A program made the position numbers and the translations under genes. A stretch of DNA of 64,000 nt. It comes from Dirofilaria immitis (taxonomy: Eukaryota; Nematoda; Chromadorea; Rhabditida; Onchocercidae). The notes under the pieces were generated by a model. That model was given only the letters and a program-made list of their open reading frames with translations. It did no database searches and had not been told where the DNA came from. The stretch covers positions 10,959,501 to 11,023,500 of the forward strand of contig JAKNDB010000068.1 of assembly GCA_024305405.1 (NCBI GenBank). Direction: 5' to 3'. Position 1 is the stretch's first letter. Every line of letters starts with the position of its first letter. Positions 1 through 64,000 of the stretch are shown here, piece by piece.

Positions 1-421
1 TTGTCTATAGAATCTACAAAGTGAAAGAGCCTACCTTCCGTGATTTTCCCATGCTTTTCTATTTATTTGCTTACTTTTATAGCAAGAATATCTGATTAGA
101 AGTTGAAATCGAAAGATACATCGGTATATTTGCATCACTTTTTCTCCCTATTCAGTTACATATCATATTTCAATTAAATAAATCACATTACGGTATTGTT
201 TCATGCTATACAATAGACATTTGTAATGTCGAACTTGAAGCAAACGATAGAAAGTAAGCAGCAATGTTCACAATTCTAAATTTGAATAAGAAACTATTGT
301 TTAATTCCCTGTTTCTTTATTTTTTAGATTTTCTATTTTGAATTCTACGCCAACTAAGAAGCAACGCCTTCACATCTGCATGCCATTTGACATTTTTACT
401 CTTCATAGTTGGTTGTAAAAA
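1..421. other. AT-rich flank, no gene seen
   Basis: This is AT-rich sequence downstream of the EHD-family gene on the minus strand. I see no conserved reading frame, RNA gene or repeat family. It probably holds the 3' UTR and polyadenylation region of that gene, but I could not place the cleavage site. Confidence 0.4.
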
Positions 422-3400
422 CTACGATAATTTACATATAAATAAATACACGTGCATGAATAAGAAAGATATAACAATAACATATAGTTTAGATATTCTT
501 TTGTCTCTATGCTTTTTATGTTTTTCTTTTTCGGATTTCGAATTCGTTTCATTCTTTTTACTGACATCTGTATCCTTCCTGTCTGCTTTGGATTTCAATT
601 TATCCTCACTAGAGTCCAGTTTATCTCCTTTAAATTCCGGTTGATTTCCTTTATATTTTAGTTTATCTTCATTAGAATCTTGTTCATGCCTTTTAGATAC
701 CGATTTGTCTTCTTTAAATTTCAGTTTGCCTTCATTGAAATCCAGTTTGTCTAGTTTAGATTTCCTGTGTTTATTCCATTTTGTCTCTTCCAGTATACGT
801 TTCTTCATTAGATCCTTGTATAGATCTTTAAGAACACTCGGAATTTCTGCCCTTTTATTTTTGCTTTGCACAGCTGCTACCATTCTGAAAGGATCTGACG
901 AATAAACATTTTTTTCCTCAGAATTTAAAATTCCATGAAATCAACTTGGTTATGAGTCTACCTAACCTATAATGTTGGAAATATGATACGATTTTATCAC
1001 ATCATTAGATGGCAAGAGGTGAAATAATCGAGCAATTTACAAATTTTTAAAACGATGGAGGAGTAGGGATTATTTGAACATCACAGGAAGATTGGATGGG
1101 AAATACCAAAGTAGTGTTAAAATAAATAGAATATTTCAACAGCTACCGTTCATTGCTTTCAACACTTTTACCTGGGTATGTCTTCGTTGATGAATTGATC
1201 CAAATTATGCATCAGGTCCTCATCCACTTTGTTCCAACCTTTGATATATGATAAATGAGCTTTTTCCACAAAAGGCTATAAAGTAAGAGCAAGAATGCAG
1301 CATGTAGAAGCGCAGGCATGTCATGAAACATTCCGATACGCATTTCTAATGTGTTCATCGGCATATAATTTGTTTTGTTTACATTGGATATAAGATAATA
1401 TTTTTACGTAAATAAATGGAAAATATTGCGATAATATAATATCAGGATGCGCAATCTTTCCGTATTCTTATTCTGTATTATATCCTGAATTTTCATGGAT
1501 GAAAAAGTAGTCAAAATATTGAACAAACCGCTATGTCAGGAAAATCGCTTTCTGCAACACGTAGACGATATTTAAAATCATCTAATATTCGAAGCAAATT
1601 ACGCTGTGTCACAACACGCTTCAATTCAGCATTTGACTTACACCACATCTAAGGAAATAAAAATCATAAGTGAGGAATCTTTCACGCTAGAATCAACCGA
1701 TGCACACGATTTTTTTCTTGTACTAAATTGATTATATATTGTACTGCTATCTTAATATTTTTATAAGATGCTCGTATCGATTAATTTGCCTGATTAGATT
1801 ATCTGCTTATTAAATTGTTTAATCAAAATTTTATCAACAAAGAAAATTGATATATTTCTTGGAACCGTAAGACAACATAAATTGTCCCTAAATATTTCTG
1901 TTATGCATTTTATCAAAAGCATATATCAAATTTATATTGTTTAACAGGCATCAACACCTAATCATTTTTGCAAATAGTTAAAAGAATTTGATTAATAGTT
2001 AAATATTGTAAGTTCACCATGAAAGATGTGTTAATGATCATTATAGTAGATATGCAATCACGTCAATTACGGAGATACACTGCGCTGCGCAGAACGATTG
2101 GTTTATATGATGACGAAAATAACTTTTTAAGATGCTCTATAATGAAAGCATGAGGAGTATGCATACTTTCTTAAGAAGATACTCCATAGTGAGCGCATGA
2201 ATTTTCAATTTTTGGCACGTTTGATCACGTCGTTTAGCTTACGCACGTTACAACCCGATGGAAGTAATTTTAATTCATCGAAGAAATCGATATATTCTTG
2301 AGTGAAAATTTCATGCACTTCAGAACTCTAAATGAAGACTTATCTTTTGTCTAAATTATGCTGTAATTGTCAAATAAACTTCAAGAAAAGAATATTTTTG
2401 ATTCCTTGCTAGATCAATACAGAAAATTTTCTCCCGAATTAAACATCGTTCAGAAAAACAACAGACATGCGTACTATTGCATCTTTGGAATCGGCGCAAC
2501 AAAAAGAACCGATGAAAACTTTAGGAACTTCTGGTGATTCGAGAATTCGACTCAAGCTCCACATCAATGCACCTCTTACTCGAATAAGTTCTGCTGCTCC
2601 CACTTGATCTGCCTTGTTTAGCACTATTTTAATCTGAATATCGCATTTAACCTTCCGCGTATTATAAAGAATGAAAATTTTTAAGACGATCGATATTTTA
2701 CATCTTCAAAAATCGGAATACAGCGGCAGAAGAATAACTCAAAAACTAAACTGAGTAATAAAAACTAAGACAACGATGCTTAAAAACTAAAAAAGTTTGG
2801 TGATATACTTTCTCTTCATTTCCTTTGAGACATTGTATCACTTGCTTGTATTCATCGCTAATATCCAATTTTGAAGTATCAAACAAAAGTACGATCATAT
2901 CGACCTATACAATAACTTTAACTTCATTAAATTTTCTTATTAATAAGAAAAATAAACGCATTATTAGCAGGAACTAGAGTAAAATAATCTAAAATTCTAT
3001 TACATCCAGAAAGCCTCACTTTCCCAGCAATGTAATTTACGACAGACGCAAAATCATAACCGCGAGATGAACGCTGCTTCTGACCAGACAATATTCCGGG
3101 AGTGTCCATGAAAGTGATATGTTCCAATAATTTGGCCGGAAGTGTTGCACCACGCATTCGTGTCAGGAATGCTGAGCCAAACATGCTTAGCGACTGAAAT
3201 GCACTACTGACACTCACTTTAAGTATAATTTTTACTATTCACGCTCTCTCTGTCTATGTATAATAAATTATGTATAAAAATTTTAAAGCGAAAAATATCT
3301 CTGTGTACACACACATGATATCTTTTTACGTAGATTATAATTATGTGTTTTTTTTCAGATTTTTTAAATGACGTCTATAGTGCTAATGGTAAAATTGCAC

Positions 3401-4353
3401 CACTTAATTTCAATGTTCAGTTCAGTTTAGTTCAGTTATAAACACATAATTTATAATAAAGCTTTATTCAATGATATTTAACAAATCGCCGAAAAATAAC
3501 TTAATGAAAAAGATGAACCTGAAATGGCAATGTATTATCGGATGCAAGAGATGTTCCCATAACAGTACTTGCATTGGCAGAATGATAAATGACTGTGAAA
3601 CAATCCGTGGTCGGTTCCGGTCCAATCATACTGCCTGGATATTCTGCTCCGTTCAGAAGAAATTTGATCATCGATGTCTTACCGACCGAATACTTCAATA
3701 GACGTGTATATTAACATATTAACATTATCTCGATAATAAAACCATCTCTCTCTCTCTCTCCTCTCTCTCTCTGTTAATTCTCATAACTCTCAATATTTGG
3801 TCGACTCGTATAATGTGCCAACATAATAAAATACATGGCTTTCGATGCTAGTTCAAAAATCAAGAATATTAATAATTCAAACAATTTTGATCGAAAAGAA
3901 AAGGTAACCTGTCCAAGGAACAGAACCATTGGTTTAGCCTCAAATTCGGCACGATACAAAGTTGGAGTGTAAAATTGATCATAAATATGTCGCTTTTCCA
4001 TAGGTAACATCTTTAACTTTTATTTCGCAATTTAATCATACAAAAACTTATTCATCAGGGTTCAATCTTATAAAAATTTTGAAATAACAGAAAAGATTTT
4101 CCTATCTCACTACTAGCTTAAAAATGATGCTGCTGACGTATATTATTCTCCAATTTCAATCACTAACTCTTTTTCTGTCGAAGGAGAAATTTAGTTCGTA
4201 GCCTCAACTAAACGAACATTTAATTCTTTACTCATACTGGATAAAAACCGTGAAACCTATTATGAGGCATGTGGTGAAGGTAAATACCTTTTGTTCATAG
4301 TTCATATAGAGTACTTCGGCGATGTTATCTCTAGTTGGTAATGGTACTGGTGT
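422..4353 (-). CDS. EHD-family dynamin-like ATPase without a visible EH domain
   Basis: EHD proteins are ATP-binding, membrane-tubulating ATPases of endocytic recycling (C. elegans RME-1). Ten exons fit: 4288-4353, 3909-4010, 3519-3692, 3020-3193, 2809-2904, 2475-2633, 2167-2327, 1529-1648, 1172-1275 and 422-884, about 540 residues. Family motifs appear in order: a P-loop split across exons (GQ then YSVGKTS), MIGPEPTTD, FMDTPGILSG, the VDMIVLLFD strand, LNKADQ, and RVRGALMWSL. Helical-domain exons follow (KLNDVIKRAK; ESDFPDIA). Instead of a C-terminal EH domain, the last exon gives about 130 residues of K/D/E-rich repeats (units like EDKLKSKAD), ending in a hydrophobic stretch that may be intron read-through. 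About ten residues expected between the 1529-1648 and 1172-1275 exons were not found. Exon 2167-2327 is one base short, at the T run 2209-2213. The start codon is unresolved. Family assignment is secure; orthology to rme-1 is not. Confidence 0.85.
2110..2206 (-). repeat. Imperfect tandem duplication at an EHD exon-intron boundary
   Basis: The end of exon 2167-2327 (minus-strand sense HALTMEYLLKK) is followed just inside the intron, near 2123-2155, by a diverged copy that would read HAFIIEHLKK. About 30 bp align with few differences. The first copy carries the donor GTATGC and joins in phase to the next exon, so it is the likely functional copy. The second may be a decayed partial exon duplication. 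Confidence 0.5.
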
Positions 4354-6079
4354 CTAAAATATCAGCATTGATAATTTATTTTAAGCATTCAATACAAAGC
4401 AAGAATCAAGATTGTGAATGAAAATTGTTTATTTATGGTTAGTTGTTGAAATACAATAGTTTATGAGAAGATGATTTCATTGTGCTAACTTATTATTTCA
4501 ACTTTAAGATTAATTAGATAAATCAATGATCATAAAATAAAAATTAATCAAATTCATCCAAATGAAGGTGAAAACCCTGTAAAAACGTATAAGTGAATCG
4601 ACTAACCAATGGAAACGTTCTCTTTCGAAATAATCCCATTCTTCTAACTAACCAATATTTTTAATAAAACCGCTTGATAACTGCGAAATGAACAAAATGG
4701 CTATTGTAAAAGAACTTTGTTACATTTATGAATCCTTCACATATTCAGAAGCAAATAGCAGAGATTACTAAATGACACAGTGATTCGTATCCCGATAAAA
4801 GAATCGTATACTGGGATATCATCCGAAACTATATTGTCACATTACAATGTATTCAAATCTTACAATCGTTCTGTACGCCATTATCGACAGTTTCTTTCTC
4901 AAATCAAAATTTTGAATTGTCGACAACTTGAATTTTACATCGTGTACAATTAATTATGAAACTTTTTCACTTTCCTTCCTCTGCTCTCCCCTATGCTCCG
5001 GATATATCCGCAATCAACAATAGACCAACACCTCTGTATTATATTCTGTCATTGTTTACCTTGACTTCTGGCGGTGCATTATCATTTGTTTATATTTGAA
5101 TAGGAACAGAAAATTTAGACTTCAGCTTGCATCCATCTTTGGATTGACTTTCTTCCACCACTCTGATGACAATGGATAGAAAGGGTGTGTATCGATACCA
5201 TATGGTATGAAACGCTGATACCCGACACTCTTAGCAAGGGTGGGTCAGTGTCAGTCATATATAAATGGTACCAATGAGGTCAGTAGGTGCAATCGAATAC
5301 ATTCGAGCTCCATTTCCGTTTTCATCATTGAGAACGACTTGCAGAATGTTTGAAGCTGAACACAGTCAGCTGGTAGCTTCAATTCGATGGCATGCTTTGT
5401 TTTGTTTGCTGTAGATGGAGCCATATCAATCCAAGCGATCTCCATACCCTCTCCATCCTACACGCCATTGCTCTTTGCGCAGATAACCGAAGCGAACCTC
5501 TCAACGACAATTTCTTCTTGCAATACTTCACATAAATATAAATTGATTGCTATTCATGCATTATTTTATTCTATTAAGATACACGTTAAATAAACAATCA
5601 GTGAAGACGTGGTACTATGGGCACATCATGCGTACGTCTTTCACCTGTTCAGCTATCGGTTAGGAATTCATATTTTTGTCCGAGCTGCCCCTTGAAAGAC
5701 TAACGCCACGATGCCCTTATTCTCTTTCTTTCTTTTTGTCCAATTGACCATCAAATTTCCATTCTCAAAACTTCCCATCAGTACGATAGGTATGAATTTT
5801 CTCACCTTCATTTTATTAGGCAGTATAGTTTGCAATCTGAATATCTCGGAGATACGGTATGATATGAATGAAGTCAATACTGCACTATATTGGTGGAAAG
5901 AAATCACGGAGCTTGACTATTAACTGCCTTCTACAAATGGATATGTATATTTAATTATTTGTTTTGAGAAATTATCAACAATACTATTACGGTATTTGCT
6001 GGACACTTCAGGTGTACTAATTGTATTTATCAGGGTTAGCTTCAGCTGAGACTAAATTTATAAAAAAAATGAGCATTAC

Positions 6080-6121
<42 letters not shown>

Positions 6122-7016
6122 ATATGTATGTGTGTATATGTGTACTCGTGTTTGTTTGTAAGCAGTTCGGATGTTCAAATCTATAAAAGTGAAAAAAGAA
6201 AAGAAGAGTGTGTGCCTGAAGAACGAATCAGTTCGATGTTTATTTTCTAGTATATCATTTTGGAGGAAGAAGAACAGTAGTCGCAGTGATAGCTAACAAC
6301 AACAATAGTTTTAGAGGAACATCGAGGAAGAAATTTTTTTTCATCTTCAACCTTATTCACTGGTACATATATCAATGGTTACCGTTCGTTCATCTGTGTG
6401 GTGCTTACAAACAAACACGATTCTCAAATGGCTTCAAATGGTCGGCCGTTTACTTCCTTAGAAATATTTCATTTTTCATTTACAGAAACATTCGTTTTTT
6501 TTTTTATACTTTTAAATTATTCCTGATACCATTGAAACTATTCAAATTTCGTGGTGGAATGATGATAGGCAATTTCTCTGTTATCAATTCCAATAAACGG
6601 AATATTTATAAGGAATCTGTTATCTCACTGAAAAGCATCTATTTCATCATCTTTGGTTGTAGCTTAATCATCCGGTATTATCTGAGTGTTCATATCGTAT
6701 TTCACATCTAATTTGAAATGCTTCTCAAATATTTGTTATCTCCGAAAATTCGAATTTTTGGAATTTCTTTAAATAGTTGCCTACCATCGTCAAAAAAAAA
6801 AATACATTAGCGTAGGAAGGGTCATAGCAACAAGATCTATTATCCATTCATCATTGCACTTATCGCATCATTGCACTCTTCGCATTTTCCATTCTAATAT
6901 ATTGAAATTTACTTTATACGGTTTGCAACTATTATGAAAGCAATACAAATTAGCAGAAAGTAGGGATGGGTTAATTAAGCTTCATTATACAATAACATAT
7001 AGATATTCATTTGCAG
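4354..7016. other. Mostly non-coding interval with weak exon candidates
   Basis: No gene is certain here. A minus-strand open stretch, 5272-5445, has codon-like composition and ends in a phase-0 donor (TTG then GTACCA) that would match the acceptor at 4354 of the EHD gene, so it could be a 5' exon. A plus-strand ORF at 6286-6711 is hydrophobic and Asn/Phe-rich; its end (about 6560-6690) could hold the missing N-terminal exon of the MARVEL-like gene, but the splice phase does not match. Other ORFs at 5387-5923 look like chance openings. Confidence 0.35.
6083..6147. repeat. (TG)n microsatellite
   Basis: A pure TG run of about 34 bases passes into interrupted TATG/TGTA units. Confidence 0.9.
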
Positions 7017-7814
7017 GTATGTTCGTTGGTTGTTGTTATTTTCATCAACGACGGAAGATATCAGTGGTTTATCTATACAGTGGTTTTCTTCATTAGCATC
7101 TTTTTGATTATATGCACCTTTTTAACATTGCTGATGTTATACATGGGTATAAGCAACGTTTACAGTGTTGTTAGTTTAAATATATAGATTTGAACTATTT
7201 TGTTTATGGGAAATCTGTTCATATATTTTATCAGTTGTTTGATACAAATGGGATAATCATTTATCAGCAACCTATCATTCTTTTATCATATCACAATTAT
7301 TTATTCTTTAAAGAGTAATTTATTAAAATTTTTTTTATGATATATTCGGATCTTATGATAATTGCATATTTTCAGGAAATAATATTCAACTTAATAGCAT
7401 TTTCGTTATGTTTATTAGCCGGTTCATTATTAACCTACGATCTGATACAAATGGTTTCTGGTAGTTTTGCTCATCATCGATATCTTCCACCAACATACAT
7501 TGGTAAGAATAGCTGGAAGAATCGAATCGCCACTTGTACGGTACAGTCTTTTTAGATTTTCTGTTTCTTGTTCATTTGACTGAATTCATCATTAATCGAT
7601 AAATCACCTAAACACTATAATTTTCATATTGGAACAGCTGGTAAAAGTTGTACATATGTCACTTTTTGTCGCTACGACATTTGTAGTGCCTAAGGATATT
7701 TAAAAGCTTTTTCAAATTTAAAATCAATTTCCAGGTATTTTTCTTCTGAAGACGCTCTTTTATCAGGCATCGTTTATGCTAATCAAACATAAGGGAAGAG
7801 GTTTGGATCAGTAG
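7017..7814 (+). CDS. MARVEL-like multi-pass membrane protein, 5' end missing
   Basis: Exon 7017 to about 7161 encodes two hydrophobic helices separated by INDGRYQW (starting VCSLVVVIF, then FIYTVVFFISIFLIICTFL). Its phase-0 donor at AAC|GTTTAC joins exon 7376 onward, which begins EIIFNLIAFSLCLLAGSLL and ends in a loop with HHRYLPPTYIG. Helix spacing and the EIIFNLIAF motif opening the third helix resemble MARVEL-domain proteins, which organise membrane apposition and vesicle traffic. Two 3' ends are possible: donor GTAAGA at 7503 into 7735-7814, with better splice sites, or donor GTACAG near 7539 into about 7638-7703, which gives a more convincing fourth helix. The first exon was not resolved. 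This is a fold-level assignment made by eye. Confidence 0.5.
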
Positions 7815-9059
7815 AAATCTTTAACAAGAATTTCTGTTTCTTCCCGATTAGATTAGTAGCAAAAAAATGTTAATGAAGCCTACTACAGTCGAAAATCTAA
7901 AATACATAAATCTGTCTATGGTTTATTCCAAAACTTTGCCTACCTTCGAAAAGTTGCGAAATCACAGATCCTCTTTGAAAATCCTACAGTACTTCAGTAA
8001 GCTATAATGTTGTTAACAAAAAATATATACGGCCATTATTTGACAGTTATCATATCAATTGATAAAACTCTAAACAACATTTATCTTCCTTATTGTTAAT
8101 TCTACTGTATTCACTTAGCATTATTTCCACTTAAGTTGCTATATCATGAGTACATTTGTTTAAGTTTTTAAATTAACATTGTTATTTAATTAATCGTAAT
8201 ATTAATTAAGCCAATCCATACTCCTTATCCTTGTATTAAAAAATTTCGAAAGATAGCTTTATTTATGATAACCTTGGGATGAAATTATCACGAACAAATG
8301 CATACGTTATTTACGCTACCCACGTAAATTTTACGCTTTTTACGGCAAAGTTTACATAAACTATGTATTATTTTTTGTTATACATTTGCATTTCATGCGG
8401 TAATTCCGATCCCTTAATCTGATTTGTTTTTTTCCATATGTTTCACAGAAAAAATGACTCTATAAAAATCACCATTGTTTACTATGTTTTATTGTTATCA
8501 ATTTTATAAAGTTGTGAGAGCCGTCTGAATCGTTTGTTGAAGCTCAGTCTTCCTCTTCATCGGTTATTCCATACTTTGGAATTTATAAAATTAATGAATG
8601 ATGGAAGCAGTTCATGATGTTTCGTCTTTTTGGTGTGTTTCACTGTAGCTTATATAAATATAGGAAAATAAAAAGAATCGCTGAAGGAAAAATTCGTAAA
8701 TTTCATTTAATAATTGAAGGCAATAAGAAATCAGTGTTGGCAATCGTTAACATTATATAAGATGAAATTATTTTCATGATTTATGCTTCATGGAAATGCT
8801 AACATTTTTTGATATTTTAAATGAATAATATCATTTTTTTATATTAGTTGAGAATTTAAAGAGGATTAATGTTGCCCATTCTTCAATTTTGTAAATGAGC
8901 AAGAATATAGGCTTTTTTTTTTTTAAATTAATGATAATATTCGTTTTATCTTATGGCTAGAATAAATGATGTGAAGGAAAAATTATCTTCAAATCATAAG
9001 ATTGGATATATATCTTCTGGATTTAATAAAATTTAAGCGTGCAAACAGTGTTAGCATTC
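7815..9059. other. Intergenic, no gene seen
   Basis: AT-rich sequence with many stops in all frames and no conserved motif. It lies between two plus-strand genes and may hold the promoter of the downstream one. Confidence 0.4.
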
Positions 9060-10762
9060 ATGATAAGTACAGTATTATTGTGGTGGGGATGTTGCAACCG
9101 ATCAGTTAAGCATGATAAAAATTTCGTCACCGTTCCGCTACTTCGGATGAAACGAGAGTTTTTACTGGAACGGCAAATAGTGTAACACGAACAAGTAAAA
9201 CATATCATGACGATGTTCGATCACCAGGATTATCGAAATCACGATCAGTTCCTCGTACATCGGTAATTTTAATGTACTTGTGGTATTCCAATTGAATGGT
9301 CCTACGTGCATGGACATATAGGTCACATGCTCTAACAATTGCGCCGTCAAAATCTTGGTTTAATCTCAAGAAAAAAATTCAACCATATAAGAAATAAGAT
9401 CACATATATCATTTGATGTTTGATTTCATTGGTTTTGCAGAAAATATTAGAGTAAAAGCGTCATTAAAAACTGAAAATGAAATACAGGAAATCGGAATTA
9501 AGAATTTCAAAGAACTTTTCTGACACAAAAGCGCAATTGTCATAGCATTAGTACGGGAAGAATTATTGAAATCCTGACACTACGTATTGCTAAAAATAAG
9601 GGAATTAATTCCATGTTTTAATACTTTGCTTACATGATAAGTGATAGTGCAAACTTCTATTTGAGAACATTTTAGTCCGAAAAATCGCTAGAAGCAACAC
9701 AGGCAGAGACCATGAAATTGATTCATCAAGTAAGCAAACCATTTTGTCGTAGAGAGATAGGTAGCCTTTACACGATCAAGCGAGGTATAAATTAGTATTA
9801 GTTATGTTAACTAGACAAAGATGTCTACCTTAATAAACTTTTAAATTTGAGCAACATTAAATAAAAGGAAACAAAATAAGATCAAATATAATGGAATAGG
9901 ACCTAATCGAAGATATCTTTCAAATTTATAATGTAAATGAATGATACTTGTATGAAATACGAAATTTGCAGTCTCACTCAAAATCAAAATCGTTAAAATT
10001 GAAAAATCTGGACCCATTACAACATGAAGAAGACATTGTTCAAGTATACTTTCTTTTGATCCTTTTTTTATTGGTAGGATTGATTGGAATCAAAGCATAT
10101 TACAACCAAATATAATTCATCCACATGATACTTCATATTTATCTCGAATCGATCAATAATTAGGTGCCATGTAATAATTATCTAATGTTAAATTTATCTG
10201 AATGTAATGATTGCACATGCAACTGATTAATCAGAATTAGTTGATCAAAATCATAAAATGTTTGTCTAACTTATAAATTAACTATGCAGAATAGTCCCTG
10301 CAATAACTAAACAAAAACTTAGCATCGAATCCCTAAACATTAACTAAAATTTTTATTGAAATCGATTTACTTATTTAAATTTACTTGCTTGATAAATTAG
10401 AAGACAATTTAAGTACATATATCACCTACTTCAGCTGATGACTTTTAAAAATAAACTAACATCATAAAAAGTAGCGTTTATTGAGTTCATATTACAGCGG
10501 AAAGAAGAACAGGATTCATTTGCTACGCATATTCCCAAGAAAAGAGTTGCTAGAAGAAGCACGGAGGTTTCTGTAACTTTTTATTATTTGATAAAAGTTC
10601 AAAAATTGGAAAAGTTTCAGAATTATCACAATTTAAATTTGAATATGAAGTTATCTACCCTTTTTTTGGCAGATCAAATCAAGGCCGCCGGTACGTTGCG
10701 ATCGTGATGACTACAAGACAATTCCAGCACATATGTTGCCTTCTTCAACCGATGACCTTTAA
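9060..10762 (+). CDS. Unrecognised small protein with one N-terminal hydrophobic segment
   Basis: Five exons fit in phase 0: 9060-9262, 9676-9729, 9972-10043, 10498-10566 and 10674-10762, ending at TAA, about 162 residues. The N-terminus has a short hydrophobic stretch (MISTVLLWWGCC) that could be a signal anchor, or part of a longer segment if translation starts upstream. The rest is hydrophilic, rich in Ser, Lys, Arg and Asp/Glu, with basic clusters such as IPKKRVARRS near residues 125-135, and no cysteine pattern. The first exon is open only if one base is added to the A run at 9117-9121, where the frame moves from the hydrophobic part to HRSATSDETRVF. Uniform intron phase and good donors argue for a real gene. 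I recognise no family. Confidence 0.5.
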
Positions 10763-11303
10763 AAAAGATTATCATTATTATAGCATATTAAATTGATAGT
10801 TACAGTGATAATTTTATTGTTGAGTAAGCATACATACATCTCAACTCGTCATCACAATGAATCATTTTTAAATGAAAACAATGAAATTCTTTACCAATTG
10901 CCTGTAGGAAGGATTCTTTTCGCATTCAATAAATATGAACTTTGAAAATATTCATAACTAAATAAACAAACATTTCATGTCATTTTGCCAATATATCCAA
11001 TTTATTCCCATTTGCTATTTCAGTATCGAAACAGTGGTTCCTCCATTTCACTATTCGAGCATTTAAGTCGAAAAAATCTTATCACATATTTGAAATTACT
11101 TGGCCTATTTAGCAAATTATCTGCCACCTATATGGCTTAATGATGATATAATATTCACAATTGCCATCTCTGGCTGCCTATAATCTATAGTGCGTTTCTT
11201 AGAAAGTCTCAAAAATTAGCATTATTTCTTTGCGTGCTAGAAAATGTAATTTAAATAAATTTTGGATTCAAAAGGAGGAACAGAGGAATGAATTGAATTA
11301 TCA

Positions 11304-11326
11304 TGTGTGTATGTATGTGTGTATGT

Positions 11327-11360
<34 letters not shown>
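11304..11360. repeat. (TG)n/(TATG)n microsatellite
   Basis: Interrupted TGTGTATG units end in a pure TG run of about 28 bases. Confidence 0.85.
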
Positions 11361-12196
11361 TGTGCTTTCAAGTAATTTAGAAAAAAGAGTCTTTGATAAA
11401 AAGACGAAGGAGAAGAGAAATACTACTTACTAATGCGTATTTCCATAAGCCTGAGCCAACTAGGCCTGCACTTCTTAAGCCTCGTTTTTGGATCATGGAA
11501 TGCCTCTTAGTTTTCCAGCAAAATCATAAATAAAACCAATGGTAAATCTGTTACAAATTCTGTTCTCTTTCTGCTAAGCCTTGTTAGCTTAGGCTTAGCT
11601 CATTTTTCCTTCTTTCAATTTATCCATCACTGTTTCACTGTTCCATAAGTCTTCAATGTTAAATCTTAACTGAACTCAGTTGACCAATCGATCACAATTT
11701 CACCCAACCCTTTCTGCTTTTATTATTACATGACATATCTATATGCATAAATGCATTTATAATTTGCATAGATTAAAGCTTACAAAGCCAAGATTATTGA
11801 AAGTGGGCCTGGAAGAAGGAAGACATCTATACATACCTTTATTAAATGCAGTAGTAATGCAGCAGATGGATTGCTTGCTTGAAGCTTCAATCATTTCTTT
11901 CCAACCATTATTTCAGCTATGAACCGAGACGGCCTAATTGCCGTCAGACTATACCAATTCACTCATTTCACCTGCATTTTTCATTGCTCTTAGCCTTCCA
12001 CAAGCAGTCTTATCCCAAACATCAGAATCATTTCCTAGTCTGAATTTTTACTTTCATTCACAAACTTTCCTTCAAGTCCACGCCTTATTTAGGAATGGAG
12101 TGGAATCGCAGATTTGCATATATCTTTCTCCATTGAATCCTTACTTATCATGCATTTTCATTCCTAGCATTACCTATTCATATATATAGTCAGCAT

Positions 12197-12257
12197 ACAC
12201 ACACACACACACATACATACACACACACATACATACACACACACACACACACACAGA
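12197..12257. repeat. (CA)n microsatellite
   Basis: CA repeats are interrupted by TACATA units. Confidence 0.85.
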
Positions 12258-14079
12258 TACATATTTGTCACACTTCATATTTGTTCATCATTTCCTCCAT
12301 ATTTATAGTCAGCGAACACACGACGAGTTGGCAGAATTCGATCTAAAATTGTTTCGCATTCGTTTTTTTGGCTTCAAAAGCATAAACGAACTGAATGCGT
12401 CGTCTGAAGTTAAAAGTGGTAAACGTAGATACTAATTTCTGTTCAGCCCAGGAAATGATGTTCGCTCATGTCTTATATTTCCCTTCTCTTCCTTCTGCTC
12501 CAGGAAATAGTCCTATCCGAGACTAATTATTTGGACAGTTATTGTGCTCGAATTTCAATGATTGAAAAAGACTTTCTTTTTCGTACCATTTTTTATACAA
12601 GTAAGAATATAATCGTGATATCAGAATATCAGGAAATCGTAATGTGAAACTAAAAGTCAATTTTAACAAGTTTTCGTCACAACTTCGTGAAGCTCTTACT
12701 AATCACACTTAATCAATTGAAATACAGTAAGAAGTAGTTAGGCCTCGGGATTACTAATTTACGAGTTTTTTTTCACGAAATTATCCAAAATTACACGAAT
12801 AATCAGTAAATGGATGCAGCTACTACAAATTCGCTGCAACAAAATATGTTTATTAAGATATAATATCAGTTGTAGATCTAACATCTGCAAGAATTATCAA
12901 TGATGATTACCGACTCAGTAGAATTTTATTATCACAAAGTGTTTTGTTATTGAATAATATTTATAAGACTTTACAAATGATATGTAAATTAACAGTGGAT
13001 CATACAATATACTTTCATTCATATGTCTTTCAATTTCGGATTCGTATTTTCACTAACTCAAAAATATGAGATTCTACTTTTGCACATATTTCACTTCCAT
13101 GCCTTTTAAGAAATTATTTGTTGTATTATGTCATTAATTCTCAAAACTAAGTGACAGCAAAGTGTTAGCCTTAATATATTTGATGTCTACCTAAAACATG
13201 CATTTTCAAAAGTCATTTATTATAGAAACATTTTTCTTACTTTTAGGCGAAGAGCAAAAAAGGATCTAATTTGCTTGCTGACAATTTTTTTCTTCTCTTC
13301 AGTGATAGAAAAGATAATCATTCATTCAAACAATTCTTTAAAAACAATTTACAATCAATATGGCGATTCTGATAGCTCGTTAATATTTTGAAGATGGCTT
13401 GACGTATAGAAACTACTTAGTTTCATTTGAATTTCTGTATTTTTAATTAATTAAATAAGCTTTACTTGGTGACTTCTCACTGCTACTAGTAGTTCCTCAT
13501 TTACTTCTGCTACGGTCACGTAAAAAATATTCATGACATATCATAATCGAAGAAAATGCAGCCATATAATCGATCTTGCTATATTATTCTAATATAACTG
13601 TATGATAGAGAAGGAATAGGGAAGATACGTCATGATAAGAACCCTTTAAAATAGTGGCATAAACGGCACAGTTGTCCGGCATTTCACAAACAATTAGTAC
13701 TTCATGATATCGGAAAGAGAATCTATGGCTTTGTCACCTCAGTGATATGATATCGAAAACATTCCCTTCATTACCATCTCAATTGTCATTTTCATCAACA
13801 GCAGCACAATCATTGTTCATCTAATTACTAATCTTCTGAAAATAATCGAATCCTTTCCCTCTGTAAGACGACATTCGGGACAGATGCCATTGAGGGATAA
13901 ATCATGCGGTGTGAAGCAACATGCAAATATTCTTCTTCTTGACAGCAGAAGCTATCATATATCTAGCTGCCATCACTACTCTTAAATCAACTTTCTTCAC
14001 TTCTTCCTGCCAACCATCCATCAATCGATTATCCATCCACTAACAGCATCCCTAAATTAACCACATCTCGCATCGCATA

Positions 14080-14220
14080 GATGTGTGTGTGGTGTATGTG
14101 TATGTGCGTGTATATATGTGTACATGTATATGTATGCATGTATGTGTGTATGTACGTATGAATGTGTGTATGTATGTACGTGTGTATATATGTACGTACG
14201 TGTATATGTGTGTATGTGTT
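14080..14220. repeat. Interrupted TG/TATG repeat tract
   Basis: About 140 bases of mixed TG, TATG, TACG and TA units, with no pure run as long as the one at 14379. Confidence 0.8.
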
Positions 14221-14365
14221 GGTTATTGCTATAAATAGGCTTACATTAATTTTTCATTTTTTTTTTTTTAATCTCTCAAAAAGAATGTTCTCTACGCTTT
14301 GTTCTCCAGTAAGGCCTCTTTTGCCGTAAGTCAATGTTGTCCATCAAAATTTTGTACATCAATTA

Positions 14366-14493
<128 letters not shown>

Positions 14494-16828
14494 GTGCAGA
14501 TGTATTGCTTCTCTCTTTGCTTAGGCCTGCCTAACAACCGTTCTTTGTGCATTTTCTTTTGCTTTTGATTGTTTGCTGTCTCTCCTGACTAATCATAGTG
14601 AGTATTTTTTACTTTCGCATCTTTCTTAGCATTATTATTATCTTTCTCCTCGCCTATTAAATGCGTTCGCGTTTCTCTGCTCCCGAATACCATATTTATT
14701 GTTAACGTAATTTTTCTATAGCATGAATTCGTCATTTTTCGTTGTATTAGCTGATTGAATGATATTTATTCCCTCATATTATTTAATTGTTTTGCCAATT
14801 CATAATCCTAAAATTCTATTTTCTCTGAATCCCAGATTGCTTGACTTTTAAAGGATTATAAAGGAAATTTTGAATAAGTTGTCTCTGCTTCTCTATAAAC
14901 TTTTACTCCAAAAACGTAGCGGTAAAACAAAAAAAAAAGATAATTATGGGGTACAATTTAAACAATCTTTATACTACACCAAATACCTTATTTTATTCTA
15001 ATTCGAATAGCACTAAACAACAATTCATCATTTGAACTAAAAACATTCAATGGATCTACGGCACTTTTCAGTCGACATATTGAACTGCTGCAATTGGCCA
15101 CGGGCCGTGCTGTATTTTTCTCTGTATTTATCAATACATCGAACATTTTGCAATAAACGTCTGAGTTTCTCCCTCATGTCAGCGCGGATTAATATCATCT
15201 TATCATTTTTTTGTTTACTGAAGTATATGTTCCAAAAGATTTTATGTGGTATATATTCGCGATTTTTTTTTGAAAATAAAGCTTACTCGTTTGCTTTAAT
15301 TTTCTCTCCTTTTGTACTCTAATAGTAATATTTGCACAGTTCAAAAATACATAAAAAGAATTTAATTATGGAGCAAATTCGAGATCAATCTTAACTGTTA
15401 AAACAATTTAGTGAATGACACGAAACCTGTAATTAATACTATAATATTATTGCACGACTTTAAGGGACAATCATGTCAGTCATGCCGAATCAATGAATAA
15501 AAGAAAAAGCTGAAGACTTTACTCCTCCTAAATAAATCACCTTTATTTATTTCCACAACTTATTATTGTACCTTCTCACAACACTCTTTCAGTCATGATG
15601 GATATGAATATTGGAGATAATATTCGTATTCGTTTATCCTTATATTCGTGCCATAGATTAGATGTTTTCTCTTATCTTCATTGTTGATTTTTTTTTTTAT
15701 TTTTGAAAAAATATTTTTTTTTTTATTTTTTTTTAAATTTATTTTTGCACATAAATGTGGTAGTATTCTAATCCGGAAGAATGATAATTAAATTATATAA
15801 AAATGATTGCGTTATATTTACTAAATTGTTATTTTGAAGATTTTTCGTTGCCAAACTAAAAGAAATAAGTGCTGATTACGATGAATACAATGAGGACATG
15901 ATACTTTGCTGATGCTAAATATCAATCGATGATTTCAGAATTGAAACATAAAATAAATGTACAAATGAGAAGCATATTTAGCCCAGCATTATTATTCAGA
16001 TGGAAGAAAAAAGACTGTAGCACACAGACCGGTAGAAACGGGTAATTATTATTCAGTGAATTATGGTCGAGTCAAGCGGAACGAAATTGCTTTGAGAAAG
16101 TAAAATAACTTATGTTGTGATGATATCTTATGTTGTATCGCTTTGAATGATTTTTTTTTTTGCCAGTTTTCGATGGCATAAGCAGATATGTAAACAAGTT
16201 CATCGAAAAATAATTAAAGAAGTGAGTGCAAACGAGCAAACAAGTAAATAAATGAATAGAGGAATGGGTAATTTACTTCACAAGCAAAAACGGAAAAATG
16301 AGGAAGCATATAAGCTGATATTTATAAATCAAAATAATAGGCAAACATAATATATTTTTTTATTTGGTTTTTTATTGTTTTCTTGGATTTTTTTCTTAGT
16401 CTTATTTTAACTTTCATTTGAAGTGAGAGAAAAAAATATGTCATAATCATACTTCTTTTTAAGAATGTTTCATCATTGCTTAGAGAGTTCAATTTGAATG
16501 CCATTTCTGTACTCTGAATAGTTTTTTTTAAATCATCTTATGCAAAAAAATTTGAAAGAAATTGAGAAAGTGGTGGAAACTGAATCTAATCGAACATCAT
16601 TAAATTTTGGAGAAAATGAGAAGCCAACAGTATTATTCGAAGAACAATTTCCAAAAGAGAACTTATTCAAGGAAAATTTCGAAAATTACGCAATTTCTAA
16701 ACTTAAGAAACGATTATTTCAAATAATTTTATCGGATGGATAAATCTGTTGAAAGTTTTCAGCTTTCTGACGACACATAATGAATTCTTTTATTTTCTCG
16801 AGAAATTTTTGATAATCATTTCATATTG

Positions 16829-16873
16829 CTTAATTTGGCGATCAAGATTAAAAATCTTAATCGCCAAATTAAG
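16829..16873. repeat. Near-perfect inverted repeat (hairpin)
   Basis: Two arms of about 20 bases (CTTAATTTGGCGATCAAGAT and its near-complement) flank only a few A bases. Transcribed, it would form a long stem with one or two mismatches. It lies in a gene-poor stretch 0.8 kb upstream of unc-64. Confidence 0.75.
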
Positions 16874-17654
16874 GCTACTCAGTGTATATTATGCTACCTG
16901 CTTAATAAGCATAGCAAGACTTACAAAAATTCTAGTGATTTTTTTTTGTCCCGTGATGGTCATTCCCACCGTTATTCTAATTTAAAATAGAAATTTATAC
17001 ATAATTAATTTTGCACATCACTTCTATGTATGAATTCGGTTATTTGTCAACATTCAAAACATGACAAATTTTAATTGATACATTTATAAGAATATGTGAT
17101 TAAGATGCGATCTGCAGTATCTTTTACTTACTTTTGTCATTTCTCTTGCTTATTTATTGTGCATATATTTTTGAGTGATTTGGAAATTATTTACTTGTTT
17201 GTTGAACAGCTCGTTTACTTCTTATTTTTAATTTTTCGAATAAATTAGTTTACTGATTTGTTTGTTTACTTAGCTGTCGGCCATTTTGTTTGTCTTGTTT
17301 GCTTTTTTATTGCAAATGGTCCATTTCGTTTTCTTTATTCATCATAATGTTCGTTAAACTTTTCCATTTGCATTAGAAATGTTTATATATGCGTGTGAAT
17401 ATGGTTTTTTTTTTTTGTGTATATATGAATGGATAACATTTCAGTAAGAAAGATTTTATGGTAATAAATTATTTTACTTTCAGATTTTCATGTCTATATG
17501 GACCATTCTCATATTTCAGTTCGATATGACAGTTTATTTTCAGTTCTGACAAGGTTTAATGCGATTTTATAAAATCAAAGCTCTGCTGCTTTAATCCTCA
17601 TCACTTATCAACAATTTATTTCTTAAGAAAATATCGTCTCTCATTTGATCAATT

Positions 17655-20600
17655 ATGACAAAGGATCGTCTAGGCGCTCTTAAAGCTGTATGTGTGTTTT
17701 TTTAACCTAAATATTTTAGGATATTTTTGTTAATCAAAATATGAATTGGTGTTTCACTTATGTAAATTTTCGTCCTTTAAAATTCTTCCAATAGTTATAA
17801 ATTTGTGGAACTATTTTTCCTAATCATGATTCGTAATTCTTCAAATTCCACATTCCTTCGGCACAAATGTAGACAATCTGAATACCTGTATGCATTATTC
17901 TTTTGTCTCTATGATTATGATAAAATGATGGAAGGGACTTTTTCATTTCTTTTGATTCATTTATTGTTTAATTGTAAATTATAGAAAAAGCGATTAAATA
18001 TTGAATCTATATTAATATAACTGGAATCAGCTGATAAATCAAAATTTTAAGCCTAAATCAATAATGGCCAAATTATTACATGGATCTATTTAATTGTATG
18101 ACCAATATTATACGCTTTTTATTTATAACAGATAGTGGGATTTTTAATAATATAGATGAGTCAATGACAAGCAAAGAACCTATAAATTTAAACTAATTTC
18201 TCCTGAAAATTCCATAAATTCACTAAAATTTTAGATTAGCAATTTCTGAAGCTTAATGTTTTTTCATCATTAAAATTATTTTAGGTATAATTTGGGAAAC
18301 TAAACTATCTAAAAGTGATGAAAAATAAGAATATTTTAGGCGCAATCAGAAGATCATGAAGATGACCTGGCAGCAACAGATAACACCCAGGGACAATTTA
18401 TGGAAGAATTTTTTGAACAGGTTGAGCTGTTCGTACTTTATCCTTATATTTTCATGGATCTAATTTACATAGATCTAATCTATTTAGTAATAGTGCACAT
18501 TAATGTGGTAAGGACAAATACATGTATGCAGGCTTACTTGTGTTAATTTGTTTCTTAGTTATTCCTCCTGGAATATTTTGTAACAAATAAATTAAAGATC
18601 ACGTCTTTGCTTTGCGAAGATAATTTGTTTAAATAACTTATTCTTTACCATGTTGTTCTTTCTTTACCAACTAGTAAATCTGCTAATCGTTAAGGTTGAA
18701 GAAATACGAGGTAGCGTAGATTTAATCGCATCAAATGTGGAAGAAGTGAAGAAAAACATTCAGCGATTCTTTCCAACCCAGTTAATGATCCTAGTATGGT
18801 TCTTATGGTTTTTCGAAATTTTTCATAAGTTTTGAATTTTATTTTTAATTACTAATTTTAATTACTAAAGTATACGTGATCTTATCAAGATTCATGTTCA
18901 TGATTAATCTGGAGCAAAGAAATATCAACATTTTGGTATGTTTTAACAGATGTTTTAATCCTTTTCACTTTTTCATTTAATTTAATATCTTGAAATTTTA
19001 ACCTTTCTTTATCCAGTTGTATCTAATTTTAAGTTTTATTTTTGATTTGATAACTTCTAAGTGGGCCCATCTTTTAATTGAAGTTTTAGCTTAGGCATTT
19101 CTTGTCGAATAGAACAAAAGGAAATGACATCAACTATGATTTCTTACTTTATACTTTGCAGAAACGAAGGAGGAATTGGATGAGCTAATGGCTAGTATTA
19201 AAAAACTGCAAATAAAGTTCGAGGGAAACTGAAATGTTAGTTTTTTGTGTCTTGTCAATTCCAGATTCTGTTAAAGTTATTCTGCTTGGAGAGATGACAT
19301 TGCAGACAAAAGACTTTTTTCAAAGATGAGAACTGAAGGATTTTCGGGAAAATTCGAAAAAATTGGTTATGAAAGAATGTTTAATGCTGAAATCTATCTA
19401 ATCACTTCTTTTAATCCATTTTTACTTGATTATAAAAACTCATCTGGAGTCTAAGGATATAGCAAAGTCGTTTTTACTAACAATGATATTACATTTCATT
19501 ACTTCTGCAATCCTGTTTAAACGTTGCTAGTTTATATCTGATAGAATGGAAGTTAAATATCTCAAATATATCTCTTCACTAGATAAAATATTTCAGTAAT
19601 CGAAAATAGTATTGAGCATGATGAAAGTAGTGGATTGTCGTCAGCTGATTTACGTATACGAAAGACGCAACATTCAACACTTTCCAGAAAATTCGTTGAA
19701 GTGATGACGGATTACAATAAAACACAGACAGATTATCGCGAACGTTGTAAAGGTCGTATTCAAAGGCAATTGGATATTGCTGGCAAGCAAGTTGGGGATG
19801 AAGTAAGCTTATTTGTTAATGAGAGATTCTCTTCAATTTTTCTGTTCTTTGAACTTTTGCGAATATGAAATCATAATTACGTCATTACCCAAATAGGTTT
19901 TTAATTGAATTAACTTAAAGTTTATATAAAATGAAATTTTGATTTTTTTCATGTGAAAGACGGTGAGAAATTGTAAAATAAACATTTTAATTAATGAATT
20001 TTTTAAATCTCCAGGTTAGTGAAATATTTAATTTTCATTACAAACATGAAAGTGAGATCACTACTAGTCATAACTTTGTATTAATTTTGTTATTTGTTGC
20101 ATTTTGCTATTATTAAATTTAATTATGCAAGCGAAATAAATAATATCTTAATATTTTTTGCATAATGGAAATCGGTTGGAATTGATTTTTTAGGATAAGA
20201 CTGACTAGTTTTTAGTCGGTGCAATAAATCTTTTGATTACTGCCGATTAGGAATTACAGTGTCTCTAGAACAAGTTCAAAATGTCGATCGACAACTTTTA
20301 TATAACCTACAATTAATTGAATTGTTGTATATAAATTATCTTATATACAGTAAACTACTTCCAAATTTTTGAAGCTTCTAAGGATATATGCCAGTCTGTT
20401 CTACATTGATGTATTAGTTTGAGTTTTATAATTTTAACATTGGTAATTCTTTATTGTCAGGACTTAGAAGAAATGATTGAATCCGGAAATCCGGGCGTAT
20501 TCACGCAGGGTATCATTACTGATACGCAACAAGCACGACAAACATTAGCGGATATCGAAGCTCGTCATAATGATATCATGAAGTTAGAATCAAGCATTCG

Positions 20601-23207
20601 TGAACTGCACGATATGTTCATGGATATGGCAATGCTTGTCGAGTCGCAAGTTAGTTTAAAGGAGTAAAGGAATGATAGAAACACTTAGTTTTAAGGCGTA
20701 TTATAATTATGGAATGCAATTGCTACTCATGTCTATTACTACTTTATTATTATTAATATGCTAATGATATCTTTAATTATGTATTGCTTATTGCGTTGGG
20801 ATTTTTCAATACAGTTATTCTATCATAATTGTCAATTTTTTTATTTAGTACTCGCTTTCGGCGTAATTATATGTTGATTTCTTTAAAGAGAGTTGAAATG
20901 CTTACTATCAAATAAATTCGATAACCCACCAATTTTCATAGAGGATTGTAGGAAGACTTCTGAAAGAATGTAAGGAACAGCGATGCATATGTTTAAAGTA
21001 ATAATTAATGCTATTTGTAGGGCGAAATGGTAGATCGGATAGAATATAATGTTGAACATGCGAAAGAATTCGTCGATCGTGCTGTAGCTGATACAAAAAA
21101 GCTGTGCAGTATCAAAGTAAAGCGAGAAGGGTAAGTTTTTTTTTATATTCCGAGAACAGCACCTATTGGTCAAGTTTTCCAAAATAATTATTTCCATCGT
21201 GCGTGAAAAATTGCATGGCGAGATATTCATAAATGTCACTGCAAAAGCTTAATGATTTGAAATAGAAAATATATGTAATTTTTTAAAGTAAGAAGATTAT
21301 TTTTTCAACCACGGAATATTCAAAAATATAAAGTGTTTGAGGATTTGAAAACTAGATAAGCGATAATTTGAATGATTGGTTTCTTTTCCCAAAAGTTATT
21401 GAGTTTCTTGGCACGTGAATGAATTACGCTTGTTAGTTTTTAAACTATGCCATCCTAATTGTCGTCTATCTGTTAGACATCTGCATGTATTATCACTTGT
21501 GTCATGGACATTATATGTTAATTTTATTTGCAATTATTAATGTCTGTTGCTTTTTTGGCTTTTCCATCATCGTTTTGTTATCGTTTTTTCATGTGATTAT
21601 GATACTATTACTTGATGCAGACTTCGAAGCTTTCCAGAGCGGCTACGCGCTATTTTATTTCTTATCATGCATTTGAATTGACGTAAGCATTTTAAATAAT
21701 TCTCACTCCAATTACTGAATTACATTCTGTGCACGATTTATTTGTGTATGTGTTAATATGAGGAGTTGAACTGGATGAAAAGCGTAGCTGTCTCATTTTG
21801 AGCCTAAAAATTTATTATGAAAAACACTGCTCATCAATCAACGGATAAAAATTTTGAGTAGAAACAACTTGTGATACTAGGTAAAAACATCTTTTAATGG
21901 AGGAAATTGATTAAATTACTCTCATCAAATTATTTTTTCTATCACTGATTGTTTTTAAAAGATTGATGGAGATATTAATGATAGGGATATTGTAAATGAG
22001 AGCAAATTAATAATTTGATGAAGCTAACAGTAGTGGCACATTAGCATAGGAAAAGATAAGACTGATTTTATTTGTATTAGAAACCTCGTAAATTTAGCTA
22101 CATTTTAAATCTAATTTTATGTGAAAGCTTTTATAGGTATATTTTGCATCCATTTTCTCTCTTTTAGCTAGCTGCTTTTTTACTTTTTTATTTTGTTTTA
22201 TATCCTGATAGCTGTGGATATAATATCGGTAGGTTAATGAATATAAAAGTGGCTGGAGAAAATATAGTATGGAATTTGTGTAAAATATTCAGTTTCCGAA
22301 AGAGCTGTTAGTTTCTGTATTTTTCGTATATAATCATTTCAATTTTCTTAGGAGAAAAAATAATGTTACCAACATAACATCATTCTAAATATGAATTTTA
22401 CTAGTTTTTTCTTCTTGTTTGTTACCGAAAATTGCTTAAGTCACTTATCCTATATGCTGTAATGGCCGAAAGAAAAGCTTAGCCGGTTCCACGTTTCGAA
22501 TCTGTAATTTTGCTCTCTAACGTTATGCTTCCAATAGTTTTAAATACAGTCGATATGCAGGTACGATCTAAGCATTGCTTCATATATAACATGATAAAAT
22601 TTGAAGTGATAATTATAATATCTCTACTGTTTCATTCCTCATCAACCATTTATCGATCACATGAGTAAAATTGAAAACTGAAATTTGTTTGGATGAAATA
22701 TTTGAAATGTTAGGATGTTTCGGATAGCATCTAGAAAATAATTCGTTTTGTATCTTTCGAAATTGTGTTGTTGTCAGTTGTGATTGTGCTTGCTTGAAAT
22801 TCCATTGTACCAGTTGTGATGCATGTTTCATGCGAAAATCTTTTTATTTTCTTCAGTGAGATTGACTAGTAATAATCTATTAGATGATGTCTTAATCCAT
22901 TTTATCCCAAGTCATTTGAATAAAAGAATTTACTGACTAAAAGATGCTGTCTTATTTACTCATTCAGTTTGATCATTGTCGACTGTGAGATTACTTTTTC
23001 TGATCTATACATTGGGATTTATGATCCTAGATCTAGTTTTTGCAATTTTGCTATTAAGGGAAGGGGAAAAATAAAGGTATTTTCAAAATCAAAATAAAAG
23101 ATGCATTTTTTTCCTTTCAGAAGAAGATAATGATATTGATTTGCGTGACAATACTAATCGCCATACTGGTCCTTATATTGATGACATTTATTCCAAGTCC
23201 TTTCTGA
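17655..23207 (+). CDS. unc-64: Syntaxin-1, neuronal plasma-membrane t-SNARE
   Basis: Syntaxin-1 pairs with SNAP-25 and synaptobrevin to drive synaptic vesicle fusion and binds UNC-18. Eight exons: 17655-17687 ([11 protein letters not shown]), 18340-18420, 18695-18793, 19162-19235, 19597-19802, 20461-20649, 21021-21130 and 23121-23207, about 293 residues, the family size. The N-terminal Habc helices include [18 protein letters not shown]. The SNARE motif covers about residues 200-255 ([20 protein letters not shown], with [20 protein letters not shown] near its end). The last exon encodes the [12 protein letters not shown] membrane anchor and stops after FIPSPF. Exons 3, 4 and 7 are each one base short at A runs 18752-18756, 19200-19205 and 21095-21100; one added A restores the expected sequence and splice phase. 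A second possible anchor exon lies at 22137-22208. The near-identity to UNC-64 makes this very secure. Confidence 0.97.
22137..22208 (+). CDS. Candidate alternative 3' exon of syntaxin (second membrane anchor)
   Basis: A TTTTATAG acceptor opens in the phase left by syntaxin exon 21021-21130 (after its one-base correction) and gives 23 mostly hydrophobic residues ([19 protein letters not shown] and a few more) before TGA. Joined to the basic ARR end of that exon it would make a tail anchor. C. elegans unc-64 is known to use alternative 3' exons for different anchors. It lacks the KK that usually precedes the anchor, and AT-rich DNA yields hydrophobic ORFs by chance. Confidence 0.35.
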   Translation, partial: VYFASIFSLLASCFFTFLFCFIS

Positions 23208-26200
23208 GATTCATATTATTATTAAACACATTGGTTTCTACCATACGTTTCTTATTAAAAAGCATCATTGTAGCTTTCTGCAATTATTTATATTTAGGTT
23301 TTTAAGCTCTAAATACTTTTTTTTTTATGAAATTTGCTTCAAAAAGAGTAGCATTAGTTTCGAGTTAGTAATTAATTGTAACATACGATTAGCTAGACAA
23401 AATTTTATGATCGTAAATTTTCCGTGTGTATTGTAAAAAATAAGAAAAATGTAATAAAATGACTTTTATTGGGGTATTTTTACTCATGAATGGAACCTTA
23501 ATCTGTAATGCTGTATTAAATGCTTGCTTGCATCTATACGTTTTAGTACTTCATAAAGGCAACCATAGTTATCTACATTGTTTCACTTTGTATTTATCGT
23601 CATGATAATAGCAGTCATTAATGGAAATATGGTTTCCTTTCAGTTTTCTGAGATTTTCCTATTTTTATCAATCGTTTAGCCTTGTGTTACAATCAAATCA
23701 ACACACGTGCTTATTTATATGTTAATGTTACATTTTTTACTGATGATCACTAATAGCATTATTTTTTTATTGCTTTGCCACTGCCTAAATTTACATAAAT
23801 CCACATTTATTTTGTAATTATACTTCCATTTCTACTGCGTTTATTTGGACATCCTAGTCTTAACCTATATATAATATTAGAAAATCATATGATCTCCTGT
23901 TATAGCAATGACGAAATTTTTTTTTTTTTAATTTGATTTTTCGAACATTAGTAACATTTATTGTAAAACATATCCGAATCTTATTAACACTGGAAATAAG
24001 TCATCGCATTTAATTATATATTTTTATCTCCTTATCCTTATTTCTACATCCACAGATGTTTTCATAATTATAAAAGATACTTTCAATTTTAGGTTTCGAA
24101 TATGATTAATTCATATAATATTGCAACAAAATTTTTGTAATCGGTTGTAATCTCGAAAAATCATTAGTAGTTATATTTCTCCATTATTTTATCACAACTG
24201 TGTTAACTTGTCATTGAATTAAATTGGTAATTTTGTTTTTGAATACATTGTTTTTGTATTTTGTGAAATAGAATTCAGTTTAATAATTCTTATTTATGAT
24301 TTCATAAAATTTGTTCGTCCTAATTCAATGCTGTTAAAATTATATGATTTTTGATTATTGTCAAAATTTTTTTCGATGTTTAACAAATATTTTATAAAAC
24401 ATAACAAAATTTTATGTGCAGTAGCCAGATTGGTAGATTTGCAATCTAGCAAATAGTATGGAAATCTGAAAAGACAAAAATGGGAGATGAAGAAAATGGA
24501 AAAAGTTTCGAATTCGTAGATTTTGACTTTGAAAGCAAATAGATTTTTGGGGAACATATGAATTTCGAATAGATTTTTGGGGAATATATGGATGCAATTG
24601 AAAATTTGGGAATATTCTCGTCTTGTTTCACGGACTGATTGTTTTCGAATAAAGGCTACTGCTTATAATTGCTCATAAATAGTGAGTGATTCGATGATGA
24701 GGAAGCTCACATGAATCAGCGGGTTTTGCAGATATAATTCTTTAAATTACGTGATGGCCATATATGTGCAATTTGCTGTATATTTCTTATTTCATACGTT
24801 GCTAAAAATATATTTCCGAAAAAGTCCCAAAATGCTGGATGTATTAGAAAATATTATTTCTATTAAAGAACTAATTTGATTCATTTGCCGTAGTGCTGTT
24901 TGATTCATTTTCCAATTCCTTTTCAATCGCTAAAATTTATTTCATCGTTTCATATAGAATTCTTAAAGATTTGATTGTTGAGAAGCGTTAGTGAAAGACT
25001 CAGTTCAAAATTTAAGTTTAATAAAAAGAAGTATTACCCATTATTAATTTTCGAAATTGCTGAGATTTATTCATATGTTCCGCAGTCGCATAATCAAATC
25101 AGAAATATTCTTCGACAACAGTTAATAAATACTGGTTTGATTTAAATAGTATTAGCAGTTAGAAATTATTTCATGTTTAAATGAATGAAGTAATTCATAG
25201 CTTCGAATTCTGAGTTGGTTAAAAGATTAGAGGTCTCATTAGAATTTGCTTTATTACTCGTTCTATTTGTTTCATGCATTGATTATATTTCCTACCTAAA
25301 TTAACAAGTTTTACTCTACTGTTTTGAAAAGAAAGAACCATTTTTCTGTTATAATTCACATTCATAGCAAGTGAGACAGTGAGCACAATACATAATCATG
25401 ACTTTAATATGAAAGTGTATCAGAATAGTTAAAGACGGCATCATAATTGAAATTTTGCTGATTGATATCTATTTTTTTTACTATTCTAAGCTATGTATTA
25501 TCTGGGAGGCAGTATGTAATATTATTCGCCTAAGAAATGGTGAGAAAAAGTTGCTTTGCAAGAATAAGGAAACATTTGTCAATTTTCTCACCTTCGTTGT
25601 CTGAAAAAATTATTTTCTTGCTTAAATAATATAGCAGGCATATAAATTTTGCATTTATCACGAGAGAAAAGAATTTTATGCAAATTTCAAAGTCATGAAA
25701 AATTGAAATGAAGAATGCATCACATTTCAGAAAAAGATTTGTATTTTGGTATTTATTATGTCGTTATTGATGGCGCTGATATTATTCCTTATTATTTATT
25801 TTGGTGGATCATCCAAATCATCAGAAAAATAGGCTTTTTCCAGAGGACTTTCCAGATCAATGCTCTCAATGTTTCTATTCTAATACTCAAAATATCCAGA
25901 TGGCAACGTTCATAAAACAAATATTTGAGTAAATGAAGTTATTTCCTATTGGCATATACTTCTATCACTCCGTTCTCATTTCAATGTGCAATTCATTTTG
26001 TTCATATACTTCATTTATGGAATTTGAATTTCCATTTCTGAATTTGTTTTAGTGTAATTTTTCAAATATTACTTTGTTTTGAACAATCTCACAATGGTTA
26101 AAAAAATGAAATTTAAAAGGTCGAGATTTGATAAAATGTTATTGGTAAACTTGAGCTATCTTTGGGAAATGTAAAATTTGATTTTTTCATTATAATAATA

Positions 26201-29200
26201 ATGCAGAATGAGCACAAACAAATCGTAGAGTTATGGGAAAGTAAAACAAAATTAAAAGAGATGGATATGATAATAAGTCGAGTTCAGAGGAAATTTGTAT
26301 GGCTTGAAAAACCAGTAGGAAATGTATTTGTTAAAAGAACTGGGGGAGATATGCTTGAGCAAAATTTATGTTCTCATCATGCTTTATTTTATAGTATTTT
26401 GATTTTCCTAATTTTGTACCATAAGTTGCTACTTAGAAAAGTATTCACTCTGCTCTCAGTTCTAGAACTGCAGGATTTATCAATTTACAATTTCTTAATT
26501 TGAGATAATATGAAATCTCCGGAATAAATTCGCAGTTAGGAATGCCAACCGTAAATGGCTGAGCACCAAGCAAAAGTAATTTCGGTGGTTATCTCGAGAT
26601 AATTACATTTAATCGAGCTCGTCAGAGTTTTAGTATTCGTACTTCTATCCATGCAGATCGCAATATCCTTGAAGTATTTCATTTTTTTGATATTGCCGTC
26701 TAACATCTCTGTAATCCGCAGAAAATGAATGATTTATTCTTGATAATTGTATTGAAGGATAGAAATAAATTCGAAGTTCTTTATATGCTTGCCATGTAAT
26801 TTTATGACTCAATTTGTGTTATTTATAATTATAATATGAACTTTTCCAATGTAAATAAAGTCAATACTGCTGTGATAACCAGCAATTTGAAACGTAAATT
26901 TAGTAGGATGTTAATTATAGGTAATAAGTTGGCTACATTTAATCTAATGGTTACATTCAATGTGAGTAAATAAATTGATCATACCCAGATCATACTTGTA
27001 ATTCTGGGGCTGAGCTGGTTAGTGGAAAGATCCGATCAGTTGTAATGAGACCTGACAAACGAGATCTCATTATGACATAATTTAGTAGGATTCCTATGGA
27101 AATCTAATAGAATCAGATCTGGATGATACTAATCAGTGGAGCTTGAATGCATTCTGAAGAACTGACAGAGAATTCCAGTAGTCGGTGAAGTTTGAAAGAG
27201 TGCAATATGTACTTTTTGCGGCTATTAGAAATCGATATTACTATATTATGTCATTATCTTATTATTATTATTATTATTGCAAAATTGGTAACTGGAAAGA
27301 TTTCTTGTAACTATCATGACAACAAGATTGATTTAGGATTTAGCTTTGATAATAAAATTGGAAAATAGGTGTAAGCTTTATATATCATAAACCTCACAAT
27401 TTGATTTTCACGGAACAGATTTTGGAAAAATATTATATTTTTGTTACCTTTGATTCATTGTTATTGTTTTATGACCAATCTGCAAATCTAAATTGAGTAA
27501 GAATTAAATTTTTTGTCTAGGAAAAATCATAATTTGTGAACAGTTGCGCCTAATTAGTTCTTTCTATTGTTTATACCATTCTTTGATGCATTTCACCTAG
27601 CATTTCGTAAGAATTAAACTTGAATAAGATTCAGGTTTTTTTCTAACATGTTCATGTTTCTGCACTCTTTGCATTCGGTTGCAAATGTCTGGAATGTTGA
27701 TGGATTTTACAAAAAATATACGATGATATCACAATATTTCTATTGTAATTGCCTTTTGATATGTTGTAAAAGTTTTTATAAAACTTAACTTCTTTAAATA
27801 AAACGATTACTTCGAGATTGTATAGTAAGTGGTGTCTGCATTGTATCAATTCGGAACAGAATTTCTACTCATTTTTTTAAAAAAGAAACAAATCTTTTTA
27901 CCAAATGACATTATCAGTGGAATCTATGTCAATTGTGTAGTATGTAAGAATAATTCGTCAGCTGTATTTATAATTCTTTATTCCAGAGGTCTAAAAAAGA
28001 TATGCAAAGTTCATCGTAGATTAGTGATTATTTTAAATTTAAGACGTGGAATTTCAGACGTTTGTGAACATAACGTCTACTTCCTATTATACAAGAGCGT
28101 CTTCTATGTTTAAAAACATCACAATCAGCAAGAAAATAACTGTTATTGTTAATTCATAAAATAGAATATTCTTTGCCGAAATCGTGTTTTATAGATTCTC
28201 GACTTTAACCAGATCTGATAGGCGATCACGCAGTGGCTAAAATTGAAATCTATAAAATATGTGTATGATGAGGAAATAACAAATATATGCCTCCAAGATA
28301 GCGGCAAGGGATTGTAGCACAAATTCTAGGATTTTCGTATAACGATCATCATTTCGAGCCTTGAAAATTTCATTGAGTTATGTAGGAGGCCGTGTTAATT
28401 TCTACAATTATTGTATTGACCGGAGACATATGGAAATTCTATATGTGTTTGGGCTTGTTTTTTCTATAGGAGGTTGGGGTATTGTGGCTGGCTTTTATGT
28501 TATCTTCCGAACTTGTTGCGAATGGATTTTGACAAAATATTAGTGTTTTCTGTGGACCCATCAAGATGTTATCTTCTTGTGCAATGTCATTTCTTGGAAA
28601 CTAGGAATTCTTTCCGTCTTTCTTCATTTCAATTTCAATCGCTTCAAGTCTTCAGTATGCCAGTATAATTGTAATATTTCAAGAATAAGAAAAGATAATC
28701 TTGTTGAGCAAACAAAGCCTTAAGACCAATATAGGTACAGTAAAGATAATATCAGGAAGGGAGAAAGAAGTATGAACCATAAGAGTGGGAGAACAGAGTG
28801 ATTTTTTGTCATGAAAACGTGAAAATTAGTTTCTTTTGACCAACGAAGAAATTAATCTTGCAACGCAGAAGATGGATGAGTTTTAGATATTTTGCTAGAA
28901 ATATAGATACCAAGCGCTAACGGCACTGGCTGTTGCTCTTAATGCACGATGAAGTTGCAATTCTTTTTGTCTCTAACCATACCTCTCTTCAGTTCCAGTA
29001 AAAAATCCTATCGACTAAGTTTTTCACCAATGCCAGTCGTGTAAATTATAGTTTATTTATACTATTAGCAATATTATCATTTTTCTTGTATCATTTTTTC
29101 CATAATTTAAACACAATGAGTAGTAATCTACCTAGAATGTTGACTATATTTAATATATTTACTGTTGCTCCTCTTGATTAGTGTTACATATTTTATCTTT

Positions 29201-29897
29201 CGACTAAAGTATGCCAGAATTTTAATTTGTTAAAGTCAAACTTTCAAAAATTTCAAAAAAGTTGAATAGTGTCATTGTCTTTCTATATTGCCTTATTATT
29301 ATTCAGTCGAAATCATTAATAATTCTTCTGAAACTTTATTTTGCTGTAATTTATAATTGATTTTTTTTCAAAACTTAATTATCCAATCATTTCTCGGAAG
29401 AAGAAAATGACAGTATCAGTAAAATCTAAAATCTAAAATTTTAATAACTTAAGTGAATTTAACTGAATCGAGTATTTCGTTTATTTATGTATTTTTAAAG
29501 ACTTTAAAGAGTTTTTATCACAAATGGAGGAATTTCCATGTATTCCTCCAAGATCAAGCTCATTTTTTGTCAGATATTCGCTTACAACTAATCATGTAAA
29601 TAATTCGAATAATTTCGAAGAATGGTTTATTCGATCAGGAATTGCTTGAAAAAATTTCCATATATAACATTTTTACAACATTTATCTCATAAACCTTTTC
29701 GACAGTTTTTCGATTTTTTTGTTTTTATTTTCTGCGTTGAATACAATTTTTCTTCATACTCTGATTCAGCCTTTTGTTTGTTAGATCCGAAAATTCGCAA
29801 AAACTTATTTTATTGCAGAAAAGAAAAATTTCATCGCTATATGTTTATCCGTAATAAATTTAAGTGACAGCTCTAGCAATCCTGTATATTTCCAGAG
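23208..29897. other. Gene-poor AT-rich interval
   Basis: About 6.7 kb without a supportable gene, between unc-64 and the PIP4K gene. ORFs at 25715-25915, 26162-26503, 27829-28113 and 28361-28668 show no family motif; the 26162 ORF starts with a Lys/Glu-rich helix-like segment and then turns hydrophobic, so it may be chance. Simple features are a (TTA)n run near 27257-27280 and a 30-base tandem duplication at 24538-24597. The first part should hold the unc-64 3' UTR. Confidence 0.4.
24538..24597. repeat. 30-bp tandem duplication
   Basis: Two consecutive units begin AATAGATTTTTGGGGAA and differ at a few positions toward their ends. Confidence 0.7.
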
Positions 29898-32800
29898 ATG
29901 TCCACGAAGAAAAAACACCGCGCAAAGAAAGGAAAGGGAAAGGAAAGGTTTTGGTACCGAAATGGAAATTGTTTCGAGCTAAAGAACCACTTCTTTCAGT
30001 ATTTATGTGGGGAGTGAATCATTCGGTAAACAGTTCTCGTTTTTAGAAATTTATATCATATGTAGCTTTGTTGAATATTAATGGAGAGAACAAAAGTTTT
30101 GGCGGTAGTTTAGAACTTGTTTTGCTCCCAAATCTTATTCAAGAATTGTAAATTTTCACGATGTTTGCATAATAATTGATATGTTGATTTGACTGCAGAT
30201 AAAATGTTTTATGAAAAAATGTTTTATGACTGTAAATTAGAATAATTGAGACGGTATTTAATGCCTTGAAAACTGAAAAGATGCTAATAAAACTTCGAGA
30301 TAATTTATTGTTTTATAGATCAGCGAATTATTGCATGTTCCACCTCCAGGATTGCTAATGCCGGATGATTTTAAAGCCTCGATTAAAGTTAAAATTGATA
30401 ATCATTTCTTCAACAAGTAAGTTTGGCTTGTAGATATTGTAAAGTAAATTTTCAGTTTCAAGTCTGAATGGTTTTCTCACTAAACTTACAAATGATTATA
30501 ATCGATTGGAAATAGAAGTGTTTTTATGTTATGATGCAATAGATAAGTATCAAATTTTTATTATTTCAGGGATAATATGCCAAGCCATTTCAAGATCAAA
30601 GATTACTGTCCTAATGTGTTCCGAAATCTTCGTGAACATTTTGGTGTTGATCAAAATGAATATTTGGTTTGCATAAAACTTTTGCTTAATTTCTTCATTA
30701 TTAGATGAATTCTTTTAAATGATATGGCGAGAGAAAAATTAATGTAAATACATTAAAATAGTCTCTTATGAATTTTCATCAATTTCTTTATCGTTGCAGC
30801 GTTCGTTAACATATAGTGAACCGGAGCCAGAACTGGATCAAGTAGACAAAAGCGGCTCACGTTTGTTTGTTTCACATGATAAAAAATTTGTAATAAAATC
30901 GATGGATTCAGAAGCAGTTGCCGAATTGCATTCAGTTCTGAGATCTTATCATGAAGTATATTATCATCTTTTTCCAATAAAATTTGGTTTTAATTTTATT
31001 GTAATTATCAAAATCTGAAAGCTTGAGACCTATCAAAAAAGAAAAAAATTCGCTGACTATATAGGTTTTACTTGTTATGGGAATTTAAAAAGTTTGGTTA
31101 GTTTCTTAAAATTCAAATCGTTTTAATCCTCATTATTTGGGAATATAATTTGTATTTTTTCTCAGCATTTGTTGCTTAATTTTTTGCCATTTCAGTATGT
31201 AGTAGAAAAACATGGCAAAACGTTACTTCCGCAATTTCTGGGTCTGTACCGTCTTACTGTTGATGGCAGTGAGACGTATTTAATTGTAATGCGTAATATC
31301 CTTGGTCGGAAATATGCTGTCCATCGTAAATACGATCTTAAGGTATATTTTTGATCATTTTTTTTTGATAGTTTAGCCAGTAGACTTATTCAAATGAAGT
31401 AACAGATATAGTGCTTTCTGAATAGATTAATTTAGTATGTATTTACAAAACAAAGAAGCAGATGCTTTCAAAATCCCTTATACTATCTTATGTTAAGCTT
31501 AATCCGTTTGGAGATCTCAGAATATGGCTGAGCTCATCATTCTTTTTTTGAGATATTGATCTAATTTTTTAATACCCTTCATTTTATCTTTTAATCGTAA
31601 TGTCCTTGTAGGGATCGACAGTGCAGCGGCAAGCAACAGATAAGGAAAAAACGAAGGAACTACCAACACTTAAAGTTAGTTAGCTTTCAATTTATCGCTG
31701 AATTTCTTCTATCGCATAATTTAATCAAAGAGATATATATGATTATGCAATTAAGGATAATGATTTCTTGGAAGATAAACACAAATTAATATTGCCAGCT
31801 GATGCACGTGAAAAATTGCTTTCAATGTTACGTGACGATGCCGAGTTCCTAGCAAGAATGCACTTGATGGATTATTCGCTTCTTGTTGGTTAGCTGATTT
31901 CCTGTTTGAAATTTGAAGAAAAAAGCGAATGTATAAATCGGAAATTATATCGTAATTGTTGTGGATAATTGTAGTTTGTATTTTCTTTTCCTATTTTAGG
32001 TATTCATGATATGGATAGGGGTGAACAAGAAGCAACAGTTCAGCAGCCAGCGGAACCATCTGAAGGTGAAGTTTCGGGTGATGAACTTGTTCCAACACCA
32101 CCAGATTCACCACTGCCATCAACGGGTGCATTTGCGCCAATCTCATCCGGTGGACCAGATCTCGATGACGAATTTTATGCAATCCCAAGTAGTCCAGGTA
32201 TTTTCTTTATCACTCAGATATATATAATGATAAGTTTTCTTTTCGTGATCGTACTCTTAAGTTTAGAAAAATGGGACATTATAAATGAGATAAGCAAGAG
32301 AAAGACATCTTGAATAAAAAATTGATGAATGATTGTTGTATTTTAATAGGCTCATTGGTTTATAATTTGCGGAAGATTTTCAAACATTTTGCATTGTAAC
32401 AGATATATTTCCAGAAAGCGATAAACGGTTAATATATTTCATTGGGCTTGTCGACATTCTAACTTATTACGGAGTTAAAAAAGACCGCTTCAGCTGCAAA
32501 AGCTGTGAAGTATGGTTTGGATGCGGATAATATATCAACGGTAAAACCTGACCAGGTAACAAATTTTTAAATCCATTGGATATAGGAAATGTTCATAGTT
32601 TTCCAAACTTTCCGAAAGTGTTTACTACTTATTTCATAAAACGATTTTTTGAAGTTACATGATGTTTTCATAGTTTTCTTCATGATATTAATGGTTCGGC
32701 TTTTTTGATTATGAGATTATTTCAGCTTTATTCATTCTGATTCTTAGAAAACAGTGATGCTCAAAATTTTTGCTCTAAAATTATTATATTTAGAGCTGCA

Positions 32801-32955
32801 CATTTCTTGTAGAAACTGAGTATACTTTTTTTTAAAGTAAGATGTAAAATAATATTGCATAAGTCTCGAATTTTTTGCAGTATGCGCGTCGATTACTTGA
32901 TTTCGTAAGTAATGCAGTCAATTATAACATGGAGTCAGCGACGGCAGTTCGTTAA
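29898..32955 (+). CDS. ppk-2: Phosphatidylinositol 5-phosphate 4-kinase (type II PIP kinase)
   Basis: Converts PI5P to PI(4,5)P2 on internal membranes. Ten exons: 29898-30025, 30319-30416, 30570-30666, 30800-30955, 31196-31342, 31612-31674, 31756-31888, 32000-32197, 32403-32555 and 32881-32955; about 416 residues, close to the family's 400-420. Diagnostic blocks in order: [82 protein letters not shown], the acidic/Pro-rich type II insert ([10 protein letters not shown]), and [11 protein letters not shown] followed by TASAAKAVK, the type II activation loop. Exon 1 starts MSTKKK and needs one extra A at 29910-29915 to reach the kinase frame. Exon 9 is out of frame at A run 32477-32482: two extra bases give a gap-free KKK match, though removing one also restores frame. 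Type II rather than type I assignment rests on the insert and activation loop. Confidence 0.95.
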
Positions 32956-34224
32956 CAGATATCATTTCGAATTTTTTAATGAAATATTTTTTGCTCTTTC
33001 TTTTCATCATTTTTCTTTGCATGTTATTTGAAGTTTTCAGAAAAAACTGCAAATTTGATCAGCTGGTGTAGTAATAAAATCTTTGAAACAGTGTTAAAGT
33101 AATATGTCCAAAGTTATCTCACAGTATTGTTTTTCTTTGATTAGTGAAAGATAGATTCTGGTAAAAATTTTCGAAAAACTTTGGTTTTAAAATAAGCTCC
33201 AGAATTCAGTTGCAATTAAGAAAGATATAACTACATAGAAGAATACTCTCTTTTATTCATTACTACACATATTGTATTTTTTTCGATCTCTAACTACATA
33301 ATTATATTTATTTTTTATTCCGGTCAGTGATCCCTTTATTTATGACTTGAGAGGTTCTTTGTTAATATAACTAAGAAATTCATGTGTATCATATTTAAAA
33401 CAATAATTAGAAGTAAAAAATAATGAATGCAATTATATCTGCGACACATTTACGTCTTGCATATTTTAATTACTCTGTCTTAACTTACATTGGTAAGCAG
33501 AAAATTTAACGATTAGAAACTATTGTAGAAAAATAACAATCTTTACATAAAGATATTTTACGGTACTATATATATATTATGTTATATCATATTTGGATTT
33601 TGTCTCCTTATCAAAGAAATTTTCCTTCCGATCCTTCCAATCTTTCTTTTTCCATTGCAGCAATCTTTTTAATTTGGTAATTATTGATGTGTTTTGTATA
33701 TATTCTGATTTTATTAGTACTTAATTATTTACGTTTGTATAAGCTTGCAGCTATCACACTGTTTACTTGTCATTTAGTCTCTTTTCACGGGCTTATTCGT
33801 CTATTAGTATTTGTATTTTATATTGTTGACTTTCAATAAATTAAATTGGAAATTCAGATTTCAAGAAAAATTTGCTGTTCCCGATTTTCTGCATTTTATG
33901 CGCTTGTCAATTGCTTACTTGCTTAGTACCAATCTTTTTAAGTTTTCGAGAGATCAATCGTATATTGTTGTTAGAACATGTTCATGAAATCAAAATCTAT
34001 TATAAAAGAAAAAATTGTCGATGTGAAGATAAATCGCAAACATATGTGAAGACGAATCAGTTATGTATTGGGCTTATCGTTTACATAATTCCATCGTACA
34101 TAAAGTGTGCATGAGCAAGGGATAGGGATCTCATATCTGAATTGCACCGTAATTCTTGGTTTGTTTAGTCTAAATAGTCATGATTCTCGACTGTTATTAT
34201 AGAACTCAACGACAGTTGATAGAG
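32956..34224. other. Intergenic between PIP4K and kinesin genes
   Basis: AT-rich. An ORF at 33872-34114 has no recognisable motif. It should contain the PIP4K 3' UTR and the kinesin promoter. Confidence 0.4.
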
Positions 34225-37200
34225 ATGCCGGAAGTAGATAATGTTCGTGTGGTGGTACGTTGTAGACCTCTGAGTCATACGGAACGTGAACAAGGACATC
34301 GGAAAATCGTATCTGTGGACAGCGCTGGCAACTCCGTCTCTGTCACCAATCCGAATAATGATCAGGTAGCTTAAGCATAAATTAAGTTCAGTTTGCTGTA
34401 ACCTACTAAACTAGTTGTTCTGGATATCATGATTGTGAAGTCTTTAAGTTTTTTAGAATTTATTGAGAAGTAAACAGGAATCAATTAACAAGTAGTAGAT
34501 TTATTGGGGCAAATTTTATATAATATAGTATGCAATGATGCCCACACTGAATGCCCACATTGAATTTGTGGATAGTTTTTGAGTTAAAACAATTAAATAA
34601 CCTCTCTAAATATGTTTTTTTTATTCTGGTAATTCAAAATCAATTATTCTATCTGCCATGAAGCTTTCCTCAGGAACCACCTCGCATTTTTACGTTCGAT
34701 GCTGTGTTTGGAGAAGATAGCGACCAATTTAGTGTTTATAACATCGCTGCAAGACACATTGTTGACAATGTACTGAAAGGATATAATGGTTAGTTAATTA
34801 GTGGTATCTTAAATTTAGTTCTGGAAAGCATTAACTGGTTATGACATATTCAAGAGGATGATAAAGCTGATCAAGATCTAGCATAGTGAGTGATTGGTAC
34901 AGAACTAAATATAGATATGAACTTGACTTTCAAGAGTTCATGATTTTCCTTATTGGTGCTGAGGCTATTAGTGAAGCGATCAGAATGTCCGCAGAGGTGT
35001 TTCATAACTTACGCAATATTCTTAAGAAAAAAAGTTACAGCACAAATGTAGGAGACGAAGGTGGTTTTGCACCAAACATTGAAAGCACCGAGGAAGTACT
35101 TGATTTAATCATATACGCTATAGAATCTTCTGGTTATTCAATATATAATCACTTTGCATTAGGTCTTGATGTTGCTCAGGTGGGAATTGAATCACTGTAT
35201 TATGTTCAGTTTTCAACAAAGTAATGGAATCATAAGGTAATGAATATTTCCACTATTCAAGAAAAATTCAAAGTAATTTTTTTCTGATGCTTGTTTCATT
35301 CTGATTTTATTTAGGTACTATTCTTGCATATGGACAGACTGGCACTGGAAAGACCTTTACAATGTTAGGAAGTAATAATTATCCTGGAATAATCCCGAAT
35401 TCATTTGTGCATATTTTCGACTACATAGCAAAATGTCAACAGGATAAAACATTTCTTGTCCGAGTTTCGTATTTGGAAATTTACAATGAAGAGATCCGGG
35501 ATTTATTGGCCAAAAATCCGATACATGGTCTTGAAATTAAGGTAGAAATGATATTGTGATTTATAGATTATAATGGAGATGATAATGATGTAGAATAATT
35601 CAAGGACATCATTTATTTCATTTTTCATTCTAATCGCTGATGCATGTGTAACTAAATTTTGAGATTTTTTTCAATTCTTACCATTGGCTCTTTGAGCGGT
35701 TTATAAATTAAACAAGAGCTTAGTAACTTTATGACTGATACTTTCTGGCTTATTTTTGAATTCATATATTCGATGTACGATAGTTGCAAAATATTCATCT
35801 GATATTAAAGTGATTCTAGGGACTGAACAGTATATTAGCTTTTCTTGCTCTCTTTTAATTTAGTTTCCTCTTATTTAGTTATGTTTTAGGAACGACCAGA
35901 CATTGGAGTTTATGTAAAAGATCTATCAAGCGTCACCGTGTCCGGTGCAGATCATATGGAACGCATAATGCAATTCGGGAACAATTATAGGTATGTTATT
36001 ATTTTTCAGACAAATGAAAAATAATTTAGGGAATTGGAAATAAAAAATCATTTTGTGGAATAGATACGAGCTGAATAAACTCGAGAATTAAAAAAATTTC
36101 AAAGTGTAAAATTTTGTAGACCTTACTGATTAGGAATCTTTTCGTTAGCTTTTTTATTTTTCTTATTGTAGATCAACAGGCGCGACGAAGATGAATATAG
36201 ATAGTTCACGTTCTCATGCGTTATTTACAGTAACGATCGAATGTAGCGAGAAAATTGGTGATCGTTGCCATATTACGCAAGGGAAGCTACAACTTGTCGA
36301 TTTAGCTATAAGTTTTTTGTTTTTTGTTTTTCTTTTAATACATAGTCATTCAGGACAATGCATCTGTAAGTTAATATCAATAAAGCAAAATAAATAGTGT
36401 CATAAATTGGATTTGAGAAGGAGTTTTTGCGCTACTTTAATCTATTATAAATTTTTATTAGAAATTCATGTTGCATTAAAAATAATACCATTGAAAATAT
36501 CCTTTTCAGCGTTAATTGTTTCAATTTTTTGATTAATTTCATACATCGCATGACAATCGCAACGTCATAATTTAGGGTAGTGAGAGACAAGCGAAGAGTG
36601 GTACCAGTGGAAATCGATTAAAAGAAGCAGCTCGTATCAATTTGTCCCTTTCTTCTCTCGGTAATGTCATTAGTGCTTTGGTTGATTCGAAAACGATTCA
36701 TATTCCATATAGAAATTCCAAACTTACACGATTGCTTCAGGATTCTTTAGGTGGTAATTCGAAGACTGTCATGGTAAGTAATTGTGAGATAACTTGACTT
36801 AATGGTATTTATGCGAATTATCCAGAATAATGCGTTTTCTATAAAGTTGCATACCAGAATTTCAAAACTTCAGATCCTTAAATGAAGGGAATTTCAATTC
36901 AGAAAGTTCGGAACCTGAATTTATTTTTGGAAGTAGTCTGTGAAATTTCTCAGCTTTTTTCCTTTCATTTCAGTTTGCAAATATTGGTCCAGCTTCTTAT
37001 AATTATGATGAAACGGTTTCCACTCTGAGATATGCAAATCGTGCTAAAAGTATTCAAAATGTGGTTCGAATTAATGAGGACCCAAAAGATGCACTGTTGC
37101 GGAAATTCCATTTAGAAATTGAACATCTTAAACGGTTGCTTGAAAAAGGTTGGCAAAAATATTTATGGATATACTGAGTTGTCTTTATTATATTTTTACT

Positions 37201-39862
37201 TTATTAAAAATGCACGAGTTATGAATTACGAAATAATGGAAAATTTTTAATATCAGGTCATTGTTTTGCAATTACATATTTTTTTTTGTTTCAAAATAAA
37301 CAGTTTGTAGAAGAATCAAGTGGAAGTGAAGAAGAGATGGATGAATCGGGTTGGCACAAAAATCAAAAACAATCACGAAATCGTTATAGCGATCGTATTG
37401 AAGAACTAGAAAGGACAATTGAAATTAGGAGAAATGAATTACAAAAGGAAAAAAATTGGCTGATGAAGAACGCGAAATGTTAGCCGAGGAACTTCGTGCT
37501 AAAGAGGTATAATAGCTATACTTGCCATGCTTGAGCGATTATTTAATGCGGTACATTTGCAGTAACGATTGCATAGTATTACGCAGACATTTTACAGTAT
37601 TTTAAATACTCGTCTCGAAGTTGTCTCTAATCCTTTGAGGTCATAATGCAAAAAAAATTTGGATCATTTTAGTCTTAATCTATTAACATGCAGTGATATT
37701 CTCGCAGCATCCATGAAACATTCAAATGCATCCAAACCATTGTGGTGTATTCACCCATACATACTTGTGTAATGTGAAAATTATGTTTTTCGACCACATG
37801 TAATATCAGATGTTTTGAGATGTTTTATATAACACTTAATTTAGGAAGAATTGGCTCAAGCACATAGGGATCATGATTTATTAATCAGTAAGCTGAAGCA
37901 AATTGAGAAAAGCTTATCATTGGTGGCGAAAATATGCTTGAAAAGGTTGAAAAACAAGCTCGATTGTTGGAGCAAAGTAATGCTGAGTTAGAATGTGGAC
38001 GCGTGAATGAAACACAGCTAAAACAAGCATTGGTAGAAAAAAATCAGGAAAGGTTCGATTTATTAGAATAGTTAATGTAATATTTTAAAAGGACTGATGA
38101 ATGTAGCAGAGAGTTTCGAATTTGTTTGATCTTTTAGTAAATTTTCTTCAAACTGCAGTTCGTCAATGCCTTTTTAATACTCAGAAAACAGTAATAATTT
38201 TTACATGATTTACAGCATTTTATTTTTTTAACAATATGTTTTTTATTGCTGAATCTCCAAGTGTGTTTATATGGGATTTTTTTGTTAATCGTACTAAAAA
38301 TGAAAGATTTTCCAGGTCTCATATACATATTATGATATACTGAAATGAGAAAAAGAATTAGCAATTATATATTTACAGAATTGATCTGGAAGAAAATACA
38401 ATACCTTGGCGGAAGAGGCACTTGGAAAGACAAAGAAGATAAAAAAGTATGGAACATGCTGAATGCTGCAAAAATGAATTGGCTGATATACAAATGGAAC
38501 ATCAACGAGAGATGGAAGGTCTTTTAGATAGTGTTCGTCAACTTCGTAGCGAACTTCTCCTGCAGCTGCTCATTATTGGTCAGTAAAATAGCACATTTTT
38601 TTAAACAATAAAAAGTAACGGCTGTCCGTGATATTTGATTTCCATTCATCTGAGGAAAATTGCAACTTTATAGTGCAGGGAATTAATTAAACAGATAGTC
38701 TAATTGATAAGGCCAAAAGCAAAGGCATGCTGCCTTCTACTTATTACAACTAACATGAATTAATCTTGTCATAGTTCAAATGTTGCTATAACCAACTGAG
38801 ACATAATAGAAATTTAATAATAATTTTCCAAATCTTGTGTAATTTTAAGAATTGTGTAATTTTAAATTAAAAATCCATTCAAAAAACTTAAACAGCTTTT
38901 TCTTTCTTTTTAACTTATTGTAATTATTATTTTTAACTTAACAGTACATTACAGTGTGTTTACTCATTGTTTTTCCAGTACGTTATATTATCTATTCAAC
39001 TTATAAAACTAATGTTCCCACATTACAGTATGTTTAAGTTCTTTGCATATCTCTTTACTTTTTTTCCTTCTTTTCTTCATTTCACTATAGATCAGTTATA
39101 CTACCACTGGTATCGATAATTAATTATTAAATAAATTTCACTAATGTTTTTTACAGAAAAATATGTGCCAGCGGAATTCCTAGAGCTCATTGAACGTTTT
39201 GTACGATGGAATGAAGATGTAGGTGATTGGCAGTTAAAATGCATTGCTTATACTGGAAACAACATGCGAGCATGTGAGCCACCACGACAACTACCTTACA
39301 AGGTTTAGTTTCGAGATTTTTTCATTCCATTAGCATTCATTCAAGCAATCCAGTTGAATCAAGGATAAAATTCTTTTTCTTAAATGTTTATATACAGCTG
39401 TCATATTGCAATGATGATATTTTTGCTAGCTTTAGTGATTAATATAAATTATTTTATCAAAAACAATTAAAAAAGAAATTCGCTACATGTATCTTTTTGA
39501 ATAGATTTTAATACTATATTTTATAACTCTATAACTGTAATTTAAAGTTATAGCAACCGAACTCTCAAATGTTGAATTTATTTTCGTCGTACCAGGATGA
39601 AATTGCTCATATATCTTCATATGATATGCGTCCTTCAAAATTACGTGTGAAATCCAGCAGACGGTTTGTTATTTTTTCTTTCATTTATTAATTTTTTGTT
39701 TTTTTGCTTTATGAGTGTCAGTTTATTGGATAACAGAATTTCTTTTTAAACATATACATAAAATTGATTTGTTGAAAAAAATTGAAATTATCTCCTTTTA
39801 TGATATTTGTAATGATTTGCAGCGAAAGAGATGCAGCGCGTCTGAATGTATTATTGAATTAA
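34225..39862 (+). CDS. klp-20: Kinesin-2 motor subunit, KIF3A type
   Basis: A plus-end motor subunit of heterotrimeric kinesin-2 for intraflagellar and axonal transport. Thirteen exons: 34225-34365, 34674-34788, 35315-35541, 35890-35990, 36172-36307, 36576-36773, 36974-37148, 37311-37506, 37845-38052, 38379-38578, 39157-39302, 39596-39663 and 39823-39862; about 651 residues. The motor has [11 protein letters not shown]-loop [10 protein letters not shown], switch I NIDSSRSH, switch II DLA|GSERQ split by an intron, and [20 protein letters not shown]. An acidic segment (GSEEEMDES), a coiled coil and the KIF3A tail motif [20 protein letters not shown] follow, excluding KIF3B. An in-frame ATG at 34180 is possible; 34225 gives the usual short N-terminus. 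Exons 8, 9 and 10 need one added A at 37449-37455, 37908-37911, 38393-38396, 38441-38446 and 38470-38474. The intron after 36307 has an AT donor. The intron 34789-35314 carries a bacterial enolase fragment. Confidence 0.95.
34922..35179 (+). pseudogene. eno: Bacterial-type enolase fragment (probable Wolbachia insertion)
   Basis: Enolase converts 2-phosphoglycerate to phosphoenolpyruvate. Only a middle piece of about 86 codons is present, inside an open frame at 34886-35224: [46 protein letters not shown] and ALGLDVA. These cover roughly the stretch from the QEFM loop to the first metal-binding Asp. The N-terminal domain and the C-terminal catalytic Lys, His and Arg are absent, so it cannot be a working enzyme. 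The short [14 protein letters not shown] loop follows bacterial enolases; animal ones have a longer FGxDAT loop. It lies wholly within a kinesin intron, same strand, with normal flanking splice sites. Filarial genomes are known to carry Wolbachia fragments, so that donor is inferred, not proven. Absence of stops suggests recent arrival or luck. Confidence 0.85.
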
Positions 39863-41439
39863 GTAATGGTGGTTTCCGGATGATCATACTGTTTGGAAAA
39901 AAAAACACATACGTACTTGATCCGATGACATATGTGATAATAGACCAGCTAGTTCTATTTATGAAGTTTTGAACATTCCTGTTCTTTTCGAGGAACAATG
40001 AAAAAAAAAAAAAGAAATTAGTACAAATAAGTATGTAACGAATTATATGGTAGACAGAACACAAATTTTTCTCCTTTTACAAATTAAGGGTGAAAAAATT
40101 CGGACTTTAATTCCAATTTGTAAAAAAATTTTGGAGAAGTGAACTTCAATTCTATTTGAACAAAGAATTCTTCTAAGATTCCGAAACTGTGTTGTATTTA
40201 TTATTTTTTGCAATTATGCTTTGATACATATAATTTAAAATGAATATAATTCCGTTATTGTTCTTGGCATTCCGTTCCTAATTTCATTATTCTTGCATTC
40301 TACTATTTGTGAGATGATGTGATTTCAAATTTTTCTTATGAAGAAGTTTTCAGGATTTAAATTCAGACTGTATAAAATACGTAACATGTAATGTAGTCGA
40401 TGATAACTACATCGTATAAATTAATATTAATTTTTTCATATGCATCATATAACTAATTCAAATGATTATTAAATCACAAACAGTAAGAACATCATTGTTT
40501 AATTTTGATTACTTTGAAATAAGTTTAGCTTTTTTTTGAAACGAAATTCGGCGAATTGTCCTCGAAAGGAATTACACATACATTACTAAATAATCAATCT
40601 ATCTCTAAAATTTCGTAATACTTACCTTGGAAATATTTCTTGCTAGTCGTAATAAATGTGTGTTAGTTACCTAGAGGGAAGGAAAAAAAGTGATTGCTTG
40701 GACTCCGATAAGACTACCTGTTGGCATTTGTTAAAATCGAAAATGAAGCTTGCAAATAAGTCTTACCTTTTTTATCATAGTATGATAATTGAAATTAAAT
40801 ATCCGTTGTTAAGATGTGAAGCGGAAAGAGAGATTAGATTAACGAAAGAACGTTAAGTTAATAATTCAAAGACTTGAAGTATCCCTGTTATGGTAGTGTT
40901 TCGCATCCATGAATATACATTGGGCCTTGTTTGACTAATTGTTATGTAAATATCTGTCCATCTCTCTCACCATTATTTATTCCCTGCATAAATAAGTAAC
41001 AGTATAGTATATGATATATACTTAAATGTTTAATATATTTAAAATGCATAAGCGTAATGTGGTACCATTAGTTTGTTTGTTTTGATCTACGGTTTCTTTG
41101 TGAAAATCTGTTATTTTCACGCGAGTCCTAACATTCAAATTCAATGTCATCTTTGTAATTTTTGTTCCATTAATAATTTAATACGTAATTTCGTTGAAAT
41201 AAAACAAAATTGAGAGTCAAGTAAGATTAGCATTAAACGATGCGACGAACCTATTGACTTGTATATGTGCGAAAGTAATACTATTTTATTTTTAACATAA
41301 ATATATTATCCAAATTGAAATTATTGTTATCACTTATCCACTGGATTTTAAAATGATAACAATATTGTTATTTGATGCAATATAGCAATAACTATTACTA
41401 ATCAGTTAACAGAGGAAGTGGCAGATTATTATTGATTGA
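39863..41439. other. Intergenic, no gene seen
   Basis: AT-rich sequence between two plus-strand genes. ORFs at 40656-40856 and nearby have no motif. The first few hundred bases are probably the kinesin 3' UTR. Confidence 0.4.
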
Positions 41440-44286
41440 ATGGAGCGATATTTATCTGAGTTGGATGCTTTAGCTGAAGTTTCTGTTGTTTTTATGAATA
41501 TAATAAAATCATGATAAACAACTGCGAGAATTGTTGAATTTGTTCACCGGTTTCATCATCGCATTTCAGTCATAAAGAACATTATTTTCATCATTATCAA
41601 GGTTTTATTTATTTCTTACTGCTTCAACATTTGCTTAGCTGTTTGCATAGTTTAAAACAATTGGTAGGCTTTGGAAGAAGCTCAAAAGATATTCCTGTTA
41701 TTATCACTCGTTAGGATTTTTTCATATTTCTCTGATAATCATTCTTTGCACCGTTGTCATTGTGTGGGTTCTTTTTCTATTTTTATGCTCTGGAAAATAT
41801 CGAAAATTTATTGATGTTCCTATGCATTTAAAATAAAAAAACTTGGTGTGTAATTAATCTCTTATTTCCATTGAAACAACTCTGATAATTTTATCCAGGA
41901 CCTAAGTGTTGAATCAGTAGTGACTAGTTTCAAAATGCGCATTTTCGGGATCGTTCCTGAGTTACGCAATTATCGGCTTATGAAAATTGGTTTTTGGGAT
42001 GACCAGCTATATGTTTCGCCAAGCTGTGCTGATCGCATCCAAGTATGGTCCATACATTCGTTCATACCTAATTCCTGGTCAAAGTTATTCGATTTTCGAC
42101 TCATCCAGCTTTTCTATTCTTTTTACACTATGTCACCTAATGAACCATATATTTACGCTCTTGTCGTCGCATTATTCGTAAGTTCTTGCGTTTTGAGCCA
42201 TAAAGTAATAGCAAGAGGATTAACATGAAACCATAAATGGAGGGAAATACAAAACAAGAGATAAATAAAGTAAGAATTAGGATTCTCGAAAAATTTAAAT
42301 TCTATTTTGACTAGAAATAACTGGGACTGAATAAGTAAAAAAAGTGTATACTCTCAAAAAGAGTTGCAAGAGTTTCAAAAGTGTGCAGTGCTTGAAAGTA
42401 AGTTATCGATTGATTTTTAGATCATGATTATGATTGTCACACGCATCATAATGAGTCAAGTAGCTTAATTTATATGCATTTACGAAATGGAAGAAAAGAT
42501 GGAGTTTGTTATATGCGGTTTCAGTTGTCTTTGTTTGCAGGATTGTGATGTACCGCGAATATCGATATTACGAATATACATGGATAGCGGTGCATCTGAT
42601 ATGTTTAATCTAGATGAGGCATCTGGAGATGAATTTGAGAACAAAGTTTTTCTAGAGAATATTGTACTTGGCTGTGGAAGACATCAGCTATATATGTACG
42701 AGAGAAGCGTTGTGATGGGACCAATTCCATTTTGGAAAATAACACTTCTTGAGGTTTTTGAAGTTTAAAAGTTCAGTTTTATTATAAATACTATCTTTGA
42801 GGGTCTTTGTTTCAGGATAGCATGACATTTGTAATCACCAACGAAACAATTAGTGCGGATGAAAATGAGAAGAAATGTAGTCGTTTCCCGATTGTTTTAG
42901 ATGGCGATAAAAGGAGAGTGTTTAAACTACAGGACAATCACGACATTGTTGTTTATGATGGAGAAAGTAACTGCTGGAATACTTATCCACCGTCACTGGA
43001 TACTCCTACTGATGTTAATTTTTACTTTTGGGTATAGTTAAAAAAGACATAGTAACTTGTAAAACCTATGTGCAGTTTGAATACTGAATATATTTGCATC
43101 GAACAGTAGTAACAGTTTCTAATTGAACATTAATAATGGTTCTCATTGATTTGATAATAATCTTTAGTATCTTGTCATTCAAGACGAATTTCTTTTTGTT
43201 AAACTTTTATCAAAACAGTTTCATTTATTTATAGTTGAATCTACTGCGAGTTAGAGGTATCAGTGAAACGTACGGACAAACAGTACATCGAATGGGAGCT
43301 GTCGAATCACCACTTACTTTTTACGTCAATGAAAATATCTGCATTGCAAAAGTGTTTTTTGTTTATTTCTTTAATTAATTATGGGATATTATAGCTATGT
43401 CCTTTATATGACACATAATCTATGCTATGCTAGGAAATTTAGATCAGAGTTAATGTCGATGAAAACAGAATAGATGATGGAAGGTCAAAGAGGAAAGTTA
43501 GCAATGCAGTTCTGAGTGTCAATACGTAAAACGTCGCATGATTGTAGTCTGAAATTGATGGGTAAAAAAATTCTTCATTTCATGTTTCTTTACGCCCGCT
43601 TCCCTATCTTCGAATTTCTTCAAGAAAGGCTTGGAAAAATTGGAATTTTTGTTCTTGTCCATTTTACAGATTTTCCGTCACACGTATCATGCTTTTTATC
43701 ATATCATATTTGATGATGAACGAAAAGTTTATCGGGTGATGCCAGCGGGTAAATATCGTCTTCCTATGCATATTCAACTACGATTCTATGGGGTAATTTT
43801 TTTACAGTCTATGTTTTAATGATAATTTTTTTGTGAATATTCTACATATCGTTTGTTATAGAAAAATAATTTCATTCATTTTATATGTTTCACCATATCG
43901 AAATAAAATCAACTGTGAATATAATTTTGTGGGATACAGGCTCATGATAATTAGTATTCAGATGCAGACTCGCGTGATTGTGATTCAATATAGACTTTTG
44001 CAAGTAATATTTGGATAGAAGCTTGTAACAGTTAGGAAATAAAATTCCTATAATCTCATTCTATGAAGATAAACTTTTACAGGTTTGTTCGGAAACACAA
44101 TTCGCATTTATATGTTCCACCGGCATAGCGTTCATTCCGCTTGAACCGTCAACATTACGACAATTGTCATTTCTGGCACTACAACGACAACACTGCAAAA
44201 TTATTGGCGGCATATGGTGTGGCGGAATCTCTGAACAAATGATCAAAGCTAGCTGTGCTTATAACACAACTCGGCAACTTCTCTGA
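41440..44286 (+). CDS. Unrecognised protein, eight phase-0 exons
   Basis: Exons 41440-41478, 41899-42042, 42541-42753, 42816-43031, 43235-43351, 43670-43792, 43962-44003 and 44083-44286 join with every intron in phase 0 and no frame break, giving about 365 residues. The start (MERYLSELDALAE) is the weakest part. The body is globular-looking, with beta-like segments: KMRIFGIVPELRNYRLMKIG, VPRISILRIYMDSG, LGCGRHQLYMYER and PMHIQLRFYG. About ten cysteines are scattered, four or so in the last exon (CSTGIAF, GGIWCGGISE), and there is no clear signal peptide or transmembrane helix. The exon structure and codon pattern make a real gene likely. I do not recognise the family and propose no function. 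An upstream first exon with a signal peptide cannot be excluded. Confidence 0.7.
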
Positions 44287-46526
44287 TTAAATGTTATTCA
44301 TTTGGATTTGCAGTGGAATTAGACTTTCAGTTTTTGAAAGTAAGCTTTTTATTTTTCTCGTATTTTCGAAGTTTATTATTACTATTTGTAGAACATACCG
44401 GAAGTAACATGGTACATGTTTTGCCTTTTAGTCTGCCGTTCATGGTAAAAAAATACGTTATATTCCATTCAATTTGCTTGTTATAGAAAAATGTAGATAG
44501 AAATCAACTTCATATTCTCCAGATATCTTTTTTCTCGATTTTTTCTCGAGACTTAGTGAATATGTACTAGGCTTTATTAAGCTAATCTTTATATGAATGT
44601 ATCTATCTCATCTCACCATTAAGGATTTTAAGTATGCGATTTAGGGCAAATATTATGAACCTATTTTTTTTTCAAAATGCAGCACTTCAAAGGATCCCAA
44701 CAGTTTAAAAACAGTGGGAGAGCGAGCACTCAAAGTTGATATTTCAAATAAAGGCAAAGGAGGGTTTATATATAAATAAAGAGTGTGAACCTTTCGTAAG
44801 TCATATAATAATGAGAATATAGTATAAATATCGTATAATGATAGGAATACAACAATTGGAAAATAGCGCTGTAGCATTAAAGATGTTGAGTATCGGGAAT
44901 TGCATAGAATGATTTGCGTGAAATAGCATTATTTTTTGTAATTTTATATAGTCTTCATCTGAAATAGCAAAAACTTCTCAAGTCAAAAATTTATTGATCA
45001 ATTTTTTACGACAGATTATCAACATCTGATAAATAATGAGAAAATTTTCATCATAATGATCGGTTTCATACAAGGTAAGAAAAGCGAATTATAATTGATA
45101 ATTGTATTTATTTATTTTATAATCATATTTCATTGTCCCTGAAAGTCGACTTCATCTAAATTATGTATGTTATAAACTAATCTTTTAGCATCCTGTTCTA
45201 AAATATATATTAATCAAATTCTGAAGTATTTCTTCACTTCAGTCTTCCTTGAGAGACGGAGCTGAATGAAAATCTTTTACGTCTTATTTTTTTGAATAAA
45301 TATCTATTTGTTGCTTACTATAATCTATCAACAATTGCTCTCACTACTGGAATTATAGTTATTATCATTGCTGTCATTATTACTGATCATTATTTTTTAC
45401 TAACTGCAATTTATAATCACAATCGATATATTCCGATATATTGGCTTTCTGCTTACAACATAAGTTAGATGTATTATTTTTTTAAATCCATCTCTTTCGA
45501 GAAGTTATTTACTAAAAACATATTTCAGCTACTTGCACTGCAGTGTGATGATACTGAATTTACGGACAAAGCAGAGAATGAATGAATAGTGCTGCTAAGC
45601 TGGTGCTTATTATTATTTTGCTATTTTTCATTAATACTATTTTATTGTGATTGATATAAATAAATAAATGAATATTTAATTACTAATAATATATGTATTT
45701 CTGTGCAATGAAGCAATATTTCCATTATTTGTTGAATTCACTAAATTAAATAACGAAATTTAAATGTAAAAGGATGAGAACTAAAAACAAGTAAAGCATC
45801 TGAAACAGAGGTAAATATTTAATTCAGAGCATTCTTATTCTTCTCCTGAACGAAACAACTGTTATCCGTTTGCAACCGGATAGTCTTTCTAACTGTACTG
45901 CCTTTTAATTTTTTAATATTTTACTAGATTTAATGGAGATCAAGTTAGACGTGTTTTCTTCCCTTTGACATATTTCTCTGATAATTTTTAAAGTGGTACT
46001 TTAATACGGTAAGCATGCTTGAGCTTATTGTAATTTGCTTTGATTGTATCTCCCTGTCTTTTCTTTTTGCCCATAAGGTCAGTAAATAGTCGAAGATTTT
46101 TCGGCAGTTACCTTATTCCTCGTGATATTTTAATTCAATCAAACTATTTATAGTTTCATCTTTGCAATGATTATGATGTTAAAATTTAAATCAAAGAAAA
46201 ATATGTGTTCTATAAAATTTTCTGTTTTTTCCGAAGAACAATGAGTCCAATATATTATACTCTCGGCACCTTTCTTTTTTTTTCGTAGTATCCGATGAAT
46301 TCCTTAAGGCCTATCGGACATCGTTTTGGTTTAAAATATTTAATATGTAAAATATTCGTGGGAGGAAGGTTCATGCAGCAAAAGCAAAAATGAAAGATCA
46401 AATTATAAAAAAATTATAAAATTTGTAATGGAAGGCGGTTTCTCCTCAATATTTGTATTTAAATTGTAATTCTTCACTAATTGAAGCAGTATATTTTTTC
46501 ATGTCGTAGTGAATGGGTTTTTCCGC
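44287..46526. other. Intergenic, no gene seen
   Basis: About 2.2 kb of AT-rich sequence without conserved ORFs. It should hold the 3' UTR of the upstream gene and the promoter of the carrier gene. Confidence 0.4.
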
Positions 46527-49500
46527 ATGCATTCACTTGTGTTTTTACAACATTACGACAGTTACTATTCTTTCAATACCGAATATATTCAGACAGAAGC
46601 AATAGTGCAAAACGCAGAACAAATTGCGCTACTGGGAATTGATATCACTTTCAGGTTACGGATTTGAATAAGTAAAAGAATTCACTTTTCATTTTTATAT
46701 TTTTATGTCTTTCTTATTCTAACTAACATAAAAAAGTACATATACTTATTTCAGATCAAAAAAGTTGCAATTATCGTGCTTTGTTATGCAGTATTCGTTT
46801 TTTATATAACTTACGGTCTTATTCACGTTTGTCATATGGATTTTTTTCCATATTCACGAATCTAAAAGAAAACTTCTTCAGTATTCATCAGCTGCCTTCT
46901 TTTCAGGAATTAATATTTAAATTAGGTGGTATGGAATTATATGGATGGAATTTAACATTGATTCAGTTTTTGAATCTGCTCTATAATGGCTTCAGTAGAA
47001 AATTTTTGCTGCACTGTGACAAATCGACAGTAAGCTATGATATTTTCTCCATTTATATTCCAATTAATAACTATTTCTTATAATCCAATTAATAACGAAA
47101 TTACGTAGAAAGTATTTTCGTCAACTTATTTCTATATAAATGTAATCAAAATTAGGGTAAGCTGAAAAAGTGAAAAAGAGGGAATTAGGTTAAACTATGA
47201 GTAGAATAGAATAAAGATAATAAAATAAGAAATTAAATAATCGAATTTATCTGGAAATTTCACTATAATTTTTAATTATCTGGATCAGTTAACGATATTA
47301 ATAAATAATTTTGATAATCAGAAATAGATAGTCGGAAATAGAAATGAATAAGTTATGCTGACTTGGTTTTCATAATCAAGATGACAAATTGATAATGGAT
47401 ATTTATGTTTGTTTAATTTCCTTATTATCCCTTTTTATAGAAAGCCATTAGTATTTCTTGAATTGTTGCTGATGTGAAAAAACTCGGTCCTGACATTTAA
47501 TGCAATGTATGTCTCAGTAATGACAGGAAACCCATATTAAGTACAAAAATATTATAATATTTACTGCGATCAGAATATTTATCATCAAACCACATAATCT
47601 TCTCCCATAAAAAAGCTATTCATGATTGTCTTATGCTGAACAGAAGTATCTTTTGATGTAGAAGACATGACTGATTGGTATTAATGAAAGAATTTTTTAG
47701 CATTCTTGTAATATTGTTCATTTCAGAAATCCTGAAAAGTCTTGAAATTTCTTTATTTTTGGTGACAAAAGATTCGAAATTTTGCTTACATCCTAGAGGA
47801 ATACTGTCATTGGTCTTAGCTAAAATGCTATTCATTTGTTGCTACTAATTTCTCTGCTTTTCTTGGAAATGAATATCTCATTACGCTTATTCTATTACTT
47901 TCAGTTTGGCTTTATTGCTGACTTGATATTTCCAGTTCAGTTTTAGCCTTACATTTTTGGTTTATTTTCCAAATTATTGAACATGGTATAATGCTTCGAA
48001 ACTCATATGCTAGTTTTCTTTTGTTTTTGTGAATTTGAAATTATATTTCATTCTTCTATTAAAAACCAAATGGTACCTGTTTCTTTTTACGTCTGTATCA
48101 TCCTCAGAGAAAACAATCGTTATTTGAGAGTTTTAAAATTCGATAATACTAATCGATCATGGAATTAACGTTATTATAAAGTAGAAAAATTAGCTGAGGA
48201 TTCAATGATATAAATATTAAAAATTAGAAGAAATTGTTATTAATTAGAAAACTGTTTCAGAAGAAAAATTCCAATACATGTTTACTTAAAATTAGCGACT
48301 CTTACGGTAGGTACGATAGGCTTCTCGAATGTTGCTATGGATTATTTGAATTATCCAACACAAGTAATTTTCAAATGTTGCAAATTGATACCTGTTTTAG
48401 TTGGTCGAATTATTATTTAAGGTAGATAAAATCTTTTAGATTTAAATTTTGATTTAAATACATATATATGAGAATGTCAATAGCAACATGAAGTAACATA
48501 TCGACTTATTACAAAAAGAATTAAATAATCATTTTACATGCATGTACAATCTTCAAATGTTCGAAAATGGTAACTCATATATAATATAATCTTTTTTCAG
48601 GAAAGCAATGTTCATGGATCGATTTTTTAGCAGCATGTGTGATGAGCTTCGGTCTTGTTATTTTTATCTTAGGCGATAATGTAATATTTCCAGTGTTTAA
48701 TCTTTTGGATATACGACTATTTCAATTGTTTTGTAATAATTGATGCCTTAATTGGTAACATTCAGGAAAAATCACTGCATATTTATAAAGCTACTAATAA
48801 TGAAATGGTTGGTTTTTATTCATCACAAAATTAGGCAGAACATATTTTTCTTAGTACAATATGGAAGCGACAATTGTTGAGCACCGTAGAACCTTTAACG
48901 CATCACTGAATATAATTCAAAATAAAGCAGGAAGATCCTGTAAAATATTCTTCATTTCTAACTATTAATAATTTAATAGGTGAACTGAAATGTTTAATCA
49001 GGTAATATTACGGAGAAGATTGTGTCCAAAATATAATTCATCCATAATGGTTATATCTCCAATAAGTGTTGTAAAGTAATCGGTTTAATCCATTCATTAA
49101 ATAAATTATGAATTGATGATTAGTTAGTTATGAAAATATAGGTCCAAAACAGTTTTACCTTTATCAAGTTCACTAAATGGATAATTTCTACATTACTGAT
49201 TAGGATCTTTATTGAGATTTCACCACAATTTTTTCCTTGGCTGTATTAAAATCACTTTTTTGTTTTTTCTTCAATGCAGAAAAGCACGTAGACTGCAATC
49301 TCAAAAAATATGAATCACAAAGATGGTGATAAAAATCCGTACGAAAATCCGCATTTTTTCCTTTGAGGTACTTTTCAAAATATGATGTATCATTCCTGTT
49401 TAAATGATTCTTTTGCTTTTCAGATTCTTTATTCATATTCCATTGGATTTATATATGTTTTTCTGGCATTAATAATTTGCGGCAATTTTTGGATGGTTTT

Positions 49501-50571
49501 TACTTTTTTAAGGTTATTTCTTCTAACATTTCTTATTTTCCTTCTAATTTCAAATGGAAAGCGCCATGCGTGCGCGAATAATAATATTATCGCATCATCA
49601 TACAAAATGTTCCAGAATTTTAAATGAATATAAATTAATCAACTCCCATGATAAAATTTTTTAAAAATTAAAAGAAGTTGCACAGTATTTTGTATGATGA
49701 TGAAATGAGTTTATGTTGATTTTTCTTAAAGAGAAGAACTCATCGGAAAATAAGCCTTAGCTTGATTTTTCAAGACAGTGGTAAGCTAAAAAATAATAAT
49801 CAATCAATCACATTCAAAATCACTAGCAGATGGATGCACTTGCTCCATTCGTAACATACGAGACGGGTTTATTACTATACAATAATAATACATAACTAAA
49901 TATGAATAAATAAAATGATTGGCAATACAATTATTGATAAATACTAATAACAATTTGAATAAGGTAAATATACGCACGTGAAAATTAGATTTAATGCTCT
50001 TCTGAATCAAAAATTAGTATAAAACAAAATTAATACAGAGAAAATATGGTGATATAATAATTCCCTATAATTCCAATTTTCTTTGCCTTTCCTTTTATCA
50101 TATTGATAATGAAAATTTTTTCATTAAAATTAATATTGAATTTTTCAGCATCCATTGCAAACCTATGGTTACGGTATATTGTTTTCTATATCTGGCTATC
50201 TTGGTCTTAATGCAGTATTAAGCTTAATACGTACTCATGGAGCACTCACTGCCGTAACCGTAACGACTATTCGGAAAGCAGTTACGATTACATTATCATT
50301 CCTATTTTTTCCAAACCGTTTATTATTCAGTACTTTTGGGGGCGTATTAATATTAGTAGCTATTTACCTTAACCTTTACAGTAAGAATCGATCAAATTGG
50401 GAACGAATTATTAAAAGTTTTTTTCGATATTTACTACATACATTACAAAGCATTCCAAATATCATTCCATCAACCTCGTCTGAGCTTGTTTATGGAAACT
50501 GTATCTTGGGAAAGAAGAATAAAACAGAACGGTTCCCTTTTATTTCTTCAAAATTGATTACCGAATTTTAA
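46527..50571 (+). CDS. pst-2: SLC35B3/PST-2-like PAPS transporter, coding sequence interrupted
   Basis: This family carries the sulfate donor PAPS into the Golgi for sulfation of glycans and proteins. Exons: 46527-46654, 46755-46826, 46907-47029, 48261-48421, 48601-48807, 49424-49512 and 50149-50571; about 400 residues, the family size, with about ten hydrophobic helices. Matches: VFVFYITYGLI, MELYGWNLTLIQF, YLNYPTQVIFKCCKLIPVL, ALIGNIQEKSL, ILYSYSIGFIYV, and the last exon with SGYLGLNAVLSLIRTHGALT and TTIRKAVTITLSF. The last point to the B3 branch. Lesions: one base missing at A run 46758-46763 and T run 49504-49509; frame offsets at 48264-48268 and 48729-48732 (two bases missing or one extra); and an in-frame TAA at 48418-48420 where a Gln is expected. 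An upstream donor (GTCGAA, after 48403) would skip the stop in phase at a cost of six residues. It is either a gene with consensus errors or a decaying copy. Confidence 0.8.
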
Positions 50572-51541
50572 TACAGTTACGTTTCCATCTTGTCATATCC
50601 TTCATCCTATTAATTTTATTTATAATATAATGCATCCTTCATTTCATTAATAATATCATTCTCTATCAGATGCCGAAAAGTACTGTCAATTTTTTATATA
50701 AATTAAAATGAATCATAATAAATAGAGCAACATTACATTGTTCAAACTGTCTCTGCCATCATCGTTATCTCCTAAAACATTCTTATTTTTAGTATTAGTA
50801 ACTTAATAAATTCAAAGAAATCCAACACAGCAAATAAGATACTTCAGAGCCACTTATTTCTTAGATTGGGACTAAAGATATCCTTTAAATCGGTGAATGT
50901 AAAAACTATTTCGCGTAAGAACTATTTTGCTAGAAAACATTTCGTCCATTTTTTATGCAAGGGAAGTTTGAAATATATTTGTGCATTTTGGAAGTGAGGA
51001 AAATAATGCTGGAGAGAACTGAAGTATAGTATACCTTATCACAACAAGAAAGCCAATTAGATGAATTGTTTCGAATTATGAACTGTTACTCATTAGATCC
51101 AGCAATTTGATGGTTAGCATTTTGAAAAAATTAGAGCCCTAGGAAATTTTATGCAGCATATGGAATCACGCTATCGTTGAGAAACGTATTGGATGGTCAG
51201 ATATTTCCGGAAATTTTGGTAAAATAAAAAACAAAGTTCAAGGTTTAGAATCGAACAGAATTTTACAAAAGAATTCCTCCTAATAATTTTGCAAGATCTT
51301 GAATATTTAATCCTCCCATTAAATTTAACGTTCACTAGATGCAGAAGAACAGGGAATATAAAAGTGAAAAATATTTTAGAAGCACGATTTATCATTTACA
51401 TTTATCGTAAGAAACATCTATCATAACATAATAATATGAATAATAAATTTACAATAAATATGTCCAGAATAGCACTAAAAGTGTTAATAATACAATAAAA
51501 CCACGATGAAGCTGTAGGAAAAGAATACACGAGGAATTCAT
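50572..51541. other. Convergent intergenic space
   Basis: Nearly 1 kb between the 3' ends of the carrier gene (+) and calcipressin (-). I see no gene; both 3' UTRs should lie here. Confidence 0.4.
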
Positions 51542-53118
51542 TCAACTGTATTCTTTTCGTACAGATCGAGGCGTACTGGGTGGTCGCGGAGTCTTAGGCA
51601 TCATTGATTGGGCGGGCATAAGACTGTTTCCTTCTTCGTTCGCTGGATGTATTACAATTTTTGGTTTATCTTCGTCACCTTCATATACCTGAAAATACTC
51701 TTTTAACTCGTGGACTTTCACATGGTATCAAACTCTAAATATTTCAAATAGTCAAGTAGCTATAGAAACGAAATGAATAAAATGAAAACAAGGAAAAGGA
51801 AAACAAGCCTCGAAGGTATCCTCGACAGTTAGTGCAGCAAGTTTTGCCATTAAATCAAAATTGCACACAACTGGAGCCATTTCATGACTCTGTTCCCAAC
51901 CGACCGGTGGTGAAGCTGGTGGTGAGATTAAGAATTGCTTTTCCAGCGGTGGTAATTTCAATAACCCGTCATCCGATGCATCCCGCAATCGAATTCTCTG
52001 TAAAATCGAAAACTATAAAAAAGAAAACAAAGATTTCCAATTAATTCACGAAATATAAAAATATTTGCTGAGCTAATATCGTATCTGATACTAATACAAA
52101 ATCTTAATTACGACAGGTCATAATATAAAAAGATATAAAATGCTTTAGTCCTTCTACAAAAGACATCCGAATATACCCCTCGGGAGAAGTGGTTTGTAAT
52201 GTCACGCATATCTTCCACATTTTAAAGCGAATTAAGAAGACATTTCTGTATGGTGCTAGTCTAATCAATTGCAACAGAAAATTAATAGTTTCGGTACTGA
52301 CATCTCCTTGATTCCCACTAGTTGTATCATTATAAGAAATATGTTACAATGCATCATATAATGTCCATAAAAGCAACAACGAAATTCGTACTTGAGCGAA
52401 AAATGATTTTAAAATAGTTCCATTAAACGATAAATGTTGCGTGAGTAGCTTTGCAGCTACTGCACTTTCTGGTTTTTCGAAAGTAATTCGAACTCGTCGA
52501 AAACTTCGCAGAAAATCGAAGTGACAGTTGGATTCGATCTGTGTGAAAAGATCCGAGAAATTGTCCTTTTGTTGATCAATCGAAAATACCTGGAAGTCTT
52601 TATAAATTATTAAGAATTAACTATAGTTTTGAAAGAAAGAGAGAGAGAAAGCGATCAACGATACCGCTATAGCTATGCGGAAAGAAGATGAACAATTTTA
52701 TCCTAATTTATCAAAGTTAATACGATCTCTACGATTAAAATGCTGAGCATTTGTTAAATGAGATGCGACAATATATAGACACAGAAATAAATTTTATCAA
52801 ACAATTTGTAGGCGTCATCAGATAATGGAAACTTTTCGTCAAACTTTCCGTCTAAATATGTCTCTACTATTATGTTATTAAGAAATTTGCATTAGTTGAT
52901 CAAAAGCGCTGGTGAATATCCCCGAATACGTCCATCAACATTCTAACGCGAGAAAAAGAAAGAATTCAAGAAATGTGAACACTTCTTAAAAAATAAAAAC
53001 TTTTGGATAATTAAAAGAGAGAAACCTCAGCCGGTACATTAGTAACAATAACTGCATTTGGCAAATCCTCCTCACGTTCGATATTCTGCAGTTTTTCGTG
53101 CAAATCATCGGTAAGCAT
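51542..53118 (-). CDS. rcn-1: Calcipressin (regulator of calcineurin)
   Basis: RCAN proteins bind and inhibit the phosphatase calcineurin. Four exons: 53026-53118 (MLTDDLHEKLQNIEREEDLP), 52392-52589, 51809-51997 and 51542-51688; about 208 residues, family size. The N-terminal RRM-like domain includes VIVTNVPAE, DNFSDLFTQIES and FLRSFRRVRITFEKPESAV. The family signature FLISPPASPPVGW, the repeated SP phosphorylation site, follows at about residues 115-128. A PxIxIT-like PKIVIH segment and a basic, Pro-rich end (MPKTPRPPSTPRS) close the protein. All joints are phase 0 and unbroken. The last intron appears to have a GC donor (GAG then GCTTGT), because the next exon continues the family alignment in phase. 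The match to RCAN is clear. Confidence 0.93.
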
Positions 53119-54483
53119 TTCAAGTTAGCTCCATGAACGTAATATATGCGTTCCCACTTCTGTTTTCATCTATTTTTTCAAAAGCAAATTCTGAAAAAAG
53201 AGGCTTGACTTGAAAATAAATGCGCAATATGTAAAAAGGATCTACATAAAAGTAATTTTTCATGTCTGCCTTCCTTCTTCACTTTTGCTTTCCCATTTTC
53301 ACGTGAAATATCCCAGTGCTTGACTCAATTTTTATTATAAAAGGAATTATTTCTTTTAGATTTTGATATATTTACCAGATCTATCGAAAAGAGTAGTTGA
53401 ATGCGCAAAATTTACTCTTTTTCAAATTTCAATTCTCAAAATATGATTTTTTGAAATTAAGAAAATCTTCACCCTCCAAAACATCTCATTTCTGTAATGT
53501 CACCGTAGCAAGTGAGGAAGGGTAGGGATAATCAGCATTGATGATATATGGGTAGTCACCAAAGAAATCTTCCCTGCTCTTCTCCTCGTCCTGCGACATA
53601 CTAATTCAGCAAAAAGAAGAGTAGTACATCGACAAGTCTGTGAATCCCCTCACTCATATTATGTTTCAATTCAATACAGGCTTCCTTGCGCCAATTCAAA
53701 CTTTGGAAAAGCCTAGTGCTCTTTTCAGTCGACAATTATAGCGCACAAAATCTTAACGCATACATCGGATAGAGAGATAGACAGACAGAAAGACAATAGA
53801 AGAGACATACGCACATATATGAGATAAGCGAAGATGGGCCGATATATAAATGCTATTTGCCAGTATTGGGATGAGACTGAGGATGGACAAGAGATCGTTC
53901 CTATACGGCGTAACTTGGCCATATGTTTATTTAGTTTCCATTTATTTATGAGTAGGATTTTGAAATAATTACAGTGATAGGATAACTTAAGAAATCCATC
54001 CTGAGAGTAAAATTCGGATTTTTCATGTTGTTATGAAAATTCTGTATGCATTTAATCGGTACATGCAGAAAAGCCAAAGTATGTTTGGATTCTTATAAAG
54101 GCTTGATCTGCACCTTGATTCTCTTAAGTCATTTTTCTTATTGTATTTAATCAATCAACGACTGATTATATTGTTATTCGGAAAAATTAAAATTAACAAA
54201 CAAAAGAATTGTCCATTCTGACTCATTTAGCGAAATAGAGCCAAATCAAACTTCCAAACAATATCGATAGGTAGGTCTAGTCGATTTTAGATAGCTTACT
54301 GTTTTTTAGAAAAGCTTGTCCTTCTTTTGGAAAATTCAAACTAGATTAATAGAAATTTTATGAAATGGAGTCATTAGCTTGTAATATCGATGATAATTAC
54401 ATGTACGAAACTTTCTAACTTTTTAATCACTTGCAATTTTCTAAGTTCTCACAAACATTATCATTGCATAATAAAACAAATAA
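53119..54483. other. Upstream region of rcn-1, with a possible small ORF
   Basis: About 1.4 kb between the start of calcipressin and the 3' end of the collagen gene. It contains a plus-strand ORF at 53834-53968 (45 codons from ATG) with an unusually coding-like acidic core, YWDETEDGQEIVPIRRNLA, in contrast to the AT-rich surroundings. I do not recognise it; it might be an exon of an undetected gene or chance. The remainder shows no gene. Confidence 0.35.
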
Positions 54484-55789
54484 TCAGTTGAGACTTTTGC
54501 AGCACACTTGAAGCGGCATATCAATTATCATTACTAGTGGTTGCATCACTTCTCCGTAATCATGATTCGATGCGAATCCGTTAGGACAGTTGCCCACTAT
54601 TACGAAGCATGTGTCATCATCGCCCAGTAGACCTGCAAACATTTATTCAAAAATTGCGTCAAAAATACGTATTTATTTTGTTTAAGCTATTACACTGTAG
54701 CAAGATGGAAATTACGATTATTTACTCAAAGAAAATATCTTCTGCATTACCTGATGGCCCTCGAAGTCCTTCTGGTCCTGGTGGACCTTGTGGTCCTGCT
54801 GGTCCTGGTAGACCTTGTGGTCCTATAGGTCCTGGTACCCTGGTGGTCCTGCAGGTCCCTCTGGTCCTGATTTGCATTTACAGTTGGTTTTTCTAGAAAA
54901 AAATTTATGTTATGGATTTCTCTGAAAACATTTGACTTGTCACTGAGAATTATTGAGAGAATTATTTGTATGCTGAGCTATATGAAAATATATTTTAAAA
55001 TTGTCACTACATTAATTCAGTCTGTGGTCTATTGATACCTATATGCACATAAGTTATACATTCACCTTGATTTTGATTTCGGTATACAATTTCATCATGC
55101 ATATTTTGCTCTTCCAATAGCTTGTCCAATCGCTGAAAAAATTTTTGCGTAAAATTCTATAAAATCAAATAGTGAAAGATAAAGATTAATTCACTGCATC
55201 TATTTTTCCGTAGAACTGTTTTTTACCTGCATGATGATTTTCAAAGTTTTCTAAATATTTTTTTGACATCTTGCGCCTCCAGGATGAATATATTTCCTTG
55301 AAGGTTGCTACTATTACTACTAATACTACCATTAATAATCAGAATAATAATTAACAATAATAACAATAGTAGTAATAATAAATAATAATAATCAATAACA
55401 ATAAATAATAATAATAGTAACTAATAATAGTAATGGTAATAATAGTAAATAATAATAACAATAAAAATAATAACAAATGATGATCATAATATCATTAACA
55501 ATCATTATAGATATCATTATTATTACCAGTAATATTTTATTATCGCTATTGTGGTATTTGTTCACTAACAACTTCTATAGAGTCATTAATTTATAGCGCG
55601 GATGATAATTACAAATACGAAACTTCTGAATTCTAAAATAATTACTCTTCGTAGATTATCGATGATAGCACTTTGCATGTTGACTTGTCTCACTATATTA
55701 CTGTATTCCATGGACGTATTCGCTTCCATTACTACTTCATTCGCCAAGTACACAACTCCATAAATTACAATGAATATTTTCGAATTCAT
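54484..55789 (-). CDS. Short nematode collagen with N-terminal hydrophobic segment
   Basis: Exons: 55646-55789, 55227-55296, 55066-55132, 54751-54892 and 54484-54632; about 190 residues. The N-terminus (MNSKIFIVIYGVVYLANEV) could be a secretion signal. A charged helical segment with RLDKLLEEQNMHDEIVYRN follows, probably a trimer-nucleating coiled coil. Next come a Cys pair (CKCKSGPEG) and about a dozen Gly-X-Y triplets (e.g. GPIGPQGLPGPAGPQ), then a C-terminal tail with CFVIVGNCP and a final CC. Cysteines flanking short Gly-X-Y blocks are typical of nematode cuticle collagens, secreted by hypodermis and cross-linked in the cuticle. The frame needs one added base at T run 54888-54892 and one at C run 54838-54840, and exon 55227-55296 is two bases short of phase. 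The collagen call is secure; subfamily and exon 2 are not. Confidence 0.75.
55310..55500. repeat. AAT/ATT-rich trinucleotide tract
   Basis: About 190 bases of interrupted AAT, TAA and ATT units inside the first intron of the collagen gene. Confidence 0.85.
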
Positions 55790-58700
55790 TTCTTGACTTA
55801 CGTCTTGGCTTATGATCTGGTTGTATCCTAGATTGAAACCAAGCTATCAAATAGATCTTATTTAATTGTTTCAATTTATTATTTCCTTTTATCGACCTAA
55901 TAGCATTCAATTTTAACTTTTTATGCAGGTAATCTTTCAATGAGGAGTATTATCGTAACATGTATGTATCGCATGAAAATTTTTACATTAAATTCATGAG
56001 CATTGTACGAGACTTGTGTGATTTTGAAAAAGCATTGTAATTAATTGACTTTCTATGCCAATATTTAACTATTCCTGATGAAAATTTGGATTTTCCATAT
56101 CACCATATTTTGTACTGCTGATTTTACATGTTTGCAAATGTCTTAACAACAAGCAAATATTATGATCTATTATATAATCAGATGAGAGGCAAGATGTCAT
56201 CAGTGAAATACCGTAAACCTAGTAAAAATAGCCTTCATTATATTGAAACAAGTTTAAAAAAAGAAGTACTATAAAGTCTATGAGGATTACGAAATCCTTA
56301 ACTGCTTGGTTAGATGAAATAGAATAAAATGTTATGAAAATAAGAATTGCAAGCAAACACCTGTTTAAAAGATTGATTTATTATTTAGTCTCTGTTATCT
56401 AGATCTCCTGATATTATTTATTCTTTCCGTATCACTTTTTTCAAAAAAGAGGGCAAGAAAAAAATGGTCGAAATTCCAAATCAACCTGCTGATCTATTGT
56501 ATATTGTTATTTCAGCAAATAATGGTGGACAAAAAAGCGAACAGAAAATACAATAACCTCGATCTTTGATTAGCTGACCCATAATCTAAAATATTATATA
56601 TTGTTGTTGCAGGATTTCGTAACTATTTCGAGTGATCAAAGAAATATTTGAGAAATGAATTTTTATGTTCTCATAATAGGATATGTGCTAATATGACAAA
56701 TCTTTTATTAAACGCTTATTAAACGGTAAATTAGAGTAGATCGATGAGTATTATAGATGTATGAAATGGGAAGACAGCTTACGTTTGACATCTTATTATT
56801 ATTCTCCATGCTACAATTAAAGAGAATCAGACGTTGTGAAAGTAATGTTAAGTTCGTGAGGTTTGATTTAATGGGACTTGAAATGGATGAAATCGTTTTT
56901 ATAGCTGTTGTTTGAATCTTTGTTGTGGATGTTTGTGTCACTTGGGATAGGGTTTCTTCTTGGGTTAGTGATTGAATGAATCACCGTTTTGATAATTGAC
57001 ATGTTGATAAATTTGTTGGTAATAGATCAAATTCAAACTTTACAATTTCTTTGAAGATGGATAATAAGAAGAGAAATTATTTGATCCTTAATCTTACTAT
57101 GGATAATGTGACTGAAATTTTTCGGAGCAATAAAGGCAATGGCAATTACACAAATGGCTGCTCTTTGAGCAACAGTATTATAATTCTTATAGGCAAGATC
57201 ATAAATCAGTTAATTTATTTAAAAGATATTCTTTGCTTTAGCATTTTATATTACAAGCAAAATTCGGATTTCCGAACAGTACCTAATAAATTTTTTGAAT
57301 TTTCTGACTTAACAGATTCTATTATAGAACAGTAATTCACTTGAAAACCAAAAAAAAAACCACTATATTCTAGATTTCCTCTTGAATTTGAATATTTTCC
57401 TCTCGCAAAATTGGTTTAGGAGAACCTGAAACTTTTTCTGCACTCACTTTCCTTTTAAATTTATTATTTACCAAATTAATTCTGTTTTGTTTACATTTTC
57501 TTCAACTTAATATACCGAAAAAATATTTGAAGATTATTTAAAAAGTCTTGTAGTAGCATTACTTTCTAAATATCTTGATTATTTGTATAAATCTATATGT
57601 AGGGTTAAATTGGTTATAAGACTTTGCGAAAGCGCAGTTATTTAGCGAAGTATTTTATTGCTGTAGCTTCATGTTTTGCACCTTCTACTATACTACCTAC
57701 GTCTTTCATCCGCTTTTTTACTGCAATGTTTACACTGTCTATTTCCGCTTGTTTGTCCTATAACCATTGCGTCGGATTTCACATGCTTACATATTTTGGG
57801 AGCGAAAATCAGATCTTCAATTTTTTTGTTGTTGCTGTATGCTTTGTCACTTGGCTCATTTCTTCCACTTTTACTGTATAATTATTGTTTTCTAGAATTA
57901 AAACCCCACCGACAACATTTTTGATTTGATATTTTGCATTTTGTTGAAAGGATTCATAAATAAGACGTAAACAAATATTTTCAATATAATTCATTAGAAA
58001 TGATTTTTTTGATACTCAATTGTTTAAGTTCTCGCCTAAATCCTTTTCCATCTCTTCAATGATTCATCGATTTTGTTCGATTGTCCGGTAAACCATTCAC
58101 TCATAATTTTCTTACCTTTCTAACGATCCAATCCAAATATCAAACTTGTTAACGCAACATTCACTTTGAATTTTACTTTAAAACAAAGTGACGGAAGTCG
58201 AAATAATTATTTTTCATTCAAAATTCCTTCTCCCGTTTCATGTCCTCTTTTATTCGTAATTAGAAGCGAAAATGCAGAATTATAAGCACAAAATGTTCCC
58301 ATCCAGCTTTATCTGAATTTTGATCCAATTAATACCATTATAATCAATCAGTCCTGGCAATTCTTATTTGTCTTTTATACCTAGTTCTTCTACCATATTT
58401 TATTTAATTCATCAGCAGAACATTCTTTACCTATTATGTAAAAGTTAAATTTTAATTCCTCAAATTCCTATTTTTAGAAAAAAGACATCTACAATGTAAG
58501 AAAGATGCCATCGATATTCAAAGTAAAAATTCTAATACTTCGCGATCGTTTCTGAGAAATATTTACTCTTTTAACCATAAAATCATAATTAATAAGTAGC
58601 TTACTGTCAACCCTTTCTCCTTTGTTTTCTAGCCGACCTGTCTCACCTTTTTCCATCTTCAATTGTATGCTGTATTCTTATCTGTTAATCTGAGCAGTTC

Positions 58701-61321
58701 CTTTTTATGAAAACTTCAGATAATTTGTTTTCTCTTCGTCTACTTTCAGGTTTCCATGTGTGATCGTTAAACACAAAATTATAGCATTCATACCTAGCAA
58801 TCTTTTTTGAGGTTTTGGAAATTTCATTGGCATGTCACTTCTTATTTCTAATAAGTGCAGCTAGTTGCATATTTAAGTGAGTATATACTGAACAAATGAA
58901 CTCAATCAATCAATTAATTAATTAATTTAAAAAAAAATGAAAAATAAAAAGACATTATAATGCTAGTGCCTAATAAATGCAATATTAAAGAAGAACTTTT
59001 GAAGTAAAAGTCAAATTATCCTTGCTATAGTTATCTACTTATTCCTCCTTAGATATCAAAACTGTATATTGTACTCGGTGTGAGTTACACTTAAATTGGC
59101 ATGAACTGTTTAACAACACAGTTCTTCGAAAGATATGGGTGTTGATGATTAATCACAAGTTTTTTCACTTTCTTACAAATGGGTAGTTTTTTTTTCAAAT
59201 TTTCCAGTGTTTATCACTTTTAATATAATATTCTCAATGTTACTGAGATATGATTCCGCGATATGTACACTATCGTCCCGTTGTTCTACCCGATCTGTCA
59301 TGGCACATATATATTCTCATTTTAAATATACTTAATTATACATTTTTGTCAGTTATCATCGCCATCATTATTATGATTATCGACTCATCATTAAGCTACG
59401 AATCGTAAATTAAATCTATTATGATTTGTGTTTGACGAATCTGCTCAATGCTATGAATTCTTTTTTAAATTATTTCCTTCACTTTTTGATGTTTGTTGAT
59501 ATTTCGGCATGCGTAGCATAATAAAAAGAATTGCTACAGGAACTCTCAAGATACCATTTAAAAGGATAGTCAACTGATGTCTTCAATTAGTCCCACAAAG
59601 TTTTTACAAAATTTAATCATTTCACTTAAAAAGAAAAAAATTATTATTATACGGAAAAGCAGTGAGCATTCTTCACATGATACTCCTCTTTTCCTATTCA
59701 AATGATTGAAAAAGATTGAATAACCAATAGCAAAAAATCTTGAAAATAAGAAATTAAAAAGCCTTGCTGAATCTAACCAGTTTTGTTTCTCCACTTTTAT
59801 TATTGTATCCATCAGATAGACATATTAATATGTGAAGTGTGATTTGAACTGAGAGGTCTGTCTAATTTCCATTTCATAATTAACAAGTAGTAAGATGTTT
59901 TATAAATGCGGTAGAGGAAATAAATCCCAATAAGTTCAACTTGTCTCAATGAAGAATAGTACTATGAAATTCGTAACACTAAATGTAAAAAAATACTAAT
60001 AAAAGAGTGAAATGCAGTTCCAACTTATCTGAATAAAGTTTGCAGAATTTATTAACGACTCCGAAATCCAATCTGTTTGAAAATTCCGCCTGATTTATGT
60101 TATCCTCATTTGACGCATCACACCGTTGATGATATTGTTTCCATTTACAGTTTTAAATATTTTTACTTTTACTTCTTTTTCCTAACCAAATATCCTTCAA
60201 CCTTTTTAACAGCACGGATAATTTCTCGAAAAATTTAATCCAAATTACTACAACACCTAATCCTGCAGAATCCAAGCATCATTGTAGCATGAATGAATCA
60301 TAAATAATTCACCGTGCTAGGCTCTCTGATGATCTTTTTCATTCTAGTCAGAAAAAATTTCCCATTTTTTTGATATTTTAGTGACAAATGCAGTTCAAAA
60401 AGTATACCTTTTCGGTTGGTGAATTTGAAACAACAAAAAAAAATGAAAGAAAGTCTTTCCGAATTTATAGAGAATGGTGCCCTAATATTTAGATTTTCGT
60501 CTTCAGCTGAATGTGTTCCCAGACTCAGATTATTTAAAATTCCAATTTTTTTTTCCATAATATAATAAAAATCATATTTTGAATTTTTAACGTATAAGAC
60601 ACAATATTTTTATTAACAAATTCATATCTGTTCATCAGGGATTTAAAATACAATACCGGAAAATGCTTATATTCTTGATAATTAAGTCAAGCATCGGAAT
60701 ACAACAGAATGTCCAATCGTTATTTATTGTTTAAAAAAAGTCATCCAAAATTTACACATTTATACTTTGAAAAAAGTGAAATTCATTTTATTAAAACAAT
60801 TATAAAGAGGAATAAACACAAGAAAACACGAAATAATCATGACATAAAACATGCAATATTTTTCTGTAACTGAAAGTTTCAATAAAAACAAAAGCTTCGT
60901 TCAGTCTTAAAACATTAAAAACGTTGAGGTATACAAATAAATTTATCTACACACGCAGATAAATTATGCAATATACCTGCATTAATTTTTAAATCGCACG
61001 TATGACTATTACCATATCTACTCAAACCGTTTGTATTAAAAATTTGTTTTTCATCATATTTAAATCTTAAATCTTGTGCGCATGTTTAAAGCTGAATCAA
61101 ATAGTGTGACTTTTCAACAAAATAAATACTAATTTGGTAATACAGAAGCAGTCAAGTCAAGAACTGTGACGAATAAAGATAACTTCGGATAAAGTGAGCA
61201 CATTAAAAGACTCGTACATTTTATGAGAATTAATGAGAAATAGAGTCATAATTTATTTAAATATCACCAGAAAAATTAATTACCTGGAATTATGAATTAA
61301 AACTATCCATATTCTAATCTA
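55790..61321. other. Mostly non-coding, weak ORFs
   Basis: About 5.5 kb without a confident gene. A minus-strand stretch near 56782-56970 reads as Thr/Ser/Asn-rich sequence (TQTSTTKIQTTAIKTISS) and ends at a good donor (AAC then GTAAGC), so it may be an exon of a small secreted or mucin-like protein. Overlapping AT-rich ORFs at 57051-57335 (+) and 57624-57924 (+) look like chance. No RNA genes or repeats stand out beyond AT-rich low complexity. Confidence 0.35.
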
Positions 61322-63423
61322 TTAATGATGTTTGTACCTCTTATCGACGTGAATATTTCGTGTCATTTGCTTAGAATTTTTCATCATGCTACGCAATTTC
61401 ATCCATACTCCTTCACAACAATGAAGCAGAAATTGATTTTTCAGCGCCTTTGCAACACCGTATTGTCGCCTGCAAATGGTATTGAAGTCTTTATGTAAAA
61501 CATAATAAATAATGATGCAATTCGGCAATGAAGGAACCGAGATAAAGTGACTGAAAGATCACTCTTGATTTGAGAGCAAAGTGATTAAAGTTACAATAAC
61601 TCTAACCATACTGTTTATCTGCGAAACTCCCAGACTTCAGTTCTGTTTAAATAGTCTAACGAGTTGCTTCTCATCTTAACAAATATCAGTTAATTATTCC
61701 TTTCAATATTCACAAAGAAGGATAAGAATCTGATCATTTACATAATCCAAATGTCTGATTGTTTCTTTTATCACTAATCAAGCTATACATTGTCCTTTTC
61801 TGTATAATTATTTAAAAATAAATTACCGAATAATTTTGCAGCTGCATGATATCTGTTCGTTTGCATCAAGCTGATTGAAATATATAATTTACAACGTGAA
61901 ATCAGAACTGGATCACCAATATTATTAGCAAGTTGCAATTGACTATAGGAAACAAGTTCTGCTTTTTCAGCCTGTAAAAATTAAATATAAATCAATTTTT
62001 TACGCTGCAACATAAAATAATTCATTTTTGAATTAATTACAGAAAAATTACATAACAAATCATGAAAAAAATCTGACAAAAACAAAATTTTCAGCTGCAT
62101 CGAAAGGAAATGTGAGCCTTTAGAATGAAAAAACAAGAGTGAATTCGGTCTTACGAAATGCTTATAATAATCTCCCATAGCTGACAAAGCGCCACCGAAA
62201 GTAGATAAAATCCACAGCAATTTTTCTAGCTGGAAACCTCTAATACAAATAGAAGAAATCCTATAATTCCTGAAAATAATGACAAAAAGTGTTATGTCTG
62301 CATTTTAAAGTTTGTTTTAAAGAATGAATTCATTTTGGGTTTTTATTCGTTTTGCATTTGAATAATTAATAACGAAAACGGGTGAAAATCATTAATAAAG
62401 AAAATGCACAATGTTATATCAAATTACTTTATAAACAATAGATAAAAACATCATTTACGGACATCATACTCACCATTTATAATCAATTTCATTAACCAAC
62501 GGCTCGCGAAAATGAATTACCAAATATACATTCTAAACAGAAATATATAAAAGTTTTCTAAAAAAATTCTGAATTACCAAAATCTATTTTTCAAGTAACG
62601 TTTTTACAAATTAAAGCAAATCGTTATAGGAAATTAACTAATCAGAGATGGCAAAGATTTCCCAGTCACATTTAGTATGTGGAATCTCTGTAAGCATAAT
62701 TAGGAATTAAATGACGAGTGAAAAAAATAATTACTGTCTTGTATTGTTCAAGAACAGTACTTTCACAATTTAGATTCAATAAATGGAAAACTTCCTTATG
62801 ATCCGAAATATTGAAATCCCTCCTCAGAAAACCCAACAATGCTCGTTTCACATATTCTGTCTGAATAGCATAAAGCAATGATACAAGAAAATAAGTCGAT
62901 GTTTTCCACCTCACAACCGATTTGCTACCTGGTAATTGATCATCCAGTTTAGCGCAACAAATCTGCTGTGGCATTCGTAAGTCAAGTAATAATGTACCAC
63001 TAATTTTAAACTTCATTGAACATACCTAAAACTAATTCCAAGATATAAAACTAATATCTCCAAGTCAATATCACTGACGAGCAACCTGACATCCTGAAAG
63101 CTTTCCGAACTTGTTGACCTCGTAAAATAACAGTGAAATTATCAAACGATGTCAAAAACTTTCCCGTATCAACACAGACAATAAATCTACAATAATAAAG
63201 GTCATTCTCCTAATAAAGCTACAACGCGCTACAACTGCTCCGAAAGAATCACGAAATCCCAAAGGTGATTCAGTACTTCCATCATAGCTAAGAAAGACTC
63301 AGCAATAAATTCAGGTGGATTCCATCTAATTAAATTTAATTCTCGCTCAAGGATTCCAAATTTTTTCAAATAAAATAGAAACATCCAAGATATGGAAATC
63401 CATCGGAAAAAAATGTTGCACAT
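61322..63423 (-). CDS. Unrecognised helical protein, conserved-looking
   Basis: Exons: 63233-63423, 62735-63186, 62474-62532, 62155-62269, 61827-61971 and 61322-61469, about 370 residues to TAA. Content is mainly helical and soluble. Notable stretches are LNLIRWNPPEFIAESFLAMM, DVRLLVSDIDLEILVLYLG, RWKTSTYFLVSLLYAIQ, WILSTFGGALSAMGDYYKHF, then NNIGDPVLISRCKLYISISL with YHAAAK. The paired-helix spacing of the last part resembles TPR-type repeats. The reading needs one extra base at three short runs: 63102-63104, 63016-63017 and 61834-61837 (all T on the plus strand, A on the sense strand). All splice phases then agree. The start ATG at 63423 is the first in the open frame but could be internal. 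I do not recognise the family and assign no function. Confidence 0.65.
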
Positions 63424-64000
63424 AGAAGAAATGTAAAAGACACATTGTTTCCAAACTTTATTTTTTCAATAATCGTAATTTATTTAAAGTGTATGTAAAA
63501 AAGACGGTATCGGAGCACAAATATGAATTTTTGCGGGTTTCGTTTGGATAATGGAATAACCATTTCTTTCAAATGTATGTACATTGGTAATCGACGGAAT
63601 GCATTACCTGAAAAAATGATCAATATACATGACTTCGTCAATAAATTCATGAACGAGATTTTCAGCTCGAATGAAAGATATATGTTATAATTTGCTAATC
63701 CAAATTTAATTACTTAACTACCTAAAATCTTATTTATTAAACAACGTATGAAACACAAAGAAGGTCATGCTCAGAGTTTTTCTAAAGGATAGTGAACATA
63801 TATGAAATCATTGCAAATCTAATATAACATTATTCAAATTAAAAAAATCACTAAAATTGCACAAGCTTTACCACAAAAAATATGAAAAGAGGTTACTAGA
63901 AAAAGCGCACAACAGAAACGGATATAAAACCATACATTGTATAAAGGAATGAAAGAGAAATTAAATTACCGGCAATATTTAAATCTTGTAACGCCCTATC
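63424..64000. other. Upstream flank, no gene seen
   Basis: AT-rich sequence upstream of the minus-strand gene ending at 61322. It may hold its promoter or an undetected first exon. Confidence 0.35.

Follow-up and report, generated by a model that had tools for sequence, protein, structure and literature searches.

How does a piece of a bacterial glycolytic gene come to lie in an intron of a kinesin gene of the heartworm Dirofilaria immitis, and does it do anything there? The question was raised by a preliminary description of a window of 64,000 nucleotides (the whole stretch of DNA analysed here, on contig C10 of assembly GCA_024305405.1), which had claimed that the middle part of an enolase sits on the sense strand of an intron of a KIF3A-type kinesin gene, that it came from a Wolbachia-type endosymbiont and that both the insertion and its open frame are unusual.

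Here we establish the Wolbachia origin of the piece, its place between kinesin exons, the existence of a separate native enolase and the presence of more scraps of the same bacterial gene. We hold with high confidence that the piece is an inert nuclear Wolbachia transfer (nuwt), namely a short enolase fragment of a supergroup C Wolbachia related to wDimm, lodged in a kinesin-2 intron of a D. immitis germline chromosome. The coordinates of all features are collected in Table 1.

Table 1. Features of the enolase locus, other Wolbachia-derived pieces in the window and two further enolase scraps (window positions unless a contig is named)
Feature	Position	Strand	Basis and remarks
nuwt, middle piece of Wolbachia enolase	34917..35176	+	codons 178-263 out of 442 in the wDimm frame; DNA match, Pfam Enolase_C, TIGR01060, tree
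Stop-to-stop open frame enclosing the enolase piece	34871..35224	+	117 codons
Host intron carrying the nuwt	34789..35314	+	phase 1, GT...AG; sequence and splice junction check
Upstream kinesin-2 motor-domain exon, ending at the splice donor	34674..34788	+	Pfam Kinesin E 7e-7; PDB kinesin-2 matches after splicing; start as in the preliminary description
Downstream kinesin-2 motor-domain exon with P-loop	35315..35541	+	Pfam Kinesin E 1e-27; PDB kinesin-2 matches; end as in the preliminary description
nuwt, ribonuclease D piece	15327..15426	+	78% to wDimm; TIGR01388 rnd 270.8 bits, below the 298.95-bit cut-off
nuwt covering the start of a dCTP deaminase gene	15430..15520	+	83% to wDimm; gene by TIGR02274
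nuwt, purH piece	57698..57963	-	74% to wDimm; gene by NF002049 and TIGR00355
Wolbachia enolase scrap	C60:72289-72578		96% to wDimm; frameshift and stop codons
Wolbachia enolase scrap	C26:3163401-3163998		82% to wDimm; frameshifts and stops

The enolase piece and its place in the kinesin-2 gene

The open frame matches Pfam Enolase_C over its residues 17-103 (E 1.9e-28) and TIGR01060 (eno) over the same residues (E 2.8e-31), the 108.6 bits of the latter staying under the cut-off of 300 for whole proteins, which is normal for a fragment; the first 15 and the last 15 codons lie outside the homology. Judged by these profile scores, the enolase match is far beyond chance. Together with the DNA match to wDimm they bear out the claim of an enolase middle piece on the sense strand of the intron, and the figure of about 86 open homologous codons given in the preliminary description was correct. 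The sense orientation by itself would be a one-in-two event. The closest relative in a protein search was a 202-residue enolase piece (P0001; 81% identity over 68% of the query), and a phage collection searched with the intron region 34700-35400 gave no match.

The intron opens with GT at 34789-34790 and closes with AG at 35313-35314, and its matches to the rest of the genome are confined to the enolase part. The upstream exon scores 28.9 bits against Pfam Kinesin, slightly below the cut-off of 29.3. Once spliced, the two flanking exons find KIF3B, KIF3C and kinesin-2 at the top among the best 60 of 155 PDB sequences. These matches of the spliced exons support a kinesin-2 as the host gene and do not separate KIF3A from KIF3B.

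The assembly that we analysed comprises 65 contigs and 86,694,620 bases. It is tabulated elsewhere with an N50 of 4,253,153 and 86,813,779 bp, about 119 kb more than counted here (PMC12693587), and its original description gives 110 contigs, 87,899,012 bp and an N50 of 3,687,191 (PMC9179477); the described assembly and the deposited one thus seem not to be identical. It was built from Nanopore reads, and recognised Wolbachia contigs were removed, according to its description, only after assembly (PMC9179477); a read of live Wolbachia could therefore have been joined into a worm contig. Against such a chimera or contamination stands the position of the piece, deep inside a contig of 12.5 Mb and flanked on both sides by kinesin-2 exons that splice cleanly. 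Moreover, at 13 of its 260 positions the base is not that of wDimm, whereas 31 of the at least 178 nuclear pieces described below are 98-100% identical to wDimm. An intact Wolbachia enolase was looked for in the worm assembly and not found, which also speaks against a joined read; the reported removal of the Wolbachia contigs explains its absence (PMC9179477). We regard an assembly artefact as very improbable.

Wolbachia origin and other enolase copies

Over its 260 bp the piece is 95% identical at the DNA level to wDimm 908042-908301, with 13 substitutions and no indels. wDimm is the D. immitis symbiont, a member of supergroup C with a genome of 920,122 bp (PMC8116671). Matches were found in 39 of 41 genomes of the genus Wolbachia, the best being wDimm (G016) with 94% amino acid identity. 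One of the genomes (G018) holds, besides a stop-free enolase, a second enolase-like stretch with stops (contig C6, 107813-108076; 57%), which is perhaps a pseudogene or a host nuwt within that assembly.

We computed a maximum-likelihood tree from 34 rows of DNA sequence, made up of three nuclear pieces (window, C60 and C26) and 31 Wolbachia rows, nematode enolase being absent; the Wolbachia rows are 30 extracted loci plus L001 (31 of the 39 matching genomes), two of them long-branched, and of the alignment columns 43% are filled in the window row and 48% in the C60 row. In the tree wDimm groups with the window and C60 pieces (97/82), C26 joins them (98/91) and all fall inside a six-row clade (100/99). 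Within this tree without a nematode row, the comparison with Wolbachia proposed in the preliminary description places the fragment inside the Wolbachia enolases, beside wDimm, and takes the place of the loop-length argument made there. Sequence identity and tree position support as its source a Wolbachia of supergroup C that is a near relative of today's symbiont. The order in which the window piece, the C60 piece and wDimm branch lacks firm support (98/77), and because of this the suggestion that the piece could date the symbiosis survives only in a weak form.

The worm has an enolase of its own, encoded in several exons on contig C17. Enolases of many organisms, gamma-enolase included, align over the region of the piece, as would be expected also of a degenerate copy of this native gene. 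The identities are far apart, however: the piece shares 94% of its amino acids with wDimm, and with the C17 gene 52%, over 46 residues; its DNA identity to Wolbachia is 95%, and it lies inside the Wolbachia tree, which has no nematode row. A native origin is accordingly next to inconceivable, and transfer from a Wolbachia-type endosymbiont into the worm nucleus, as first proposed, is borne out by the wDimm identity, the tree group and the distinct native enolase. As a separate observation, the native enolase gene on C17 is closely followed, on its downstream side, by a thrS nuwt (L088:6730-6911; 81%).

Contigs C60 and C26 each carry a further scrap of a Wolbachia enolase. The frameshift of the C60 scrap falls within a stretch of A and may be an artefact of Nanopore sequencing. 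The window and C60 pieces are 94% identical to each other, and the starts of the window, C60 and C26 pieces fall within 11 bp on wDimm coordinates, which raises an alternative that differs from our explanation in route only: the window piece would be a nuwt, but one that was copied from the C60 scrap inside the worm genome and not transferred independently. Against this route, the two pieces have no flanks in common and their right ends are about 42 bp apart. C60 groups, if weakly (98/77), with wDimm rather than with the window piece. Window and C60 agree against wDimm at only three sites, and at two of these the same base is found in C26 and L095, so that those two are changes on the wDimm side. 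Given the unshared flanks, the tree position and the few shared differences, we judged this route the less likely one, and rate it as unlikely. The nuwt on C60 (L086:3897-4579) is itself chimeric, its enolase piece adjoining a piece of a DEAD-box RNA helicase gene about 198 kb away in wDimm, with a 24-base tandem repeat seen by eye at the junction.

Open frame, constraint and function

The frame was called unusual for having stayed open. We placed 13 random substitutions, without indels, on the wDimm piece, and the frame remained open in 59-83% of runs, depending on the transition bias. An open frame is what one would expect of a piece that has diverged by 5% and has no indels (P 0.59-0.83), and its unusual character is not supported.

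Nine of the 13 differences from wDimm are synonymous, leaving four residue changes, and simulated sets of 13 random substitutions gave 9-10 residue changes on average, with five or fewer at P = 0.002-0.017. This synonymous excess speaks against pure neutral drift straight from wDimm. At five synonymous sites (34957, 34981, 34996, 35008 and 35014) the window carries the commonest base of 30 other Wolbachia, which leads us to infer that some of the divergence had already accumulated in bacteria when the transfer took place. C60 and C26 carry the wDimm base at three of the five, where repeated change is possible. The synonymous excess relative to wDimm, which might signal selective constraint of the kind that a functional transfer would show, is present but may predate the transfer. 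Two replacements fit a loss of constraint: Pro to Leu at 34950, where the base is identical in 30 of 30 other Wolbachia enolases, and Gly to Ser at 35033, where it is identical in 29 of 30. Selection on a nuclear copy of one fifth of the enzyme is unlikely.

The piece is both truncated, with 86 of 442 codons, and degraded, with a replacement at an invariant base. Judged from its sequence, it cannot work as an enolase, given this length and the absence of the two catalytic lysines (K345 and K396 in yeast). Its most plausible history begins with a germline break inside the kinesin-2 intron, during the repair of which degraded symbiont DNA would have been captured by end-joining. From then on it would be transcribed solely within the kinesin pre-mRNA, splicing would discard it along with the intron, and it would have had no function since its entry.

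A different outcome, in which the piece acts as a cryptic or poison exon in some kinesin-2 transcripts or is kept by selection, seems very improbable to us. There are 433 AG-GT combinations that share 60 bp or more with the piece, of which 25 keep the kinesin frame free of stops, all of them in the enolase frame, and the synonymous excess relative to wDimm would agree with selection. On the other side, the best acceptor among the 25 (TTTCAAG) agrees with the splice-site consensus at 5 of 7 positions, and the best donors do so at 5 of 8. The true sites score just 5 and 6, and because of this the scan does not discriminate real sites from chance ones. Inclusion would also put residues just ahead of the motor-domain P-loop, and the frame is without most of the enzyme. 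That the piece at times enters kinesin-2 mRNA, as an in-frame or a frame-breaking exon, we likewise hold to be doubtful in the extreme; if it were true, the fossil of a symbiont glycolytic gene would now tune the expression of a worm motor gene. We retain the reading of the piece as an inert nuwt.

Nuclear Wolbachia DNA in the assembly and the window

How exceptional is such an insertion? We compared 100 kb of wDimm, taken as six stretches, with the assembly and found at least 178 nuclear pieces of 31-770 bp and 71-100% identity, a number that includes some copies duplicated inside the worm genome. The stretches gave 22, 21, 24, 30, at least 43 and 38 matches; two of the six had been chosen with a nuclear piece already known in them, and for one stretch 40 of 55 candidates were scored. 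Identity is 95% or more in 53 pieces, 90-94% in 36 and below 90% in 89. Extrapolation from the 100 kb gives about 1,640 pieces in the assembly, or 1.2 per 64 kb; the window itself holds four at three places. The claim that the insertion is unusual is not supported by this abundance.

Four nuclear piece ends fall within 11 bp at wDimm 908042-908053 (the starts of the C10, C26 and C60 pieces and the end of one on C21). A breakpoint test on the first three stretches, run after this cluster had been noticed (67 rows, 62 used, five duplicate-looking ones dropped), gave P 0.003 for the largest cluster within 11 bp and P 0.02 for close pairs; at 5 and 20 bp the values were 0.10 and 0.32 for pairs and 0.04 and 0.02 for clusters. 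Repeated on the three further stretches (111 rows, 108 used, three duplicates dropped), it showed no excess, with 10 pairs no more than 11 bp apart, where 9.5 were expected, and a largest cluster of two. We rejected a general model of breakpoint hot spots, the excess being absent from these further stretches, and the local cluster may be due to chance.

Nuwts are already well known in filariae. For the same D. immitis assembly 483 merged regions are reported, of which 85% derive from supergroup C and 12% from F (Vancaester et al. 2025, PMC12693587), a count obtained with merging and a stricter cut-off than ours; like the pieces found here, those described in that paper are fragments dispersed through nuclear DNA and for the most part come from supergroup C (PMC12693587). 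As far as the published account goes, the enolase piece very probably belongs to this set of 483 (PMC12693587), and possibly the locus already stands in a supplementary nuwt list. The words intron and enolase are absent from the main text of that paper (PMC12693587), and enolase goes unmentioned in the main texts of PMC12693587, PMC2882956, PMC3849323 and PMC3458923. Its location inside an intron of a kinesin-2 gene may have gone unremarked until now.

Comparable pieces are described from other hosts. In Onchocerca volvulus 531 putative nuwts, mostly fragmented, were judged largely nonfunctional (PMC5310847); ours resembles them in these respects, though the host species differs (PMC5310847). 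In Brugia malayi, nuwts that stem from separate regions of the Wolbachia genome lie side by side, with some transcription (PMC3849323), and pieces from distant genome parts also adjoin in D. immitis, again a different host (PMC3849323); Brugia nuwts are reported to be longer on average (PMC12693587). Nuwts are also reported from Wolbachia-free filarial species (PMC3458923). In two of these, Acanthocheilonema viteae and Onchocerca flexuosa, fragments average 174 and 159 bp at 81% and 78% identity (McNulty et al. 2010, PMC2882956). Those fragments are similar in size to ours and likewise lie in nuclear DNA, but the symbiont has been lost there and retained in D. immitis, and identity here is 95% (PMC2882956).

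The enolase nuwt alone leaves knowledge of Wolbachia transfer unchanged. It serves as an example of the high density at which symbiont DNA is strewn through the heartworm genome, a density that matters for PCR tests based on Wolbachia genes and for assembly cleaning, and it offers a marker to seek in other Dirofilaria.

The window has other nuwts as well. The ribonuclease D and dCTP deaminase pieces adjoin at 15327-15520 although about 187 kb apart in wDimm, and so form a chimeric nuwt; the purH nuwt is old. The window has 18 stop-to-stop frames with 100 codons or more, and Pfam searches of 10 of them revealed one further domain, a UAA transporter.
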